IMG/VR virus record: IMGVR_UViG_3300025151_000006
Location: 1-41,723 of that record
Source of the DNA: a virus
Direction: 5' to 3' (one strand)
DNA: 41,723 nucleotides
The notes under the pieces are model-generated. The model ran no database searches. It worked only from the letters and a program-made list of their open reading frames with translations, and was not told where the DNA came from. The position numbers and the translations under genes are program-made. Positions 1 to 41,723 of the stretch are shown here, piece after piece (positions within the stretch are counted from its first letter, which is position 1; the number at the start of each line of letters is the position of its first letter).

Positions 1-412
1 TGCTTGGAATAACACATCACCGACTGCTACACAATTTACTGTTGGAGCTTATAATGGTGTTAATGGTTCAAGTGGATACCACTACATAGCCTACCTTTTC
101 GCTACTGTAGCAGGTGTATCCAAGGTGGGGTCGTGGACGATGGCTTCAGGTAATAATGACATTGATTGCGGATTTACTAATGGCGCTAGGTTTGTATTAA
201 TTAAAGATGCATCGGCAAGTGGAAATTGGATAGTTTGGGATAGTGTAAGGGGTATAGTGGCAGGGAATGATCCTTATTTAGAGCTAAACTCTACCAATGC
301 GGAATACACTACTTATGATTATATAGACCCACTTTCATCTGGATTTACAATTACATCTACCTACGCAAACTTTTATGCAGGCAACACATACATCTTTTAT
401 GCCATTGCTTGA
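1..412 (+). CDS. Tail fibre protein, DUF7483-type, 3' part (continues from 40114-41723)
   Basis: This is the C-terminal end of the long fibre gene that begins at 40114. Positions 1-99 are identical to 41625-41723 and the reading frame joins exactly (codons start at base 2). The joined protein is about 640 residues and stops at 410-412. This part carries the end of the second FDVV-type repeat (HYIAYLF motif) and a last repeat with a GFTNGARFVLIKD segment, a fold seen in marine phage fibres annotated DUF7483. It is likely a receptor-binding or adhesion part of the tail. An internal ATG at 125 is not a credible start, because the frame is open upstream and the homologous repeat continues through it. 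Confidence 0.8.
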   Translation, partial: AWNNTSPTATQFTVGAYNGVNGSSGYHYIAYLFATVAGVSKVGSWTMASGNNDIDCGFTNGARFVLIKDASASGNWIVWDSVRGIVAGNDPYLELNSTNAEYTTYDYIDPLSSGFTITSTYANFYAGNTYIFYAIA

Positions 413-446
413 GTATTAATCAACTGACAAAAAGGAGTATCAACTG

Positions 447-959
447 ATGTCAGAATATCGTGAAAGAACAACAGGCGAAGTTAAAAGCCAAGGCGAGTGG
501 AGAGCAGCCTTTGCTCATATGTCATTGCCTCGTGTCTGGAAAGCAGCAACGCTAGACGCAATGAACCTAGACCCAGTACTGGCAAGTCCTGCCGCTGCAG
601 TTGGTGCGTACCAGATAAGTGTACGTGATGGTGTCGAGCAAGACGCAAACGGCAACTGGGTTGAGAAGTATGTAGCCAAAGATATGTTTTCTGATACTAC
701 TGACGAAGATGGCAAGAAGACCACCAAAGCTCAACACGAAGCTGCTTATCAAGCAGGGCTAGACGCTACTACAGCCGAAGGTCACAGAGTTACACGTAAC
801 AAGCTATTAGCTGACACTGATTGGACACAGATGAATGACAGTCCGTTAAGCAATGAAGATAAAACTTCTTGGGCTACTTACAGACAAGAACTAAGAGACT
901 TATCTGATCTAGACGCATGGCCTAACCTAGCAGATGATGATTGGCCTGTAGAACCGTAA
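447..959 (+). CDS. Tail fibre assembly chaperone-like protein
   Basis: 170 residues, starting 34 bases after the fibre stop with a good AAAGGAG ribosome site. The C-terminal third (about 118-170) has the pattern RNKLLADTDWTQM...PLS...WATYRQELRDL...WP, typical of the phage tail assembly chaperone family (Phage_tail_APC), which accompanies fibre genes and helps fibres fold or attach. The N-terminal part, with VGAYQISVRDGVEQDANGNW, is less recognisable. Its position directly behind the fibre fits a fibre-specific chaperone. The family call rests on the C-terminal motif only. Confidence 0.7.
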   Translation: MSEYRERTTGEVKSQGEWRAAFAHMSLPRVWKAATLDAMNLDPVLASPAAAVGAYQISVRDGVEQDANGNWVEKYVAKDMFSDTTDEDGKKTTKAQHEAAYQAGLDATTAEGHRVTRNKLLADTDWTQMNDSPLSNEDKTSWATYRQELRDLSDLDAWPNLADDDWPVEP

Positions 960-969
960 AGGAACTAAC

Positions 970-2514
970 ATGGCTAAACAAGCACTAGACCAGATCAGAC
1001 AAGCCGCTGAGAATGATCTAGAGTTCTTCATACAGCTAGTAGCTCCTCAACAATTACTAGGTGACTGTCACAAAGAAGTTATAGAGTGGTGGACAAGAGA
1101 GGACGCTAGGAACTATCAGTTACTTTTGTTTCCACGAGATCACGGTAAGTCAAGACTCATAGCTTACAGGGTAGCGTGGGAACTAACCAAAGACCCAACC
1201 TTACGTGTGTTGTACATATCAGCTACAGCTAACCTCGCAGAGAAACAACTTAGTTTCATAAAAGGTATCTTGACATCTGAGATATACAGAAGGTACTGGC
1301 CTCAACACGTAAACCAAGAAGAAGGTAAACGAGCAAGGTGGACTAACTCAGAGATTAGTTTAGATCACCCACTACGTAAAGAAGAGAATGTTCGTGATCC
1401 AAGTATATTCACAGGTGGACTCACTACATCACTGACAGGTCTACACTGTGACATAGCTGTACTAGATGATGTCGTAGTTGCTGAGAATGCTTTGACATCT
1501 GAGGGTAGAACAAAGGTGGCAAGTCAGTACTCACTACTATCATCTATCGAAGGTGCTGACGCTAGAGAGTGGGTTGTAGGTACAAGGTATCACAGTAAAG
1601 ACTTATACAACGACTTGATGGAAATGAAAGAAGTTCTCTACGATGATGAAGGAGAACAAACAGGTGAAGATAACATATACGAAATCTTAGAGAAACCTGT
1701 AGAAGATCAAGGTGACGGTACTGGACAGTTCTTGTGGCCTAAACAACAACGTAAAGACGGTAAGTGGTTTGGGTTCGACATTGCTACGTTAGCTAAGAAA
1801 CGTGGTAAGTACTTAGACAAAGGACAGTTCAAAGCACAGTACTACAATGATCCAAGTGATCCTGACAATGTACCAGTATCAAGAGACAAGATACAATACT
1901 TCGACAGGAAACATCTACACTTAGATAACGGTCACTGGCACTACAAAGATAGTAAACTAAATCTATTCGGAGCTATTGACTTCGCATTTAGTTTAAGATC
2001 AAAGGCTGACTACACTGCACTTGTTCTTATAGGTGTTGACTCAGAGAATAACGTATACGTCTTAGACATTGACAGGTTCAGGACTGATCGTATATCTGAA
2101 TACTTCGATCATATCTTTGAGTTACATAACAAGTGGTCTTTCAGAAAGCTAAGAGCAGAAGTTACTGTAGCTCAGATGGCAATCGTTAAACAACTAAAAG
2201 AATTAATTAAACAACACGGTCTAGCACTAAGCATTGATGAGTTCAGACCTAACAAACAACAAGGTAATAAACAAGAGCGTATTGCTTCGGTTCTAGAACC
2301 TAGATACGATAATCTTCAAATGTGGCATTATCGTGGTGGTAACACTCAGTACTTGGAAGACGAACTGTCTACACGTAACCCCCCACATGATGACGTAATT
2401 GACGCTCTAGCATCTGCAGTTGATATGGCTGTACGTCCAACACGTAACCTTAACAGGAAACGAGAGAATAACATTGTCTGGGCGAATAGCCGTTTCAGAG
2501 CAGGGAGTAGGTAA
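970..2514 (+). CDS. Terminase large subunit (DNA packaging ATPase/nuclease)
   Basis: 514 residues, normal for a phage large terminase. A Walker A variant PRDHGKS lies at residues 55-61, a Walker B-like CDIAVLDDV segment follows in the first half, and the second half has acidic nuclease motifs (AIDFAFS...ADYTAL and, near the end, DDVIDALASAVD). It would bind the portal, pump DNA into the prohead and cut concatemers. It overlaps the portal start by one base (TAATG). The small subunit is not adjacent: the best candidate is at 37052, separated by the fibre module. Packaging mode (short terminal repeats, cos or headful) cannot be read from the sequence. Confidence 0.93.
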   Translation: MAKQALDQIRQAAENDLEFFIQLVAPQQLLGDCHKEVIEWWTREDARNYQLLLFPRDHGKSRLIAYRVAWELTKDPTLRVLYISATANLAEKQLSFIKGILTSEIYRRYWPQHVNQEEGKRARWTNSEISLDHPLRKEENVRDPSIFTGGLTTSLTGLHCDIAVLDDVVVAENALTSEGRTKVASQYSLLSSIEGADAREWVVGTRYHSKDLYNDLMEMKEVLYDDEGEQTGEDNIYEILEKPVEDQGDGTGQFLWPKQQRKDGKWFGFDIATLAKKRGKYLDKGQFKAQYYNDPSDPDNVPVSRDKIQYFDRKHLHLDNGHWHYKDSKLNLFGAIDFAFSLRSKADYTALVLIGVDSENNVYVLDIDRFRTDRISEYFDHIFELHNKWSFRKLRAEVTVAQMAIVKQLKELIKQHGLALSIDEFRPNKQQGNKQERIASVLEPRYDNLQMWHYRGGNTQYLEDELSTRNPPHDDVIDALASAVDMAVRPTRNLNRKRENNIVWANSRFRAGSR

Positions 2515-4253
2515 TGAAAACTATTGATATTGAAAATCTTATCGATCCAGATAACCTTGCCGTAGAGATCGCAGACAAGTGGAGACTATGGCATCAGTTA
2601 CGTCACCATTGGGTTGAGGGTACTAAAGAGTTACGTAACTACCTTTATGCTACCGATACAACCACAACAGCTAACGCAATCCTTCCTTGGTCTAATACAA
2701 CGACTACACCAAAGATAACACAGATTGCAGATAACCTTCACGCTAACTACTTTGCTACTTTGTTTCCTCAACAGAACTGGATGCGTTGGGAAGCTGACTC
2801 ACGAGATGCTGCAGTAAAAGCTAAACGTGACATCATTCAGTCTTACATGGAAAACAAGGTAAGACAGTCTGACCTAATGAACACAGTATCTAATCTTATA
2901 CAGGATTGGATTCTTTACGGTAACTGTTTCGCTATGGTTGAGTGGGAAGACGGTTATACTACAAAAGAAGATGGCGAGTTTATACCGAAGTATGTAGGAC
3001 CAAGAGTTGTACGTATCTCACCATACGATATTTGTTTTAATCCTACGGCTGCATCCTTTGATGATTCACCAAAGATAATCAAAAGCATTAAGTCTTTAGG
3101 TGAGATCAAGCGTATGGTAGATGCTGATCCTCGTAACAAGTACCTTAACGGTGTATTCGAGAAGATGATGTCTGCTCGTAAGAATGTGAGAGGAACAGAT
3201 GGTCACTTCGAGAAAGCTGAAGGTTTTATTGCTGATGGTTTCACAAGCATAGAGCAGTACTACGAATCAGACTACGTAGAGATTATGACATTCTACGGTG
3301 ACATCTACGATCAAGAGTCTGGTGAATTAATGTCAGACCGTGTGATTACTATCGTAGATCGTGCTCACGTACTAGACAATCAAGAGAATCCATCATGGAT
3401 GGGTAAGGCTCCTATCTTCCATAGTGGGTGGCGTAACCGTCCAGACAACCTATACGCAATGGGTCCACTAGATAATCTTGTAGGAATGCAGTACAGGATT
3501 GATCACCTAGAGAACCTCAAGGCAGATGTCTTTGATCAGATCGCATACCCAATACTTAAAGTAAAAGGTGATGTAGAGGACTTCGACTTCGAGCCTGGAG
3601 CTAGAATCTACATGGGTGAAGAAGGTGATGTAGGGTACATGGCTCCTGATGCTACTGCACTAAATGCTGACCTTCAGATACAAATCTTAGAGAATAAGAT
3701 GGAAGAGATGGCAGGTGCTCCTAGACAAGCTATGGGTATTCGTACTCCAGGAGAGAAGACTGCCTTCGAAGTACAGACACTACAGAACTCAGCGTCACGT
3801 ATCTTTGAACACAAGGCTGCACACTTCGAGCGTACATTCATAGAACCTATGTTGAATGCAATGCTTGAGGTAGCTAGACGTTACATGAATCGTGCTGACA
3901 TAGTAAGAGTATCTGATGAAGACTCAGGTGTTCTACAGTTCTTAGAAATTACTAGAGAAGATATTACAGCAAGTGGTAAGATAGTTCCTGTAGGAGCAAG
4001 ACACTTTGCTGAACGTGCTCGTAGAGTACAGAACCTGATTCAGTTGTCTGCAGTAAAAGCACAAGACCCGACTGTAGCACCACACCTATCAGGTAAAGAA
4101 CTAGCTCGTATCATTGCATACGAATTAGGTGAGCCAACACTATACGGTGAGAACATAACCGTAACTGAGCAACTAGAAACTCAGAAGATGGCTCAAGAAG
4201 CAGAAATGCTTAACGAAGAAGAACTAATGGCTGCACAAGAAATGGGGATTTGA
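2514..4253 (+). CDS. Portal protein (T7-like head-tail connector)
   Basis: 579 residues, similar in length to T7 gp8-type connectors. Recognisable segments are the N-terminal WRLWHQLRHHW...LRNYLYATDT region and the central block PRQAMGIRTPGEKTAFEVQ, typical of the Head-tail_con family. It forms the dodecameric ring at the capsid vertex, through which DNA enters and to which the tail attaches. It starts on the last base of the terminase stop. The tail is acidic and Met/Glu-rich. Order terminase-portal-scaffold-capsid supports the call. Confidence 0.92.
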   Translation: MKTIDIENLIDPDNLAVEIADKWRLWHQLRHHWVEGTKELRNYLYATDTTTTANAILPWSNTTTTPKITQIADNLHANYFATLFPQQNWMRWEADSRDAAVKAKRDIIQSYMENKVRQSDLMNTVSNLIQDWILYGNCFAMVEWEDGYTTKEDGEFIPKYVGPRVVRISPYDICFNPTAASFDDSPKIIKSIKSLGEIKRMVDADPRNKYLNGVFEKMMSARKNVRGTDGHFEKAEGFIADGFTSIEQYYESDYVEIMTFYGDIYDQESGELMSDRVITIVDRAHVLDNQENPSWMGKAPIFHSGWRNRPDNLYAMGPLDNLVGMQYRIDHLENLKADVFDQIAYPILKVKGDVEDFDFEPGARIYMGEEGDVGYMAPDATALNADLQIQILENKMEEMAGAPRQAMGIRTPGEKTAFEVQTLQNSASRIFEHKAAHFERTFIEPMLNAMLEVARRYMNRADIVRVSDEDSGVLQFLEITREDITASGKIVPVGARHFAERARRVQNLIQLSAVKAQDPTVAPHLSGKELARIIAYELGEPTLYGENITVTEQLETQKMAQEAEMLNEEELMAAQEMGI

Positions 4254-4254
4254 T

Positions 4255-4350
4255 ATGCCAGGAAAAGGTCAACCGTATAAGAAAAAGGCTCCTAAAGCAC
4301 CTATGCCTAAGAAGAAGCCTATGCCAAAGAAAAAGAAGGTAATGAAATAA
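4255..4350 (+). CDS. Lys/Pro-rich 31-residue basic peptide
   Basis: A 31-codon frame beginning one base after the portal stop and ending directly against the next ATG (4351). The product is almost entirely Lys, Pro, Met and Ala, with repeats of the type MPKKKPMPKKKK and about 45% lysine. No domain is recognisable. The exact fit between two genes, with no spare bases, argues that it is translated by coupling. A short polycation next to portal and scaffold could bind DNA or acidic scaffold during head assembly, but that is speculation. Confidence 0.6.
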   Translation: MPGKGQPYKKKAPKAPMPKKKPMPKKKKVMK

Positions 4351-4599
4351 ATGCACTCAGCTTGGACCAAAGGTCTAAAGGGTGAGGATAAGAACAAACG
4401 CATCGAAGAGATTATGTACTACAAGAATGCCTTCGATGATTTACAAGATGTCATTGAGCAGACACTATTCAAGAAAGATTCTGTTCGTGATTATGGCCCT
4501 GGATGGGCTGAAAAACAGATTGCCGTCAATGAGTACAATGCTGCTCTTGAGGACATTCTGAAACTAATAGACCTCAACCGTAAGGATCGATTACAATAA
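4351..4599 (+). CDS. Small conserved-position protein between portal and scaffold
   Basis: 82 residues, charged and probably helical, with no signal peptide or membrane segment. It starts immediately after the stop of the Lys/Pro peptide and its stop overlaps the scaffold start by one base (TAATG). No family is recognised. Many marine T7-like phages have a small gene at this point of the head module, so a role in head assembly is likely only by position. Confidence 0.75.
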   Translation: MHSAWTKGLKGEDKNKRIEEIMYYKNAFDDLQDVIEQTLFKKDSVRDYGPGWAEKQIAVNEYNAALEDILKLIDLNRKDRLQ

Positions 4600-5390
4600 T
4601 GTCAATATTTGATGAAGCAAAGTCTGCAGATGCCCAACCACAGGAAGCTCAGACTACACCAGAGCAGACGCAACAAGAGGAACAACCAAAGGATTCTTAT
4701 TTGCAAAAGCTCGTAGAGACAAGGGGTGATAACTGGAAAGACCCTGAAGTTCTTGCTAAAGGTAAACTTGAGGCTGATGAGCATATCAAGAACCTTGAGA
4801 CTCAACTCACACAAATGCGAGAAGACCTCAGTAAGCAAGACTACGCAGCCCAGTTGTTGCAACAACTAGAGGGAAAGGCTTCGGCTCCCACCAACGAAAA
4901 ACCTCTAGAGTCCAATAACAATAATAATGGTGGCACTAATACTGAAGGTAACACCAACCTTGCAGTGAGTGAGGATGATCTAAAAAGCCTTGTTGAAAAA
5001 ACTCTAACAGAACGTGAGACTCAAGCTACTGTTCAACAGAATATTTCTACTGTCGACGCTAAGTTGCAAGAGACATATGGTACTGAGGCACGTAACGTAC
5101 TAGTCACTAAGTCGCAAGAACTTGGTATTAGTGTGGAACGTATGCAAGATTTAGCAGCCGAATCACCATCAGCGTTCTTTGCTTTGATTGGCGAAAAACA
5201 ACAGACATTCAAACCCATTACTCAGGGGTCTGTTCGCACAGAGGCTGTTGGAGTTAAAGCTAACGCAGAACGTGATTTTAATTATTATCAAACTATGCGT
5301 AGAGAAAACCGTAGCTTATACTACACACCAAAGATACAACAACAGATGATGGAAGATCGTCAACGTCTAGGTGATAAGTTCGGTGTTTAA
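4599..5390 (+). CDS. Capsid assembly scaffold protein
   Basis: 263 residues. The N terminus is very Gln/Glu/Pro-rich, residues about 60-90 look like a coiled coil, an Asn-rich linker follows (a run of six Asn near 105-110), and the C terminus is basic. This acidic, low-complexity, helical make-up just upstream of the capsid gene is typical of T7 gp9-like scaffolds, which guide capsid assembly and leave before DNA entry. Sequence identity is low in this family, so composition and position carry the call. Confidence 0.82.
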   Translation: MSIFDEAKSADAQPQEAQTTPEQTQQEEQPKDSYLQKLVETRGDNWKDPEVLAKGKLEADEHIKNLETQLTQMREDLSKQDYAAQLLQQLEGKASAPTNEKPLESNNNNNGGTNTEGNTNLAVSEDDLKSLVEKTLTERETQATVQQNISTVDAKLQETYGTEARNVLVTKSQELGISVERMQDLAAESPSAFFALIGEKQQTFKPITQGSVRTEAVGVKANAERDFNYYQTMRRENRSLYYTPKIQQQMMEDRQRLGDKFGV

Positions 5391-5420
5391 TCAACATAAC
5401 TTTAATAAAGGAGATGCAGT

Positions 5421-6383
5421 ATGTCTATGACAACTGGTAACGTGTCTCTCTTAACTCGCTCAGAGGTATGGTCTGGTGAGCTAAAAGAGATTCTGCGTGA
5501 CGAGATGATGGCACAGCGTTATGTCCGTATGCTAGAAGGTTTTCCTGATGGCGATACGTTCAAGATACCATCAATCGGTCAAGCGCAAGTGGACAACTAC
5601 GCTGAAGATACAGCGGTTCAGTATCGTCCATTAGATACAGGTCAATTCACATTCAGTGTTGACAAGTATCTATCATCAGCTACTTATATCACTAAGAAAG
5701 CTAAACAAGACATGTTCTACATGAACGAAATGGTTTCTCGTTTTGTTCCAGAACAAGAACGTGCTATCATGGCACACTTCGAAACAACGACTATGGCTGC
5801 TCCCGAAGCAGGTGTATCAGCAAACTCCAACGAGACAATCGATGGTGTAGAGCACAGATACGCTGCAGGAGGAACTGGTGCGGTTATCACACTTGAGGAC
5901 TTCGCTCGTGCTCGACACGCTCTGAAGAAATCAAATGTACCTGATCGTAACCTAGTTGCTATCGTTGATCCATCAGTAGAGTACACATTGAATACTCTAA
6001 CAAACCTAACAAACGTGTCAAACAACCCACGTTTCGAAGGTATTGTACGTGATGGTATTGCGACAGGTATGCAATTCGTTGCAAACGTGTATGGTTTTGA
6101 CGTGTACTGCTCGAACTATCTAGCTGACGTTACTGACAGTGCGTTGCCTACATCAGCCGATGCTAATGTGGACTTCTCATCTGTTAATGGTAAGGCTAAC
6201 TTGTTCTTCTCTGCAGACCCAAGTGCTTCCCCATTAGTGGGTGCATGGCGGCAAATGCCAGAAGTGGACTACGATTACAACAAAGACTTCCAACGTGATG
6301 AGTTTGTAACTACTGCTCGTTACGGTGTCAAGTTGTACCGTCCAGAGAACATGGTTCGCGTTGTATCTAAAACTAACGTCTAA
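5421..6383 (+). CDS. Major capsid protein
   Basis: 320 residues, close to T7 gp10A. It has a strong AAAGGAG ribosome site eight bases before the ATG, the best in the head module, as expected for the most abundant virion protein. The N terminus (LLTRSEVWSGELKEILRDE) and the sequences VDKYLSSATYITKK and ARHALKKSNVPDRNLVAIVDP are typical of T7-like capsid proteins with the HK97 fold. It lies between scaffold and decoration genes. Confidence 0.9.
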   Translation: MSMTTGNVSLLTRSEVWSGELKEILRDEMMAQRYVRMLEGFPDGDTFKIPSIGQAQVDNYAEDTAVQYRPLDTGQFTFSVDKYLSSATYITKKAKQDMFYMNEMVSRFVPEQERAIMAHFETTTMAAPEAGVSANSNETIDGVEHRYAAGGTGAVITLEDFARARHALKKSNVPDRNLVAIVDPSVEYTLNTLTNLTNVSNNPRFEGIVRDGIATGMQFVANVYGFDVYCSNYLADVTDSALPTSADANVDFSSVNGKANLFFSADPSASPLVGAWRQMPEVDYDYNKDFQRDEFVTTARYGVKLYRPENMVRVVSKTNV

Positions 6384-6404
6384 TTAAGATAAGGAGAAAG
6401 ATAC

Positions 6405-6884
6405 ATGTCTTACAATAACTCAGATGGCCTACGTGTCATCACAGGTCTTGACCAAGGTGCTGCAATTGATGCAGGTACAACAGCCAAGTCCGAAGTAAAA
6501 ACCCTTGTAATTGATATTGCAGATGCTACAGAACTAGGTTCTTCAGCGGCAACACCTGCAGCGAATGATCCATTCATTCCTGCTAACTCTTACATCACAG
6601 GTGCTCACCTAATGGTGACTACTGCTTTTACTTCAGGCGGTTCTGCAACCTTGGGAATCGGTGCGTATAACTCTGCAGGTTCTGCTATTGATGCTGATGG
6701 TATCGATGCAACCATTGCACTTTCAGCCATTAACGCTACAACTAAGGCAGTCGCTTGTGACGGTGCTTTAGTAGGTGGTGCAGTAATGACTGGTGCTGCA
6801 GACGCATACATCAAAGCTAACTACGGAACGGCTGCATTTACTGCAGGTGCTGCTAAGTTAGTTATTACTTACATCGAAACTTAA
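6405..6884 (+). CDS. Probable capsid decoration / head fibre protein
   Basis: 159 residues, rich in Ala, Gly, Thr and Ser with very few charges, consistent with an all-beta surface protein. It starts 21 bases after the capsid stop with a good AAGGAG site and ends just before a strong terminator, so it belongs to the capsid transcript and is probably made in large amounts. No family motif recognised; the role is inferred from position and composition. Confidence 0.72.
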   Translation: MSYNNSDGLRVITGLDQGAAIDAGTTAKSEVKTLVIDIADATELGSSAATPAANDPFIPANSYITGAHLMVTTAFTSGGSATLGIGAYNSAGSAIDADGIDATIALSAINATTKAVACDGALVGGAVMTGAADAYIKANYGTAAFTAGAAKLVITYIET

Positions 6885-6892
6885 TACTAACA

Positions 6893-6919
6893 GGTAGCTC
6901 CTTCGGGGGCTACCTTCTT
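6893..6919 (+). terminator. Rho-independent terminator with UUCG tetraloop behind the capsid genes
   Basis: A 9-base-pair stem (6893-6901 with 6906-6914, one T-G pair) closed by a TTCG loop, followed by TTCTTTT. UUCG loops are exceptionally stable in RNA. It sits between the first decoration gene and the next one, so it could end capsid transcripts and lower expression of tail genes downstream. Confidence 0.82.
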
Positions 6920-6943
6920 TTATGCTCTTGAGGAATTTATAAT

Positions 6944-7402
6944 ATGGCAAACGTAAACCATTCAGCACTTTCAGACCCTTATCTTCACGAGCCAAAGGGT
7001 GCGTCTACTGCTAGTTCAGGAGATGTTTATTTAGCAAATGGATCAGGATCAGGAACATGGACTTCAAGACAGTCAATGCTTACTGTTCACTTTGCTGATA
7101 TATCTGGTGCAAGTAATATATACGTACCTATGCCGTATGCAGGTACTGTAACAAAGATACAAAGTGTTTTAAGTGGAGCAATATCAGGTTCAGATACAAC
7201 ATTTACAGTAACCAATTCTGCAGGTGCTTCGATGGGTGTGTTAACTGTAACTCAATCAGGTTCGGCTGCAGGAGACGTAGACACATTAGCTCCATCGTCT
7301 AACAATACAGTAACTGCAGGTAGTTTTATAAAAATAGCCTGTAACGGTGGCGCAACTTCACACAAAGATTGTGTAATAGTTGTTTGTGTGGATGGATCAT
7401 AA
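6944..7402 (+). CDS. Probable virion decoration protein (second head-fibre-like gene)
   Basis: 152 residues, Ser/Gly/Thr/Ala-rich and predicted beta-rich. The N terminus (ANVNHSALSDPYLHEPKG) matches a pattern I associate with small structural proteins next to capsid genes in marine phages. Its stop overlaps the tail tubular A start (TAATG), so the two are translationally coupled. It is the first gene after the UUCG terminator. Confidence 0.68.
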   Translation: MANVNHSALSDPYLHEPKGASTASSGDVYLANGSGSGTWTSRQSMLTVHFADISGASNIYVPMPYAGTVTKIQSVLSGAISGSDTTFTVTNSAGASMGVLTVTQSGSAAGDVDTLAPSSNNTVTAGSFIKIACNGGATSHKDCVIVVCVDGS

Positions 7403-8133
7403 TGAAAAGAACACTCCTACAAATAGTACAGAACATCTTATCGGACATGGATTCCGAAGATGTAAACAGCATCAGTGATTCTATAGAAGCAGAACAAATT
7501 GCATCTGTAGTACGTGATGTTTATCTTAACATGGTATCTACAAGGATGATACCAGAACACCAAGAATTAATGAGGCTTGTAAGTTTATCAGATTCTACAA
7601 AGCCTACACACTTTCAAGTACCTGATGGTGTGAAAAGAATAGATTTAATTAGATATAATGTCAAAGCAACTTCAGGTAATGAGTTCAGAGAAATAGAATA
7701 CATTGAACCTCTAACATTCCTAACGTTAAACAATGAAGGTGATGATGTAATAGTTGTTAATGACGTAAACGGAAGCACACCTATACTAATCCGTAACGAC
7801 AAGATGCCTAACTTCTACACATCATTTGATGATCTTCATATCGTAATGGATTCATATGACAGTGTAGTTGATCAGATACTAGCAGAATCTAAGACACAAG
7901 CACTAGGACACAAGGTTCCTACATTTACAATAAGTGATAACTTTACACCTGACATAGATGCAGTATTGTTTCCGTATCTGATTGCTGAAGCTAAGTCTAC
8001 ATGCTTCTCGTTGTTTAAGAGTGGTGTAGATCAGAAGATAGAACAAGCTGCACGTAGGCAGAAGTCTTATATGCAGAGTGATATGTATAGAGTAAAGAAA
8101 GAAAACAAAAGGCCGTACTATGGTAGACGTTAA
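7402..8133 (+). CDS. Tail tubular protein A (gp11-like adaptor)
   Basis: 243 residues from the ATG at 7402. An in-frame ATG at 7369 lies inside the preceding gene and lacks a ribosome site, while 7402 overlaps the previous stop. T7 gp11 is 196 residues. Features include the N-terminal LLQIVQNILSDMDSEDVNSI helix and the C-terminal helical KSTCFSLFKSGVDQKIEQAARRQKSYM segment, typical of the gatekeeper/adaptor family. It would form the ring below the portal on which the nozzle assembles. Confidence 0.8.
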   Translation: MKRTLLQIVQNILSDMDSEDVNSISDSIEAEQIASVVRDVYLNMVSTRMIPEHQELMRLVSLSDSTKPTHFQVPDGVKRIDLIRYNVKATSGNEFREIEYIEPLTFLTLNNEGDDVIVVNDVNGSTPILIRNDKMPNFYTSFDDLHIVMDSYDSVVDQILAESKTQALGHKVPTFTISDNFTPDIDAVLFPYLIAEAKSTCFSLFKSGVDQKIEQAARRQKSYMQSDMYRVKKENKRPYYGRR

Positions 8134-8434
8134 CTTCGAGATTGATTACGACAGTAAAACACTGAAGGCTACATGTCCAGAAAAACTAGTTACTCCTATC
8201 CATGTAAGAAAATCACCAGATGGCTTTATATTCTTCGAGGTCCATGTAGAAAAAGGCAAGGTTCCAGGAGATTTAAGTGGAAAGTATACATCACTAGATA
8301 GTGCAAAGAAAGCAATACAAGTATATCTAAACGGAATTACTCCTTCTAAAACAGTTCGAAGAGAAGCGTTTGGTAAGGACTACGAGGAGCGTAAGAAACG
8401 AAATGCCACAGAGTCTAACACAAAGGGTAGTTAA
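8120..8434 (+). CDS. Small protein between tail tubular A and B
   Basis: 104 residues. It overlaps the end of tail tubular A by 14 bases and the start of tail tubular B (8403) by 32, all in different frames. The body is compact alpha/beta (FEIDYDSKTLKATCPE...FFEVHVEKGKVPG) and the tail is basic. Not recognised as a family. The double overlap suggests a conserved small virion or assembly factor. Confidence 0.7.
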   Translation: MVDVNFEIDYDSKTLKATCPEKLVTPIHVRKSPDGFIFFEVHVEKGKVPGDLSGKYTSLDSAKKAIQVYLNGITPSKTVRREAFGKDYEERKKRNATESNTKGS

Positions 8435-10577
8435 TACATTTGTAAAAGGTTTGATTACTGAGGCAGGTGAGTTAACGTTTCCACCAGATGCTTCAGTAGA
8501 TGAACTTAACTGTGACCTTAGACGTGACGGTTCAAGACGTAGACGTAAAGGTGCAGCTAAAGAAACTAACCACGTACTATCTAGCTTTACAGTATCTGAT
8601 TCAGAAGTTACTACAACAGGAACGTGGTTCAATGTTGGTGGTGAATCAGGTCAAGAGTTTCTAGTATTCCAGAAAGGTGCTACACTTTACTTCTTCAATA
8701 AGTCTGATGTACCTTTCTCAGCTAACATAGAAACAGGCACAGTCAATTTAGCAACATATGAAGTAGCAGGTGGTGTTGGCGCAGCTAATGCTAAGTGTAG
8801 TTTCACTTCACTCAAAGGTTCATTGATTGTAGTATCTGAGGCTATCAATCCTATCTATGTAGAATATAACAACGTAACGGAAGCAATTACAGTAAGTCAG
8901 ATAAGCTTTCGTACTCGTGACTTCGAATGGCAAGGTGACACAACAGAGTATGATGAGTCTAAGTCTAGTCCATCAATACAAAGACAGTACGATACAGAGA
9001 ATGCAGGATGGGTTGCACCTAATGGTGATACTGCTCTAAGTGCGTATCAATCAGCTAACTCTAGTAAACACCCACCTCTTACACATGCTTGGTATGCAGG
9101 TAAGAATGCGAGTGGCACATTCGATGCGGCTGAGTGGGCAAAGGTCTACACAGGTAACAGCCTTACAGGTAACGGTCACTACATACTAGACTTCTTCAGT
9201 AAAGATCGTTCTACTGCTTCAGGTATATCTGGTCTTACAACAGAAGTAGAGTCAAGTAGATTTAAAACTGTAGCTAACTTTGCAGGACGTGCTTTCTATG
9301 CAGGTCTTAACAGTAGTAAGAACTCTGATGTAATACTGTTTAGTCAACTAATAGATGACTTCTATCAACTAGGTGAGTGCTTACAACAGAATGATCCTAC
9401 ATCAGAACAGGTAAGTGATCTTCTAGCTACAGACGGTGGTACAATAAGAATATCAGGTGCTGTTGGTATCAAAGTACTTTATGTTATTGATGCCAGTTTG
9501 TATGTTTTTGCTGAGAATGGTGTATGGCGTATTGAAGGTATCGATGGCGTCTTTAGTCCTACGGCATTTGCAGTTAAAAAGATTACTGATGTTGGTATCG
9601 TAGATGCAGGTAGTTTTGTAGTAGCTGATGGCTCTCCTATCTGGTGGAGTAAGAACGGTATACACACTTTACAGTTTGATTCTACAAGTGGTAGACCAGT
9701 AGAAAACAATCTTACTATTTCTACAATACAGAGATACTGGGATGAAGTTCCTACTGCAGCTAAGACTAAACTAATATCTACCTTCGATCCTATAAACAAA
9801 CGTGCTTACTGGGCATGGCCTAAACAGGGTGAGACTGTAGAATCTAAAGTTAATAATATTCTTGTTTTAGATGTACCCCTAAAAGCTTTCTATCCTTGGT
9901 ATGTAGAGGATGAAGTAGGAACAATTACAGATTCAATAATAGGTATTGAGTTCTTCTCTGGGTTTGGTGCGGCTGCTTCTACGTTTGATGTAACTACAAC
10001 AAATGGAGATGATGTTATAACCTCTGCAGGAGATGATGTTGTATCTATTCAAACTGCTTCTGTAGCTACAGGAACTCCTGCAATCATCTTGATTATACGA
10101 GATGGTGATACAAACAAAATGACTATGGGTTCCTTTACTGAAGATAGCTTCTTAGATTGGGGAACTACAAACTACAGTTCTTTTGCTGAAGCAGGTTATG
10201 ACTTTATGGGTGACTTACTTCTAAGAAAGAATGCACCTTACGTTACCACATACATGAGACTAACAGAGTCAGCATGGGAAGGTAATGAAACAACTGGATA
10301 TGCTCCAAACAATCCATCTTCAATGCTAGTATCTTCTTTCTGGGATTTCAAGACTAGTTCATCTAGTACTGCACAACAAGCATATAGATTGAAGTCAATG
10401 CCAGTAGTTGATTCTAGTAACTTATTAAACTTCGACTACCCTGAGACTGTCATTACAACAAGAATGAAGTTAAGAGGTAGGGGAAGATCAATGCGTATAA
10501 AGTTTGAAAGCGAACAAGGCAAAGACTTTATACTTCTAGGTTACTCTATCTTAGGTGGACGTAACAACACACATTAA
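8403..10577 (+). CDS. Tail tubular protein B (gp12-like nozzle)
   Basis: 724 residues from the ATG at 8403, which follows a GAGGAG site; the in-frame ATG at 8370 lacks one. Length is near T7 gp12 (794). The N terminus has the usual MPQSLTQRVVNTFVKGLITEAGELTFPPDASVDELNCDL pattern (many T7-like nozzle proteins carry a FVGGVSQQP-like version of it). The rest is beta-rich with aromatic repeats. It forms the tail nozzle below protein A and carries the fibres. Confidence 0.87.
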   Translation: MPQSLTQRVVNTFVKGLITEAGELTFPPDASVDELNCDLRRDGSRRRRKGAAKETNHVLSSFTVSDSEVTTTGTWFNVGGESGQEFLVFQKGATLYFFNKSDVPFSANIETGTVNLATYEVAGGVGAANAKCSFTSLKGSLIVVSEAINPIYVEYNNVTEAITVSQISFRTRDFEWQGDTTEYDESKSSPSIQRQYDTENAGWVAPNGDTALSAYQSANSSKHPPLTHAWYAGKNASGTFDAAEWAKVYTGNSLTGNGHYILDFFSKDRSTASGISGLTTEVESSRFKTVANFAGRAFYAGLNSSKNSDVILFSQLIDDFYQLGECLQQNDPTSEQVSDLLATDGGTIRISGAVGIKVLYVIDASLYVFAENGVWRIEGIDGVFSPTAFAVKKITDVGIVDAGSFVVADGSPIWWSKNGIHTLQFDSTSGRPVENNLTISTIQRYWDEVPTAAKTKLISTFDPINKRAYWAWPKQGETVESKVNNILVLDVPLKAFYPWYVEDEVGTITDSIIGIEFFSGFGAAASTFDVTTTNGDDVITSAGDDVVSIQTASVATGTPAIILIIRDGDTNKMTMGSFTEDSFLDWGTTNYSSFAEAGYDFMGDLLLRKNAPYVTTYMRLTESAWEGNETTGYAPNNPSSMLVSSFWDFKTSSSSTAQQAYRLKSMPVVDSSNLLNFDYPETVITTRMKLRGRGRSMRIKFESEQGKDFILLGYSILGGRNNTH

Positions 10578-10601
10578 CCGCGAAAGCGAACAGGAGACTA
10601 A

Positions 10602-11060
10602 ATGTCTTATACAATACGTGACGCTAACCATAGCGACATCTTAGATATTACGATTGCAGCCAAACTATTCTCTAAGGAAACGAACCATCCTGCTCTGAAT
10701 ACAATAAACCCAAACAAAGTAGCTGCAACTTTGCAACAACTATTAGACAGTGACGTAGGTTTAGTAAAGGTTGCATGTTTCAATAAAGAAATTATAGGTG
10801 CTATAGCAGGTGTAGTTTCTGAGTTACCAATAAATGATTTAGTAGTAGCTCAAGAACTTATGCTATGGTTAGACCCTTCACATAGAAACGGTAAAACTGC
10901 TCCCAAGTTAATCGATGGATATGTAGAGTGGGCAAGTAAGAAAGGTTGTGACTTCGTTAGGTTATCAGCCTTAGATGGAATACTATCAGGTAAAGCAGGT
11001 ATTCTATTTAAACGAAAAGGTTTCAAAGAAGTAGAAACCGCATACATAAAGGAATTATAA
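10602..11060 (+). CDS. GNAT-like acetyltransferase-fold protein at the gp13 position
   Basis: 152 residues with GNAT-like order: an N-terminal IRDANHSDILDITIAAKLF, a central beta strand GAIAGVV, the segment LWLDPSHRNGKTAPKLIDGYVEWA that corresponds to the acetyl-CoA loop, and a C-terminal FKRKGFKEVETAYIKEL. It lies between tail tubular B and the internal proteins, where T7 has gp13. It may therefore be a virion or assembly protein that uses this fold rather than an active enzyme. Acetyl-CoA binding is not proven, as the classical QxxGxG/A loop is altered to HRNGKT. Confidence 0.72.
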   Translation: MSYTIRDANHSDILDITIAAKLFSKETNHPALNTINPNKVAATLQQLLDSDVGLVKVACFNKEIIGAIAGVVSELPINDLVVAQELMLWLDPSHRNGKTAPKLIDGYVEWASKKGCDFVRLSALDGILSGKAGILFKRKGFKEVETAYIKEL

Positions 11061-11061
11061 T

Positions 11062-11784
11062 ATGGCTGTTTTTACTCTTATAGGTGCTGCTGCAGGAGCC
11101 GCTGTAGGTGCAGTTGTAGGTTCTGCAATAGGAGCTAGTGTCGCCACGGCTGCAGTAGTAGGTGCTGTAGGTGGTGCTGTTCTTGGAACAGTTGTAGGTA
11201 ATAAAGTAAGTGCTGCTCAAGAGGCAGCGGCTGCAGCTACAACTCAAGCAGAAGAACAGATAACGACTATAACAGAAAAACAAGAAGAGATTATAGGGGT
11301 TACTGAACAGGTAACAGGACTACAGACAGAACAAATAGCAGTACAACAAGAAATAGCTGAAACTAGACAGGAACAAGAAAGACTCGCTGTACGTAGGCAA
11401 CGTAGACAAGCTATACGAGAGGCTCAGATAGTAAGGGCAAGACAAAGAAATATAGCTTCTGCTATGGGTGCTGTAGGTTCAGCCGTATCTGGTGGTGCTG
11501 CGTCTATTGGTTCTCAACTATCAGCGGCACTAGGATACTCAACACAACAATCAGGTTTATCAGAAGAAATACTTCAAGGACAACAAAGAGGCATGGACTT
11601 GCAATCTGAGATAAACACACTTTACGGTAAAGCTAACGTTCTTCAAACAGAAGCTAATATTGCAGCAACAAAAGCAGGTATGTACAGTTCTAGGGCTGCA
11701 GGTTATACACAACAAGCAAGTAGCTATATGGGAATGTTTACTAACTTTGCAAATGTAGGCGCAGGTATGATACCATACATATAA
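11062..11784 (+). CDS. Internal virion protein (gp14-like, membrane-active candidate)
   Basis: 240 residues. The first 50 are a hydrophobic Gly/Ala/Val-rich hairpin with GXXXG-like spacing (GAAAGAAVGAVVGSAIGAS), then comes a long Gln/Glu-rich coiled coil (about 55-125) and a helical Ala/Ser/Gln-rich tail. T7 gp14 and relatives are ejected into the outer membrane and form part of the DNA conduit, which fits this profile and its place as first of three internal proteins. Start is one base after the GNAT stop. Confidence 0.75.
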   Translation: MAVFTLIGAAAGAAVGAVVGSAIGASVATAAVVGAVGGAVLGTVVGNKVSAAQEAAAAATTQAEEQITTITEKQEEIIGVTEQVTGLQTEQIAVQQEIAETRQEQERLAVRRQRRQAIREAQIVRARQRNIASAMGAVGSAVSGGAASIGSQLSAALGYSTQQSGLSEEILQGQQRGMDLQSEINTLYGKANVLQTEANIAATKAGMYSSRAAGYTQQASSYMGMFTNFANVGAGMIPYI

Positions 11785-11795
11785 GGACTTATTAA

Positions 11796-14700
11796 ATGGA
11801 ATTACAACAGCCTATCGACTACATTGAAGATAGTATGGCTCCCATCGATGAGGAGCTTCCTGAAGTAGTTACTCAAGAAGAGACTGATCAAAGCATACAA
11901 GAAGCATTCATGGCTACAGGTCAAGATGTTGCTCCTTCAGAAGCTAAAGAGATGTTGTTTCAGAGTGCTAATCCTATAGAAGCTTTGATTCGAGATAAGT
12001 TCTACACTGAGGAAATGCAAGCTGAAGAACTCGAAAGAGCCTACAAAGGTGCTGAGTTAAAGTCAAATGACTTCTTTGAAAATCCTGACTTCTTTTATGA
12101 GCAAGCTAAAGGATTTTCTAAAGATGATGTAGATGCTTTAGATATACGTGCTGCTATCAACTCAAGAATAGAACAGAGAATCCTAGAAGACCTTAGTGCT
12201 CAAGAAGAAACAGGTGTTTTAGATGCTATCTTAGACTTCGGTGCTTACGTTTTACGAGAGTCTACAATAGGTGTACCTGAAGCACTTACTGATCGTACTG
12301 AACGATTAGGTACTCAACTTGTATTTAACAAACTGAACATGAAACCTAGTGAGTATAAAGAGTGGTTTCAACAGACAGTCAATGAAGTTATGCAAGAAGG
12401 TATTCGTGAGAATGATGCTAACAAGATCGATTGGTTGAAGAGTGTTGTCGAAGGTAACGGATACGACAAAGACGCAAGTATAAAGAAAGCGTTTGCTATC
12501 GTAGACTTGATAGGTCTAGGTGAACTAGGCACTGTAGGTTTTAAACTTGCACGTACTGCGTCTACACCTACTACACGTATTGGACGTATTGCTGAACTAG
12601 AAGGACCAGAACAAGCTGCTAGAATTGGTGAAGGTATTGCTGTTCGTAATCTTGATCCAGAAGTAAATGCTGACCTTGGTCCTAGAGTTGTTAACCCACA
12701 CCCACCTAAAGTAGCTACACCTGAAGGTTGGTACTCTCGTGCTCTAAAAGAGAATCAATTAGCAGACGATATAGCTACTATCTACAAGAGTGGGGCTATG
12801 GGCCGTATTGTAGATCAAGATACTATACGTGCATCTGTCTCTTCAACAGTATCTAAGTTTAGACAACGAGTTGACAACCCTGTATACAAATCAGACTTAG
12901 AAGAAACAGGATTTGGAAACTACACAGTCAACATACAGTTAGGTAAAACTACTGATGGCACACCTTACAAACCAACACCAAGAGGTGAACCGTCTGCAGG
13001 TGTCAATCGTTTAGCTGAGAAGACAGGCGGTGAAGTAGTTCCAGTTAAGAACTCTGCAGGTGAGTTACAGGGGTATGTTGTTCAATTCAGAGAGAACATA
13101 GATTTATCTAAAGAAGTAGCTGCTATAGACGCTGATGAACTTCTCAAGATGGAACGAGGCGTAGTTAGAAATACTCTAGGTAGAGTGTTCGGTAATACTC
13201 TTATGGGTTCTACTGCTTTACGTGGTGTTGACAGATTAACTACACTAGCTCAGATGGGTGAGTCTGCTCAGTCTGCAGTCAAGGGTGTATTCCAGAAAGA
13301 AGCAAAGAAGATAAATGCTCTTGGTCCTAGTGATCGTGCAACACTGTCTTCTATTGTAGGTAAACTAAGAGATGATCCAGTAGAAGCTGTTAGACGTGGA
13401 TGGTACAGTGAAGAAGAGTTTGCTGTACGGTATGCAGAACTAACAGGAAAGCAACCAAGTCAGAAAGTTATAGATGCTTACGATGCAGAGGTTGCTATAT
13501 CTAATACTGCAGCCGTTATTCGTGCTAACAACATTATGCGTACATATGTACAGAAGGGATACCGCGCAGTAGAGATGCCTGATGGTATTCGTGTACCTGC
13601 AAAGACTACATCTACAGCTAAGATAGAAGCAGATGAGTACATACTAGACTTAAATGATAATGTTCGTCTTTACAAGAATGAAATAGATGCAGGGTTTGAC
13701 GTATGGAAACTAGATCGTGATGATCTTGGAGTACGTTACGTAACTAAACCAAGAAAAGTTGACGCACTAGAACCACAAGACGTTATGGGGTTCAATGCAG
13801 GTGGTCCTCGAACTAACCCTAATGCTAACTACTTTGTAGTATTAGGACGTGAAGGTAGATTTCCTAAATCTTTGTTGACAACATTTACTGAGGCTGATGC
13901 GAAGCTTGCAGTAGATCAGCTAAGAGTTTTACAGAATGCACTAAGGGATGCACCTGAAACTGTTGATGATGTCTTAACTGCTAATAACGATTGGAATCCT
14001 ACGATTACTAATCTAGATGAGCTACGTAGATTCTCAGATGAAAACAACTGGGATTTAGATGAAGGTATTGTTGCCTACAAAGAACGTAACTCATTTGTAC
14101 AAGACGTAGACGCTGATGATGCTACATACAGAATGGCATTCTCTGATTACGTAGAGAAAGAAGCATCACGGCAAGACAGGGTTTTACCTGAGTTTGGTGG
14201 TAAGAAAACGTACAACGTTGATCCTATGGATACCATAACTCAACAGTTCGGAACAGCCGTACAAGAGTTAGCTAATCACGCATACACATACAATGCTATG
14301 GTAGGTTGGGTGAAGAGAGCACAGAAAGCAGGAGTCAACTGGCTTCCTAAAGGTGTATCGCCTAACGATTATCGTACACTGTTTATGGATGCAAAGATAA
14401 CAGGCAACACTGCATTCGATAGACGTATGAAAGAGATACGTGATATTGAGATGAGACGCATGGGTGTCAAGAGTGTAGCCGTAGAGACAATGGAAGACTT
14501 AGGAAGACAAGCTTCTGAGTATGTGTTCCAAAAGACTCACATACCTACACGTCTTGGCGATCCAAGTAATGCTCTACTAAACATTGGGTTTCAGTCTGCG
14601 TTTGGTTTCTTAAACGTATCTCAGGCTTTTGTTCAGGGTTCTCACGCTGCTACAATCATGGCTATATCACCGAAGCATGGTTTTCGTGGATCAAGTATGG

Positions 14701-16118
14701 CTTTGACTATGCGTAGCTTGTACCACAAGTCTCCTGAAGTAGTAGACTTAGGTGTTCAACGTCTATCTAAATATTACAACATGCCAGAAGATGAGATAAA
14801 AGAAATCATAGAGTATGTTCGTACCTCTGGACGTGAAGTAGTTGACGCTGAAGCAATCGAACAAGGTACTGGTGTATCGTATGGCATCTCTGGTTTCCAA
14901 GGAGAAAGCTACAAACCATCACTGCTACGTAAAGCTTGGTTATCTACAAAGAAAACTGCACGTCAAGGTATGGACTTAGGTTTGATACCTTTCAACCAAG
15001 GTGAACGATTAGGAAGACTTACTGGTACATACACTGCTATACTAGAGTTCAAAGCTAAGAATCCTGGAGTATCTATCCTAAGTGATCGTGCTCGTATGTG
15101 GATTAGTAGACGTGACCAAGACTTAACATTTAACATGACTGCAGTAGGTAGACCTCAGATTCAAAGTGGTCTAATGCGAGTTCCTACACAGTGGTTATCT
15201 CATACATTCAGAGCTATGGAGTCTGTGTTTGTAGGACGTAACTTCACTAAAGCAGAACGAGTAAGAATGTTTGGAATCCTGATGCCTTTCTATGGTACTG
15301 CAGGGTTCGGTCTTACACATGCGGCTGACTCTCTAGCAGACTACTTCGGTATAGAAGTTAACAGTAATACGTTTACATTCTTGAAGTATGGTGTGATTGA
15401 TGGTCTTACTGACTACCTTATGGAAGACACAGACGGTAGAGTTGGTACAGGATTAGCAGGTAGACTAGCTCCTGCAGGTGCTGTTGTAGAAACATATCGT
15501 AAGATCAAAGAAGGTCAGTTTATTGAGGTTGCAGGTGGCCCTTCAGGTGATATTACAGGTGGTATCGTAGACGCATTCATGGAAGCATACGCATCTCTAA
15601 GAGACAATCGTGGAACTATGTTGAGTGATGATGTCATTAAGATTCTAAGACAACCATCAGGTATAGATAACATTGCTAAAGCTTACGGTATCTTCAATAA
15701 CGGTATCTATCGTAGTAAGAATGGTATAACAATTCCAGGAGAGATGGGTACAACAGAAGGTATCTTACAGTTACTTGGTATTGGTAGCTTGAAACAGGCT
15801 GAGTGGTACGACACTCGAAGAACTATGTTTACAAGTAACAAGAAACTAACTAAGTTCCGTAAAGAAATAAACACTGAAGCTAACTATGCTTTTGATTTAC
15901 TACAAGGTGACACTGCAGATAAAGAGAAAGCATTTAAGTTGTTCAATGAATTGAAAGTAAAGATTGACATGAGTGGGTTTTCTCCTGAGATTCAGACATC
16001 TCTAAGAAAAAGCATGAACCGTAGACTTGATGATCAGTTCTTTAATGTATACGAAAATCTACTAAGATCAGATCAAGACGCTGAAGCAGAACGCCTCAGA
16101 TCAGTACTAGGAAGGTAA
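11796..16118 (+). CDS. Very large internal virion protein (gp15/gp16-like ejection protein)
   Basis: 1440 residues, the longest gene in the window. It is mostly helical, begins acidic (MELQQPIDYIEDSMAPIDEELPE) and has no transglycosylase motif that I can see. T7 gp16 is 1318 residues and forms the ejection conduit; size and gene order match this class. Residues about 1080-1330 contain more hydrophobic stretches (LGLIPFNQGERLGRLTG, FGILMPFYGTAGFGLTHAADSL) that may contact the membrane. It is followed after four bases by the transglycosylase-bearing protein. Confidence 0.78.
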   Translation: MELQQPIDYIEDSMAPIDEELPEVVTQEETDQSIQEAFMATGQDVAPSEAKEMLFQSANPIEALIRDKFYTEEMQAEELERAYKGAELKSNDFFENPDFFYEQAKGFSKDDVDALDIRAAINSRIEQRILEDLSAQEETGVLDAILDFGAYVLRESTIGVPEALTDRTERLGTQLVFNKLNMKPSEYKEWFQQTVNEVMQEGIRENDANKIDWLKSVVEGNGYDKDASIKKAFAIVDLIGLGELGTVGFKLARTASTPTTRIGRIAELEGPEQAARIGEGIAVRNLDPEVNADLGPRVVNPHPPKVATPEGWYSRALKENQLADDIATIYKSGAMGRIVDQDTIRASVSSTVSKFRQRVDNPVYKSDLEETGFGNYTVNIQLGKTTDGTPYKPTPRGEPSAGVNRLAEKTGGEVVPVKNSAGELQGYVVQFRENIDLSKEVAAIDADELLKMERGVVRNTLGRVFGNTLMGSTALRGVDRLTTLAQMGESAQSAVKGVFQKEAKKINALGPSDRATLSSIVGKLRDDPVEAVRRGWYSEEEFAVRYAELTGKQPSQKVIDAYDAEVAISNTAAVIRANNIMRTYVQKGYRAVEMPDGIRVPAKTTSTAKIEADEYILDLNDNVRLYKNEIDAGFDVWKLDRDDLGVRYVTKPRKVDALEPQDVMGFNAGGPRTNPNANYFVVLGREGRFPKSLLTTFTEADAKLAVDQLRVLQNALRDAPETVDDVLTANNDWNPTITNLDELRRFSDENNWDLDEGIVAYKERNSFVQDVDADDATYRMAFSDYVEKEASRQDRVLPEFGGKKTYNVDPMDTITQQFGTAVQELANHAYTYNAMVGWVKRAQKAGVNWLPKGVSPNDYRTLFMDAKITGNTAFDRRMKEIRDIEMRRMGVKSVAVETMEDLGRQASEYVFQKTHIPTRLGDPSNALLNIGFQSAFGFLNVSQAFVQGSHAATIMAISPKHGFRGSSMALTMRSLYHKSPEVVDLGVQRLSKYYNMPEDEIKEIIEYVRTSGREVVDAEAIEQGTGVSYGISGFQGESYKPSLLRKAWLSTKKTARQGMDLGLIPFNQGERLGRLTGTYTAILEFKAKNPGVSILSDRARMWISRRDQDLTFNMTAVGRPQIQSGLMRVPTQWLSHTFRAMESVFVGRNFTKAERVRMFGILMPFYGTAGFGLTHAADSLADYFGIEVNSNTFTFLKYGVIDGLTDYLMEDTDGRVGTGLAGRLAPAGAVVETYRKIKEGQFIEVAGGPSGDITGGIVDAFMEAYASLRDNRGTMLSDDVIKILRQPSGIDNIAKAYGIFNNGIYRSKNGITIPGEMGTTEGILQLLGIGSLKQAEWYDTRRTMFTSNKKLTKFRKEINTEANYAFDLLQGDTADKEKAFKLFNELKVKIDMSGFSPEIQTSLRKSMNRRLDDQFFNVYENLLRSDQDAEAERLRSVLGR

Positions 16119-16122
16119 AGGA

Positions 16123-18651
16123 ATGGCAGATATATTCGCACCTAAAACATCTTTTAATATCGGGTATGAGCGTGTAGTCTCTCAACCTGTAGAAGATAAA
16201 AGAGGTGAGACACAAGCTAAGTTTCAGGCTATGGCTAATCAAGTCCAAGCTTCGGCTATACGAGCACAGACTCAGGTTGAACGTGCCAAGATGGGTGCAG
16301 AAAATGCAATGATTCAAGGCTACGGAAACCTAGCTATATCTGCATTGAGGTTTGGTGCAGGTTATTCACGCCAATATCAGAAGGGTGTGGTTTCTGGTGC
16401 TGCAGGTGAGTGGCTTGATTCAATGGTAAAAGCTCAAGACTTACGTGATCAAGGTCAAGTAAACGAAGCTAGTATGTTCGAAAGAAAATCTACTAGAGCA
16501 GCCGTAGGTGCAGGTGTTGATTTAGATAAGTATAAGACAGAGTACGAGGCTATCACTGGTAGACCTATGGAGTATGTAGGTCAAACTCGTGAGCAGCAAG
16601 TATTCGAGATGATGAAGAGTGACAAGAATTACCAAATGGCTTATCTAGCTGCTCAAGGTACTCTTGGACCTAATGCTTCAGAAGAACAGCTAACTTCATC
16701 TGCTTTAGCTTCAATACAAAAACAAGCTATCGCAACTAACACTTTATCTCTTGTAGCTGCAGGTAATCAACTTGATTGGGAAACTCAGGTAAAAGGCGCA
16801 TACAACACAACTCTAGATCAATTCGATCAGGGTATTGTGGCAGGATTGATAAGCAGGACTCAACAAGGTCAACCAATAACTCCAGGAGAGATAGATACTG
16901 TTATTCTACAACACAATCTTATGTCTCAGAAACTAATAAAACCTGCATACGTTTCAGATGAGCAGTGGAGTTCAGTAAAACAAAGATTAGATTTACAGAA
17001 AGAGTTCTTGACTACACTAAAATCTGCTCGTGATCCTGATTCTTTACTAACAGATATGGTTTCACAATTGATGCAAAGCGCAGAAACTCCTGAAGATGCT
17101 ATGGCTATAGCAGCCGCCTCTGATTCTTCTAACTTAGCAAATATATTTGGTACAAACGTACCAGAGGTGGTAAACAGAGTAGCTCAAACCGCATTTGCAG
17201 ATAATAACTACAAACAAAAAGGTATGATTATTACAGATGTACAGGCAGTAGATGTAACTGAGCCTGTTAGTGGTAATTCTACTTTCACAATAGATACTGC
17301 TCCGTCATTTCTAAAAGATCACGTCAATGATGATCCTAAAACTATGCAAAGAAATGTAGAAGCAGGGTTAGAGATGATTAAAAATCTAAAACCTATGGAG
17401 CTTCAAGGTGAAGGTGCAATAAAACAATTCTACAACGCTACAATGTCTATGGCTGCAGGTATGTTGTCAGATAAACAATTCTATTCTTCAGCTACAATGT
17501 CTAAAGTATTCAACAATCCTAACTTAGAACAGGCTTTAGGTATGGTTGCTGCAGTAGACCGTGAAGCTGCAGATGAAATACGTATATCTTTACGTAGTGT
17601 TGCTAATCTACAGAGAACAGCATTGAAAGCTAACCTACAAAGTATGGAGAGTGCTTTAGTTGGTGCAGTATGGGATGAACAAGATCAAACATACTACATA
17701 ACTGGTGATCAAGGTAAGTTTTTAAGTAGACCTAACTCTGCAATCTCTGGAGAAATGACAGATAAAGGTTTTAAAATCTCAGATACTAGTGTGACATTTC
17801 CTGAAGGTTACAAAGAAGCTATCGATAGACGTAAATCAATTAAGATACTTGATCGTGCTATAAATAATTTATCTGTAGAAGGTGCTGAAGCAGAGACTAC
17901 AACACCACAGACTGAGACAATAGAAGGTATTACATACAATCTACCTGAAGATGTACAAGGTGACACTGAGTTCTTGAATGAAGTTGTTCGAGTATCAGAA
18001 GAAGTCGGTGTAAATGCTGATCAGTTACTATCTGTAATGGATTTCGAGACTATAGGTTCTTTCTCTCCTAGTGAGAAGAGTAAGACATCAAGCGGTACTG
18101 GGTTGATTCAGTTCTTAGAGAAGACAGCTAAAGAGTTAGGAACTACTACTGAGAAATTATCTCAAATGACTCGTGCAGAGCAGATGGTTTACGTAGGAAG
18201 ATACCTTGCTAAGTATGAAGGTAAGATAAAGAACACAGGTGACATCTACATGGCTGTTCACTGGCCTAGAGGTATAGGTGAATCTGATGATTATGTTCTT
18301 TACAGAAGAGGTTCTAAAGCATACAGAGCTAACTCAAGTCTAGACAAGTCAAATGATGGTACAGTAACTAGAGGTGAGGCACTGACAAGATTAAGGGAAG
18401 TAACCTCTGATAAATTTACGGATGTACAAAGAGTAGCAGAACAGGCTATAGAACGAAGTGATGAACTTACAAGTATTCCAAAACCACCTGCTAGACCAGA
18501 AATTAGGGAAGAGAGAGTAAGCCCACGTCCTCAACCTAGAGGTCAGATGAGCTTCGAACAGTTTAAAACACTTAATGCTGATATACTACAAGGACTCTCT
18601 GATGAAGAGTTGCAAGGAATATATCAGCGTAACTTTGGATCAATGGAGTAA
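16123..18651 (+). CDS. Internal virion protein with C-terminal lytic transglycosylase domain
   Basis: 842 residues. The first 590 are helical with Ala/Gln-rich coiled-coil segments. Residues about 605-770 look like a lysozyme/SLT-type domain: the ADQLLSVMDFETIGSFSP stretch places a catalytic Glu at 642, followed by SGTGLIQFLEKTAKELG, the usual G-[ST]-GLIQF signature. It would open peptidoglycan during DNA ejection. In T7 the transglycosylase is at the N terminus of gp16; here it is at the C terminus of a separate protein. A Pro/Arg linker and a small LQGLSDEELQGIY tail end it. Confidence 0.85.
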   Translation: MADIFAPKTSFNIGYERVVSQPVEDKRGETQAKFQAMANQVQASAIRAQTQVERAKMGAENAMIQGYGNLAISALRFGAGYSRQYQKGVVSGAAGEWLDSMVKAQDLRDQGQVNEASMFERKSTRAAVGAGVDLDKYKTEYEAITGRPMEYVGQTREQQVFEMMKSDKNYQMAYLAAQGTLGPNASEEQLTSSALASIQKQAIATNTLSLVAAGNQLDWETQVKGAYNTTLDQFDQGIVAGLISRTQQGQPITPGEIDTVILQHNLMSQKLIKPAYVSDEQWSSVKQRLDLQKEFLTTLKSARDPDSLLTDMVSQLMQSAETPEDAMAIAAASDSSNLANIFGTNVPEVVNRVAQTAFADNNYKQKGMIITDVQAVDVTEPVSGNSTFTIDTAPSFLKDHVNDDPKTMQRNVEAGLEMIKNLKPMELQGEGAIKQFYNATMSMAAGMLSDKQFYSSATMSKVFNNPNLEQALGMVAAVDREAADEIRISLRSVANLQRTALKANLQSMESALVGAVWDEQDQTYYITGDQGKFLSRPNSAISGEMTDKGFKISDTSVTFPEGYKEAIDRRKSIKILDRAINNLSVEGAEAETTTPQTETIEGITYNLPEDVQGDTEFLNEVVRVSEEVGVNADQLLSVMDFETIGSFSPSEKSKTSSGTGLIQFLEKTAKELGTTTEKLSQMTRAEQMVYVGRYLAKYEGKIKNTGDIYMAVHWPRGIGESDDYVLYRRGSKAYRANSSLDKSNDGTVTRGEALTRLREVTSDKFTDVQRVAEQAIERSDELTSIPKPPARPEIREERVSPRPQPRGQMSFEQFKTLNADILQGLSDEELQGIYQRNFGSME

Positions 18652-18654
18652 TTA

Positions 18655-19122
18655 ATGTCATTTAGATTAAGTCAAAGGTCATTGGATAGACTCGAAGGAG
18701 TACATCCAGATATGACTGCAGTAGTTGAACGAGCTATAAAACTTTCTAAGGTAGACTTCGGAGTAACGCAAGGAGTCAGAACTTTAGAAGAGCAGAAAGC
18801 TAACGTAGCTGCAGGAAGATCACAAACTATGAGGTCTAAGCATCTACTACAAGATGATGGATTCAGTCATGCTGTAGACGTAGTAGCGTATGTAGGTCCA
18901 GACGTGTCATGGGAACTAAACTTGTATGATGACATCTGTGATGCTTTCAAAGAAGCAGCTAAAGAAGTAGGTTGCAGTATAAAGTGGGGAGCAGCTTGGA
19001 GTGAGGGTGACATAAGAACCTATCCAGGAACCTCAGAAGATGCTATGATGGCGTATGTAGACTTACGAAGATCACAAGGACGCAGACCCTTCATTGATGC
19101 ACCTCACTTCGAGTTGATGTAA
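18655..19122 (+). CDS. Endolysin, M15-type L-Ala-D-Glu/D-Ala peptidase
   Basis: 155 residues. The pattern FGVTQGVRTLEEQKANVAAG followed by SKH (His63), D75 in SHAVDVV and PHFEL with His151 near the end is the zinc-binding set of VanY/M15C peptidases, as in T5-type endolysins. An insertion lies between the His63 and Asp75 ligands (LLQDDGFSHAV, more compact in many relatives). It lacks a signal peptide, so it needs a holin to reach the cell wall. It opens the lysis cluster, and its stop overlaps the next start (TAATG). Confidence 0.87.
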   Translation: MSFRLSQRSLDRLEGVHPDMTAVVERAIKLSKVDFGVTQGVRTLEEQKANVAAGRSQTMRSKHLLQDDGFSHAVDVVAYVGPDVSWELNLYDDICDAFKEAAKEVGCSIKWGAAWSEGDIRTYPGTSEDAMMAYVDLRRSQGRRPFIDAPHFELM

Positions 19123-19349
19123 TGGAGATGTTAGAGTTCATAGCCCAGTGGTTAGCCGCACCTCTTGCTTTTGTTGTATGGTTTCTTTTTATGAAGTCAA
19201 CAAAGAACGAGAGAGACATTGCAGTATTACAAGCACAGTATGAATCTAACAGACTAGCCTACGACAGAGAGATGAAAGAGCTAAAAGAAACTGTCAAGGC
19301 AATCTTCAACAAACTAGACAACATAGAGCAAGCACTAAGAGATAAGTAA
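19122..19349 (+). CDS. Small membrane protein with coiled coil (lysis cluster)
   Basis: 75 residues: one membrane segment at about 5-23 (FIAQWLAAPLAFVVWFLFM), then a charged helical coiled coil to the end (KSTKNERDIAVLQAQYESNR). This topology is shared by XhlA-like proteins and inner-membrane spanin subunits. The start is one base into the endolysin stop and its own stop overlaps the next start. It most likely helps lysis; spanin or holin accessory cannot be separated from sequence. Confidence 0.68.
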   Translation: MEMLEFIAQWLAAPLAFVVWFLFMKSTKNERDIAVLQAQYESNRLAYDREMKELKETVKAIFNKLDNIEQALRDK

Positions 19350-19825
19350 TGGACCCAGTAAGTTGTGTTATGATGGCATCAGGTGCTTTCAAAGCATTGA
19401 AGGGTGCAATTGGTGCAGGTAAAGACTTGCAGGAAATGACAGGTCAGCTTGCCAACTGGGGTAAAGCTTTCTCTGACTTCACTAATCTAGAAGAACGAGA
19501 AAAGAATCCCCCTTGGTGGAAACAAACGTTTAAAGGTAGTGACGAAGAGACTGCTCTAGAGATATTTGCTAACAAGAAGAAGATGGAGCAGATGCGTCAA
19601 GAGATAAAAGACCACATCTCTTGGAACTATGGCCCTAGCGCATGGGAAGAAGTCTTACAGATTGAAGCTAAAATGCGTAGACAAAGAAAAGAAGAACTTT
19701 ATAGGAAACAGGAGAGAATAGATGCGATTATTAATTTCAGTATTGGTGGTGTTATCTTTATCCTTGGGGGCGGCTTACTATTATTGGTATTCTACTTCAT
19801 CGGCAAACAGCAAGGTAGATGGTGA
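19349..19825 (+). CDS. Tail-anchored membrane protein of the lysis cluster
   Basis: 158 residues. An N-terminal amphipathic region (VSCVMMASGAFKALKGAIGAG), a charged middle with conserved-looking WNYGPSAWEEVLQIEAKMRRQRKEE, and one strong C-terminal membrane helix at about 129-150 (IGGVIFILGGGLLLLVFYFIG). The short C-terminal tail is basic. Not a family I recognise. It is coupled at both ends by stop/start overlaps. A role in lysis or envelope modification is inferred from position. Confidence 0.7.
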   Translation: MDPVSCVMMASGAFKALKGAIGAGKDLQEMTGQLANWGKAFSDFTNLEEREKNPPWWKQTFKGSDEETALEIFANKKKMEQMRQEIKDHISWNYGPSAWEEVLQIEAKMRRQRKEELYRKQERIDAIINFSIGGVIFILGGGLLLLVFYFIGKQQGRW

Positions 19826-19998
19826 TGTGGTTCCTCGTGTGGATGCAGTTTCTAGTGGGGACGAATGAGTTCGAGTACTATCAAATAGGTACTTACGGAT
19901 CAGAAGAAACCTGTAAAGAAGAGATGGTAAGAGCAAGAGTGATGGTAACGAATAGCAAGTCAGCGGTACATTGCTTTGAGGTTGATAGAAATAAATAA
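19825..19998 (+). CDS. Tiny secreted or membrane Cys-pair protein, paralogue 1
   Basis: 57 residues, in an ATGA overlap with the previous gene. It begins MWFLVWMQFLVG, a short hydrophobic export-like segment, then has EETCKEEM and ends with VHCFEV. The same plan (MW plus hydrophobic start, Cys-x-x-Glu-Met, final Cys followed by an acidic residue) recurs at 21303-21494 and, loosely, on the minus strand at 31081-31263. The two Cys would form a disulfide if exported. Function unknown. Confidence 0.7.
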   Translation: MWFLVWMQFLVGTNEFEYYQIGTYGSEETCKEEMVRARVMVTNSKSAVHCFEVDRNK

Positions 19999-20101
19999 TA
20001 AGTTTGTAGTATATGATAAGAACGGTAAGGTAATAATAATTACTCGTAACAAAAACATAGCTATAAAGTATGCGAGGAAGAATGGCACACACAATAGTTG
20101 A
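19982..20101 (+). CDS. Possible 39-residue protein with TTG start
   Basis: An open frame between the Cys-pair gene and the holin. Its product reads NNKFVVYDKNGKVIIITRNKNIAIKYARKNG, which looks like a small folded beta-beta-alpha protein rather than random sequence. The only possible starts are TTG codons (19976 or 19982) with a GAGG directly before, so spacing is poor. It overlaps the holin start by 20 bases. Kept as a weak candidate. Confidence 0.35.
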   Translation: MIEINNKFVVYDKNGKVIIITRNKNIAIKYARKNGTHNS

Positions 20102-20339
20102 CGATTGGAAAGTTATACCAAGGCTGATGATGTTGGCTGTAACTATACTAACATATCAGGCTGTACATTGGTATATGGCTTTACCTGATCCAACAATACA
20201 ACAGTCAGGTCTAGTATCTGTTTGTATGGGTGCTCTGACAGGGTGCTTTGGCATATGGATGGGCAAAGAGTCTAAGACAACAGTGACTCCAACAAGGGTG
20301 ATACATGAGGAATCTTATAGCAAGTCTGATTCTAGGTAG
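20082..20339 (+). CDS. Holin candidate with two membrane segments
   Basis: 85 residues from the ATG at 20082, which follows GAGGAAG; an in-frame ATG at 20070 lacks a site. Two membrane helices at about 13-33 and 41-61 (MMLAVTILTYQAVHWYMAL and GLVSVCMGALTGCFGIWMG) are followed by a Lys/Ser-rich cytoplasmic-type tail. Size, topology and position between endolysin and spanin fit a class II holin, which makes the pores that release the endolysin. Confidence 0.74.
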   Translation: MAHTIVDDWKVIPRLMMLAVTILTYQAVHWYMALPDPTIQQSGLVSVCMGALTGCFGIWMGKESKTTVTPTRVIHEESYSKSDSR

Positions 20340-20691
20340 CCTACTAGCAGGTTGCATGTTGAATCCAATGAACCTACTTGGTGGTGGGAGTGGACCTAGT
20401 GTCAATGCAAATACACAGGCAGGTAAAACAAACTCACAGACTCTAGGTAATTCTACAAACACAGATCAAGAGATTAGCTTACAGACTCTTGAAGGGAACT
20501 TAAATCAAAGTAACGATAAGAATAAAGTAAGTACTGATAGTGTGGAGAATATAAATATAAATGAGATTCCACCTTGGGTATTGATACTTCTAGTACTAGG
20601 TTGGTTAGCACCTAGTCCACAGGAAATGGGGCGTGGTTTACTTACTCTTATTTCAACGTTAAGGAGAAAGAAAGATGGCAGCGCGGCTTAA
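20305..20691 (+). CDS. Spanin candidate: lipoprotein with C-terminal membrane helix
   Basis: 128 residues. The N terminus MRNLIASLILGSLLAGC is a lipoprotein signal with Cys17 as the lipidation site. A periplasmic Asn/Thr/Gln-rich middle follows, then a membrane helix at about 89-104 (PPWVLILLVLGWLA) and a basic tail. One chain with an outer-membrane anchor and an inner-membrane helix is the design of unimolecular spanins (T1 gp11-like), which fuse the membranes in the last step of lysis. It overlaps the holin gene by 35 bases. Not shown experimentally here. Confidence 0.72.
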   Translation: MRNLIASLILGSLLAGCMLNPMNLLGGGSGPSVNANTQAGKTNSQTLGNSTNTDQEISLQTLEGNLNQSNDKNKVSTDSVENININEIPPWVLILLVLGWLAPSPQEMGRGLLTLISTLRRKKDGSAA

Positions 20692-20926
20692 AAAGTCAAA
20701 GATGAAGTGCAATAGTCCTAGAGCTACGCCTAATCATCCTAGTAAATCTCATGTAGTAAAGGCTTGTGTCAATGGAAAAGAAAAGGTTATCAGGTTTGGT
20801 CAGAAAGGTGTCAGAGGAAGCCCTAAAGGTTCAGCTAGGAATAAGGCTTTTCGTGCTAGACATGCTAAGAATATTAAAAAGGGAAAAATGAGTGCAGCAT
20901 ATTGGGCTGCTAAAGTAAAATGGTAA
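20675..20926 (+). CDS. Small very basic protein, lysine/arginine-rich
   Basis: 83 residues starting 17 bases inside the spanin gene. N-terminal LKKSKMKCNSPRATPNHPSKSHVVKAC, then GKEKVIRFGQKGVRGSPKG, then FRARHAKNIKKGKMSAAYWAAKVKW. Similar small proteins with the KMKCNSPRxTP and YWA.KVKW ends are familiar from marine phages but without known function. High charge suggests nucleic-acid or virion DNA binding. The stop lies 11 bases before the next start. Confidence 0.7.
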   Translation: MAARLKKSKMKCNSPRATPNHPSKSHVVKACVNGKEKVIRFGQKGVRGSPKGSARNKAFRARHAKNIKKGKMSAAYWAAKVKW

Positions 20927-20937
20927 AGGATAATACA

Positions 20938-21303
20938 ATGAAAACAACAGCAATCGTAACAGCCGCTATCTTAGCAGCAACATCTACATCAGCTATGGAC
21001 TTCTCTGTAGCAGGACAGACTTTATCTATTGGTGCAGAGACTGACCTCAACTATACTACTGGTGTAGAAGAGTGGGTATGGGAATTGACACCATCTGCAG
21101 GAGTAACTGCATTAGGTATTGGTTTAAGTGTAGCCACAGACATTGATATGTTGACTCTTGATGAGGGTGACATCTTTCAGGGTCTAGACTTCACTGCAGA
21201 CTACGAAATATCTAACACTAATATCAATCTATATACAGAAGTTTCAACAGATGCAGACCTAGAATTTGGTGACGTAACTGTAGGGGCTAAGTTTAGTTTC
21301 TGA
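20938..21303 (+). CDS. Exported beta-rich protein, outer-membrane type
   Basis: 121 residues from the ATG at 20938, behind AAAGGATAATACA. A clear signal peptide (MKTTAIVTAAILAATSTSA, cleavage about 19/20) is followed by alternating polar/hydrophobic strands and a C terminus DVTVGAKFSF. A final Phe is a hallmark of outer-membrane beta-barrel proteins recognised by BamA. Few charged Lys remain in the mature part, and there is no Cys. It may alter the host surface (for example superinfection exclusion); that is inference. It overlaps the next start by one base. Confidence 0.72.
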   Translation: MKTTAIVTAAILAATSTSAMDFSVAGQTLSIGAETDLNYTTGVEEWVWELTPSAGVTALGIGLSVATDIDMLTLDEGDIFQGLDFTADYEISNTNINLYTEVSTDADLEFGDVTVGAKFSF

Positions 21304-21494
21304 TGTGGTTAGCTATAGTCATGTTCTGCATGACACCTACAAACTCAACAACGTGTACTCTTACAGTTAACAATGAAAACTTGTATAGAACTAGGGAAAC
21401 ATGTAGAGTTGAGATGCGTAGTATGGTAGATAGATTTATTTCAAGAGGTATCTTTTCACAAGGTACATGTGTAGAAATAGGAGTTACATTATGA
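21303..21494 (+). CDS. Tiny secreted Cys-containing protein, paralogue 2
   Basis: 63 residues, start overlapping the previous stop. N terminus MWLAIVMFCMTP is hydrophobic and export-like; the mature part has TCTLTVNN, RETCRVEM and GTCVEIG. The spacing of Cys and the ETCxxEM block match the protein at 19825-19998. The two genes flank holin, spanin and basic protein, suggesting local duplication. Function unknown. Confidence 0.72.
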   Translation: MWLAIVMFCMTPTNSTTCTLTVNNENLYRTRETCRVEMRSMVDRFISRGIFSQGTCVEIGVTL

Positions 21495-21586
21495 ATATAG
21501 TAAAGTGGATATGGAAGTATATCAAACGAGTTGGGTGTGCTATGTTAAATCGTAAGTGTTGCCCTGAGTGTGTGTGTAAGGTTTAG
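21491..21586 (+). CDS. 31-residue cysteine-rich peptide
   Basis: A 31-codon frame whose ATG overlaps the previous stop by four bases (ATGA). N-terminal half MNIVKWIWKYIKRVG is a basic, Trp-containing amphipathic helix; the C-terminal half has five Cys, with NRKCCPECVCKV near the end. A zinc knuckle or disulfide cluster next to a membrane-binding helix is possible. Nothing similar is recognised. The next gene starts three bases later. Confidence 0.55.
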   Translation: MNIVKWIWKYIKRVGCAMLNRKCCPECVCKV

Positions 21587-21588
21587 TC

Positions 21589-21765
21589 ATGGCGAGTCCT
21601 ACACCTACAAAACCTGCTCTGTGGTCTAGAGCCAAGGCAGAAGCTAAGAAGAAGTTCAAGGTCTATCCTTCAGCATACGCAAATGCTTGGGCTGCTAAGT
21701 GGTACAAGTCTAAAGGCGGTGGATGGAAAGGCAAGGACAACAGAGTAAAGAAAAAGAAGAAGTGA
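21589..21765 (+). CDS. 58-residue basic protein, partner of the DUF5872-like gene
   Basis: 58 residues. N terminus ASPTPTKPALWSRAKAEAKKKF then KVYPSAYANAWAAKWYKSKGGGW and a KKKKK tail. The KVYPSAYAN.W...WY motif is a known small phage/bacterial pattern usually beside DUF5872-type genes, as here. It is highly basic and has no Cys. It lies two bases after the Cys-rich peptide and one base before the next gene. Confidence 0.65.
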   Translation: MASPTPTKPALWSRAKAEAKKKFKVYPSAYANAWAAKWYKSKGGGWKGKDNRVKKKKK

Positions 21766-21766
21766 T

Positions 21767-21994
21767 ATGGCTAAAGGTGGTTTAGGTAAATGGTTCGGGG
21801 AGAAATGGGTTGATGTCAAAACAGGCAAGCCATGCGGAAGGTCAGGGAAGAAAGATAAGCGCAGAGGCTACCCTGCGTGTAGACCTAAAGCAGTTGCAGG
21901 AAAAATATCAAAGAGCGAGGCCAGAAAGAAAACAGGATCAAAAAGAGTCAAGTGGTCAGTAACCGCCTCTGGTAAGAAAAGAAAAAAGAAATAA
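21767..21994 (+). CDS. DUF5872-like small basic protein
   Basis: 75 residues. The block GGLGKWFGEKWVDVKTGKPCGR followed by CRP at about 44-46 resembles DUF5872, a family of unknown function with a Trp-rich N terminus and two conserved Cys. The tail is KKRKKK. It is the last gene of the rightward arm and ends four bases before the terminator. Family assignment from memory of the motif. Confidence 0.65.
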   Translation: MAKGGLGKWFGEKWVDVKTGKPCGRSGKKDKRRGYPACRPKAVAGKISKSEARKKTGSKRVKWSVTASGKKRKKK

Positions 21995-21997
21995 AAT

Positions 21998-22030
21998 AAA
22001 CCCCCTTGGATTTCTCCTTGGGGGTTTTTT
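21998..22030. terminator. Bidirectional terminator between converging arms
   Basis: Stem ACCCCC (22000-22005) with GGGGGT (22020-22025), a TT/TT internal loop, then GGA-TTTC-TCC; T-run 22025-22030 on the plus strand and A/T-rich TTTATTTTATTT on the minus strand. Both gene arms end within a few bases of it (21994 and 22032), so it can stop both. Confidence 0.85.
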
Positions 22031-22031
22031 C

Positions 22032-22328
22032 TTACTTGTGTGTCTGAGTCCATCTCTTACGTAGCCTATTGAGATACCAGATAGCTTTGTCTATATCTTC
22101 TAAACCATTCTTGTACTCGCAACGCCAGAGATACTTGAGGACATTGGCAGCGTGTGGTGCTATACTACCAGACATATTCTCAGTCATAGCTTCGATAGCT
22201 TGTATACATTCTATCCCACTATGGTTGTAGTGGACAGGGTTGTTGACTTGATCTGGACCACTCTCAATACACTCACCACAAACACCATCATCATCCAACA
22301 CCCTCTCACATATTTCACAGTTAGCCAT
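22032..22328 (-). CDS. DUF3310 protein with N-terminal zinc ribbon
   Basis: 98 residues. C4, C7, C17 and C20 form a four-Cys ribbon. Residues 27-90 have the DUF3310 signature VNNPVHY...GIECIQAIEAMT, then NVLKYLWRCEYKNGLEDIDKAIWYLNRL. DUF3310 proteins occur widely in phages and are sometimes described as nucleotide kinase-like, without clear biochemistry. Last gene of the leftward arm, directly behind the RNR, which supports a nucleotide-metabolism role. Confidence 0.85.
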   Translation of the reverse strand: MANCEICERVLDDDGVCGECIESGPDQVNNPVHYNHSGIECIQAIEAMTENMSGSIAPHAANVLKYLWRCEYKNGLEDIDKAIWYLNRLRKRWTQTHK

Positions 22329-22336
22329 CCAATCTC

Positions 22337-24229
22337 CTACGCTGATATATCTACAATCTCACATGTCTCACCAGTACATGCGAATGTCTGACTAGACTTA
22401 GTTGTATCCTCTGACTCATACTCTGATAGCTTAGTCCAATCAATACTCTTAGGCATTGTCTTCATAAGTTCTTTGTATTCATCTTTAGTACACTCTTGGT
22501 ATGGTGCTTGTTGATAGATGTGATCATCGTATGGTAAGAAACTTACACCAGACATCTCATCAAAGTGCTCGTATACAAATGCACCTACCTCGAACCACTC
22601 ATCCTTCTTGACGTTGATTGTCACGCTAGGTTTGTGCTCACACCAATGACGTTGATACATCAACCACGTTTCTAGTTGATCGATAGCTGACAAGTCAGAT
22701 GTTACTACAGCATTGGTTGGTGCTTTTACTGGAAAGCTAAACACTGTAGTCTGATCTGGTTTGTAAACACACGGCTCACTTGGTATACCTTGATCCTTCA
22801 TAAACTGAGTGAGAGGGTCTTTGTTGTCACCTCTTACTGTTCGGATATAGTAAGGACTATACCTAGCATGAATACCAGAAGAAGAGTCAACAAGTTGGGA
22901 GACAGTTCCGCTAGGTTTATTGCAACTTATAGCTGCACTACAGTTAATACCAAGACGTTCAGCCCACTCAGTATTAGTAGCTACAGCAACTTCACGAAGT
23001 CTTTCTAGTGTCTTGTCTAATCCCTTGTTCTTTGCAGTCATAAGAGGATTGTCTTGGACACCAGTTAATGACACACCAAGCAGTCGTTCTTCTTCTGTAT
23101 TCCTCTGCCACACTTTTCGCAGGTAAGGGAAGTTGGTGTATGTGGATTGTATAGTTCCCAGTATTGTTGCCAAACGGACTTTTCGCTCCAGATCATCCAC
23201 ACTATCCGTAGCCCTGACAACAACTTCTGTAAGATTGCAGAACTGATACGGCCTAAGAATGATTTCACTACAGGGATTAGTTCCGAAGTCGTAGTTAGGA
23301 TCACGTCTGCCATTCTTTGCAGCTTGATTCTTACTCGCTTGCCTATTGAATACACCTCTTTCTCCACTTCCTGATTCTACTAGCGCCATCCACTCACGCA
23401 TGAATGAAAGACTGTCTGGTTTCTCTACGTATGCTACACTGTTGTTAGCTAAGTACCTATGAGAAGGGAACTCACCTGACTTAGCGTGTCGCATCTTATC
23501 ATCTGATAGGTTAGACAGACTGATCATAGCACTACGTCTAACACCACCTACTACAACTACCTCGCCTATCTTACACATGATGTCGTGTGCTTCGATGCTT
23601 GATAGCTTACGCCCTTGTGCTTCTTTGAATACATGAACTACAAAGTTAAACAAGTCTACCAGAGGAGCAGGTCCACTAGCACGTCCACCAAACGTCTTCA
23701 GTCTAGCACCTGCAGGTCTGATCCTACTAACATTCCACTTAGGAATCTCACCACTATAAAGGAGAGCAATAACTTGTCGAAGAGCCTTAGCCCACCCTTC
23801 CTTACTGTCCTTTACCACAATGGTAGTATCACTCTCGAAGAGTTCTGGTATCTCTGGGAGCTTAGAGACGAACTGCCTCTCGACACTGAACCCAACTCCA
23901 GTGCCACAGAGGAGGATGAACATAGCCTCATCGAAGGACTTTGGGTCATCTACAGGTAGATAACTACAGTTATAACCTGCAGTATTATCTCTATCTAATG
24001 CTGCACCTGCAGTCATCATTGCTCTCATACTTGGCATAACTTCTAGAGATAGTATTGCTTCTCTCAAGGCATTGTAAATCTTATGATCGATGTCATAACC
24101 AACAACGTTACCCATGTAGCGGTCTACTGTCTCTGACCAAGACTCACGTCTTCCCTCGTCCTCAAGCCAACGAGCATACCGTGAAGTATGTATAAAAGCT
24201 TGGTAGTCAGTTGGCAAGTAATTGTTCAT
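22337..24229 (-). CDS. nrdJ: Cobalamin-dependent (class II) ribonucleotide reductase
   Basis: 630 residues. The active site is complete: Cys88 in YNCSYLP, Cys320 in TNPCSEI and Cys331 in QFCNLTEV, with the 11-residue spacing of the last two seen in Lactobacillus RTPR (408/419). A CTGETC redox pair lies near the C terminus. It reduces ribonucleotides (probably triphosphates) to deoxynucleotides with adenosylcobalamin as radical source, so replication would depend on host B12. It overlaps the MazG stop by four bases. It is shorter than Lactobacillus RTPR (739), a loss of about 100 residues. Found in SIO1/cobavirus-type phages. Confidence 0.93.
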   Translation of the reverse strand: MNNYLPTDYQAFIHTSRYARWLEDEGRRESWSETVDRYMGNVVGYDIDHKIYNALREAILSLEVMPSMRAMMTAGAALDRDNTAGYNCSYLPVDDPKSFDEAMFILLCGTGVGFSVERQFVSKLPEIPELFESDTTIVVKDSKEGWAKALRQVIALLYSGEIPKWNVSRIRPAGARLKTFGGRASGPAPLVDLFNFVVHVFKEAQGRKLSSIEAHDIMCKIGEVVVVGGVRRSAMISLSNLSDDKMRHAKSGEFPSHRYLANNSVAYVEKPDSLSFMREWMALVESGSGERGVFNRQASKNQAAKNGRRDPNYDFGTNPCSEIILRPYQFCNLTEVVVRATDSVDDLERKVRLATILGTIQSTYTNFPYLRKVWQRNTEEERLLGVSLTGVQDNPLMTAKNKGLDKTLERLREVAVATNTEWAERLGINCSAAISCNKPSGTVSQLVDSSSGIHARYSPYYIRTVRGDNKDPLTQFMKDQGIPSEPCVYKPDQTTVFSFPVKAPTNAVVTSDLSAIDQLETWLMYQRHWCEHKPSVTINVKKDEWFEVGAFVYEHFDEMSGVSFLPYDDHIYQQAPYQECTKDEYKELMKTMPKSIDWTKLSEYESEDTTKSSQTFACTGETCEIVDISA

Positions 24230-24585
24230 CTTTCGTCACCATCCCCTTGTATAGTTCCACGTTCTTTACGTCCATATAGTTTCTCTAGATTCTTCATAGC
24301 TACATCATGTAACTCTATGTTTAAATCTTTAGACAACATAGCTGCATACCACAAGACATCTCCTAACTCAGATTCAATAGCGTTCTTATCTAGGTTATCA
24401 TCTCGTAACATCTTCTTTACTTTATTAGCTACCTCACCTGCTTCACCTGCTAGTCCAAGTGCAGGGTAAAGTATCTTGTGATTGTGTTTGTACATTGCAG
24501 TCTTAGCTGCAGCACTCTGGTACTGAGTAAGGCTTATCATGTCTTTGTAAACTTCTTTGTAGTATTCCCAGGATTCACTGATCAT
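24226..24585 (-). CDS. MazG-like nucleotide pyrophosphohydrolase
   Basis: 119 residues. The GLAGEAGEVANKVKKML segment and ESELGDVLWYAAML supply the EExxE/ExxD metal ligands of the all-alpha NTP-PPase family. Likely hydrolyses non-canonical or excess nucleotides or (p)ppGpp-like signals; many marine phages carry one. The start at 24585 follows GAGGAG at good spacing; a later Met at residue 16 is less well placed. ATGA overlap with the RNR start. Confidence 0.85.
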   Translation of the reverse strand: MISESWEYYKEVYKDMISLTQYQSAAAKTAMYKHNHKILYPALGLAGEAGEVANKVKKMLRDDNLDKNAIESELGDVLWYAAMLSKDLNIELHDVAMKNLEKLYGRKERGTIQGDGDER

Positions 24586-24781
24586 ATTCTAACTCCTCTT
24601 CTAGTATATCCAATGGCATGTCCTTGAAGAAGTAATCCCCCAAGTCTATGTCTCCTCTTTCAATCAACAACTCAAGAACAACGTTCTCTGTTATATCATT
24701 CTGTTCTAATAACTGTGCTAGTCCATAGCTTTCTATTAGTAAATCTAATTGCCCCTGATAATCAAACATCCTTCCCCCCAT
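24575..24781 (-). CDS. Small acidic protein, unknown
   Basis: 68 residues (64 if the second Met at 24769 is used). Acidic and Leu/Glu-rich, ending LEEELEYDQ. It overlaps the metallophosphoesterase end by 20 bases and MazG start by 11. The GGGGGGAAGG stretch sits between the two possible starts and could serve the downstream one only at very short spacing, so the start is uncertain. No family recognised. Confidence 0.6.
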   Translation of the reverse strand: MGGRMFDYQGQLDLLIESYGLAQLLEQNDITENVVLELLIERGDIDLGDYFFKDMPLDILEEELEYDQ

Positions 24782-25559
24782 AGAGTTTACGGATGGTGTT
24801 CAATGAAATAAACTCAGGTTCATAAACACCATTCTCTAGTTCACGTTTGACTACGACACCCTTCCACCATTCATTATTCGACTGACCTGCCCAAGATTCT
24901 TCTGCACCTTTGAAGCACCCTGCGACAAGCCCGATAATTGAATTAGGATGTGCAGAATCTTTGAAATACATACTACGTTTATGACTGTGACCACAAGTAG
25001 AACTGTGATTCCTGTTTTGTAGTAAGGTGTAAGCATGATGAACACCAGAGATAGGTGTGCCATAATTACCTGCACCAAAGAAATGAGCATAAGATACGCC
25101 ATCGTAATCAGCGATACTGGGGGCTGAATTGCGGTACTCATGGTATTCATCGAACCATTGCTTCGTTTGAAGATGGCTGAAGGAAATCCCGTACTTTTCT
25201 CCCTGAAGTCTTGGATCATGGGCGATAGCTTTCTTGATTCTGTTCTCATGGTTTCCCTCGAACCCTATCCAGTATGGACGCTTTCTCTTGTGATGTCTGA
25301 ATCTCCAACGTAGTCTCTCCTGTGAATCGTTGTAGTGGTTGATGTCACGTTCATAACCTTGAGATACTATCGCTTGAGGATACTTTGTATCAAAGCTATT
25401 CAAGCTACGCATGTCAGCACCATCACCTAAGTCTACAACATAGTCTGGTTTCAAGTCGTAGATGAATGCACCTAGCCAATCAAATCTTTCATTACTTGTA
25501 TCAGGATCAGCGTGAGCACATGTGTAAACTAATACTGTTTTTCTTTTTCTAAGCATCAT
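24762..25559 (-). CDS. Calcineurin-like metallophosphoesterase
   Basis: 265 residues. Metal-binding motifs in order: CAHADPD (a DxH variant, near 14-20), DLGD (about 43-46), GNHE (about 101-104), and GHSHKR (about 191-196). This is the metallophosphatase fold seen in many phages, acting on a phosphomonoester, diester or DNA end. Substrate unknown. It lies in a DNA/nucleotide operon, so a nucleic-acid or nucleotide substrate is most likely. Confidence 0.87.
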   Translation of the reverse strand: MMLRKRKTVLVYTCAHADPDTSNERFDWLGAFIYDLKPDYVVDLGDGADMRSLNSFDTKYPQAIVSQGYERDINHYNDSQERLRWRFRHHKRKRPYWIGFEGNHENRIKKAIAHDPRLQGEKYGISFSHLQTKQWFDEYHEYRNSAPSIADYDGVSYAHFFGAGNYGTPISGVHHAYTLLQNRNHSSTCGHSHKRSMYFKDSAHPNSIIGLVAGCFKGAEESWAGQSNNEWWKGVVVKRELENGVYEPEFISLNTIRKLYGGKDV

Positions 25560-25782
25560 ATATGTCGTTGTTCTCTATGACAACACCTTCTATAGTTCTG
25601 TTTACCCTAGTCGATTCTTCGTAAGCTTCTTTAAATGTAGTATATAACATCTCTGTTTCTTCTAACTCTCCGTTGAACTCAGATAAGTAAACAACACAGA
25701 TAGGGTGTTCTCCTGTTTCATTGTCAATTAACTCAGGGTACTCAAACGGTTCTCGTATAACTTTATGTAAAGTAAGTTTCAT
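25549..25782 (-). CDS. Small hypothetical protein between endonuclease I and metallophosphoesterase
   Basis: 77 residues from the ATG at 25782, which overlaps the endonuclease I stop (ATGA) and has AAAGGAA upstream; an in-frame ATG at 25803 lies inside the previous gene and looks less likely. The product is acidic alpha/beta (LTLHKVIREPFEYPEL...CVVYLSEF...ETEMLYTTFKEAYE). Not recognised. Overlaps the next gene by 11 bases. Confidence 0.65.
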   Translation of the reverse strand: MKLTLHKVIREPFEYPELIDNETGEHPICVVYLSEFNGELEETEMLYTTFKEAYEESTRVNRTIEGVVIENNDIYDA

Positions 25783-26180
25783 CTCTTTGGTTCCTTTAGC
25801 CATGCTTCAGGTATATACCTGTCAGCGTATTTAAAATCATACTTGTTACACCACATACCATACGTTGTTTTACTTCCTTTGTAAAGCTTTGATTTACTAT
25901 TTGTAAACACAAACCTTATGTCTAACTCAGGGTACTGGTCACGAACTGCTAGGTGTTTGGCACGATCAGGAGATATAAACCTTCCTTTAGTCTCAATGAT
26001 TATGCCGTTGTCTAATACAAAGTCAGGAGTGTAGGTCTTAGTCTTAGGGTCTACCCACTTGATCTTCATCTCTTCGTATGTAAAACCTATCCCTCTTTTC
26101 TTTAAGAACTTTGCAGTGTCTTGTTCTAGTCCTGATCTGTAACCTGCCCTCAATGCTCTCTGTCTTACTTTAAGCTTCAT
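25779..26180 (-). CDS. T7-type endonuclease I (Holliday junction resolvase)
   Basis: 133 residues, close to T7 gp3 (149). The catalytic set is visible: E19 in RSGLE, D53 in YTPDF, E63 and K65 in IIIETKG, equivalent to T7 E20, D55, E65, K67. It cuts branched DNA during replication and helps degrade host DNA. Coupled at both ends by ATGA overlaps. It is one of two junction nucleases in the genome; the other is the endonuclease VII-like gene at 39725. Confidence 0.9.
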   Translation of the reverse strand: MKLKVRQRALRAGYRSGLEQDTAKFLKKRGIGFTYEEMKIKWVDPKTKTYTPDFVLDNGIIIETKGRFISPDRAKHLAVRDQYPELDIRFVFTNSKSKLYKGSKTTYGMWCNKYDFKYADRYIPEAWLKEPKR

Positions 26181-27031
26181 TCCATTGGAACCTCTGGTAC
26201 TTTTGGTTCTGACTTAACATCTACTAGAAAGACAGGACCGTAGCTGTATATAAACTTACGTGCTTCAGGCCAACACTTCTTCTTGAACTCACAGTAACTA
26301 CACATGACAGGTAGCTTAGTGTTAGGACTTGTCTTAGATTGAGGCACTTGTGCTTGACGTGCTACAGTTAGCTCACCACCTACAAGTTCTTTAGCATCAA
26401 GCATTTCCTTTTCTTTTGTCTTTAGTTCCTCAGTAAAGTCATAGACATCAAGACATACGTGACCATTCTGTTTGTCGATAGCTAGGAAAGCACCTTGCGT
26501 TTTGTTAGTAACCTTATCATCATCCTTACCTGCATAAACGTAGCTACTTAACTGACTGATGTACCCAAAAGGATCATCATCACGCAACGTACCTTCCTTG
26601 AACTTCTTGAAAGCATATGGACTACAAGACTTGACATCAACAGTCATACCATCAATCACCGCATCACGATGTCCTTTGATACCATGCACGTCTAGTCTGT
26701 CTTGTTTCCCTCTTACATCATGCCCTGCAGCTATAGCTAGACTCAGTGCAAGCTCTTCTATCATGTCACCATAAAAGAACTTCAGTAGTGCGTTATACTC
26801 TAAAGGTATAGCCTCTTCAGGTGTGTTTACTTTGTACCATAGTTTCCTTTTACATGGTGTTCCAATAGAAGATAGAGACAGGTAGCCTCTTGGTTCTTGC
26901 GGTTTACTGAATCGCATGTTAGCTATCAGAGCAATGCCGTGGCCTAGAATAGAACCTTGTATTCCAGACCACCCACCTTTACCCTTGATAACCTCTTGCA
27001 TGTCAGCAATTAGTGTATCAATGGTTTTCAT
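26177..27031 (-). CDS. Cas4/RecB-like PD-(D/E)XK exonuclease with four-Cys cluster
   Basis: 284 residues. Nuclease motifs: GHRDAVIDG (D123), VDVKSC with D132 and K134, and a later YISQLSSYVY Q/Y motif. Cys60 in GTPCKRK pairs with a C-terminal CSYCEFKKKCW set, the pattern of an iron-sulfur cluster in Cas4 and AddB-like nucleases. It likely acts as phage 5'-3' exonuclease for recombination or host DNA breakdown, taking the place of T7 gp6 in this gene order. No Cas1/Cas2 or repeats occur, so a CRISPR role is unlikely. Starts directly after the SSB stop. Confidence 0.85.
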   Translation of the reverse strand: MKTIDTLIADMQEVIKGKGGWSGIQGSILGHGIALIANMRFSKPQEPRGYLSLSSIGTPCKRKLWYKVNTPEEAIPLEYNALLKFFYGDMIEELALSLAIAAGHDVRGKQDRLDVHGIKGHRDAVIDGMTVDVKSCSPYAFKKFKEGTLRDDDPFGYISQLSSYVYAGKDDDKVTNKTQGAFLAIDKQNGHVCLDVYDFTEELKTKEKEMLDAKELVGGELTVARQAQVPQSKTSPNTKLPVMCSYCEFKKKCWPEARKFIYSYGPVFLVDVKSEPKVPEVPME

Positions 27032-27526
27032 TTAGAATCCTACTGCTTCGTTCTCTTTGACGTACTCTTCAAGTTCAAGAACTTTGACACCAACCAAACT
27101 TGTACGACTGTACTGTTGACCATCACTGCCAGTAAAAGTAGTGACTAGGTTGGTGCACTCAGCAAGAGTTCCGTTACCAATTACACCCATGTCTTCAGTC
27201 CAAGCATTACCGTCCTTGTCTGTAACCTTTGGTGCTCCACCTGCCTGTGGAATCTCAGTACCATCCTTCTTTGTAACTTTGTGTGGACGTACAAACTTTA
27301 CTACAATCTCACCATCAATCATACGATTCTGGTTAGGTTGCTTTTGAGAACCTGCATCCTTGAGAGACTTCATACCCTCTTTGTCTAGGATTTGATTGAC
27401 AGTGTACGCACCATCAGACTTCTCGTATGCTCCACCGTATCCTGTTAGATCACGGTTCTCTTCGTTGAGTCGAGGCCATTCGATTTGACCTACAGTTTTT
27501 ACTTCTTTGTATATTGTTTTAGGCAT
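27032..27526 (-). CDS. Single-stranded DNA-binding protein (gp2.5-like)
   Basis: 164 residues from the ATG at 27526, which has AAGGAAGG six bases upstream; the ATG at 27553 falls in the promoter start region and lacks a site. Beta-rich body (GEIVVKFVRPHK...GNAWTEDMGVIGNGT...) and an acidic tail ending in Phe (EEYVKENEAVGF). A terminal acidic-plus-Phe tail is the partner-binding feature of T7 gp2.5. First gene behind a dedicated promoter (27550-27588). Confidence 0.78.
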   Translation of the reverse strand: MPKTIYKEVKTVGQIEWPRLNEENRDLTGYGGAYEKSDGAYTVNQILDKEGMKSLKDAGSQKQPNQNRMIDGEIVVKFVRPHKVTKKDGTEIPQAGGAPKVTDKDGNAWTEDMGVIGNGTLAECTNLVTTFTGSDGQQYSRTSLVGVKVLELEEYVKENEAVGF

Positions 27527-27549
27527 GGTTATCCTTCCTTTTATTAGAG

Positions 27550-27588
27550 CCATACTTATATGTTACTATATAATTTTATTCGTGTCAA
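27550..27588 (-). promoter_or_regulatory. Promoter of family 1 before the SSB gene
   Basis: On the minus strand, TTGACA (27588-27583), a 17-base spacer and TAACAT (27565-27560), which begins the conserved block TAACATATAAGTATGG (27565-27550). The same 16 bases occur before the 40-residue gene/ThyX (32211-32196) and, with one change, before the small terminase on the other strand. It lies just behind the DNA polymerase stop. Confidence 0.75.
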
Positions 27589-27591
27589 GTG

Positions 27592-29475
27592 TTAATGTGT
27601 ATCTTTCCAAGATTTTCCTATCGAAGATTCACCTTCTAGTGGGCACATGATTCCTAGATGTAAACCTGCCCACTTGATTGCGTCTCGTTGTATCTCTCCT
27701 AATCTTTCAGCAACATCTAATGCACCTCTCACTTGTGTTTGCCATTCGTCATGTACCCATGTACATATCTTGTAGTCTATCTTTTCTCTGTCTGCTATCT
27801 CTCTCCATCGTCTTGTTGCATACTTCATTACCAAAGTCTCACCGTTCTGTAGCATACCTGCCAGTGTTTTGTGTTGGTTAGGTACAAATACTTTACGTCC
27901 ATCGTATGCCTTGAAGTAACCACGTTCAGCTATGTCTGGTATGACTACACCCCTCAGTCTAGATAACCCCTCAATGCTAGTCGTAAAGTTATGCACTGCC
28001 CTGTTAGCTTCTCTCGCATTGGTCTTCAGTATCTGAGCAATCTTTTGTGTACCTGCACCAAGTAAGAACGCATAGATAAAAGTCTTAGCCATGTCTCTCG
28101 TGATATGTTTCAGACCCAATGCCTTACGGTTGAGGTTATGTATGTCCGTTCCCTCTTCTTTCTTTCCTTCGATAATCGCCTTAACGTATTGCTTACTCTC
28201 CATGATGTCAGCCAGTATCCGAAGTTGGATTCCTGCAGCATCCGTACCCACAAGATAACAACCGTCAGGGGTTGTCCATAAATCTCTGAAGTCTCCATCA
28301 TAATCTTTCTTCACTCTCTCTACTGCACTCTTCGGTTCACCATGAAAGACACTTGGTATGTTACCCATGTTCGGATGTCTGTGTGCCATGCGTCCTGTCC
28401 ATGAACCAATGTGTAAAAACTGTCCGTGTATACAACTGTCATTGCTATCTGAGAATGCCTGTATCCACTCAGCAAGTGTGCTTCTTCTTCCCTCCAATGT
28501 TAACCATTCAGCTAGAGCTTGAGCACCTTCAGGGGCGTCCTCTGGCAGTGTCTTGAGGTTCTCCTCAGATACAGTCCAACCATAATATCCATAGTGTTCT
28601 AGCTTCTCTTTGTTGTCTTCTCGTACAGCTTTGATGTGTCCTTTAGTTTTCTCTACTGGTTTCCACCCTGCTTCCCATAGTCTTTCTACTCTGTGCTTTG
28701 TCGATCCAGGATTGAACGCTACGTAGTCATAACACTCTAGCATATCGTCAACTATCTTAGTCTCAGGAAACTCTTCGAGTGCTTTCTCTACGTTCTTAAA
28801 TAGACCACCATCCTCTTTGACTCTGTACTTGATAGTCTTTATGAGTTCTAACTTAGGTGGGAATGCTTGATGTATTCTCTCCTCTAGTTCTTGTAGTCTC
28901 TTCGTTATATCTAGGTGTAACTTATTTGCAACATCTATATTAAATTCAAACCCACCATCGTGCATCTCTTGGCATATGATTGCTACATCATGCTCTAGTC
29001 TCATTGCCTGTGACCATGCCTGTGACATAATGTGTGGTGCGAAGTGATTGAATAGTTTCTCTGTTACCTCTACATCTCTATGACAATAGTCTAACATCTC
29101 TTGAGTTAGGCCACCCTGAAAGTCACTGAAGTTATCTTTAGGGTAGCCTAGTTTTTCTCCCCATGTAGCCAACTTGTGCGATCCAATACCGAAGTCTATG
29201 AGCATAGAAACAACTAGTGTATCTACAATCTTAGACATATCGATCACGTCACCTAAGTGTCTGTTGATTACTGGTGCGTCAAAGTTAATGAAGTTATGCC
29301 CCACCCATCTCGTTACTTTCTTAGCGTAGTCCTTGAATCTAGTACGCTCTGCCTGATCCTCATGTAAGTTATGAAACTCATGTACCTTACCTGTGTCTTT
29401 TTCTTTAACACAAATACACCACAACTTATCTGCGTTTAGATCGTTTGTTTCTATGTCTGCGAATACTATCATCAA
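27592..29475 (-). CDS. T7-type family A DNA polymerase with 3'-5' exonuclease
   Basis: 627 residues (T7 gp5 is 704). N-terminal exonuclease motif FADIET (D7, E9) followed by GHNFINFDAPV and YCHRDVEVTEKL; polymerase motif A GTDAAGIQLRILADI at about 411-425, motif B RDMAKTFIYAFLLGAG at about 460-475, motif C WVHDEW with HDE at 575-577. It copies the phage genome with the primase-helicase upstream. Host thioredoxin use cannot be judged: the thumb region is shorter than in T7. Start follows an AGGGA site, 35 bases after the helicase stop. Confidence 0.94.
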   Translation of the reverse strand: MMIVFADIETNDLNADKLWCICVKEKDTGKVHEFHNLHEDQAERTRFKDYAKKVTRWVGHNFINFDAPVINRHLGDVIDMSKIVDTLVVSMLIDFGIGSHKLATWGEKLGYPKDNFSDFQGGLTQEMLDYCHRDVEVTEKLFNHFAPHIMSQAWSQAMRLEHDVAIICQEMHDGGFEFNIDVANKLHLDITKRLQELEERIHQAFPPKLELIKTIKYRVKEDGGLFKNVEKALEEFPETKIVDDMLECYDYVAFNPGSTKHRVERLWEAGWKPVEKTKGHIKAVREDNKEKLEHYGYYGWTVSEENLKTLPEDAPEGAQALAEWLTLEGRRSTLAEWIQAFSDSNDSCIHGQFLHIGSWTGRMAHRHPNMGNIPSVFHGEPKSAVERVKKDYDGDFRDLWTTPDGCYLVGTDAAGIQLRILADIMESKQYVKAIIEGKKEEGTDIHNLNRKALGLKHITRDMAKTFIYAFLLGAGTQKIAQILKTNAREANRAVHNFTTSIEGLSRLRGVVIPDIAERGYFKAYDGRKVFVPNQHKTLAGMLQNGETLVMKYATRRWREIADREKIDYKICTWVHDEWQTQVRGALDVAERLGEIQRDAIKWAGLHLGIMCPLEGESSIGKSWKDTH

Positions 29476-29510
29476 GTTTCCCTATCCAGTGTGTAACATC
29501 GTCAAACGGA

Positions 29511-31094
29511 TTAGCTCCATCTGCCTCTATCCTCTGAGAGTTTAAAGGTTGCTTCGTTGAAGATGAGCTTTCCTGCGAATCCTGTCTTCCCTGCAGGTCT
29601 GTTCTTGACGAGTAAGAGCTTTGTCGTGTTCCTTTCATCACGATCCTCTGCCATCTTATCACGTTCTAGTTTCACTACAACAGACGCACGTTTCGCAATG
29701 GTTCTGCAATCTCGTACCTGTCCATCATCATTCTCATGGGCGATGGTTACGATACCCACATTAAGTTCTGAGGCTAGTCGAGATAGCTGCACTGATAAAC
29801 CAGACAACCATTTCTCTACTGTCTCATCACCTTTACGTGAGTAAGCTAGGTCTTGTATCGGTTCAAAGAATACATAGCTTACGCCACAGGCTTCCCTAAA
29901 GTATCTTATCTTTTCTAAGATGTCCATAGGGTCTTCGTCAACAGCAATCTGAAACTGGTATAGTCTCTCATCTTTGGTTAGATCGATGATCGATTGCTTG
30001 ACCTCTTCTTCCATGTCGTGTTCTTCTATTAAATCTTTACGTGTCAAGTTCATGTTTAGATCATAAGAAACTAAACCTAACACACTTCTTTTTTCTGTCT
30101 CTTCGAGGTGACATATCGCAATGGATATATCCTTGTGCTCAGTCAGTACGTGGTGTTCCAAGTACCGCATGAACTCAGTTTTACCTATCCCTTCGGGTGC
30201 TTGAAACACAGTGAAGTGTCCTTGCATTAGACCCAAAGCTACATCATCGAAGGACTCAATGCCTGTTGATACATAGATAGCATCATCTTGTTTCTCGAAC
30301 AACTCAAGGAACTGCTCTGGTGTACTACGAATGTTATCTGGTGTGTACCTCTTCGCATTGTAGAATGCCGCAGCGTAACTTGGTTTAGCACCTGCTTCAA
30401 GAAACTCGTTAGCATCTTTGTACTTGTCGTGTATAATCTGATAAGTCTTCTTAGGAAAGAGTGCTCCTATCTTGGTAGCCAATGCCCTACCTGCCTCATC
30501 GTTATCAACTGACAACACAATCCTGTCAAAGCTATCAATCCACTCCTTTGATTTACCTTGCCATAGTTTCTGATTAGGTGTCGCACTTGGTACAGACACA
30601 CAAGGATATTTCTTGTCGAGCATTTGGAAAGCAGACATAGCATCTAGCTCACCTTCACATACGACTACAGACCTTGATGAACCTGCATTGAACTTGTCCA
30701 TGCCGAATAGTTCATCAGTCTTGAAACCTTTGTCTGTCTTGAAACTCTTCTCCTTTGTGTTGCGTACCTTCCTGAATCCTGATGGATACTTGTACACCTG
30801 ATTGAAACCAAATGTCTGCACCCCGAAGAACTCCATCACATCTTTACGTACACCACGATACGTAACGTAGTCACCAAGTCCTTCTATCTCTGTAGTCTTT
30901 AGTGTTCTTGTTATCTCTTCCAATGGATACTCATCCTTTGCCCATGACTTCAAGTTCATTCCCTTCATTGGATATGTTCTTTCACAACTATGACAGAACC
31001 CTGTCTTCTTCTCAGAATTAAAAGCAAAGGCATCTGAACTATCACACTCAACATGAGGGCATGGTTTGTGTGTTATCTCTTTAGCTCTCATCAT
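29511..31094 (-). CDS. Primase-helicase (T7 gp4-like)
   Basis: 527 residues, near T7 gp4A (566). A zinc site (C12, C17, C34, C37), a TOPRIM domain with CEGELDAMSAF at about 146-156 and LSVDNDEAGRA at about 194-204, and a RecA-type helicase with Walker A APEGIGKTE at about 299-307. It primes and unwinds for the polymerase. The end is KLSEDRGRWS, without the acidic tail that ends T7 gp4. It overlaps the upstream small gene by 14 bases and starts with a double Met. Confidence 0.93.
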   Translation of the reverse strand: MMRAKEITHKPCPHVECDSSDAFAFNSEKKTGFCHSCERTYPMKGMNLKSWAKDEYPLEEITRTLKTTEIEGLGDYVTYRGVRKDVMEFFGVQTFGFNQVYKYPSGFRKVRNTKEKSFKTDKGFKTDELFGMDKFNAGSSRSVVVCEGELDAMSAFQMLDKKYPCVSVPSATPNQKLWQGKSKEWIDSFDRIVLSVDNDEAGRALATKIGALFPKKTYQIIHDKYKDANEFLEAGAKPSYAAAFYNAKRYTPDNIRSTPEQFLELFEKQDDAIYVSTGIESFDDVALGLMQGHFTVFQAPEGIGKTEFMRYLEHHVLTEHKDISIAICHLEETEKRSVLGLVSYDLNMNLTRKDLIEEHDMEEEVKQSIIDLTKDERLYQFQIAVDEDPMDILEKIRYFREACGVSYVFFEPIQDLAYSRKGDETVEKWLSGLSVQLSRLASELNVGIVTIAHENDDGQVRDCRTIAKRASVVVKLERDKMAEDRDERNTTKLLLVKNRPAGKTGFAGKLIFNEATFKLSEDRGRWS

Positions 31095-31263
31095 CTACAA
31101 TCCCTTCAACGCATGTGAACCTGATACCTCTTCGTTTCTCTGGTGTCATGCTGTAATAATATTTATCGTACTCCTCGAAGCATTCATACATATCATCGAG
31201 TGTTGCTAACTTCTCGACTTGTATCTCATCCTGGAATACAGCTATCAATACTAACGTCCACAT
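31081..31263 (-). CDS. Tiny Cys-pair protein, related to the two in the lysis cluster
   Basis: 60 residues. MWTLVLIAVFQDE is a hydrophobic MW start, followed by DDMYECFEEYDKYYY and RFTCVEG. The two Cys and the final CVE match the layout of the proteins at 19825 and 21303. It overlaps the previous gene's stop by one base (TGATG) and the helicase start by 14. Probably exported and disulfide-bonded; function unknown. Confidence 0.7.
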   Translation of the reverse strand: MWTLVLIAVFQDEIQVEKLATLDDMYECFEEYDKYYYSMTPEKRRGIRFTCVEGIVDDES

Positions 31264-31412
31264 CAGAACATAGGATTCATCAGGCTGAACTTCTCATACC
31301 ATGATAAACCTTCCAACGCTAACCACATACCTACAGGTACACCTAGTATAAATATTACACACACTAGGAATGCCCATCCTAATCCTTTTGTTGTACAGTA
31401 ATGCTCACTCAT
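31263..31412 (-). CDS. 49-residue membrane protein
   Basis: A frame fitted exactly between ThyX (ATGA overlap) and the Cys-pair gene (TGATG overlap). It has one membrane helix at about 11-33 (LGWAFLVCVIFILGVPVGMWLAL), with a short N terminus MSEHYCTTKG and tail SWYEKFSLMNPMF. The overlaps at both ends make translation by coupling likely. No family recognised. Confidence 0.65.
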   Translation of the reverse strand: MSEHYCTTKGLGWAFLVCVIFILGVPVGMWLALEGLSWYEKFSLMNPMF

Positions 31413-32071
31413 CTGTTATACGCCACCAATGCTGCCCAAGATTCAGGATACAAAGTACCCATGTCCATGCTAATTGAGTTAGCTACTAGACGTGTCTCCT
31501 CTTGTGCGTCTTCTCCTTGTCTCAACTTACACATGTCTGACCACGCATCTAAACTACCTGACCAGTACCATTCTGTCATTGTGCTCTGAGGCAATACAAT
31601 CCTTGCTTGTTCTGGTGCTACACCATCCTCTAACAACTGTCTATAAGTTTTCACACACCACATTTCATGTTTAGCTAGAGCACTAATACCTTTGTTTGAT
31701 ATTTCTACAACACCTCGACTGCCTTGCTTCTTATCATCTGCACGTCCTCTCCATTTTGTGACACTGGTAGATGGATAAAAGAACTCAGGCTCTTCATCTA
31801 CATACCTACGACTGACTTCATTCCATCGAAGAAACTTATGCTTCACTAACTGCCTTGCTACAAACACTGGTGCTCTGATATGGAAGGTTGCAAAGCAATG
31901 ACCAAAAGGTGACATGTGTTTGTGTCTAGCAAGATAAGATATTAAAACCCTGTCAGTAGATTTAAGTTCATTGTCTGAACCCCACTCGCTCTTCTTGTTG
32001 AAGCTTACACGAGCAGCATTGACTACAGTCAAGTCACTACCCATACTATCTATTAAAGTTACATCAATCAT
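31409..32071 (-). CDS. thyX: Flavin-dependent thymidylate synthase
   Basis: 220 residues. The ThyX signature RHRx7S appears here as K77-H78-K79 ... S87 followed by RRY (LVKHKFLRWNEVSRRY), and ARIVLPQSTMTEWYWSGSLDAW closes the active site. It makes dTMP from dUMP with FAD, NADPH and methylene-tetrahydrofolate. The usual Arg residues flanking the His are Lys here, which keeps charge. Second gene after promoter 32196-32234. Confidence 0.93.
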   Translation of the reverse strand: MIDVTLIDSMGSDLTVVNAARVSFNKKSEWGSDNELKSTDRVLISYLARHKHMSPFGHCFATFHIRAPVFVARQLVKHKFLRWNEVSRRYVDEEPEFFYPSTSVTKWRGRADDKKQGSRGVVEISNKGISALAKHEMWCVKTYRQLLEDGVAPEQARIVLPQSTMTEWYWSGSLDAWSDMCKLRQGEDAQEETRLVANSISMDMGTLYPESWAALVAYNR

Positions 32072-32186
32072 TCTTCTTACCCTTGAGCCTGTGTTTGAAA
32101 AACAAAATCGTATTGATGCCTGTGTTGATAGTAACCATGATAAGTATCCACCACTGCCACCATACTAGTCCTCCTACTTCTAACAT
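32064..32186 (-). CDS. 40-residue membrane peptide ahead of ThyX
   Basis: Starts 13 bases behind the start-site block of the promoter at 32196-32234, with GGAG nine bases upstream, and overlaps the ThyX start by eight. Sequence MLEVGGLVWWQWWILIMVTI shows a Trp-rich membrane helix, followed by a basic tail FKHRLKGKKND. Probable type: inner-membrane mini-protein. Function unknown. Being first in the transcript it would be made with ThyX. Confidence 0.62.
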   Translation of the reverse strand: MLEVGGLVWWQWWILIMVTINTGINTILFFKHRLKGKKND

Positions 32187-32195
32187 TTCTAATCT

Positions 32196-32234
32196 CCATA
32201 CTTATATGTTACTACGAAAAACAAACAAAGTAAA
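32196..32234 (-). promoter_or_regulatory. Promoter of family 1 before ThyX cluster
   Basis: Minus strand: TTTACT (32234-32229), 17-base spacer, TAACAT (32211-32206), then the full block TAACATATAAGTATGG at 32211-32196, identical over 16 bases to the one before the SSB gene. The -35 hexamer is weaker than at the other two copies. Confidence 0.7.
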
Positions 32235-32236
32235 TA

Positions 32237-32443
32237 CTATTCTTTATGTTTTTCTTTTAAATTAAATAGTGATGCTAATTCACCCTGCACATCGTCTATC
32301 TTGAATGCTCTATACAGATCATCTAAACCGTATTGATTGTAGATAGTTACATTTATCTCATCCTTACACAAGGTACAGTAGTATCTGTCCATCCTCACAT
32401 CTTTGAACGTTGCGTCTGCTCTGTTACAACAATAACATCTCAT
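32237..32443 (-). CDS. Small zinc-ribbon-like protein
   Basis: 68 residues. C3, C5 and C6, then C23 and C26 (CTLC) form a probable zinc site in the first 26 residues; the rest is acidic helix. A strong AAAGGAGAG site overlaps the last operator half-site of promoter A upstream. Similar tiny zinc proteins in phages are often regulators, but no family is recognised. It ends just before the -35 region of the ThyX promoter. Confidence 0.72.
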   Translation of the reverse strand: MRCYCCNRADATFKDVRMDRYYCTLCKDEINVTIYNQYGLDDLYRAFKIDDVQGELASLFNLKEKHKE

Positions 32444-32452
32444 GTCTCTCTC

Positions 32453-32544
32453 CTTTAAGTATATTTGTTTAGAGTATTATTATACTTAAAACAATAATAC
32501 TTTAAGTAATAAGATAGGGTATCACAACTAAACTTATTTGTCAA
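32453..32544 (-). promoter_or_regulatory. Promoter A with operator-like dyads (copy of 36841-36945)
   Basis: Minus strand: TTGACA (32544-32539), 17-base spacer, TACCCT (32521-32516). Downstream are a perfect dyad TACTTTAAGTA (32498-32508), an inverted repeat AGTAT-N4-ATACT (32473-32486) and a half site merging into the AAAGGAG of the 68-residue gene. The block 32453-32524 is a diverged direct repeat of 36841-36925. Confidence 0.72.
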
Positions 32545-32759
32545 GCCACCTCCTTTAAATTAAATATGAAAGCTTTCTTTATCTCCTTCAACTCCTCTTT
32601 TCTTATGTGCATATTGAATATCTCCAAGTGGTTACGAGCCTCTCTTATGTTTAGTTTCTTTGTTAGAATCTCGAATGTACCATCATGTTTCTCTGCTATG
32701 ATCACGTAAGAGTTAGGTAAATCCTGGATTTCCATACCGAATGTAGTTCTGTTGTTCAT
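32541..32759 (-). CDS. Small hypothetical protein
   Basis: 72 residues; beta-rich start (YVIIAEKHDGTFEILTKKL) and basic amphipathic helices after. Its stop sits in promoter A, so it ends one transcription unit. It overlaps the GTG-start membrane gene by one base (TAATG). No family recognised. Confidence 0.68.
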   Translation of the reverse strand: MNNRTTFGMEIQDLPNSYVIIAEKHDGTFEILTKKLNIREARNHLEIFNMHIRKEELKEIKKAFIFNLKEVA

Positions 32760-32899
32760 TATGTTACCTTCAATATATGTGCTATAAAAATTATTACGAA
32801 TACAATTACCAGTAATCTACCAGTGATAATAGTTTGGTGTGGCGGCATCGGTATCGTCAAGAAAATAATCAATGCCGCTATCCAAAGTAGTACGTCCAC
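32759..32899 (-). CDS. 46-residue two-helix membrane protein with GTG start
   Basis: Frame with GTG start at 32899, overlapping the previous stop (TAGTG), with GGAGG seven bases upstream. Two membrane segments (MDVLLWIAALIIFLTIPM and GRLLVIVFVIIFIAHIL) joined by PPHQTIIT. The good ribosome site and exact overlaps on both sides make it a likely gene. Holin-like size, but it sits in the early arm. Confidence 0.65.
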   Translation of the reverse strand: MDVLLWIAALIIFLTIPMPPHQTIITGRLLVIVFVIIFIAHILKVT

Positions 32900-33384
32900 T
32901 ACATAACCTCCTCTCTCTTACACTCTTTGTAGTACTCGTAGTCACCATCTATGTCATACTCAAACCTCAAGTCCGAAGGTATATCTGCGAACCACCATTG
33001 ATCATCAAAGTCTACCTCGTATCTGTTGTACTTACCGTTATCGAAAAGACCGATAAAGATATACGAGCTATTGTAGAATGAGGCTGATAGTCCTACACCT
33101 AACCTCTCCATTGCCGCCTCGTATGCAGCGATAGGTGGACCGTTCTTAGTCTCGAATGTGATATGCAACCACCAATCTCCTTCCTCTAATTCGGGTGGAC
33201 TACACTCAATGCTGTAAGCTTCCGCACTTGTACCCCACATTTCTACTGCTTTCTCGTACTCCCATGTTCCAATAGGATTAAGATATTCAAGTAAAGTACC
33301 ATCATCACAGGCTTTTTCGATAGCTGTTATGACTTCGATACCACCGCTGATAGTTAAGATATTCTGACACACACTAGACATCAT
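32899..33384 (-). CDS. Api92/YubB-like ferredoxin-fold protein
   Basis: 161 residues. The N terminus (NILTISG...), the LNPIGTWEYEKAVEMWGTSAEAY segment and acidic WW pair in the tail resemble the DUF1281/Api92-like ferredoxin-fold family of phages and plasmids, a fold without known activity. The C-terminal third is very acidic and Tyr-rich. Strong GGAGAGAGGAAG site before a double Met. It overlaps the previous gene by 11 bases. Confidence 0.72.
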   Translation of the reverse strand: MMSSVCQNILTISGGIEVITAIEKACDDGTLLEYLNPIGTWEYEKAVEMWGTSAEAYSIECSPPELEEGDWWLHITFETKNGPPIAAYEAAMERLGVGLSASFYNSSYIFIGLFDNGKYNRYEVDFDDQWWFADIPSDLRFEYDIDGDYEYYKECKREEVM

Positions 33385-33658
33385 CTTCCTCTCTCCTTTG
33401 CGTTACATTTGGGAAGGCATGGTACAACTTCCATCGGGTTTTACGTAGTGCTCTTTCTGTAGAGGCATAGCAATCACCATCCATCTCAGCTAATTCGTTA
33501 TCCCAATCGTAAAGAGCACTCCATAATTCTTTTATTGCATCTTGTTGTTTCATAGTTAGCTTGTCAAAAGACGTATTCAAGATATTATCTTTTCTTTCTT
33601 TCTCTGTCTTCCATTTCTTTGCTCGTGCTTCTTCTGCTTTTGTTGGTATGTATGGCAT
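33374..33658 (-). CDS. Small basic helical protein
   Basis: 94 residues, charged and helical (KAEEARAKKWKTEKERKDNILN...TERALRKTRWKLYHAFPN). A good AAAAGGAG site. It overlaps neighbours at both ends. No motif recognised; may be a nucleic-acid-binding or host-takeover protein by composition only. Confidence 0.65.
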   Translation of the reverse strand: MPYIPTKAEEARAKKWKTEKERKDNILNTSFDKLTMKQQDAIKELWSALYDWDNELAEMDGDCYASTERALRKTRWKLYHAFPNVTQRREEDDV

Positions 33659-33876
33659 TAGTTTATCTCCTTTTCAAATACACAATTTACACCTATATAA
33701 TTTAAATTATCTAGACCACCTTCATTCCAATTTATCTTTAGACTTGTAATCTTAGCAGGACAATCTTTCAACCACTGTCCTATCTTATTGTTTACGGATA
33801 GTTCTTGTTTATCGGTTACATCTTTACCCTTCATAATTATATACTTACCACCGCTAAACATATCACCATAGCTCAT
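33658..33876 (-). CDS. Small hypothetical early protein
   Basis: 72 residues (67 if the second Met is used). Alpha/beta with GGKYIIMKGKDVTDKQEL and SLKINWNEGGLDNLNYIGVNC. Starts four bases after the stop of the upstream gene and overlaps the next by one base. Unknown. Confidence 0.63.
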   Translation of the reverse strand: MSYGDMFSGGKYIIMKGKDVTDKQELSVNNKIGQWLKDCPAKITSLKINWNEGGLDNLNYIGVNCVFEKEIN

Positions 33877-33880
33877 TTTC

Positions 33881-34252
33881 TTAGTACCCCATTGCTTCTA
33901 GTGTTTGTTCGAATTGTTCTTGATGCTTAGTTAAGTTGACTACTACAACACCATTTAACATTGTTAGTGCTACAGTATCACCTACTTCGGCTACCTTTTT
34001 TAAATTAGTTATTGATATACGTCTGTCTCCTCTCGACTTTGTTTTATAGAAATTTATTTTACATTCATCTAAGTTAAATATTCTTGCATCTATTATTTCA
34101 TTATCCCCTGCTTCCATCTTGGAGTAGTCTACCCCTAGATACAATGCAAGCTTCCTGACTGTAGCGTTTGCATCTATGATACACTTATTCAACATGGTTG
34201 ACGTTAGCGTTATTGTTGCTGTTGGTTCAGGTAGTTTAGATATATTAGTCAT
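33881..34252 (-). CDS. Hypothetical early protein
   Basis: 123 residues, no membrane segment. It looks like a folded alpha/beta protein (IIDARIFNLDECKINFYKTKSRGDRRISI and VGDTVALTMLNGVVVVNL). Strong AAAAGGAG site. It overlaps the membrane protein gene upstream by eight bases. No family recognised. Confidence 0.68.
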   Translation of the reverse strand: MTNISKLPEPTATITLTSTMLNKCIIDANATVRKLALYLGVDYSKMEAGDNEIIDARIFNLDECKINFYKTKSRGDRRISITNLKKVAEVGDTVALTMLNGVVVVNLTKHQEQFEQTLEAMGY

Positions 34253-34430
34253 TGTGTACTCTCCTTTTGATTATCTGTAAAACTACAAGTATTACATACA
34301 CCTGCAATTCAATAAAGTAAATAGTCATTACGTTTATTTCTTCTTTGTGTGTCCCAAATGTCACACCTATAGCTATGATAAAAGGTAATGCCAAGTAACA
34401 AGTTATAGGTGCGAACAAATGAAATATCAT
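34245..34430 (-). CDS. Small two-helix membrane protein
   Basis: 61 residues with two hydrophobic stretches (IFHLFAPITCYLALPFIIAIGVTF and MTIYFIELQVYVILVVLQII) and a basic end KRRVHND. GGAG eight bases before the ATG. Early inner-membrane protein, unknown role. Confidence 0.65.
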   Translation of the reverse strand: MIFHLFAPITCYLALPFIIAIGVTFGTHKEEINVMTIYFIELQVYVILVVLQIIKRRVHND

Positions 34431-34431
34431 T

Positions 34432-34569
34432 TCAGTACTCCAGTAGCATTCTCATAAAGTTTAACATCTGCTCCTCATATTCAAAGACAACTTCCCATTC
34501 GTTATCTTTTGTTGCATTCCACAAATGGTACTTACCATCTGGATAGCTTATAATAAATTTATATATCAT
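34432..34569 (-). CDS. 45-residue hypothetical protein
   Basis: MIYKFIISYPDGKYHLWNAT then an acidic helical end. TAATG overlap with the upstream gene and one base to the downstream ATG. The first strands with PDGKYH look like a small beta hairpin. No family. Confidence 0.6.
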   Translation of the reverse strand: MIYKFIISYPDGKYHLWNATKDNEWEVVFEYEEQMLNFMRMLLEY

Positions 34570-34730
34570 TAGAACATCATCTCCCCTTGCTCGTTGTATG
34601 GACTTCTAAAGTAATCTTTAGCCATACATATTTGGTACTCATTCGGTTCGTCAAACTCAGGCTCGACTTGGTATTCTTTCAACTCAACTAATCCGAATTG
34701 ATCCATAAAAAACTCTAACTCTTTATCCAT
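34569..34730 (-). CDS. 53-residue acidic hypothetical protein
   Basis: Very acidic and aromatic (MDKELEFFMDQFGLVELKEY, VEPEFDEPNEYQICMAKDYF). Linked to both neighbours by TAATG overlaps. Acidic mini-proteins of early phage regions often mimic DNA or inhibit host enzymes, but nothing here proves this. Confidence 0.6.
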   Translation of the reverse strand: MDKELEFFMDQFGLVELKEYQVEPEFDEPNEYQICMAKDYFRSPYNEQGEMMF

Positions 34731-34885
34731 TACTTAAACTCCTTCGTTGTGCTCATAATTAACTCTAGCATCATCTTTGCAGTAGGTAAATCTGATTTAT
34801 CATCTCGTATTGCTTTCATTATTGCTTGCCTACAAAACTCTATTGTATCTTTTATTATCAATATCTTTTCATCTTCAGTGTACAT
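34730..34885 (-). CDS. 51-residue hypothetical protein
   Basis: Helical, MYTEDEKILIIKDTIEFC then a Lys/Met-rich end. It has TAATG overlaps at both ends, between the 80-residue gene and the acidic 53-residue gene. Unknown. Confidence 0.6.
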   Translation of the reverse strand: MYTEDEKILIIKDTIEFCRQAIMKAIRDDKSDLPTAKMMLELIMSTTKEFK

Positions 34886-35127
34886 TATATTGTATTCCTC
34901 TCTTGCCAATTTAATTCTAGTTGATCCATATCAAACTCGCTAGGTGCTATTCGATAATTCTTAACTACTCTTGTTTCTCTCATAGTAAGACTAGGTAATC
35001 TTTTTTCAAGCTCTTTATATCCTTCTGTTGTAAATCTTGCCCAAATACTAGGAACTGTTACCCATTTACCACACTTCTCTTTGAAGTCATAAACAATTGC
35101 CCACGATTTATATTCTCTACTAGTCAT
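34885..35127 (-). CDS. Small hypothetical early protein
   Basis: 80 residues, mixed charge with several Trp (SWAIVYDFKEKCGKWVTVPSIWARFTTEGYKELEKRLPSL). GAGG upstream. Helical C-terminal half suggests a small winged or helical domain. Not recognised. Confidence 0.62.
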   Translation of the reverse strand: MTSREYKSWAIVYDFKEKCGKWVTVPSIWARFTTEGYKELEKRLPSLTMRETRVVKNYRIAPSEFDMDQLELNWQERNTI

Positions 35128-35245
35128 TGTCTTCTACCTCGTCTTCTAGTTCAAATCTTAGGTAAACTGAATCTGGAAAATGGCTATGCAAATCAAAGTC
35201 AATTCCGTGTTCATTAAGAAAGTCTATTAATTCATTATAAGTCAT
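35120..35245 (-). CDS. 41-residue acidic hypothetical protein
   Basis: MTYNELIDFLNEHGIDFDLH then acidic tail ELEDEVEDND. Strong AAGGAG site at good spacing; overlaps the 80-residue gene start by eight bases. Unknown function. Confidence 0.6.
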   Translation of the reverse strand: MTYNELIDFLNEHGIDFDLHSHFPDSVYLRFELEDEVEDND

Positions 35246-35258
35246 TTTAGTTTTCTCC

Positions 35259-35480
35259 TTAAATATCTACTTCTTGTTTGTGTTCTATGTTTTTCCATAC
35301 TGTAATATTGTATTGTGGTTTTTTATATAGTGTTCTCAATTCTTTTAGAAAGTCAATTAAATTATCTTCATAGCCTTCTAGTGCAATCTTATCAGTCTCT
35401 ACTCTGAAGTGATGCTTGTAAACGTCTTTCTCTTTAATATAGTCTACTCTCTTTGATACATTTACAGTGTATATTGTCAT
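35259..35480 (-). CDS. Small hypothetical early protein
   Basis: 73 residues, alternating beta and helix (MTIYTVNVSKRVDYIKEKDVYKHHFRV, LIDFLKELRTLYKK). Good GAGGAG site. Possibly a small RNA- or protein-binding fold; no family recognised. Confidence 0.63.
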   Translation of the reverse strand: MTIYTVNVSKRVDYIKEKDVYKHHFRVETDKIALEGYEDNLIDFLKELRTLYKKPQYNITVWKNIEHKQEVDI

Positions 35481-35497
35481 TTTATTTACTCCTCTAA

Positions 35498-36118
35498 TTA
35501 ATACTTCTTAACTTTCTCTACTATAGTTGTAATACTATTTACAGTGTAACACAATCTACAATCAATGCAACGTTGACCAGTACAGTTTTGTTTATCGGTG
35601 TGTTCATCCTGCAACACGTTGTTGAACGTCTTATCAAAATGCTTTGGTGGCTTGCTCATGATATGTGACTTCTTTGGATTACTATAGATTAGTTGAAGGT
35701 TCTCTGGCTTCTCGTTGTCACGTAACCACCTAAAGACAAGGTCAACTCTCTTAGTCCATAAAGCAAACGTGCACCAAGGATTATCTTTGACGATAGCCAT
35801 TAAGTTCTCGAAGTGTTGCATGTTTATTAGTTCGCCATGTGCATTGAACCTAAACATTGCATCAGTCACTCGTGGTATCTCTTGCGGCTCTAGCGGTCTA
35901 CTCGACAACAAGTCACTATTGCGTTGTAATGATGCTTGCATGTTCTTACGATAGGTATTGAGCATAGCATGGGAATAACAATCTCCACAAATGTTTTTAC
36001 CGTCTTGTTTACCTTTGACGTGTTGCTTGTTGCAGTAGTCATTCGTAATTGTGTTTGTACTGATAGCCTTGAAACCGTCAAGTTTACCAGTCATTTTACT
36101 TATATGTACTTGTTGCAT
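35498..36118 (-). CDS. Cysteine-rich GP88-like phage protein
   Basis: 206 residues. N-terminal C29, C44 and C47 (CNKQHV...ICGDCYSHAM) and a C-terminal set C179, C184, C187, C190 (NCTGQRCIDCRLCY), plus C116. Between them is a TIM-like stretch (FRFNAHGELINM...WCTFALWTKRVDLVFRWL...LQLIYSNPKK). This resembles the GP88 and Gp37/Gp68 (DUF5131) phage families, thought to be radical-SAM-like or iron-sulfur proteins. The N-terminal spacing (C-x14-C-x2-C) differs from classical radical SAM, so function is open. Zinc binding is the alternative. AAGGGAATAAATAAA leads the ATG. Confidence 0.68.
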   Translation of the reverse strand: MQQVHISKMTGKLDGFKAISTNTITNDYCNKQHVKGKQDGKNICGDCYSHAMLNTYRKNMQASLQRNSDLLSSRPLEPQEIPRVTDAMFRFNAHGELINMQHFENLMAIVKDNPWCTFALWTKRVDLVFRWLRDNEKPENLQLIYSNPKKSHIMSKPPKHFDKTFNNVLQDEHTDKQNCTGQRCIDCRLCYTVNSITTIVEKVKKY

Positions 36119-36119
36119 T

Positions 36120-36281
36120 TTATTTATTCCCTTGTTGATTTATTTGCTGCATCAATTCATCAATCCTAGCTATAATTGGCGCATTCTTTTTTCTGTAAGC
36201 TATCTCTTTTATTTTCTCTAGCATTTCTTCACGTTCATCCCACGTTCCGAAAATAATTACCTTTTCTTCATCAATAGTCAT
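36120..36281 (-). CDS. 53-residue first gene of the leftward arm
   Basis: MTIDEEKVIIFGTWDEREEM, then helical basic EKIKEIAYRKKNAPIIARID. AAAGGAG at good spacing. First gene after the control region and overlapping the next start region by one codon base. Early protein of unknown role. Confidence 0.65.
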   Translation of the reverse strand: MTIDEEKVIIFGTWDEREEMLEKIKEIAYRKKNAPIIARIDELMQQINQQGNK

Positions 36282-36419
36282 GTTTTACTCCTTTGCTGTT
36301 GATTAATTAAGTAATCATAAAAACAGATAATGCAACAATTAATTTAAGTATTTTTAAAATAATTACTGAAAAGGTATAGTTTGTGTCTTTTATGCAACAC
36401 ATAAATGTATGCACTACAC

Positions 36420-36448
36420 ATTATAATATATACCCCATAGAACAAACA
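36420..36448 (-). promoter_or_regulatory. Possible leftward promoter with perfect TATAAT
   Basis: Minus strand: TGTTTG (36448-36443), 17-base spacer, TATAAT (36425-36420), about 140 bases before the first early gene. The -35 is poor, but a 22-base repeat (36449-36470) sits directly upstream, where an activator could bind. Confidence 0.45.
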
Positions 36449-36514
36449 CGATAGGTAAGAAGTGCTTACCAATTAATCCAATGGTATCAATTCGATAGGT
36501 AAGGATTGTTTACC
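36449..36514. repeat. Pair of 22-base repeats with inner dyad
   Basis: CGATAGGTAAG followed by AAGTGCTTACC at 36449-36470, and the same 22 positions with changes at 36493-36514 (GGTAAGGATTGTTTACC core). Each has GGTAA...TTACC arms; starts are 44 bases apart, close to four helical turns. Confidence 0.8.
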
Positions 36515-36537
36515 TTTTAAGTATTGCCACTACAAAG

Positions 36538-36600
36538 TAGTTTAACGTTAAACTATCTAGGGTAAATCCGTTTAGTATTAAATAGTTTAGTATTAAACTA
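36538..36600. repeat. Three 18-base operator-like dyads
   Basis: TAGTTTAACGTTAAACTA at 36538-36555 is a perfect 18-base palindrome. TAGTTTAGTATTAAACTA at 36583-36600 has the same arms with a changed centre. A third, partly overlapping copy of GTTTAGTATTAAA begins at 36570, 15 bases before the one at 36585. Confidence 0.85.
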
Positions 36601-36656
36601 GTTTGTGACCACATAATATACGTCAAGAGTGCTGACCTATTACTGTTTGTGATCAC
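36601..36656. repeat. Pair of 12-base repeats 44 bases apart
   Basis: GTTTGTGACCAC at 36601-36612 and GTTTGTGATCAC at 36645-36656. The 44-base offset equals that of the 22-base repeats. Confidence 0.7.
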
Positions 36657-36662
36657 GTTCTT

Positions 36663-36736
36663 GGTTTGTTCCAGGCAGGGGTGTCTTTGTTTACGGTTTG
36701 TTCCTGGGGTGGCAAGGGGGGTTTGGGGGGTACCCC
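36663..36736. repeat. GGTTTGTTCC pair, G-runs and GGGGTACCCC palindrome
   Basis: GGTTTGTTCC at 36663-36672 and 36695-36704. Four G-runs lie at 36678-36681, 36706-36709, 36716-36721 and 36725-36730 on the plus strand, able in principle to form a G-quadruplex with one long loop. GGGGTACCCC at 36727-36736 is a perfect palindrome. By far the most G-rich stretch of this A/T-rich genome. Confidence 0.75.
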
Positions 36737-36840
36737 TGTACTGTACAATACAACATAAAATTATCTCAGAAAAAGACGAGGCAATGCAACAAGCACAAGC
36801 GAATAGAATCTAGGTGGCGGTGTACACTTGTAGTACCTTA

Positions 36841-36945
36841 CTTTAAGTATCTTTGTTTAAAGTATAATATAATACTTATAACACAATACTTGTAAGGTAT
36901 ATTACTTAAAGTATATAGGGTATCATAAAGAAATCTTGTAGTCAA
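36841..36945 (-). promoter_or_regulatory. Promoter B with operator-like dyads (copy of 32453-32544)
   Basis: Minus strand: TTGACT (36945-36940), 17-base spacer, TACCCT (36922-36917). Around and below the start are TACTTAAAGTA (36903-36913), AAGTAT-N6-ATACTT (36860-36877) and TACTTTAAGTA (36839-36849). It points at the early arm with a leader of over 600 bases. Confidence 0.72.
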
Positions 36946-36979
36946 TAGCTTTTGCGAAAATAAATTTATAATTTTTTAC

Positions 36980-37019
36980 TTGACAATCACCCCTAAACCA
37001 TGTTAACATATAAGTATAG
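36980..37019 (+). promoter_or_regulatory. Promoter of family 1 before the small terminase
   Basis: TTGACA (36980-36985), 18-base spacer, TAACAT (37004-37009) starting the block TAACATATAAGTATAG (37004-37019), one change from the two minus-strand copies. It lies 33 bases before the small terminase ATG and could start the whole rightward arm. Confidence 0.75.
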
Positions 37020-37051
37020 GGGAAGGAAACAATGTTTCTAAGGAGATAACC

Positions 37052-37594
37052 ATGTCTATGTATAGCCTATCACAACTAAAGACAGATAACGGAATAATAA
37101 GAACCAAGAGTTTATTCTACGAATTATCTTATGATGATCCTGACTTTGCTTTGTTTACTCTCAAAGAAGAAGACATAGTGATGCCTAACGGTAAGTCAGC
37201 TACTGCTCTAGGTAAGTTATACATAGCCTTTGCAACAATGGACCCTACAGAGTACCAGTTCGCTAACGCAGTGTTTGGGAGTTGGGAAGTATGGGAAAAG
37301 ATGCAAACAACTGTACCACTCAAGAAACATATCGATAAGTGGCGCAGAGAAGCAGAGGTCAAACGTAAGTCAATGGCCTTTGAGTCTGTAGTAAAAGAAA
37401 TACAAGAAGGTGGGCGAAGTAGTTTTACTGCAGCTAAGTTCCTGATCAACGAGGAATGGAAGTCTAGAGAAGACGGAAGAACAGCCCGAAAAGAAAAGAA
37501 CGCTAAAGATAAATCTACATCTCAAGAAGCTTTTGAGAGAGCAGGTGTAAACGATGATCTTAAAAGATTAAAAGATCAAGGTCTAATTAATTAG
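37052..37594 (+). CDS. Terminase small subunit (probable)
   Basis: 180 residues. RTKSLFYELSYDDPDFALFTLKEED near the N terminus, a helical centre with WEVWEKMQTTVPLKKHIDKWRREAEVKRKSMAFESVV, and a charged tail (TARKEKNAKDKSTS). This pattern occurs in small terminases of marine T7-like phages, which bind the packaging start and recruit the large subunit. AAGGAG site seven bases before the ATG. First gene of the rightward arm, next to the repeat-rich control region, a natural place for a packaging signal. It is 5 kb from the large subunit in circular distance. Confidence 0.75.
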   Translation: MSMYSLSQLKTDNGIIRTKSLFYELSYDDPDFALFTLKEEDIVMPNGKSATALGKLYIAFATMDPTEYQFANAVFGSWEVWEKMQTTVPLKKHIDKWRREAEVKRKSMAFESVVKEIQEGGRSSFTAAKFLINEEWKSREDGRTARKEKNAKDKSTSQEAFERAGVNDDLKRLKDQGLIN

Positions 37595-37611
37595 CATATA
37601 AAGGTAAGCGA

Positions 37612-37905
37612 ATGGCTAAGACAGCTACAATAAATACAATTAGTTCAGGGTATGCTTCGCAGACTCAGTTAAATGAGAACTTTGAAAATATTAATACTGC
37701 ATTAAGTAATACACTATCTAGAGACGGTAGTTTACCTAATGCTATGAATGCTGACTTAGACTTAAATAACAATGATCTTCTAAACGTAAAAGCTATATAT
37801 GTAGATGGTGTGAATGTTCTTAATGTTCTAGATAACGTTACTGTTAGTACTGCAAGCCCTTCAGGTGGTGATAACGGTGACATTTGGTTCAAGGTTTCAA
37901 GTTAA
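37612..37905 (+). CDS. Small tail/virion protein
   Basis: 97 residues. AKTATINTISSGYASQTQLNENFENINTALSNTLSRDG, then PNAMNADLDLNNNDLLNV, a pattern common in small proteins in front of marine phage fibres, ending in a beta-rich DIWFKVSS. Probably a fibre base or trimerisation element. Inferred from neighbours. Confidence 0.68.
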   Translation: MAKTATINTISSGYASQTQLNENFENINTALSNTLSRDGSLPNAMNADLDLNNNDLLNVKAIYVDGVNVLNVLDNVTVSTASPSGGDNGDIWFKVSS

Positions 37906-37923
37906 AAATAAAAGGATATAATA

Positions 37924-38316
37924 ATGGCTGCTCTTTCAGATTACGCAGAGAAGTTACTACTTGACTTTCTAATGACAACAGGTACGGCTACTAGACCTAC
38001 TAACTGGTATGTAGCGTTGTACACTGGAGCACCTAGTGACTCAGGCGGTGGTACAGAAGTATCTGGTAGTGGATACGCACGAAAATCAGTTACCTTTAGT
38101 GCTGCAGCATCTCCAGGCGGTACAACAAGTAATACTAACGAAGTAAGCTTTACTGCTTCAGGTGGAAACTACGGTACAGTAACACACATGGGTATCTTCG
38201 ATGCAAGTTCATCAGGTAACTTATTATGGCATGGTGCATTAACAGCATCTAAGACCGTAGCTGACGGTGACACATTAACATTTGCTGCAGGTAACATTGA
38301 TCTAACAATGGCATAA
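37924..38316 (+). CDS. Tail-associated beta-rich protein
   Basis: 130 residues. The NWYVALYTGAPSDSGGGTEVSGSGYARKSVTF block is typical of a widespread phage tail/baseplate protein type. N-terminal helix AALSDYAEKLLLDFLM, then Gly/Ser/Thr-rich strands and few charges. A structural, surface-exposed protein of the fibre module. Confidence 0.75.
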   Translation: MAALSDYAEKLLLDFLMTTGTATRPTNWYVALYTGAPSDSGGGTEVSGSGYARKSVTFSAAASPGGTTSNTNEVSFTASGGNYGTVTHMGIFDASSSGNLLWHGALTASKTVADGDTLTFAAGNIDLTMA

Positions 38317-38332
38317 GTAAAGGCGCAAGCGA

Positions 38333-39100
38333 ATGGCAGGTGGTTTCCGAATATCGGAATCTGGTGACAGTAGGCTTACCGAAGCTGATGACACACGGAT
38401 TACAGAAGAACTACAGTTTGCATCTGTTAGTTTAAGTACGAGTGCAGGTTTCTATAGGATAGACGAAGCCTCTAACAGTCGTACAGATGAAGCAGGTAAC
38501 AACCGTGTATCTGAAGACTTTGATTCTGTACTACTAAGTACAACAGCTACTCTAAACCAACCTGCAGCTATCAGTCTATCTGGCGGTGGCGGTAAGATTG
38601 TAGCAGGTGTTGTAAGAGAGTTAGCATTCGCTGATCTTACAGGTACAGGTACTATTAGTTCACAGGCCACAGGTTCTTTTGTTGCAGCTAACTCATACAG
38701 TGCAAGTGGTTCTATATCACCTGACGCAGACTTAACAGTTAGTGTATCAACATCACTATCAGGTGCAGGTACTTTTACGAATGATGGGTTTACCTTTACT
38801 CTTGGTGGTTTATTTACGGCTGCTCCTCAAGATGAATACACACGTATTACTGAAGCAGGACATACACGTATAACAGAAAACAGTGATGTACGTATTGTAG
38901 CAGATGCTATACCACTAAACGCAGCTTCAGGTCAGATTACAGCGACATACACCTACATAGCATTTAGTTCAACAGCATACGTTAAGTGGAACGGACAGTG
39001 GACAGAGTTCACACCTAAAGTAAAACAAGATGGATCGTGGGATGATCCTTTAGCTATCTACAAAAAGATAGACGCAAACAACTGGAAGAGGGCTTATTAA
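38333..39100 (+). CDS. Fibre-module protein with RITE-type repeats
   Basis: 255 residues. Short repeats of the form DSRLTEA, DTRITEE, NSRTDEA, NNRVSED, YTRITEA, HTRITEN, DVRIVAD occur at the N terminus and again after about residue 165; between them are Ser/Gly/Thr-rich strands. The C-terminal part (AYVKWNGQWTEFTPKVKQDGSWDDPLAIYKK) looks like a small adhesion or carbohydrate-type domain. The repeat spacing of about eight residues suggests a solenoid or fibrous shaft. Structural role by context. Confidence 0.7.
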   Translation: MAGGFRISESGDSRLTEADDTRITEELQFASVSLSTSAGFYRIDEASNSRTDEAGNNRVSEDFDSVLLSTTATLNQPAAISLSGGGGKIVAGVVRELAFADLTGTGTISSQATGSFVAANSYSASGSISPDADLTVSVSTSLSGAGTFTNDGFTFTLGGLFTAAPQDEYTRITEAGHTRITENSDVRIVADAIPLNAASGQITATYTYIAFSSTAYVKWNGQWTEFTPKVKQDGSWDDPLAIYKKIDANNWKRAY

Positions 39101-39103
39101 AAA

Positions 39104-39721
39104 ATGGCTAATATTAAAATCTCAGATATGACCGCTGCGAGTTCTGCTTCTGGTGGTCAAGAGTTCGAAGTAAATGAAAGTGGTTCAACAAAGAAAGTAA
39201 CTGGTACTCAGTTATCTACGTTCATTAGAGGTAACGTTACACTAGGAGACTTGAGTGTAACTGCATCGGCTGCAGAATTAAATTACAATGACATTACAAC
39301 ACTAGGTACGTCACAAGCAAGTAAGACAGTTACGGCTGATGCTAACGGTGACGTAAACCTCTCAGAAGAACTCAAAGCTAAGTCTTACAATGAGACATAC
39401 GCAGCCGTTACTTCGAGTAGTGCTGCTACTGCATTAAACTGTGAAACAGGTAACGCTTTTAGTCATACACTCACAGAGGCTACTACATTTACTTTTAGCA
39501 ACCCACCTGCAAGTGGTACAGCTTACAGCTTTAGCTTAGAAGTTATACAAGATGGTAGTGCTTCAGGATACGCAATTACTTGGCCTAGCTCTGTAGATTG
39601 GCCTTCAGCCACAGCCCCAACCCTCACAGCAACTGCAAACGCTAAAGATGTGTTTGTGTTCTACACAAGGGATGGCGGTACGAACTGGTACGGATTCACC
39701 GCAGGGCTTGCCCTAGCCTAG
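39104..39721 (+). CDS. Tail fibre-like structural protein
   Basis: 205 residues. MANIKISDMTAASSASGGQEFEVNESG is a frequent start of phage fibre proteins, followed by a VTASAAELNYNDITTLG shaft-type motif and a beta-rich C terminus with SLEVIQDGSASGYAITWPSSVDWP...GGTNWYGFTAG. Structural; likely a fibre or its adapter. It ends three bases before the endonuclease start. Confidence 0.75.
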   Translation: MANIKISDMTAASSASGGQEFEVNESGSTKKVTGTQLSTFIRGNVTLGDLSVTASAAELNYNDITTLGTSQASKTVTADANGDVNLSEELKAKSYNETYAAVTSSSAATALNCETGNAFSHTLTEATTFTFSNPPASGTAYSFSLEVIQDGSASGYAITWPSSVDWPSATAPTLTATANAKDVFVFYTRDGGTNWYGFTAGLALA

Positions 39722-39724
39722 TAC

Positions 39725-40114
39725 ATGGCAGATAAAAGATTATGCAGAAGTTGTAATCAAGTAAAATCTTTAGATAGGTTTAGAAAAAATAAGTATTGTT
39801 CAGATGGTGTTACTCATCAATGTAAGGATTGCCATTACGTCTCACAAAGAAATGGTGAACTAAAAAGAAACTTTGGTATATCCTACGCAGAATACTTAAT
39901 AATGTTAGATGAACAGCAAAATCAATGCGCTATATGTGCAACAGATGCTTCTGAGTTTGATAAATCTTTTGCAGTAGATCATTGTCACTCAACAGGTAAA
40001 GTTAGAGGTTTATTATGTTGGCACTGCAATACAAGTATTGGTAAGTTTAAAGACGATGTAGAATTATTACAACGAGCTATAAAATACTTACAGATACATA
40101 AGGAAGATAAATAA
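39725..40114 (+). CDS. Endonuclease VII-like nuclease inserted in the fibre module
   Basis: 129 residues. C68/C71 and C98/C101 make the zinc site; VDHCHSTGKVRGLLCWHCN holds D85, H86 and N102, the catalytic set of T4 gp49 (endonuclease VII). C7/C10 and C33/C36 form a second N-terminal zinc site. It cuts DNA, either junctions or, as a free-standing homing-type enzyme, a target site. The start has no clear ribosome site and the stop overlaps the fibre start (TAATG), so it fits tightly but looks foreign among structural genes. Codons are A/T-rich compared with neighbours. Confidence 0.86.
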   Translation: MADKRLCRSCNQVKSLDRFRKNKYCSDGVTHQCKDCHYVSQRNGELKRNFGISYAEYLIMLDEQQNQCAICATDASEFDKSFAVDHCHSTGKVRGLLCWHCNTSIGKFKDDVELLQRAIKYLQIHKEDK

Positions 40115-41723
40115 TGGCAAGTAAAAAGAAATTACTCCAAGCAGCCGCAGGTGCAGCAGGTGGCGCAGGTCTTGATATAGACGAGGCGTTCAGCACCTAT
40201 TTGTATGAAGGAAATGGCTCTTCAAAAACAATTACTAATAACATTGACCTAAGTGGCGAAGGTGGTTTGGTTTGGACTAAAACTAGAGATATAGCTGATT
40301 CCCATAGATTATTTGATACAGCAAGAGGTGGAAGTTTTGAGTTAGGCTCTCATAGCACAGCAGGTAATGGCGGTGGAATGAATGTCACCTTTAACTCAAA
40401 TGGTTTTACATTAGGTAATTCATCTTCAAGTAACTCTAGTGGTAATGATTTTGTCTCTTGGACATTCCGCAAAGCCCCTAAGTTCTTTGATGTTGTGACG
40501 TATACTGGAGATGGAACAAATGGTCGTTCTGTTTCACATAACTTAGGCACCACAGTTGGGATGATAATCTTAAAAAGAACTGATGCATCAGGTGATGATT
40601 GGCAGGTTTTTCATAGGTATGCCACTAATAAAAGGTTGGAACTAAACAATACTGACGCAGCCGCAGCAACTACTCTTTGGGGTTCTGGCCCAACATCAAC
40701 CAATTTTACAGTAGATAACGCATCTTTTAGTAATGCCTCTGGCGCAACCTACGTAGCCTACCTATTCGCACACAACAACAATGACGGTGAGTTCGGCCCT
40801 GATAGTGACCAAGATGTTATTAAGTGTGGGAGTTATACTGGTAATGGTAATCCTTCTTCTGGCCCTGATATTAATTTAGGATTTGAACCTCAGTGGTTAA
40901 TGATTAAAAGAACAGATAGTTCTGGTGGTGGTCACAGTTGGCGCATATTTGATGCTATGCGTGGTTTTGTTGTTGATGGAACGGATTCTATTTTAAAAGC
41001 AGACGCTACTACCGATGAAGCTGGAAATAATTTTAAAGCTGTACGCCCAACTTCAACAGGATTTAAACTCGAAAGTGCAAGTGCAGGTGTAAATGCGAAT
41101 GGCGGCACCTACATATTCATGGCAATCCGCAGAGGCCCACTCGCAGAGCCTTCAAGTGCGACTGATGTGTTTGCTATTGATCAAGAAAATAGCTCTGAAC
41201 CATATTTTACCAGTGGGTTTCCTGTAGATTTCGCAATAGCTAAATGGCATAATGCAACACAAGCTTGGAGAGCTTACTCTAGACTTACACAAGGTAAAGA
41301 ACTTTACCCCAATGAAACTGGTGCAGAAGGGGTTGAGGCAGACGCTGTTTTTGATTATATGGACGGTCATTATAGTGCTTCACAAAACTCAGGTTACTAC
41401 TCATGGATGTGGAAACGTGCACCTGGCTATTTCGATGTGGTTGCTTATCAAGGATCAGGAAGCATGGGTCTTACACTAAACCATAATCTTGGTGCAGTAC
41501 CTGAGATGATTTGGGTTAAAAATAGATCAGCTAATAACGATGATTGGTTTGTCTATCATTCTGCTTTAGGAAATACTAAATGGTTAGAGTTAAACACAAC
41601 TGCTGCTGAACAAACACATCAAGCTGCTTGGAATAACACATCACCGACTGCTACACAATTTACTGTTGGAGCTTATAATGGTGTTAATGGTTCAAGTGGA
41701 TACCACTACATAGCCTACCTTTT
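40114..41723 (+). CDS. Tail fibre protein, DUF7483-type, 5' part (continues at 1-412)
   Basis: Open to the window end without a stop, and continues in frame at base 2; whole protein about 640 residues. An Ala/Gly/Lys-rich start (ASKKKLLQAAAGAAGG) is followed by alternating repeat types: one with FFDVVTYTGDGTNGRSVSHNLG and later FDVVAYQGSGSMGLTLNHNLG, the other with IKCGSYTGNGNPSSGP and LMIKRTD. These are marine phage DUF7483-type modules, with the HNLGxxxxMIxxK core. Probably the receptor-binding fibre. The ATG overlaps the endonuclease stop. Confidence 0.82.
   Translation, partial: MASKKKLLQAAAGAAGGAGLDIDEAFSTYLYEGNGSSKTITNNIDLSGEGGLVWTKTRDIADSHRLFDTARGGSFELGSHSTAGNGGGMNVTFNSNGFTLGNSSSSNSSGNDFVSWTFRKAPKFFDVVTYTGDGTNGRSVSHNLGTTVGMIILKRTDASGDDWQVFHRYATNKRLELNNTDAAAATTLWGSGPTSTNFTVDNASFSNASGATYVAYLFAHNNNDGEFGPDSDQDVIKCGSYTGNGNPSSGPDINLGFEPQWLMIKRTDSSGGGHSWRIFDAMRGFVVDGTDSILKADATTDEAGNNFKAVRPTSTGFKLESASAGVNANGGTYIFMAIRRGPLAEPSSATDVFAIDQENSSEPYFTSGFPVDFAIAKWHNATQAWRAYSRLTQGKELYPNETGAEGVEADAVFDYMDGHYSASQNSGYYSWMWKRAPGYFDVVAYQGSGSMGLTLNHNLGAVPEMIWVKNRSANNDDWFVYHSALGNTKWLELNTTAAEQTHQAAWNNTSPTATQFTVGAYNGVNGSSGYHYIAYL
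41625..41723. repeat. 99-base terminal overlap with 1-99 (assembly circle)
   Basis: Bases 41625-41723 equal 1-99 exactly, and both copies sit in the same reading frame of one fibre gene. The contig is therefore circular as assembled; 99 is a usual k-mer length, so this is more likely an assembly overlap than a biological terminal repeat. Confidence 0.9.

Follow-up and report, generated by a model that had tools for sequence, protein, structure and literature searches.

The window, by which we mean the whole stretch of 41,723 bases that was analysed, comes from an IMG/VR virus record and belongs to a phage of the Cobavirinae (Zobellviridae) close to Roseobacter phage CRP-4. It shares 91% identity with CRP-4 in the terminase (TerL) and 81% in the portal, and its primase is 81% identical to the CRP-4 protein as against 48–55% to those of CRP-5, CRP-6 and ICBM2. 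The Cobavirinae, within the Zobellviridae, include CRP-4, CRP-5, ICBM1, ICBM2 and SIO1; the traits of the group that are seen in the window are a B12-dependent RNR, ThyX, a T7-like primase and polymerase, divergent early and late arms, and the absence of a phage RNA polymerase gene. Leftward early and replication genes run from about 36,300, and rightward structural genes from 37,052. Cobaviruses have no RNA polymerase of their own (PMC6775973, PMC6918029) and the host polymerase must therefore read their promoters. They are abundant marine phages.

Two leftward promoters, A and B, each stand at the head of an array of short sites, with transcription start positions predicted from the −10:

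32516–32544, minus strand: promoter A, an exact pattern match, with TTGACA at 32539–32544, 17 nt and TACCCT at 32516–32521
32498–32508, minus strand: site 1 of array A, TACTTAAAGTA, at about +2 to +12
32465–32494, minus strand: central dyad of array A, TTGTTTTAAGTAT..ATACTCTAAACAA
32453–32461, minus strand: last site of array A, TACTTAAAG
36917–36945, minus strand: promoter B, an exact pattern match, with TTGACT at 36940–36945, 17 nt and TACCCT at 36917–36922
36903–36913, minus strand: site 1 of array B, TACTTTAAGTA, at about −2 to +9, across the predicted start
36854–36883, minus strand: central dyad of array B, TGTTATAAGTAT..ATACTTTAAACA
36839–36849, minus strand: last site of array B, TACTTAAAGTA

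An earlier note on this DNA had described the two blocks as direct repeats, and its counts of identical positions (23 of 25 at one end, 11 of 11 at the other) are reproduced exactly. It had also claimed two leftward promoters with a common array at the start site; the pattern TTGACW-N17-TACCCT does occur with zero mismatches only at A and B throughout the window. The −35 of promoter A overlaps the stop codon of an upstream 72-aa gene, and at the other end of array A the last site runs into the ribosome-binding site of a zinc protein, as had been noticed. In most lineages TACCCT is followed by site 1 (about −2 to +12) and then by a module of ~55 bp, CTTAAAGTA-nn-TGTGTTATAAGTAT-n-ATACTTTAAACA-nn-ATACTTAAAG, of which A has one copy and B, depending on the relative, one or two.

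The operator had been proposed to be TACTTWAAGTA. Perfect copies are indeed found at both arrays (32498, 36839 and 36903), and a late gene contains a stray one at 3553; with one mismatch allowed there are seven matches where 2.3 are expected, a number reached in 2 of 100 shuffles. The unit that best describes the arrays, however, is not this dyad but the asymmetric 9-mer TACTTAAAG within the ~55-bp module. Counted over 11 arrays from distinct lineages, it has 23 copies and is present in all 11, whereas the commonest 9-mer in shuffled arrays has at most four. In the window, and likewise in the complete genome of CRP-4, A and B are the only places where three or more near-matches to TACTTAAAG cluster within 80 bp; no such cluster is found in CRP-5, ICBM2 or ICBM1.

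In a genome of 60% AT, few stretches are as AT-rich as arrays A and B (84% and 82%), and this composition is compatible with their being replication origins, at which a promoter would be followed by a very AT-rich tract, a host transcript would prime the T7-like replisome and the repeats would bind an initiator. A T7-like primase and polymerase are present, and T7-like replication has been proposed for cobaviruses (PMC6775973). AT-richness alone, however, requires neither a conserved 9-mer module nor a likeness of the two arrays within a genome, and CRP-5 and ICBM2 share the replisome but lack such clusters of sites; we regard an origin function as improbable.

Scans of viral contigs yielded 29 loci with the zinc gene, 67 with the primase and 47 stretches with the promoter and first site. 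With the exception of L029, a very weak match, all relatives that have both the zinc gene and its upstream DNA show promoter A and its array ahead of the gene. In CRP-4 (MK613346), promoter A lies at 1648, with its TACCCT at 1671, and promoter B at 39777, with its TACCCT at 39800; B is also kept in metagenomic relatives. Wherever a relative with both A and B was found, both elements are kept while the flanking DNA differs. Promoter and array are 70–92% identical between lineages; when L012, L013, L120 and CRP-4 are compared with the window, the 100 nt upstream of A are 37–55% identical as against 70–79% for promoter and array. In the B region the values are 45–60% for either flank and 73–85% for promoter and array. 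TACCCT shows no change at A or B in these lineages, which is partly a result of selection, since later searches demanded it. The genes that lie between A and B are almost all exchanged from one lineage to the next; those for the zinc protein, the 72-aa protein and a hydrophobic protein of 46 aa persist, and the three are confined to array-bearing genomes. The earlier note had reasoned that its idea would fall if the dyads were lost from relatives that keep the coding genes; instead, the arrays are kept in relatives in which much of the coding sequence differs. The observation of A and B is confirmed as real and conserved. That the arrays might be selfish or recently duplicated AT-rich repeats with no regulatory role would agree with the varying number of modules at B, but their position is fixed on the promoter in all lineages, they are conserved above their flanks and they are confined to two promoters, so that we give this very little credence.

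Within a genome, A and B resemble each other more closely (mean score 69.3) than they do between genomes (62.0; 6 of 720 permutations, over six lineages, with only about six independent lineages carrying both). This likeness suggests one shared factor, or gene conversion. Such a factor need not be coded by the phage. A host regulator might bind the sites, or a host factor might read the unusual −10, and the phage would in this way time its expression to the state of the host. In Alphaproteobacteria, promoters often have no −7T and depart from the rule known for E. coli (PMC8407463). In addition, three more distant contigs (L144, L148 and L150) have TTGAC-N17-TACCCTAT and site 1 with different downstream arrays, so that promoter and site 1 are found in distant cobaviruses that share no array-specific gene. 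However, the full element has a single match among 84,980 bacterial and archaeal genomes, on a Clostridiales contig, from which it follows that the complete element is not one that hosts employ for themselves; control by a host factor seems to us improbable. With that one match, an origin of the element in a host or prophage was also discarded.

A further question is whether the arrays act as DNA or as RNA. The leaders could fold into a long 5′ hairpin that protects the mRNA, controls translation of the zinc gene or acts on the polymerase. Five leaders, namely both those of the window, both those of CRP-4 and that of B in L076, fold better than shuffled sequences (z −3.5 to −4.6), and in A the last site directly adjoins the ribosome site. 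Folding above shuffles is not decisive, though, because any DNA palindrome will fold as RNA, and the leaders of L013 and L055 fold weakly (z −1.8 and −1.0). When the hairpin was scored on 15 modules, 85.7% of cells were paired compared with 85.1% after shuffling, the covariation score was 0.030 compared with 0.024 in shuffles (141 of 500 scored as high), and there was a single G-U pair in 293 cells. The arrays have no match to known RNA families in Rfam. Moreover, site 1 of B begins upstream of the predicted start, and a site that straddles the start argues for action at the level of DNA. An RNA-level element is in our estimation unlikely, and the reading of the arrays as DNA sites is favoured.

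We therefore return to DNA sites, and to the proposal that a trans-acting, probably phage-coded protein binds them and controls both early promoters together, which, as judged from the sequence, we think slightly likelier to be right than wrong. A and B would be duplicates of a single regulated early promoter that the host RNA polymerase reads, each with an operator array that would begin on the start site and extend 50–150 bp into the transcript. The protein would bind the TACTTAAAG sites cooperatively and, once bound, would shut off or gate both operons together: operon B, which would consist of small, fast-changing early genes, and operon A, which would comprise the zinc protein, ThyX, primase and polymerase. 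We infer the binding of a protein, repression rather than activation, the identity of the regulator and the timing of its action; activation at A and B is the alternative to repression. A site across the predicted start is in a standard position for a repressor, which counts for the operator reading, whereas the distant cobaviruses, in which promoter and site 1 are kept but the arrays that follow are different, count against it.

Three small genes next to array A enter into the search for such a protein:

32237–32443, minus strand: 68-aa zinc protein, CxxC-x16-CxxC followed by helices, first gene of operon A
32541–32759, minus strand: 72-aa protein with a predicted strand-strand-helix-strand fold, only in array-bearing genomes
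32759–32899, minus strand: 46-aa hydrophobic protein, only in array-bearing genomes

The best candidates are the zinc protein and the 72-aa protein, although for either one taken singly the role is doubtful. The zinc protein has 19 distinct relatives, 51–99% identical, in which the four paired cysteines are invariant. Its AlphaFold2 model is of low confidence (mean pLDDT 69) and a Foldseek search with it gave no PDB match below E 0.7. As to the earlier suggestion that the protein might control itself, its gene is always the first after A and is confined to array-bearing genomes, but self-control is not established. A profile search did not detect the protein in a 43.7-kb cobavirus record (G001, locus L150) that carries TACCCT and the first site, which weakens the zinc protein as sole required regulator and makes it a candidate, not an established one; L144 and L148 are short fragments, and its absence there therefore says little. 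It should be noted that CRP-4 gp06 as deposited (1832–1963) starts too late, the full zinc protein beginning at about 1760 (L092 1757–1963). The 72-aa protein is modelled with better confidence (pLDDT 79), and the only informative match in a structure search was to its own CRP-4 homologue. No helix-turn-helix or other known repressor scored above the cut-off among the early proteins scanned, and no recognisable repressor fold was seen among the co-conserved proteins. The product of the first late gene (37052–37594) was also considered and rejected: it occurs in phages without arrays and adjoins the large terminase in phage T5S1, for which reasons it is more likely the small terminase subunit. 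With two small candidates named and the two-promoter target present in CRP-4, a cultured phage, the proposal has a defined subject.

Three further features belong to the surroundings of A and B:

36700–36749, minus strand: predicted genome terminus (start of the direct terminal repeat), motif TTGTACAGTACAGGGGTACCCCCC, aligned to where the terminal repeats of ICBM1 and ICBM2 begin
36980–37022, plus strand: late-gene promoter TTGACA-N18-TAACAT-ATAAGTATAGGGG, with one TATAAGTAT at the start
27550–27588, minus strand: promoter TTGACA-N17-TAACAT-ATAAGTATGG, before a 173-aa SSB-like gene (27032–27553)

PacBio reads served to map the terminal repeats of ICBM1 and ICBM2 (PMC6775973), whose first base immediately precedes TTGTACATACAG. 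The window has this motif at 36748, where it follows the −35 of B by 197 bp; in the relatives where the pattern found it, it lies 186–403 bp downstream of B. If homology is a guide, B would be separated by the genome end from the genes that it would drive, at the far end of the packaged molecule, with A internal; were the terminus at 36748, B would have access to the early genes only when the DNA is circular or concatemeric. A small zinc-finger regulator might then act with the TACTTAAAG arrays such that A works at once on injected linear DNA and the B programme becomes full only after circularization or concatemer formation, a combined scheme that we put forward as something of a long shot. 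Downstream of the predicted terminus and ahead of the first early gene, the leader has about three GGTAARCANTNCTTACCTATC-like copies (window 36434–36640), which are possibly a second operator or an iteron; similar elements are seen in CRP-4, L076, L057 and L062.

The late promoter has the same form in all array-bearing relatives that cover the region. It shares TTGACA-N17/18-TAAYAT-ATAAGTATRG with the promoter of the SSB-like gene, which we take for an SSB from its position and N-terminal resemblance; both promoters thus carry TATAAGTAT, an element related to the array sites. This combination occurs in 80 stretches of viral contigs compared with two for one permuted control, and about eleven of the contigs look unrelated by their flanking sequence, so that TATAAGTAT may belong to promoters more generally, and we connect it with the arrays only tentatively. 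The string TAAYAT-ATAAGTATRG follows promoters in the seemingly unrelated contigs L157, L159, L162, L164, L183 and L190. The early regions of CRP-5 and of the L082–L088 lineage resemble A and B in having palindromes, ATACTTAAGTAT, near an early promoter or the primase gene, as does that of ICBM2 with TTACTTAAGTA, but they have neither a TACCCT promoter nor a TACTTAAAG cluster, and the zinc gene was not found in CRP-5 or ICBM2. Three ATACTTAAGTAT palindromes precede the primase gene in the L082 lineage (L082 5538–5613, with homologues in L084–L086) and one lies in the CRP-5 early region (L094 38990); ATACTTAAGTAT is apparently a related but different site.

The claim that the sites are undescribed agrees with the literature searched, in which no account of them was found: a search for TACTTAAAGTA among papers available without subscription returned unrelated ones only, and the CRP-4 and cobavirus genome papers make no mention of promoters or repressors. 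Among known systems, the lambdoid OL and OR are similar in that two promoters of one phage carry several copies of a site for one protein and the repeated sites overlap the promoter, as expected of a repressor operator. They differ in that the sites of A and B are mainly downstream of the start and both promoters point the same way, and no cI/Cro-like gene or integrase was found among the genes scanned. The operators and stoperators of Cluster A mycobacteriophages (PMC9283540) are likewise asymmetric sites of 9–13 bp, at promoters and within transcribed DNA. The sites of A and B, unlike stoperators, are in both orientations and clustered at two promoters only, rather than spread genome-wide over intergenic gaps, and no two-domain repressor was found. 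In HK022, a repeated palindromic leader, put, heads two early operons and its RNA acts on the polymerase. A and B likewise place such a leader before two early operons but are AT-rich, have their first site across the start and show no compensatory change in RNA stems, covariation being no higher than in shuffles. The primary replication origin of T7 is a promoter followed by an AT-rich tract, a layout also seen at A and B, in a phage with a T7-like replication system; here, by contrast, there is a defined repeated module and the promoter is of the host type. The type of system is a known one; the sites, module and arrangement of A and B are new as far as our searches reach.

Follow-up and report, generated by a model that had tools for sequence, protein, structure and literature searches.

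The region at 36282–37051 of a 41,723-base IMG/VR virus record, the whole of which was analysed and is called the window here, raises the question of what a repeat-dense tract between two divergent gene arms does for the phage that carries it. The first-pass annotation proposed that it could be replication origin, packaging site and transcription switch at once, with a set of features known from no other phage.

Setting and composition of the inter-arm region

The phage is a cobavirus (Zobellviridae). PHROG matches in the window include TerL, portal, primase/helicase, T7-like polymerase, ribonucleotide reductase (RNR) and ThyX, and the two-arm genome with a cobalamin-dependent RNR, T7-like polymerase, primase/helicase and ThyX is that of the Cobavirinae. 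Placement in this subfamily is based on the PHROG matches and on the 82% identity between the protein encoded at 37052–37594 and that of Roseobacter phage CRP-4 (Zobellviridae, Cobavirinae, Veravirus), the closest isolate by this protein; Lentibacter phage ICBM2 and CRP-5 are next nearest. The tract does have the leftward early arm on one side and the rightward structural arm on the other, but the name small terminase given earlier to its right-hand neighbour was not confirmed. This first right-arm gene (37052–37594, plus strand, 180 aa) is TerS by position only. Its product falls in PHROG 8035, of unknown function, searches returned no match to a TerS family and no Pfam, NCBIfam or useful PDB profile match, and its AlphaFold model is weak (mean pLDDT 54.6).

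The only open reading frame of at least 60 aa within 36282–37051 is a 65-aa TTG frame at 36698–36895, which spans the cut signature described below and was not accepted as a gene, leaving the 770 bases gene-free as first described. The repeat density is likewise real. Fourteen direct repeat families and 10 inverted pairs were found in 36100–37200, and 36282–37051 contains 34 positions of repeated 10-mers, compared with an average of 6.2 in shuffled sequence (maximum 29, n = 300) and no more than 18 in any of the 103 other 770-base tiles of the window. It exceeds all of these tiles for repeated 9-, 10- and 11-mers and all 300 shuffles for 9- and 10-mers, and is slightly below the top shuffle for 11-mers (18 against 20). 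The further claim that the tract holds the G-richest stretch of the window is correct at 30 bases (0.60, start 36704) and 60 bases (0.48, start 36672) but not at 100 bases, where the leading place, 11081, is outside the control region.

Predicted genome end and divergent promoters

In the cobaviruses ICBM1–3, PacBio reads revealed direct terminal repeats of 159–173 bp that occupy the inter-arm gap and have a conserved G+C-rich end (Bischoff et al. 2019, PMC6775973). In window orientation, the annotated ICBM2 repeat (159 bp) terminates at GGGGGTAGCCTGCTGTATGTACAAT and that of ICBM1 (172 bp) at GGGGGTGGCCTGCTGTATGTACAAC, and both have GGGGGTNGCCTGCTGTATGTACAAY immediately before the cut. The window carries a G-rich signature of this kind within its inter-arm gap, GGGGGGTACCCCTGTACTGTACAAT at 36725–36749 on the plus strand, as do 37 of the 48 loci examined; it is present in 33 of 41 IMG/VR relatives, the remaining eight being too short on the upstream side of the gene. 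The comparison supports reading the G-rich stretch as the conserved terminus of a cobavirus direct terminal repeat.

A direct terminal repeat of 227 bp is predicted at 36523–36749. Its right end, with the cut directly after TGTACTGTACAAT, is placed by homology to the annotated repeats of both ICBM1 and ICBM2. Its left end, TATTGCCACTA, is placed only by homology to ICBM2 TATTTCCCCTA, with two mismatches: the ICBM2 repeat begins ATTTCCCCTATG, the window counterpart is at 36522–36532, and the motif is not in ICBM1. The left end is the weaker of the two predictions. None of the contig starts in the list of loci coincides with the predicted cut, and contig ends thus lend the terminus no support. 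The predicted end is internal to the record, which breaks (window ends 1 and 41723) within a tail-fibre-like gene (40114–41721), as is expected of a contig assembled across joined ends.

Conservation among close relatives, the check proposed for this region, was examined in 20 non-redundant relatives (20 of 24 rows kept), and the region withstands this attempt at refutation. Conserved blocks at 36450–36529, at the terminus (36730–36769) and at the two promoters, PL (36810–36929) and PR, stand out from poorly conserved surroundings. The proposed packaging site is retained as a predicted cut at a genome end, backed by homology to the ICBM1 and ICBM2 repeat ends. The HMO-2011-type roseophages CRP-1, CRP-2 and CRP-13 (L055, L310 and L050) have a comparable double G run, and then GTAC, near their operator sites, and their genome ends may be located there as well.

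The two promoters on opposite strands are upheld by conservation. A generic promoter scan gave no excess (7 sites, compared with 5.8 ± 2.2 in shuffles), and because single-sequence scans are at chance level the calls rest on the relatives. PR (TTGACA-N18-TAACAT, 36980–37009, plus strand) would serve the structural arm, and TTGACA-N16..18 with a -10 precedes the first right-arm gene in 37/37 loci. PL (TTGACT-N18-TACCCTAT, 36915–36945, minus strand) matches a strict pattern, TTGACW-N16..18-TACCCTAT, that is shared by 22 of 24 window-like loci and absent from L020 and L021, while all 13 distant loci have a leftward TTGACA-N16..18 with a TATAAT-like -10. PL is oriented through the terminal repeat toward the early arm. 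It follows from this predicted anatomy that PL would run off the right end of a linear genome and would be upstream of the early arm only after the ends join. Phage T7 also has a direct terminal repeat and a right-end promoter, phiOR, that points out through it and is used by the phage's own RNA polymerase. PL is like phiOR in position and direction, but PL and PR are host-type promoters.

Palindromes of the TACTTTAAGTA type lie downstream of PL at 36838–36914, in a tract of high conservation (36830–36929). An RNA element in this leader was considered and rejected: single sequences form a hairpin, but a 13-sequence alignment gave 0 pairs and Rfam returned none, and the inverted repeats are read as DNA palindromes. 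The strict PL pattern occurs only twice in the window, at PL and at a twin inside the early arm (32514–32544, minus strand, starting at 32544) that has the same palindromes at 32451–32508 and is present in 13 relatives. The twin, with its TACTTTAAGTA palindromes (32237–32544), drives a small cysteine-rich protein (MRCYCCN...), which is conserved in relatives and may be a phage regulator. On the other side of the terminal repeat, ATTATAAT at 36420–36427 is a possible -10 of an early promoter on the left segment. It has no -35, its direction is ambiguous, and the block is conserved in most aligned rows and missing from some.

Repeats resembling host operators

Three palindromes of the form GATAGGTMAG-N5-YTKACS occupy 36450–36640. 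Copies 1 (GATAGGTAAGAAGTGCTTACC, 36450–36470) and 2 (GATAGGTAAGGATTGTTTACC, 36494–36514) lie just to the left of the terminal repeat, 44 bp from each other, and are conserved among relatives; copy 3 is inverted (36620–36640, minus strand) and within the predicted repeat. As a host motif, GGTAAG palindromes (GATAGGTAAG-N5-CTTACC) were discarded, with a match in 1/6 genomes, at one mismatch.

The other families resemble operators of three bacterial regulators. A CceR-type site, TAGTTTAACGTTAAACTA, is at 36538–36555, with a near copy, TAGTTTAGTATTAAACTA, at 36583–36600 and a weaker copy overlapping the latter at 36568–36585. AkgR-type sites are found at 36602–36613 (TTTGTGACCACA, one palindrome mismatch, at a place where several relatives have intact GTGATCAC) and at 36646–36657 (TTTGTGATCACG, a motif given in PMC6365646); measured against the GTGATCAC palindrome, one of the two is intact and the other imperfect. 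A LexA-type box, GTTCTTGGTTTGTTC, follows at 36657–36671 on the plus strand, and a degenerate one, GTTTACGGTTTGTTC, at 36689–36703 on the same strand, where some relatives have an intact GTTCN7GTTC. TAGTTTAACGTTAAACTA, its near copy, TTTGTGACCACA, TTTGTGATCACG and GTTCTTGGTTTGTTC each have a very low chance expectation, and the AkgR and CceR sites of the window are confined to the predicted terminal repeat.

A scan of bacterial genomes for paired TTGTGATCACA returned 44 stretches, many of them alphaproteobacterial, with genes for GntR/FCD regulators near the paired sites; both Pfam domains were present in 6/6 genes tested. These loci led to six Rhodobacteraceae genomes, which were searched for the motifs. 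At one mismatch, TTTGTGATCACAAA has 3–5 sites per genome, against 0–1 for a reversed control. It precedes its own GntR/FCD gene (L277, L279 and L284), has a place at sdhC (L282), and, in 4 of 5 loci examined, forms a pair, 21 bp apart, that precedes sucC by 102–135 bases; a first reading that put these pairs before mdh was wrong, since they are downstream of mdh and before sucC. The motif GTGATCAC has been linked to AkgR of Rhodobacter sphaeroides (PMC6365646), and the GntR regulator RSP_0981 is predicted to control sucCD, sdh and the 2-oxoglutarate dehydrogenase genes (PMC4344238).

The CceR-type palindrome, TAGTTTA-N4-TAAACTA, precedes maeB, pdhA and lpd in hosts. A perfect copy of the 18-mer TAGTTTAACGTTAAACTA is present in 3/6 Rhodobacteraceae genomes (G002, G003 and G004, before malic enzyme) and a copy with at most one mismatch in 6/6, and 9 of the 11 places listed at up to two mismatches are 3–33 bases before genes for malic enzyme (4), pdhA (3) or lpd (2). 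Two maeB and one pdhA were confirmed with NCBIfam, which was also applied to two mdh genes; sucC and several copies of maeB, pdhA and lpd were recognised by eye. TAGTTTAACGTTAAACTA fits the motif of the LacI-type regulator RSP_1663, [AGT]GTT-N6..8-AAC[ACT]; malic enzyme and PdhAB belong to the regulon predicted for this regulator. We take RSP_0981 to be AkgR and RSP_1663 to be CceR. The effector named for CceR is 6-phosphogluconate. No LacI-family gene was found in G001, though this genome has the pdhA site. GTTCN7GTTC, the Caulobacter LexA motif (PMC12700426), is upstream of lexA in 6/6 genomes, one host box reading GTTCTTGCTCTGTTC and the phage loci GTTCTTGCTTTGTTC.

Each motif thus stands where an operator of its regulator would be expected, AkgR-type sites before TCA genes, CceR-type sites before malic enzyme and pdh genes, and LexA boxes upstream of lexA. 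The terminal-repeat palindromes look like copies of host operators, CceR-like for the pyruvate node, AkgR-like for the TCA cycle and LexA for the SOS response. Operators of a phage-encoded repressor, like the host sites by chance or common ancestry, would be the alternative, and a small HTH protein is annotated in the early arm of both ICBM1 and ICBM2; however, the exact identity of the 18-mer with host maeB sites, the presence of three different host motifs and the absence of a GntR or LacI gene from the window in a six-frame search make this very improbable.

Two further bacterial arrangements were seen. In Reyranella and other Alphaproteobacteria (L061, L062, L080, L086, L091 and L103) a conserved TTTGTGATCACAAA pair, 57 bp apart, adjoins GntR/FCD and class III aminotransferase genes and is a bacterial regulon of its own, and a contig of an Opitutaceae MAG has four successive paired-TTGTGATCACA matches (L104:5573–5934), as if in a tandem array.

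The composition of the array differs between relatives. At the same places, other loci have three GTGATCAC, or GTTCN7GTTC alone, or neither, and the adjacent TerS-position protein changes little or not at all between loci whose arrays differ. Our first reading, that the palindromes and GTTC repeats are terminase sites, was rejected because of this near-identity, because CRP-9 and CRP-13, which have another terminase, carry the same palindromes, and because host genomes carry the motifs at metabolic genes.

Distribution, geometry and possible roles of the arrays

For paired TTGTGATCACA the viral stretches number at least 120, where a composition-matched scrambled palindrome gives 10; paired TAGTTTA palindromes are present in 41 viral contigs, against none for the scrambled control. 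Co-occurrence was surveyed in 119 of the at least 120 AkgR stretches (L030 omitted) and all 41 CceR stretches. In the 41 loci found by CceR sites alone, 52 copies of GTGATCAC lie within 300 bp, and the other 365 kb hold a single one; for the LexA box the counts are 13 near the array and 12 elsewhere, a 16-fold difference in density. Among the matches listed for the 119 AkgR loci, LexA boxes reach a 21-fold higher density near the array, and all 12 CceR sites are close to it. Best protein matches among the loci listed resemble cobaviruses, CRP-9/13-type or CRP-1-type phages in 132 of 159 cases and none of these in 27.

Among the matches listed, 148 non-identical arrays comprise 55 in divergent gaps, 26 in tandem and 7 in convergent ones, besides 5 in ORFs and 55 at contig edges, the last two classes being excluded from the count of direction; divergent gene pairs overall in the array loci number 210 of 1871. 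Isolates vary. An array is present in the inter-arm gap of 4 of 11 examined (CRP-1, -2, -3 and -7 scanned as 50,000-base stretches, CRP-9 from 6200, and CRP-13 without 50001–52999), and CRP-13 has one while CRP-4, which infects the same strain, does not. CRP-13 and CRP-9 are described as recombinants in which the replication module is cobavirus-like and the packaging module is of HMO-2011 type (PMC8528129), and both have the same palindromes in their own inter-arm gaps, that of CRP-13 lying at 54639–54879. The host of these two phages is the RCA Roseobacter FZCC0023. AkgR sites are found in the HMO-2011-type phages CRP-1 and CRP-2 as well. This last distribution speaks against a replication origin with iterons, for which an AT-rich, repeat-dense, intergenic tract would be suitable; the motifs match host promoters, the GC skew merely follows gene direction, and no evidence was found for the origin suggested earlier, which we consider extremely improbable.

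The sites are phased. Spacings between AkgR sites peak near 22, 31–32, 42–44, 53 and 64, with a period of 10.5–11 bp (R about 0.6, 175 spacings) that none of 2000 jittered sets reaches; the search pattern set the range of the spacings, not their phase. Phasing is kept in 47 representatives (R 0.60, 73 spacings), is also seen for CceR sites (R 0.75, 35 spacings), and is slight in bacterial loci. The sites are concentrated in one noncoding region and avoid strong sigma-70-like promoters, with 9 site-promoter pairs between -160 and +200 where about 48 would be expected, a count to be read with the shared ancestry of the loci in mind and one that would miss activator-dependent promoters. The distances from the array to -10 elements show no clear peak (76 oriented arrays, 47 representatives).

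A double G run is within 400 bp of 69 of 111 arrays among the matches listed (37 near-edge arrays left out), and in 56 of these 69 the array is 5′ of the run on the G strand. IHF bends or marks DNA for terminase at lambda cos, and host proteins bound to the terminal repeat could act in the same way. This arrangement and the phasing would fit such a packaging architecture, but ICBM1, ICBM2, CRP-4 and CRP-5 have no array and keep the terminus signature, and the array is therefore not needed for the terminus as such. Together with the identity of the TerS-position protein across loci with differing arrays, this makes a packaging role improbable.

The best explanation is a cobavirus genome-end control region in which an array of host operators is tied to early transcription. 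Its parts, the terminus, the promoters and the operator matches, are very likely correct, and binding of host proteins to the predicted sites is probable; the explanation as a whole is modestly favoured, the imperfect AkgR sites of the window, the distance of the operators from strong promoters, the missing -10 peak, the patchy occurrence of arrays and the lack of a LacI-family hit in G001 counting against it. Host CceR-like, AkgR-like and LexA proteins would bind the phased array in the infected cell and assemble into a genome-end complex lying between PL and the early arm, as the phasing and the mixture of sites suggest. With the ends joined, early transcription would be read-through from PL, and on a linear genome it would start from the left-segment promoter, in either case depending on the carbon and DNA-damage state of the host. 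Control of early transcription is plausible given the precedents of CtrA, LexA and Spo0A, and the transcription switch of the first-pass annotation is plausible to that extent: the repeats match operators, those of three families apparently host ones.

The array could instead be a sponge. Multiplying phage DNA would present hundreds of phased operators that pull CceR, AkgR and LexA away from chromosomal sites. With less drive on the TCA cycle, host carbon would pass more through glycolysis and the pentose phosphate pathway, and SOS genes would be released. The multiple copies, their location away from promoters, the position-for-position replacement of one regulator's sites by those of another in relatives, and the mere 3–5 chromosomal AkgR sites, which phage copies could outnumber, are all in keeping with titration, as is the action of Paracoccus CceR, which represses glycolytic and activates gluconeogenic enzymes. 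However, a simple sponge needs no strict helical phasing, and a single incoming genome has too few sites for early action. Titration is accordingly held to be rather unlikely. That the array controls phage genes rather than titrating regulators is held to be somewhat short of probable, and between the two mechanisms we lean slightly to control.

Parts of this arrangement have been described. The window is like ICBM1, ICBM2 and SIO1 in having a repeat in an ORF-free inter-arm gap with a G+C-rich end and the same cut signature (PMC6775973), but by the patterns used their repeats lack AkgR, CceR and LexA sites. It is like the CtrA-site phages (phiCbk-like, vB_BsubS-Delta and Pasto), also alphaproteobacterial, in having host-regulator sites in terminal repeats or inter-arm gaps (PMC9437464). 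Theirs are sites of low positional entropy for one cell-cycle regulator, located at promoters, with binding and regulation proven (PMC9437464), whereas the window has putative sites for three regulators of carbon metabolism and SOS, phased and away from strong promoters. Phages CTX, GIL01 and phi29 likewise co-opt host LexA or Spo0A through operators in the phage genome, but these sites are in phage promoters, unlike the mixed arrays at the genome end here. Searches of openly licensed PMC papers brought up no arrays of AkgR, CceR and LexA sites in phages. The earlier statement that no phage is known with this set consequently needs qualifying, as the exact set was not found but the terminal repeat of cobaviruses and the concentration of CtrA sites in terminal repeats are known; the new element is that the repeats look like host operators.

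The arrays suggest that the phage reads or soaks up host control proteins. In a wider and rather doubtful form of this idea, helically phased and exchangeable operator arrays in the genome ends of several lineages of marine Rhodobacteraceae phages would be a metabolic takeover device, assembling CceR, AkgR and LexA and sequestering them at high copy so that DNA alone, with no auxiliary metabolic gene, reroutes carbon toward nucleotide synthesis. The operators could indicate a Rhodobacteraceae host from sequence and, combined with the G-rich signature, allow the genome ends of uncultured relatives to be placed from contigs. If CceR, AkgR and LexA do bind the phage ends, abundant marine phages would be tied to the carbon and damage state of their hosts through noncoding DNA and not through auxiliary metabolic genes. 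This would widen the CtrA precedent from the cell cycle to central metabolism, and would offer a direct test of how phages are coupled to slow-growing ocean bacteria.
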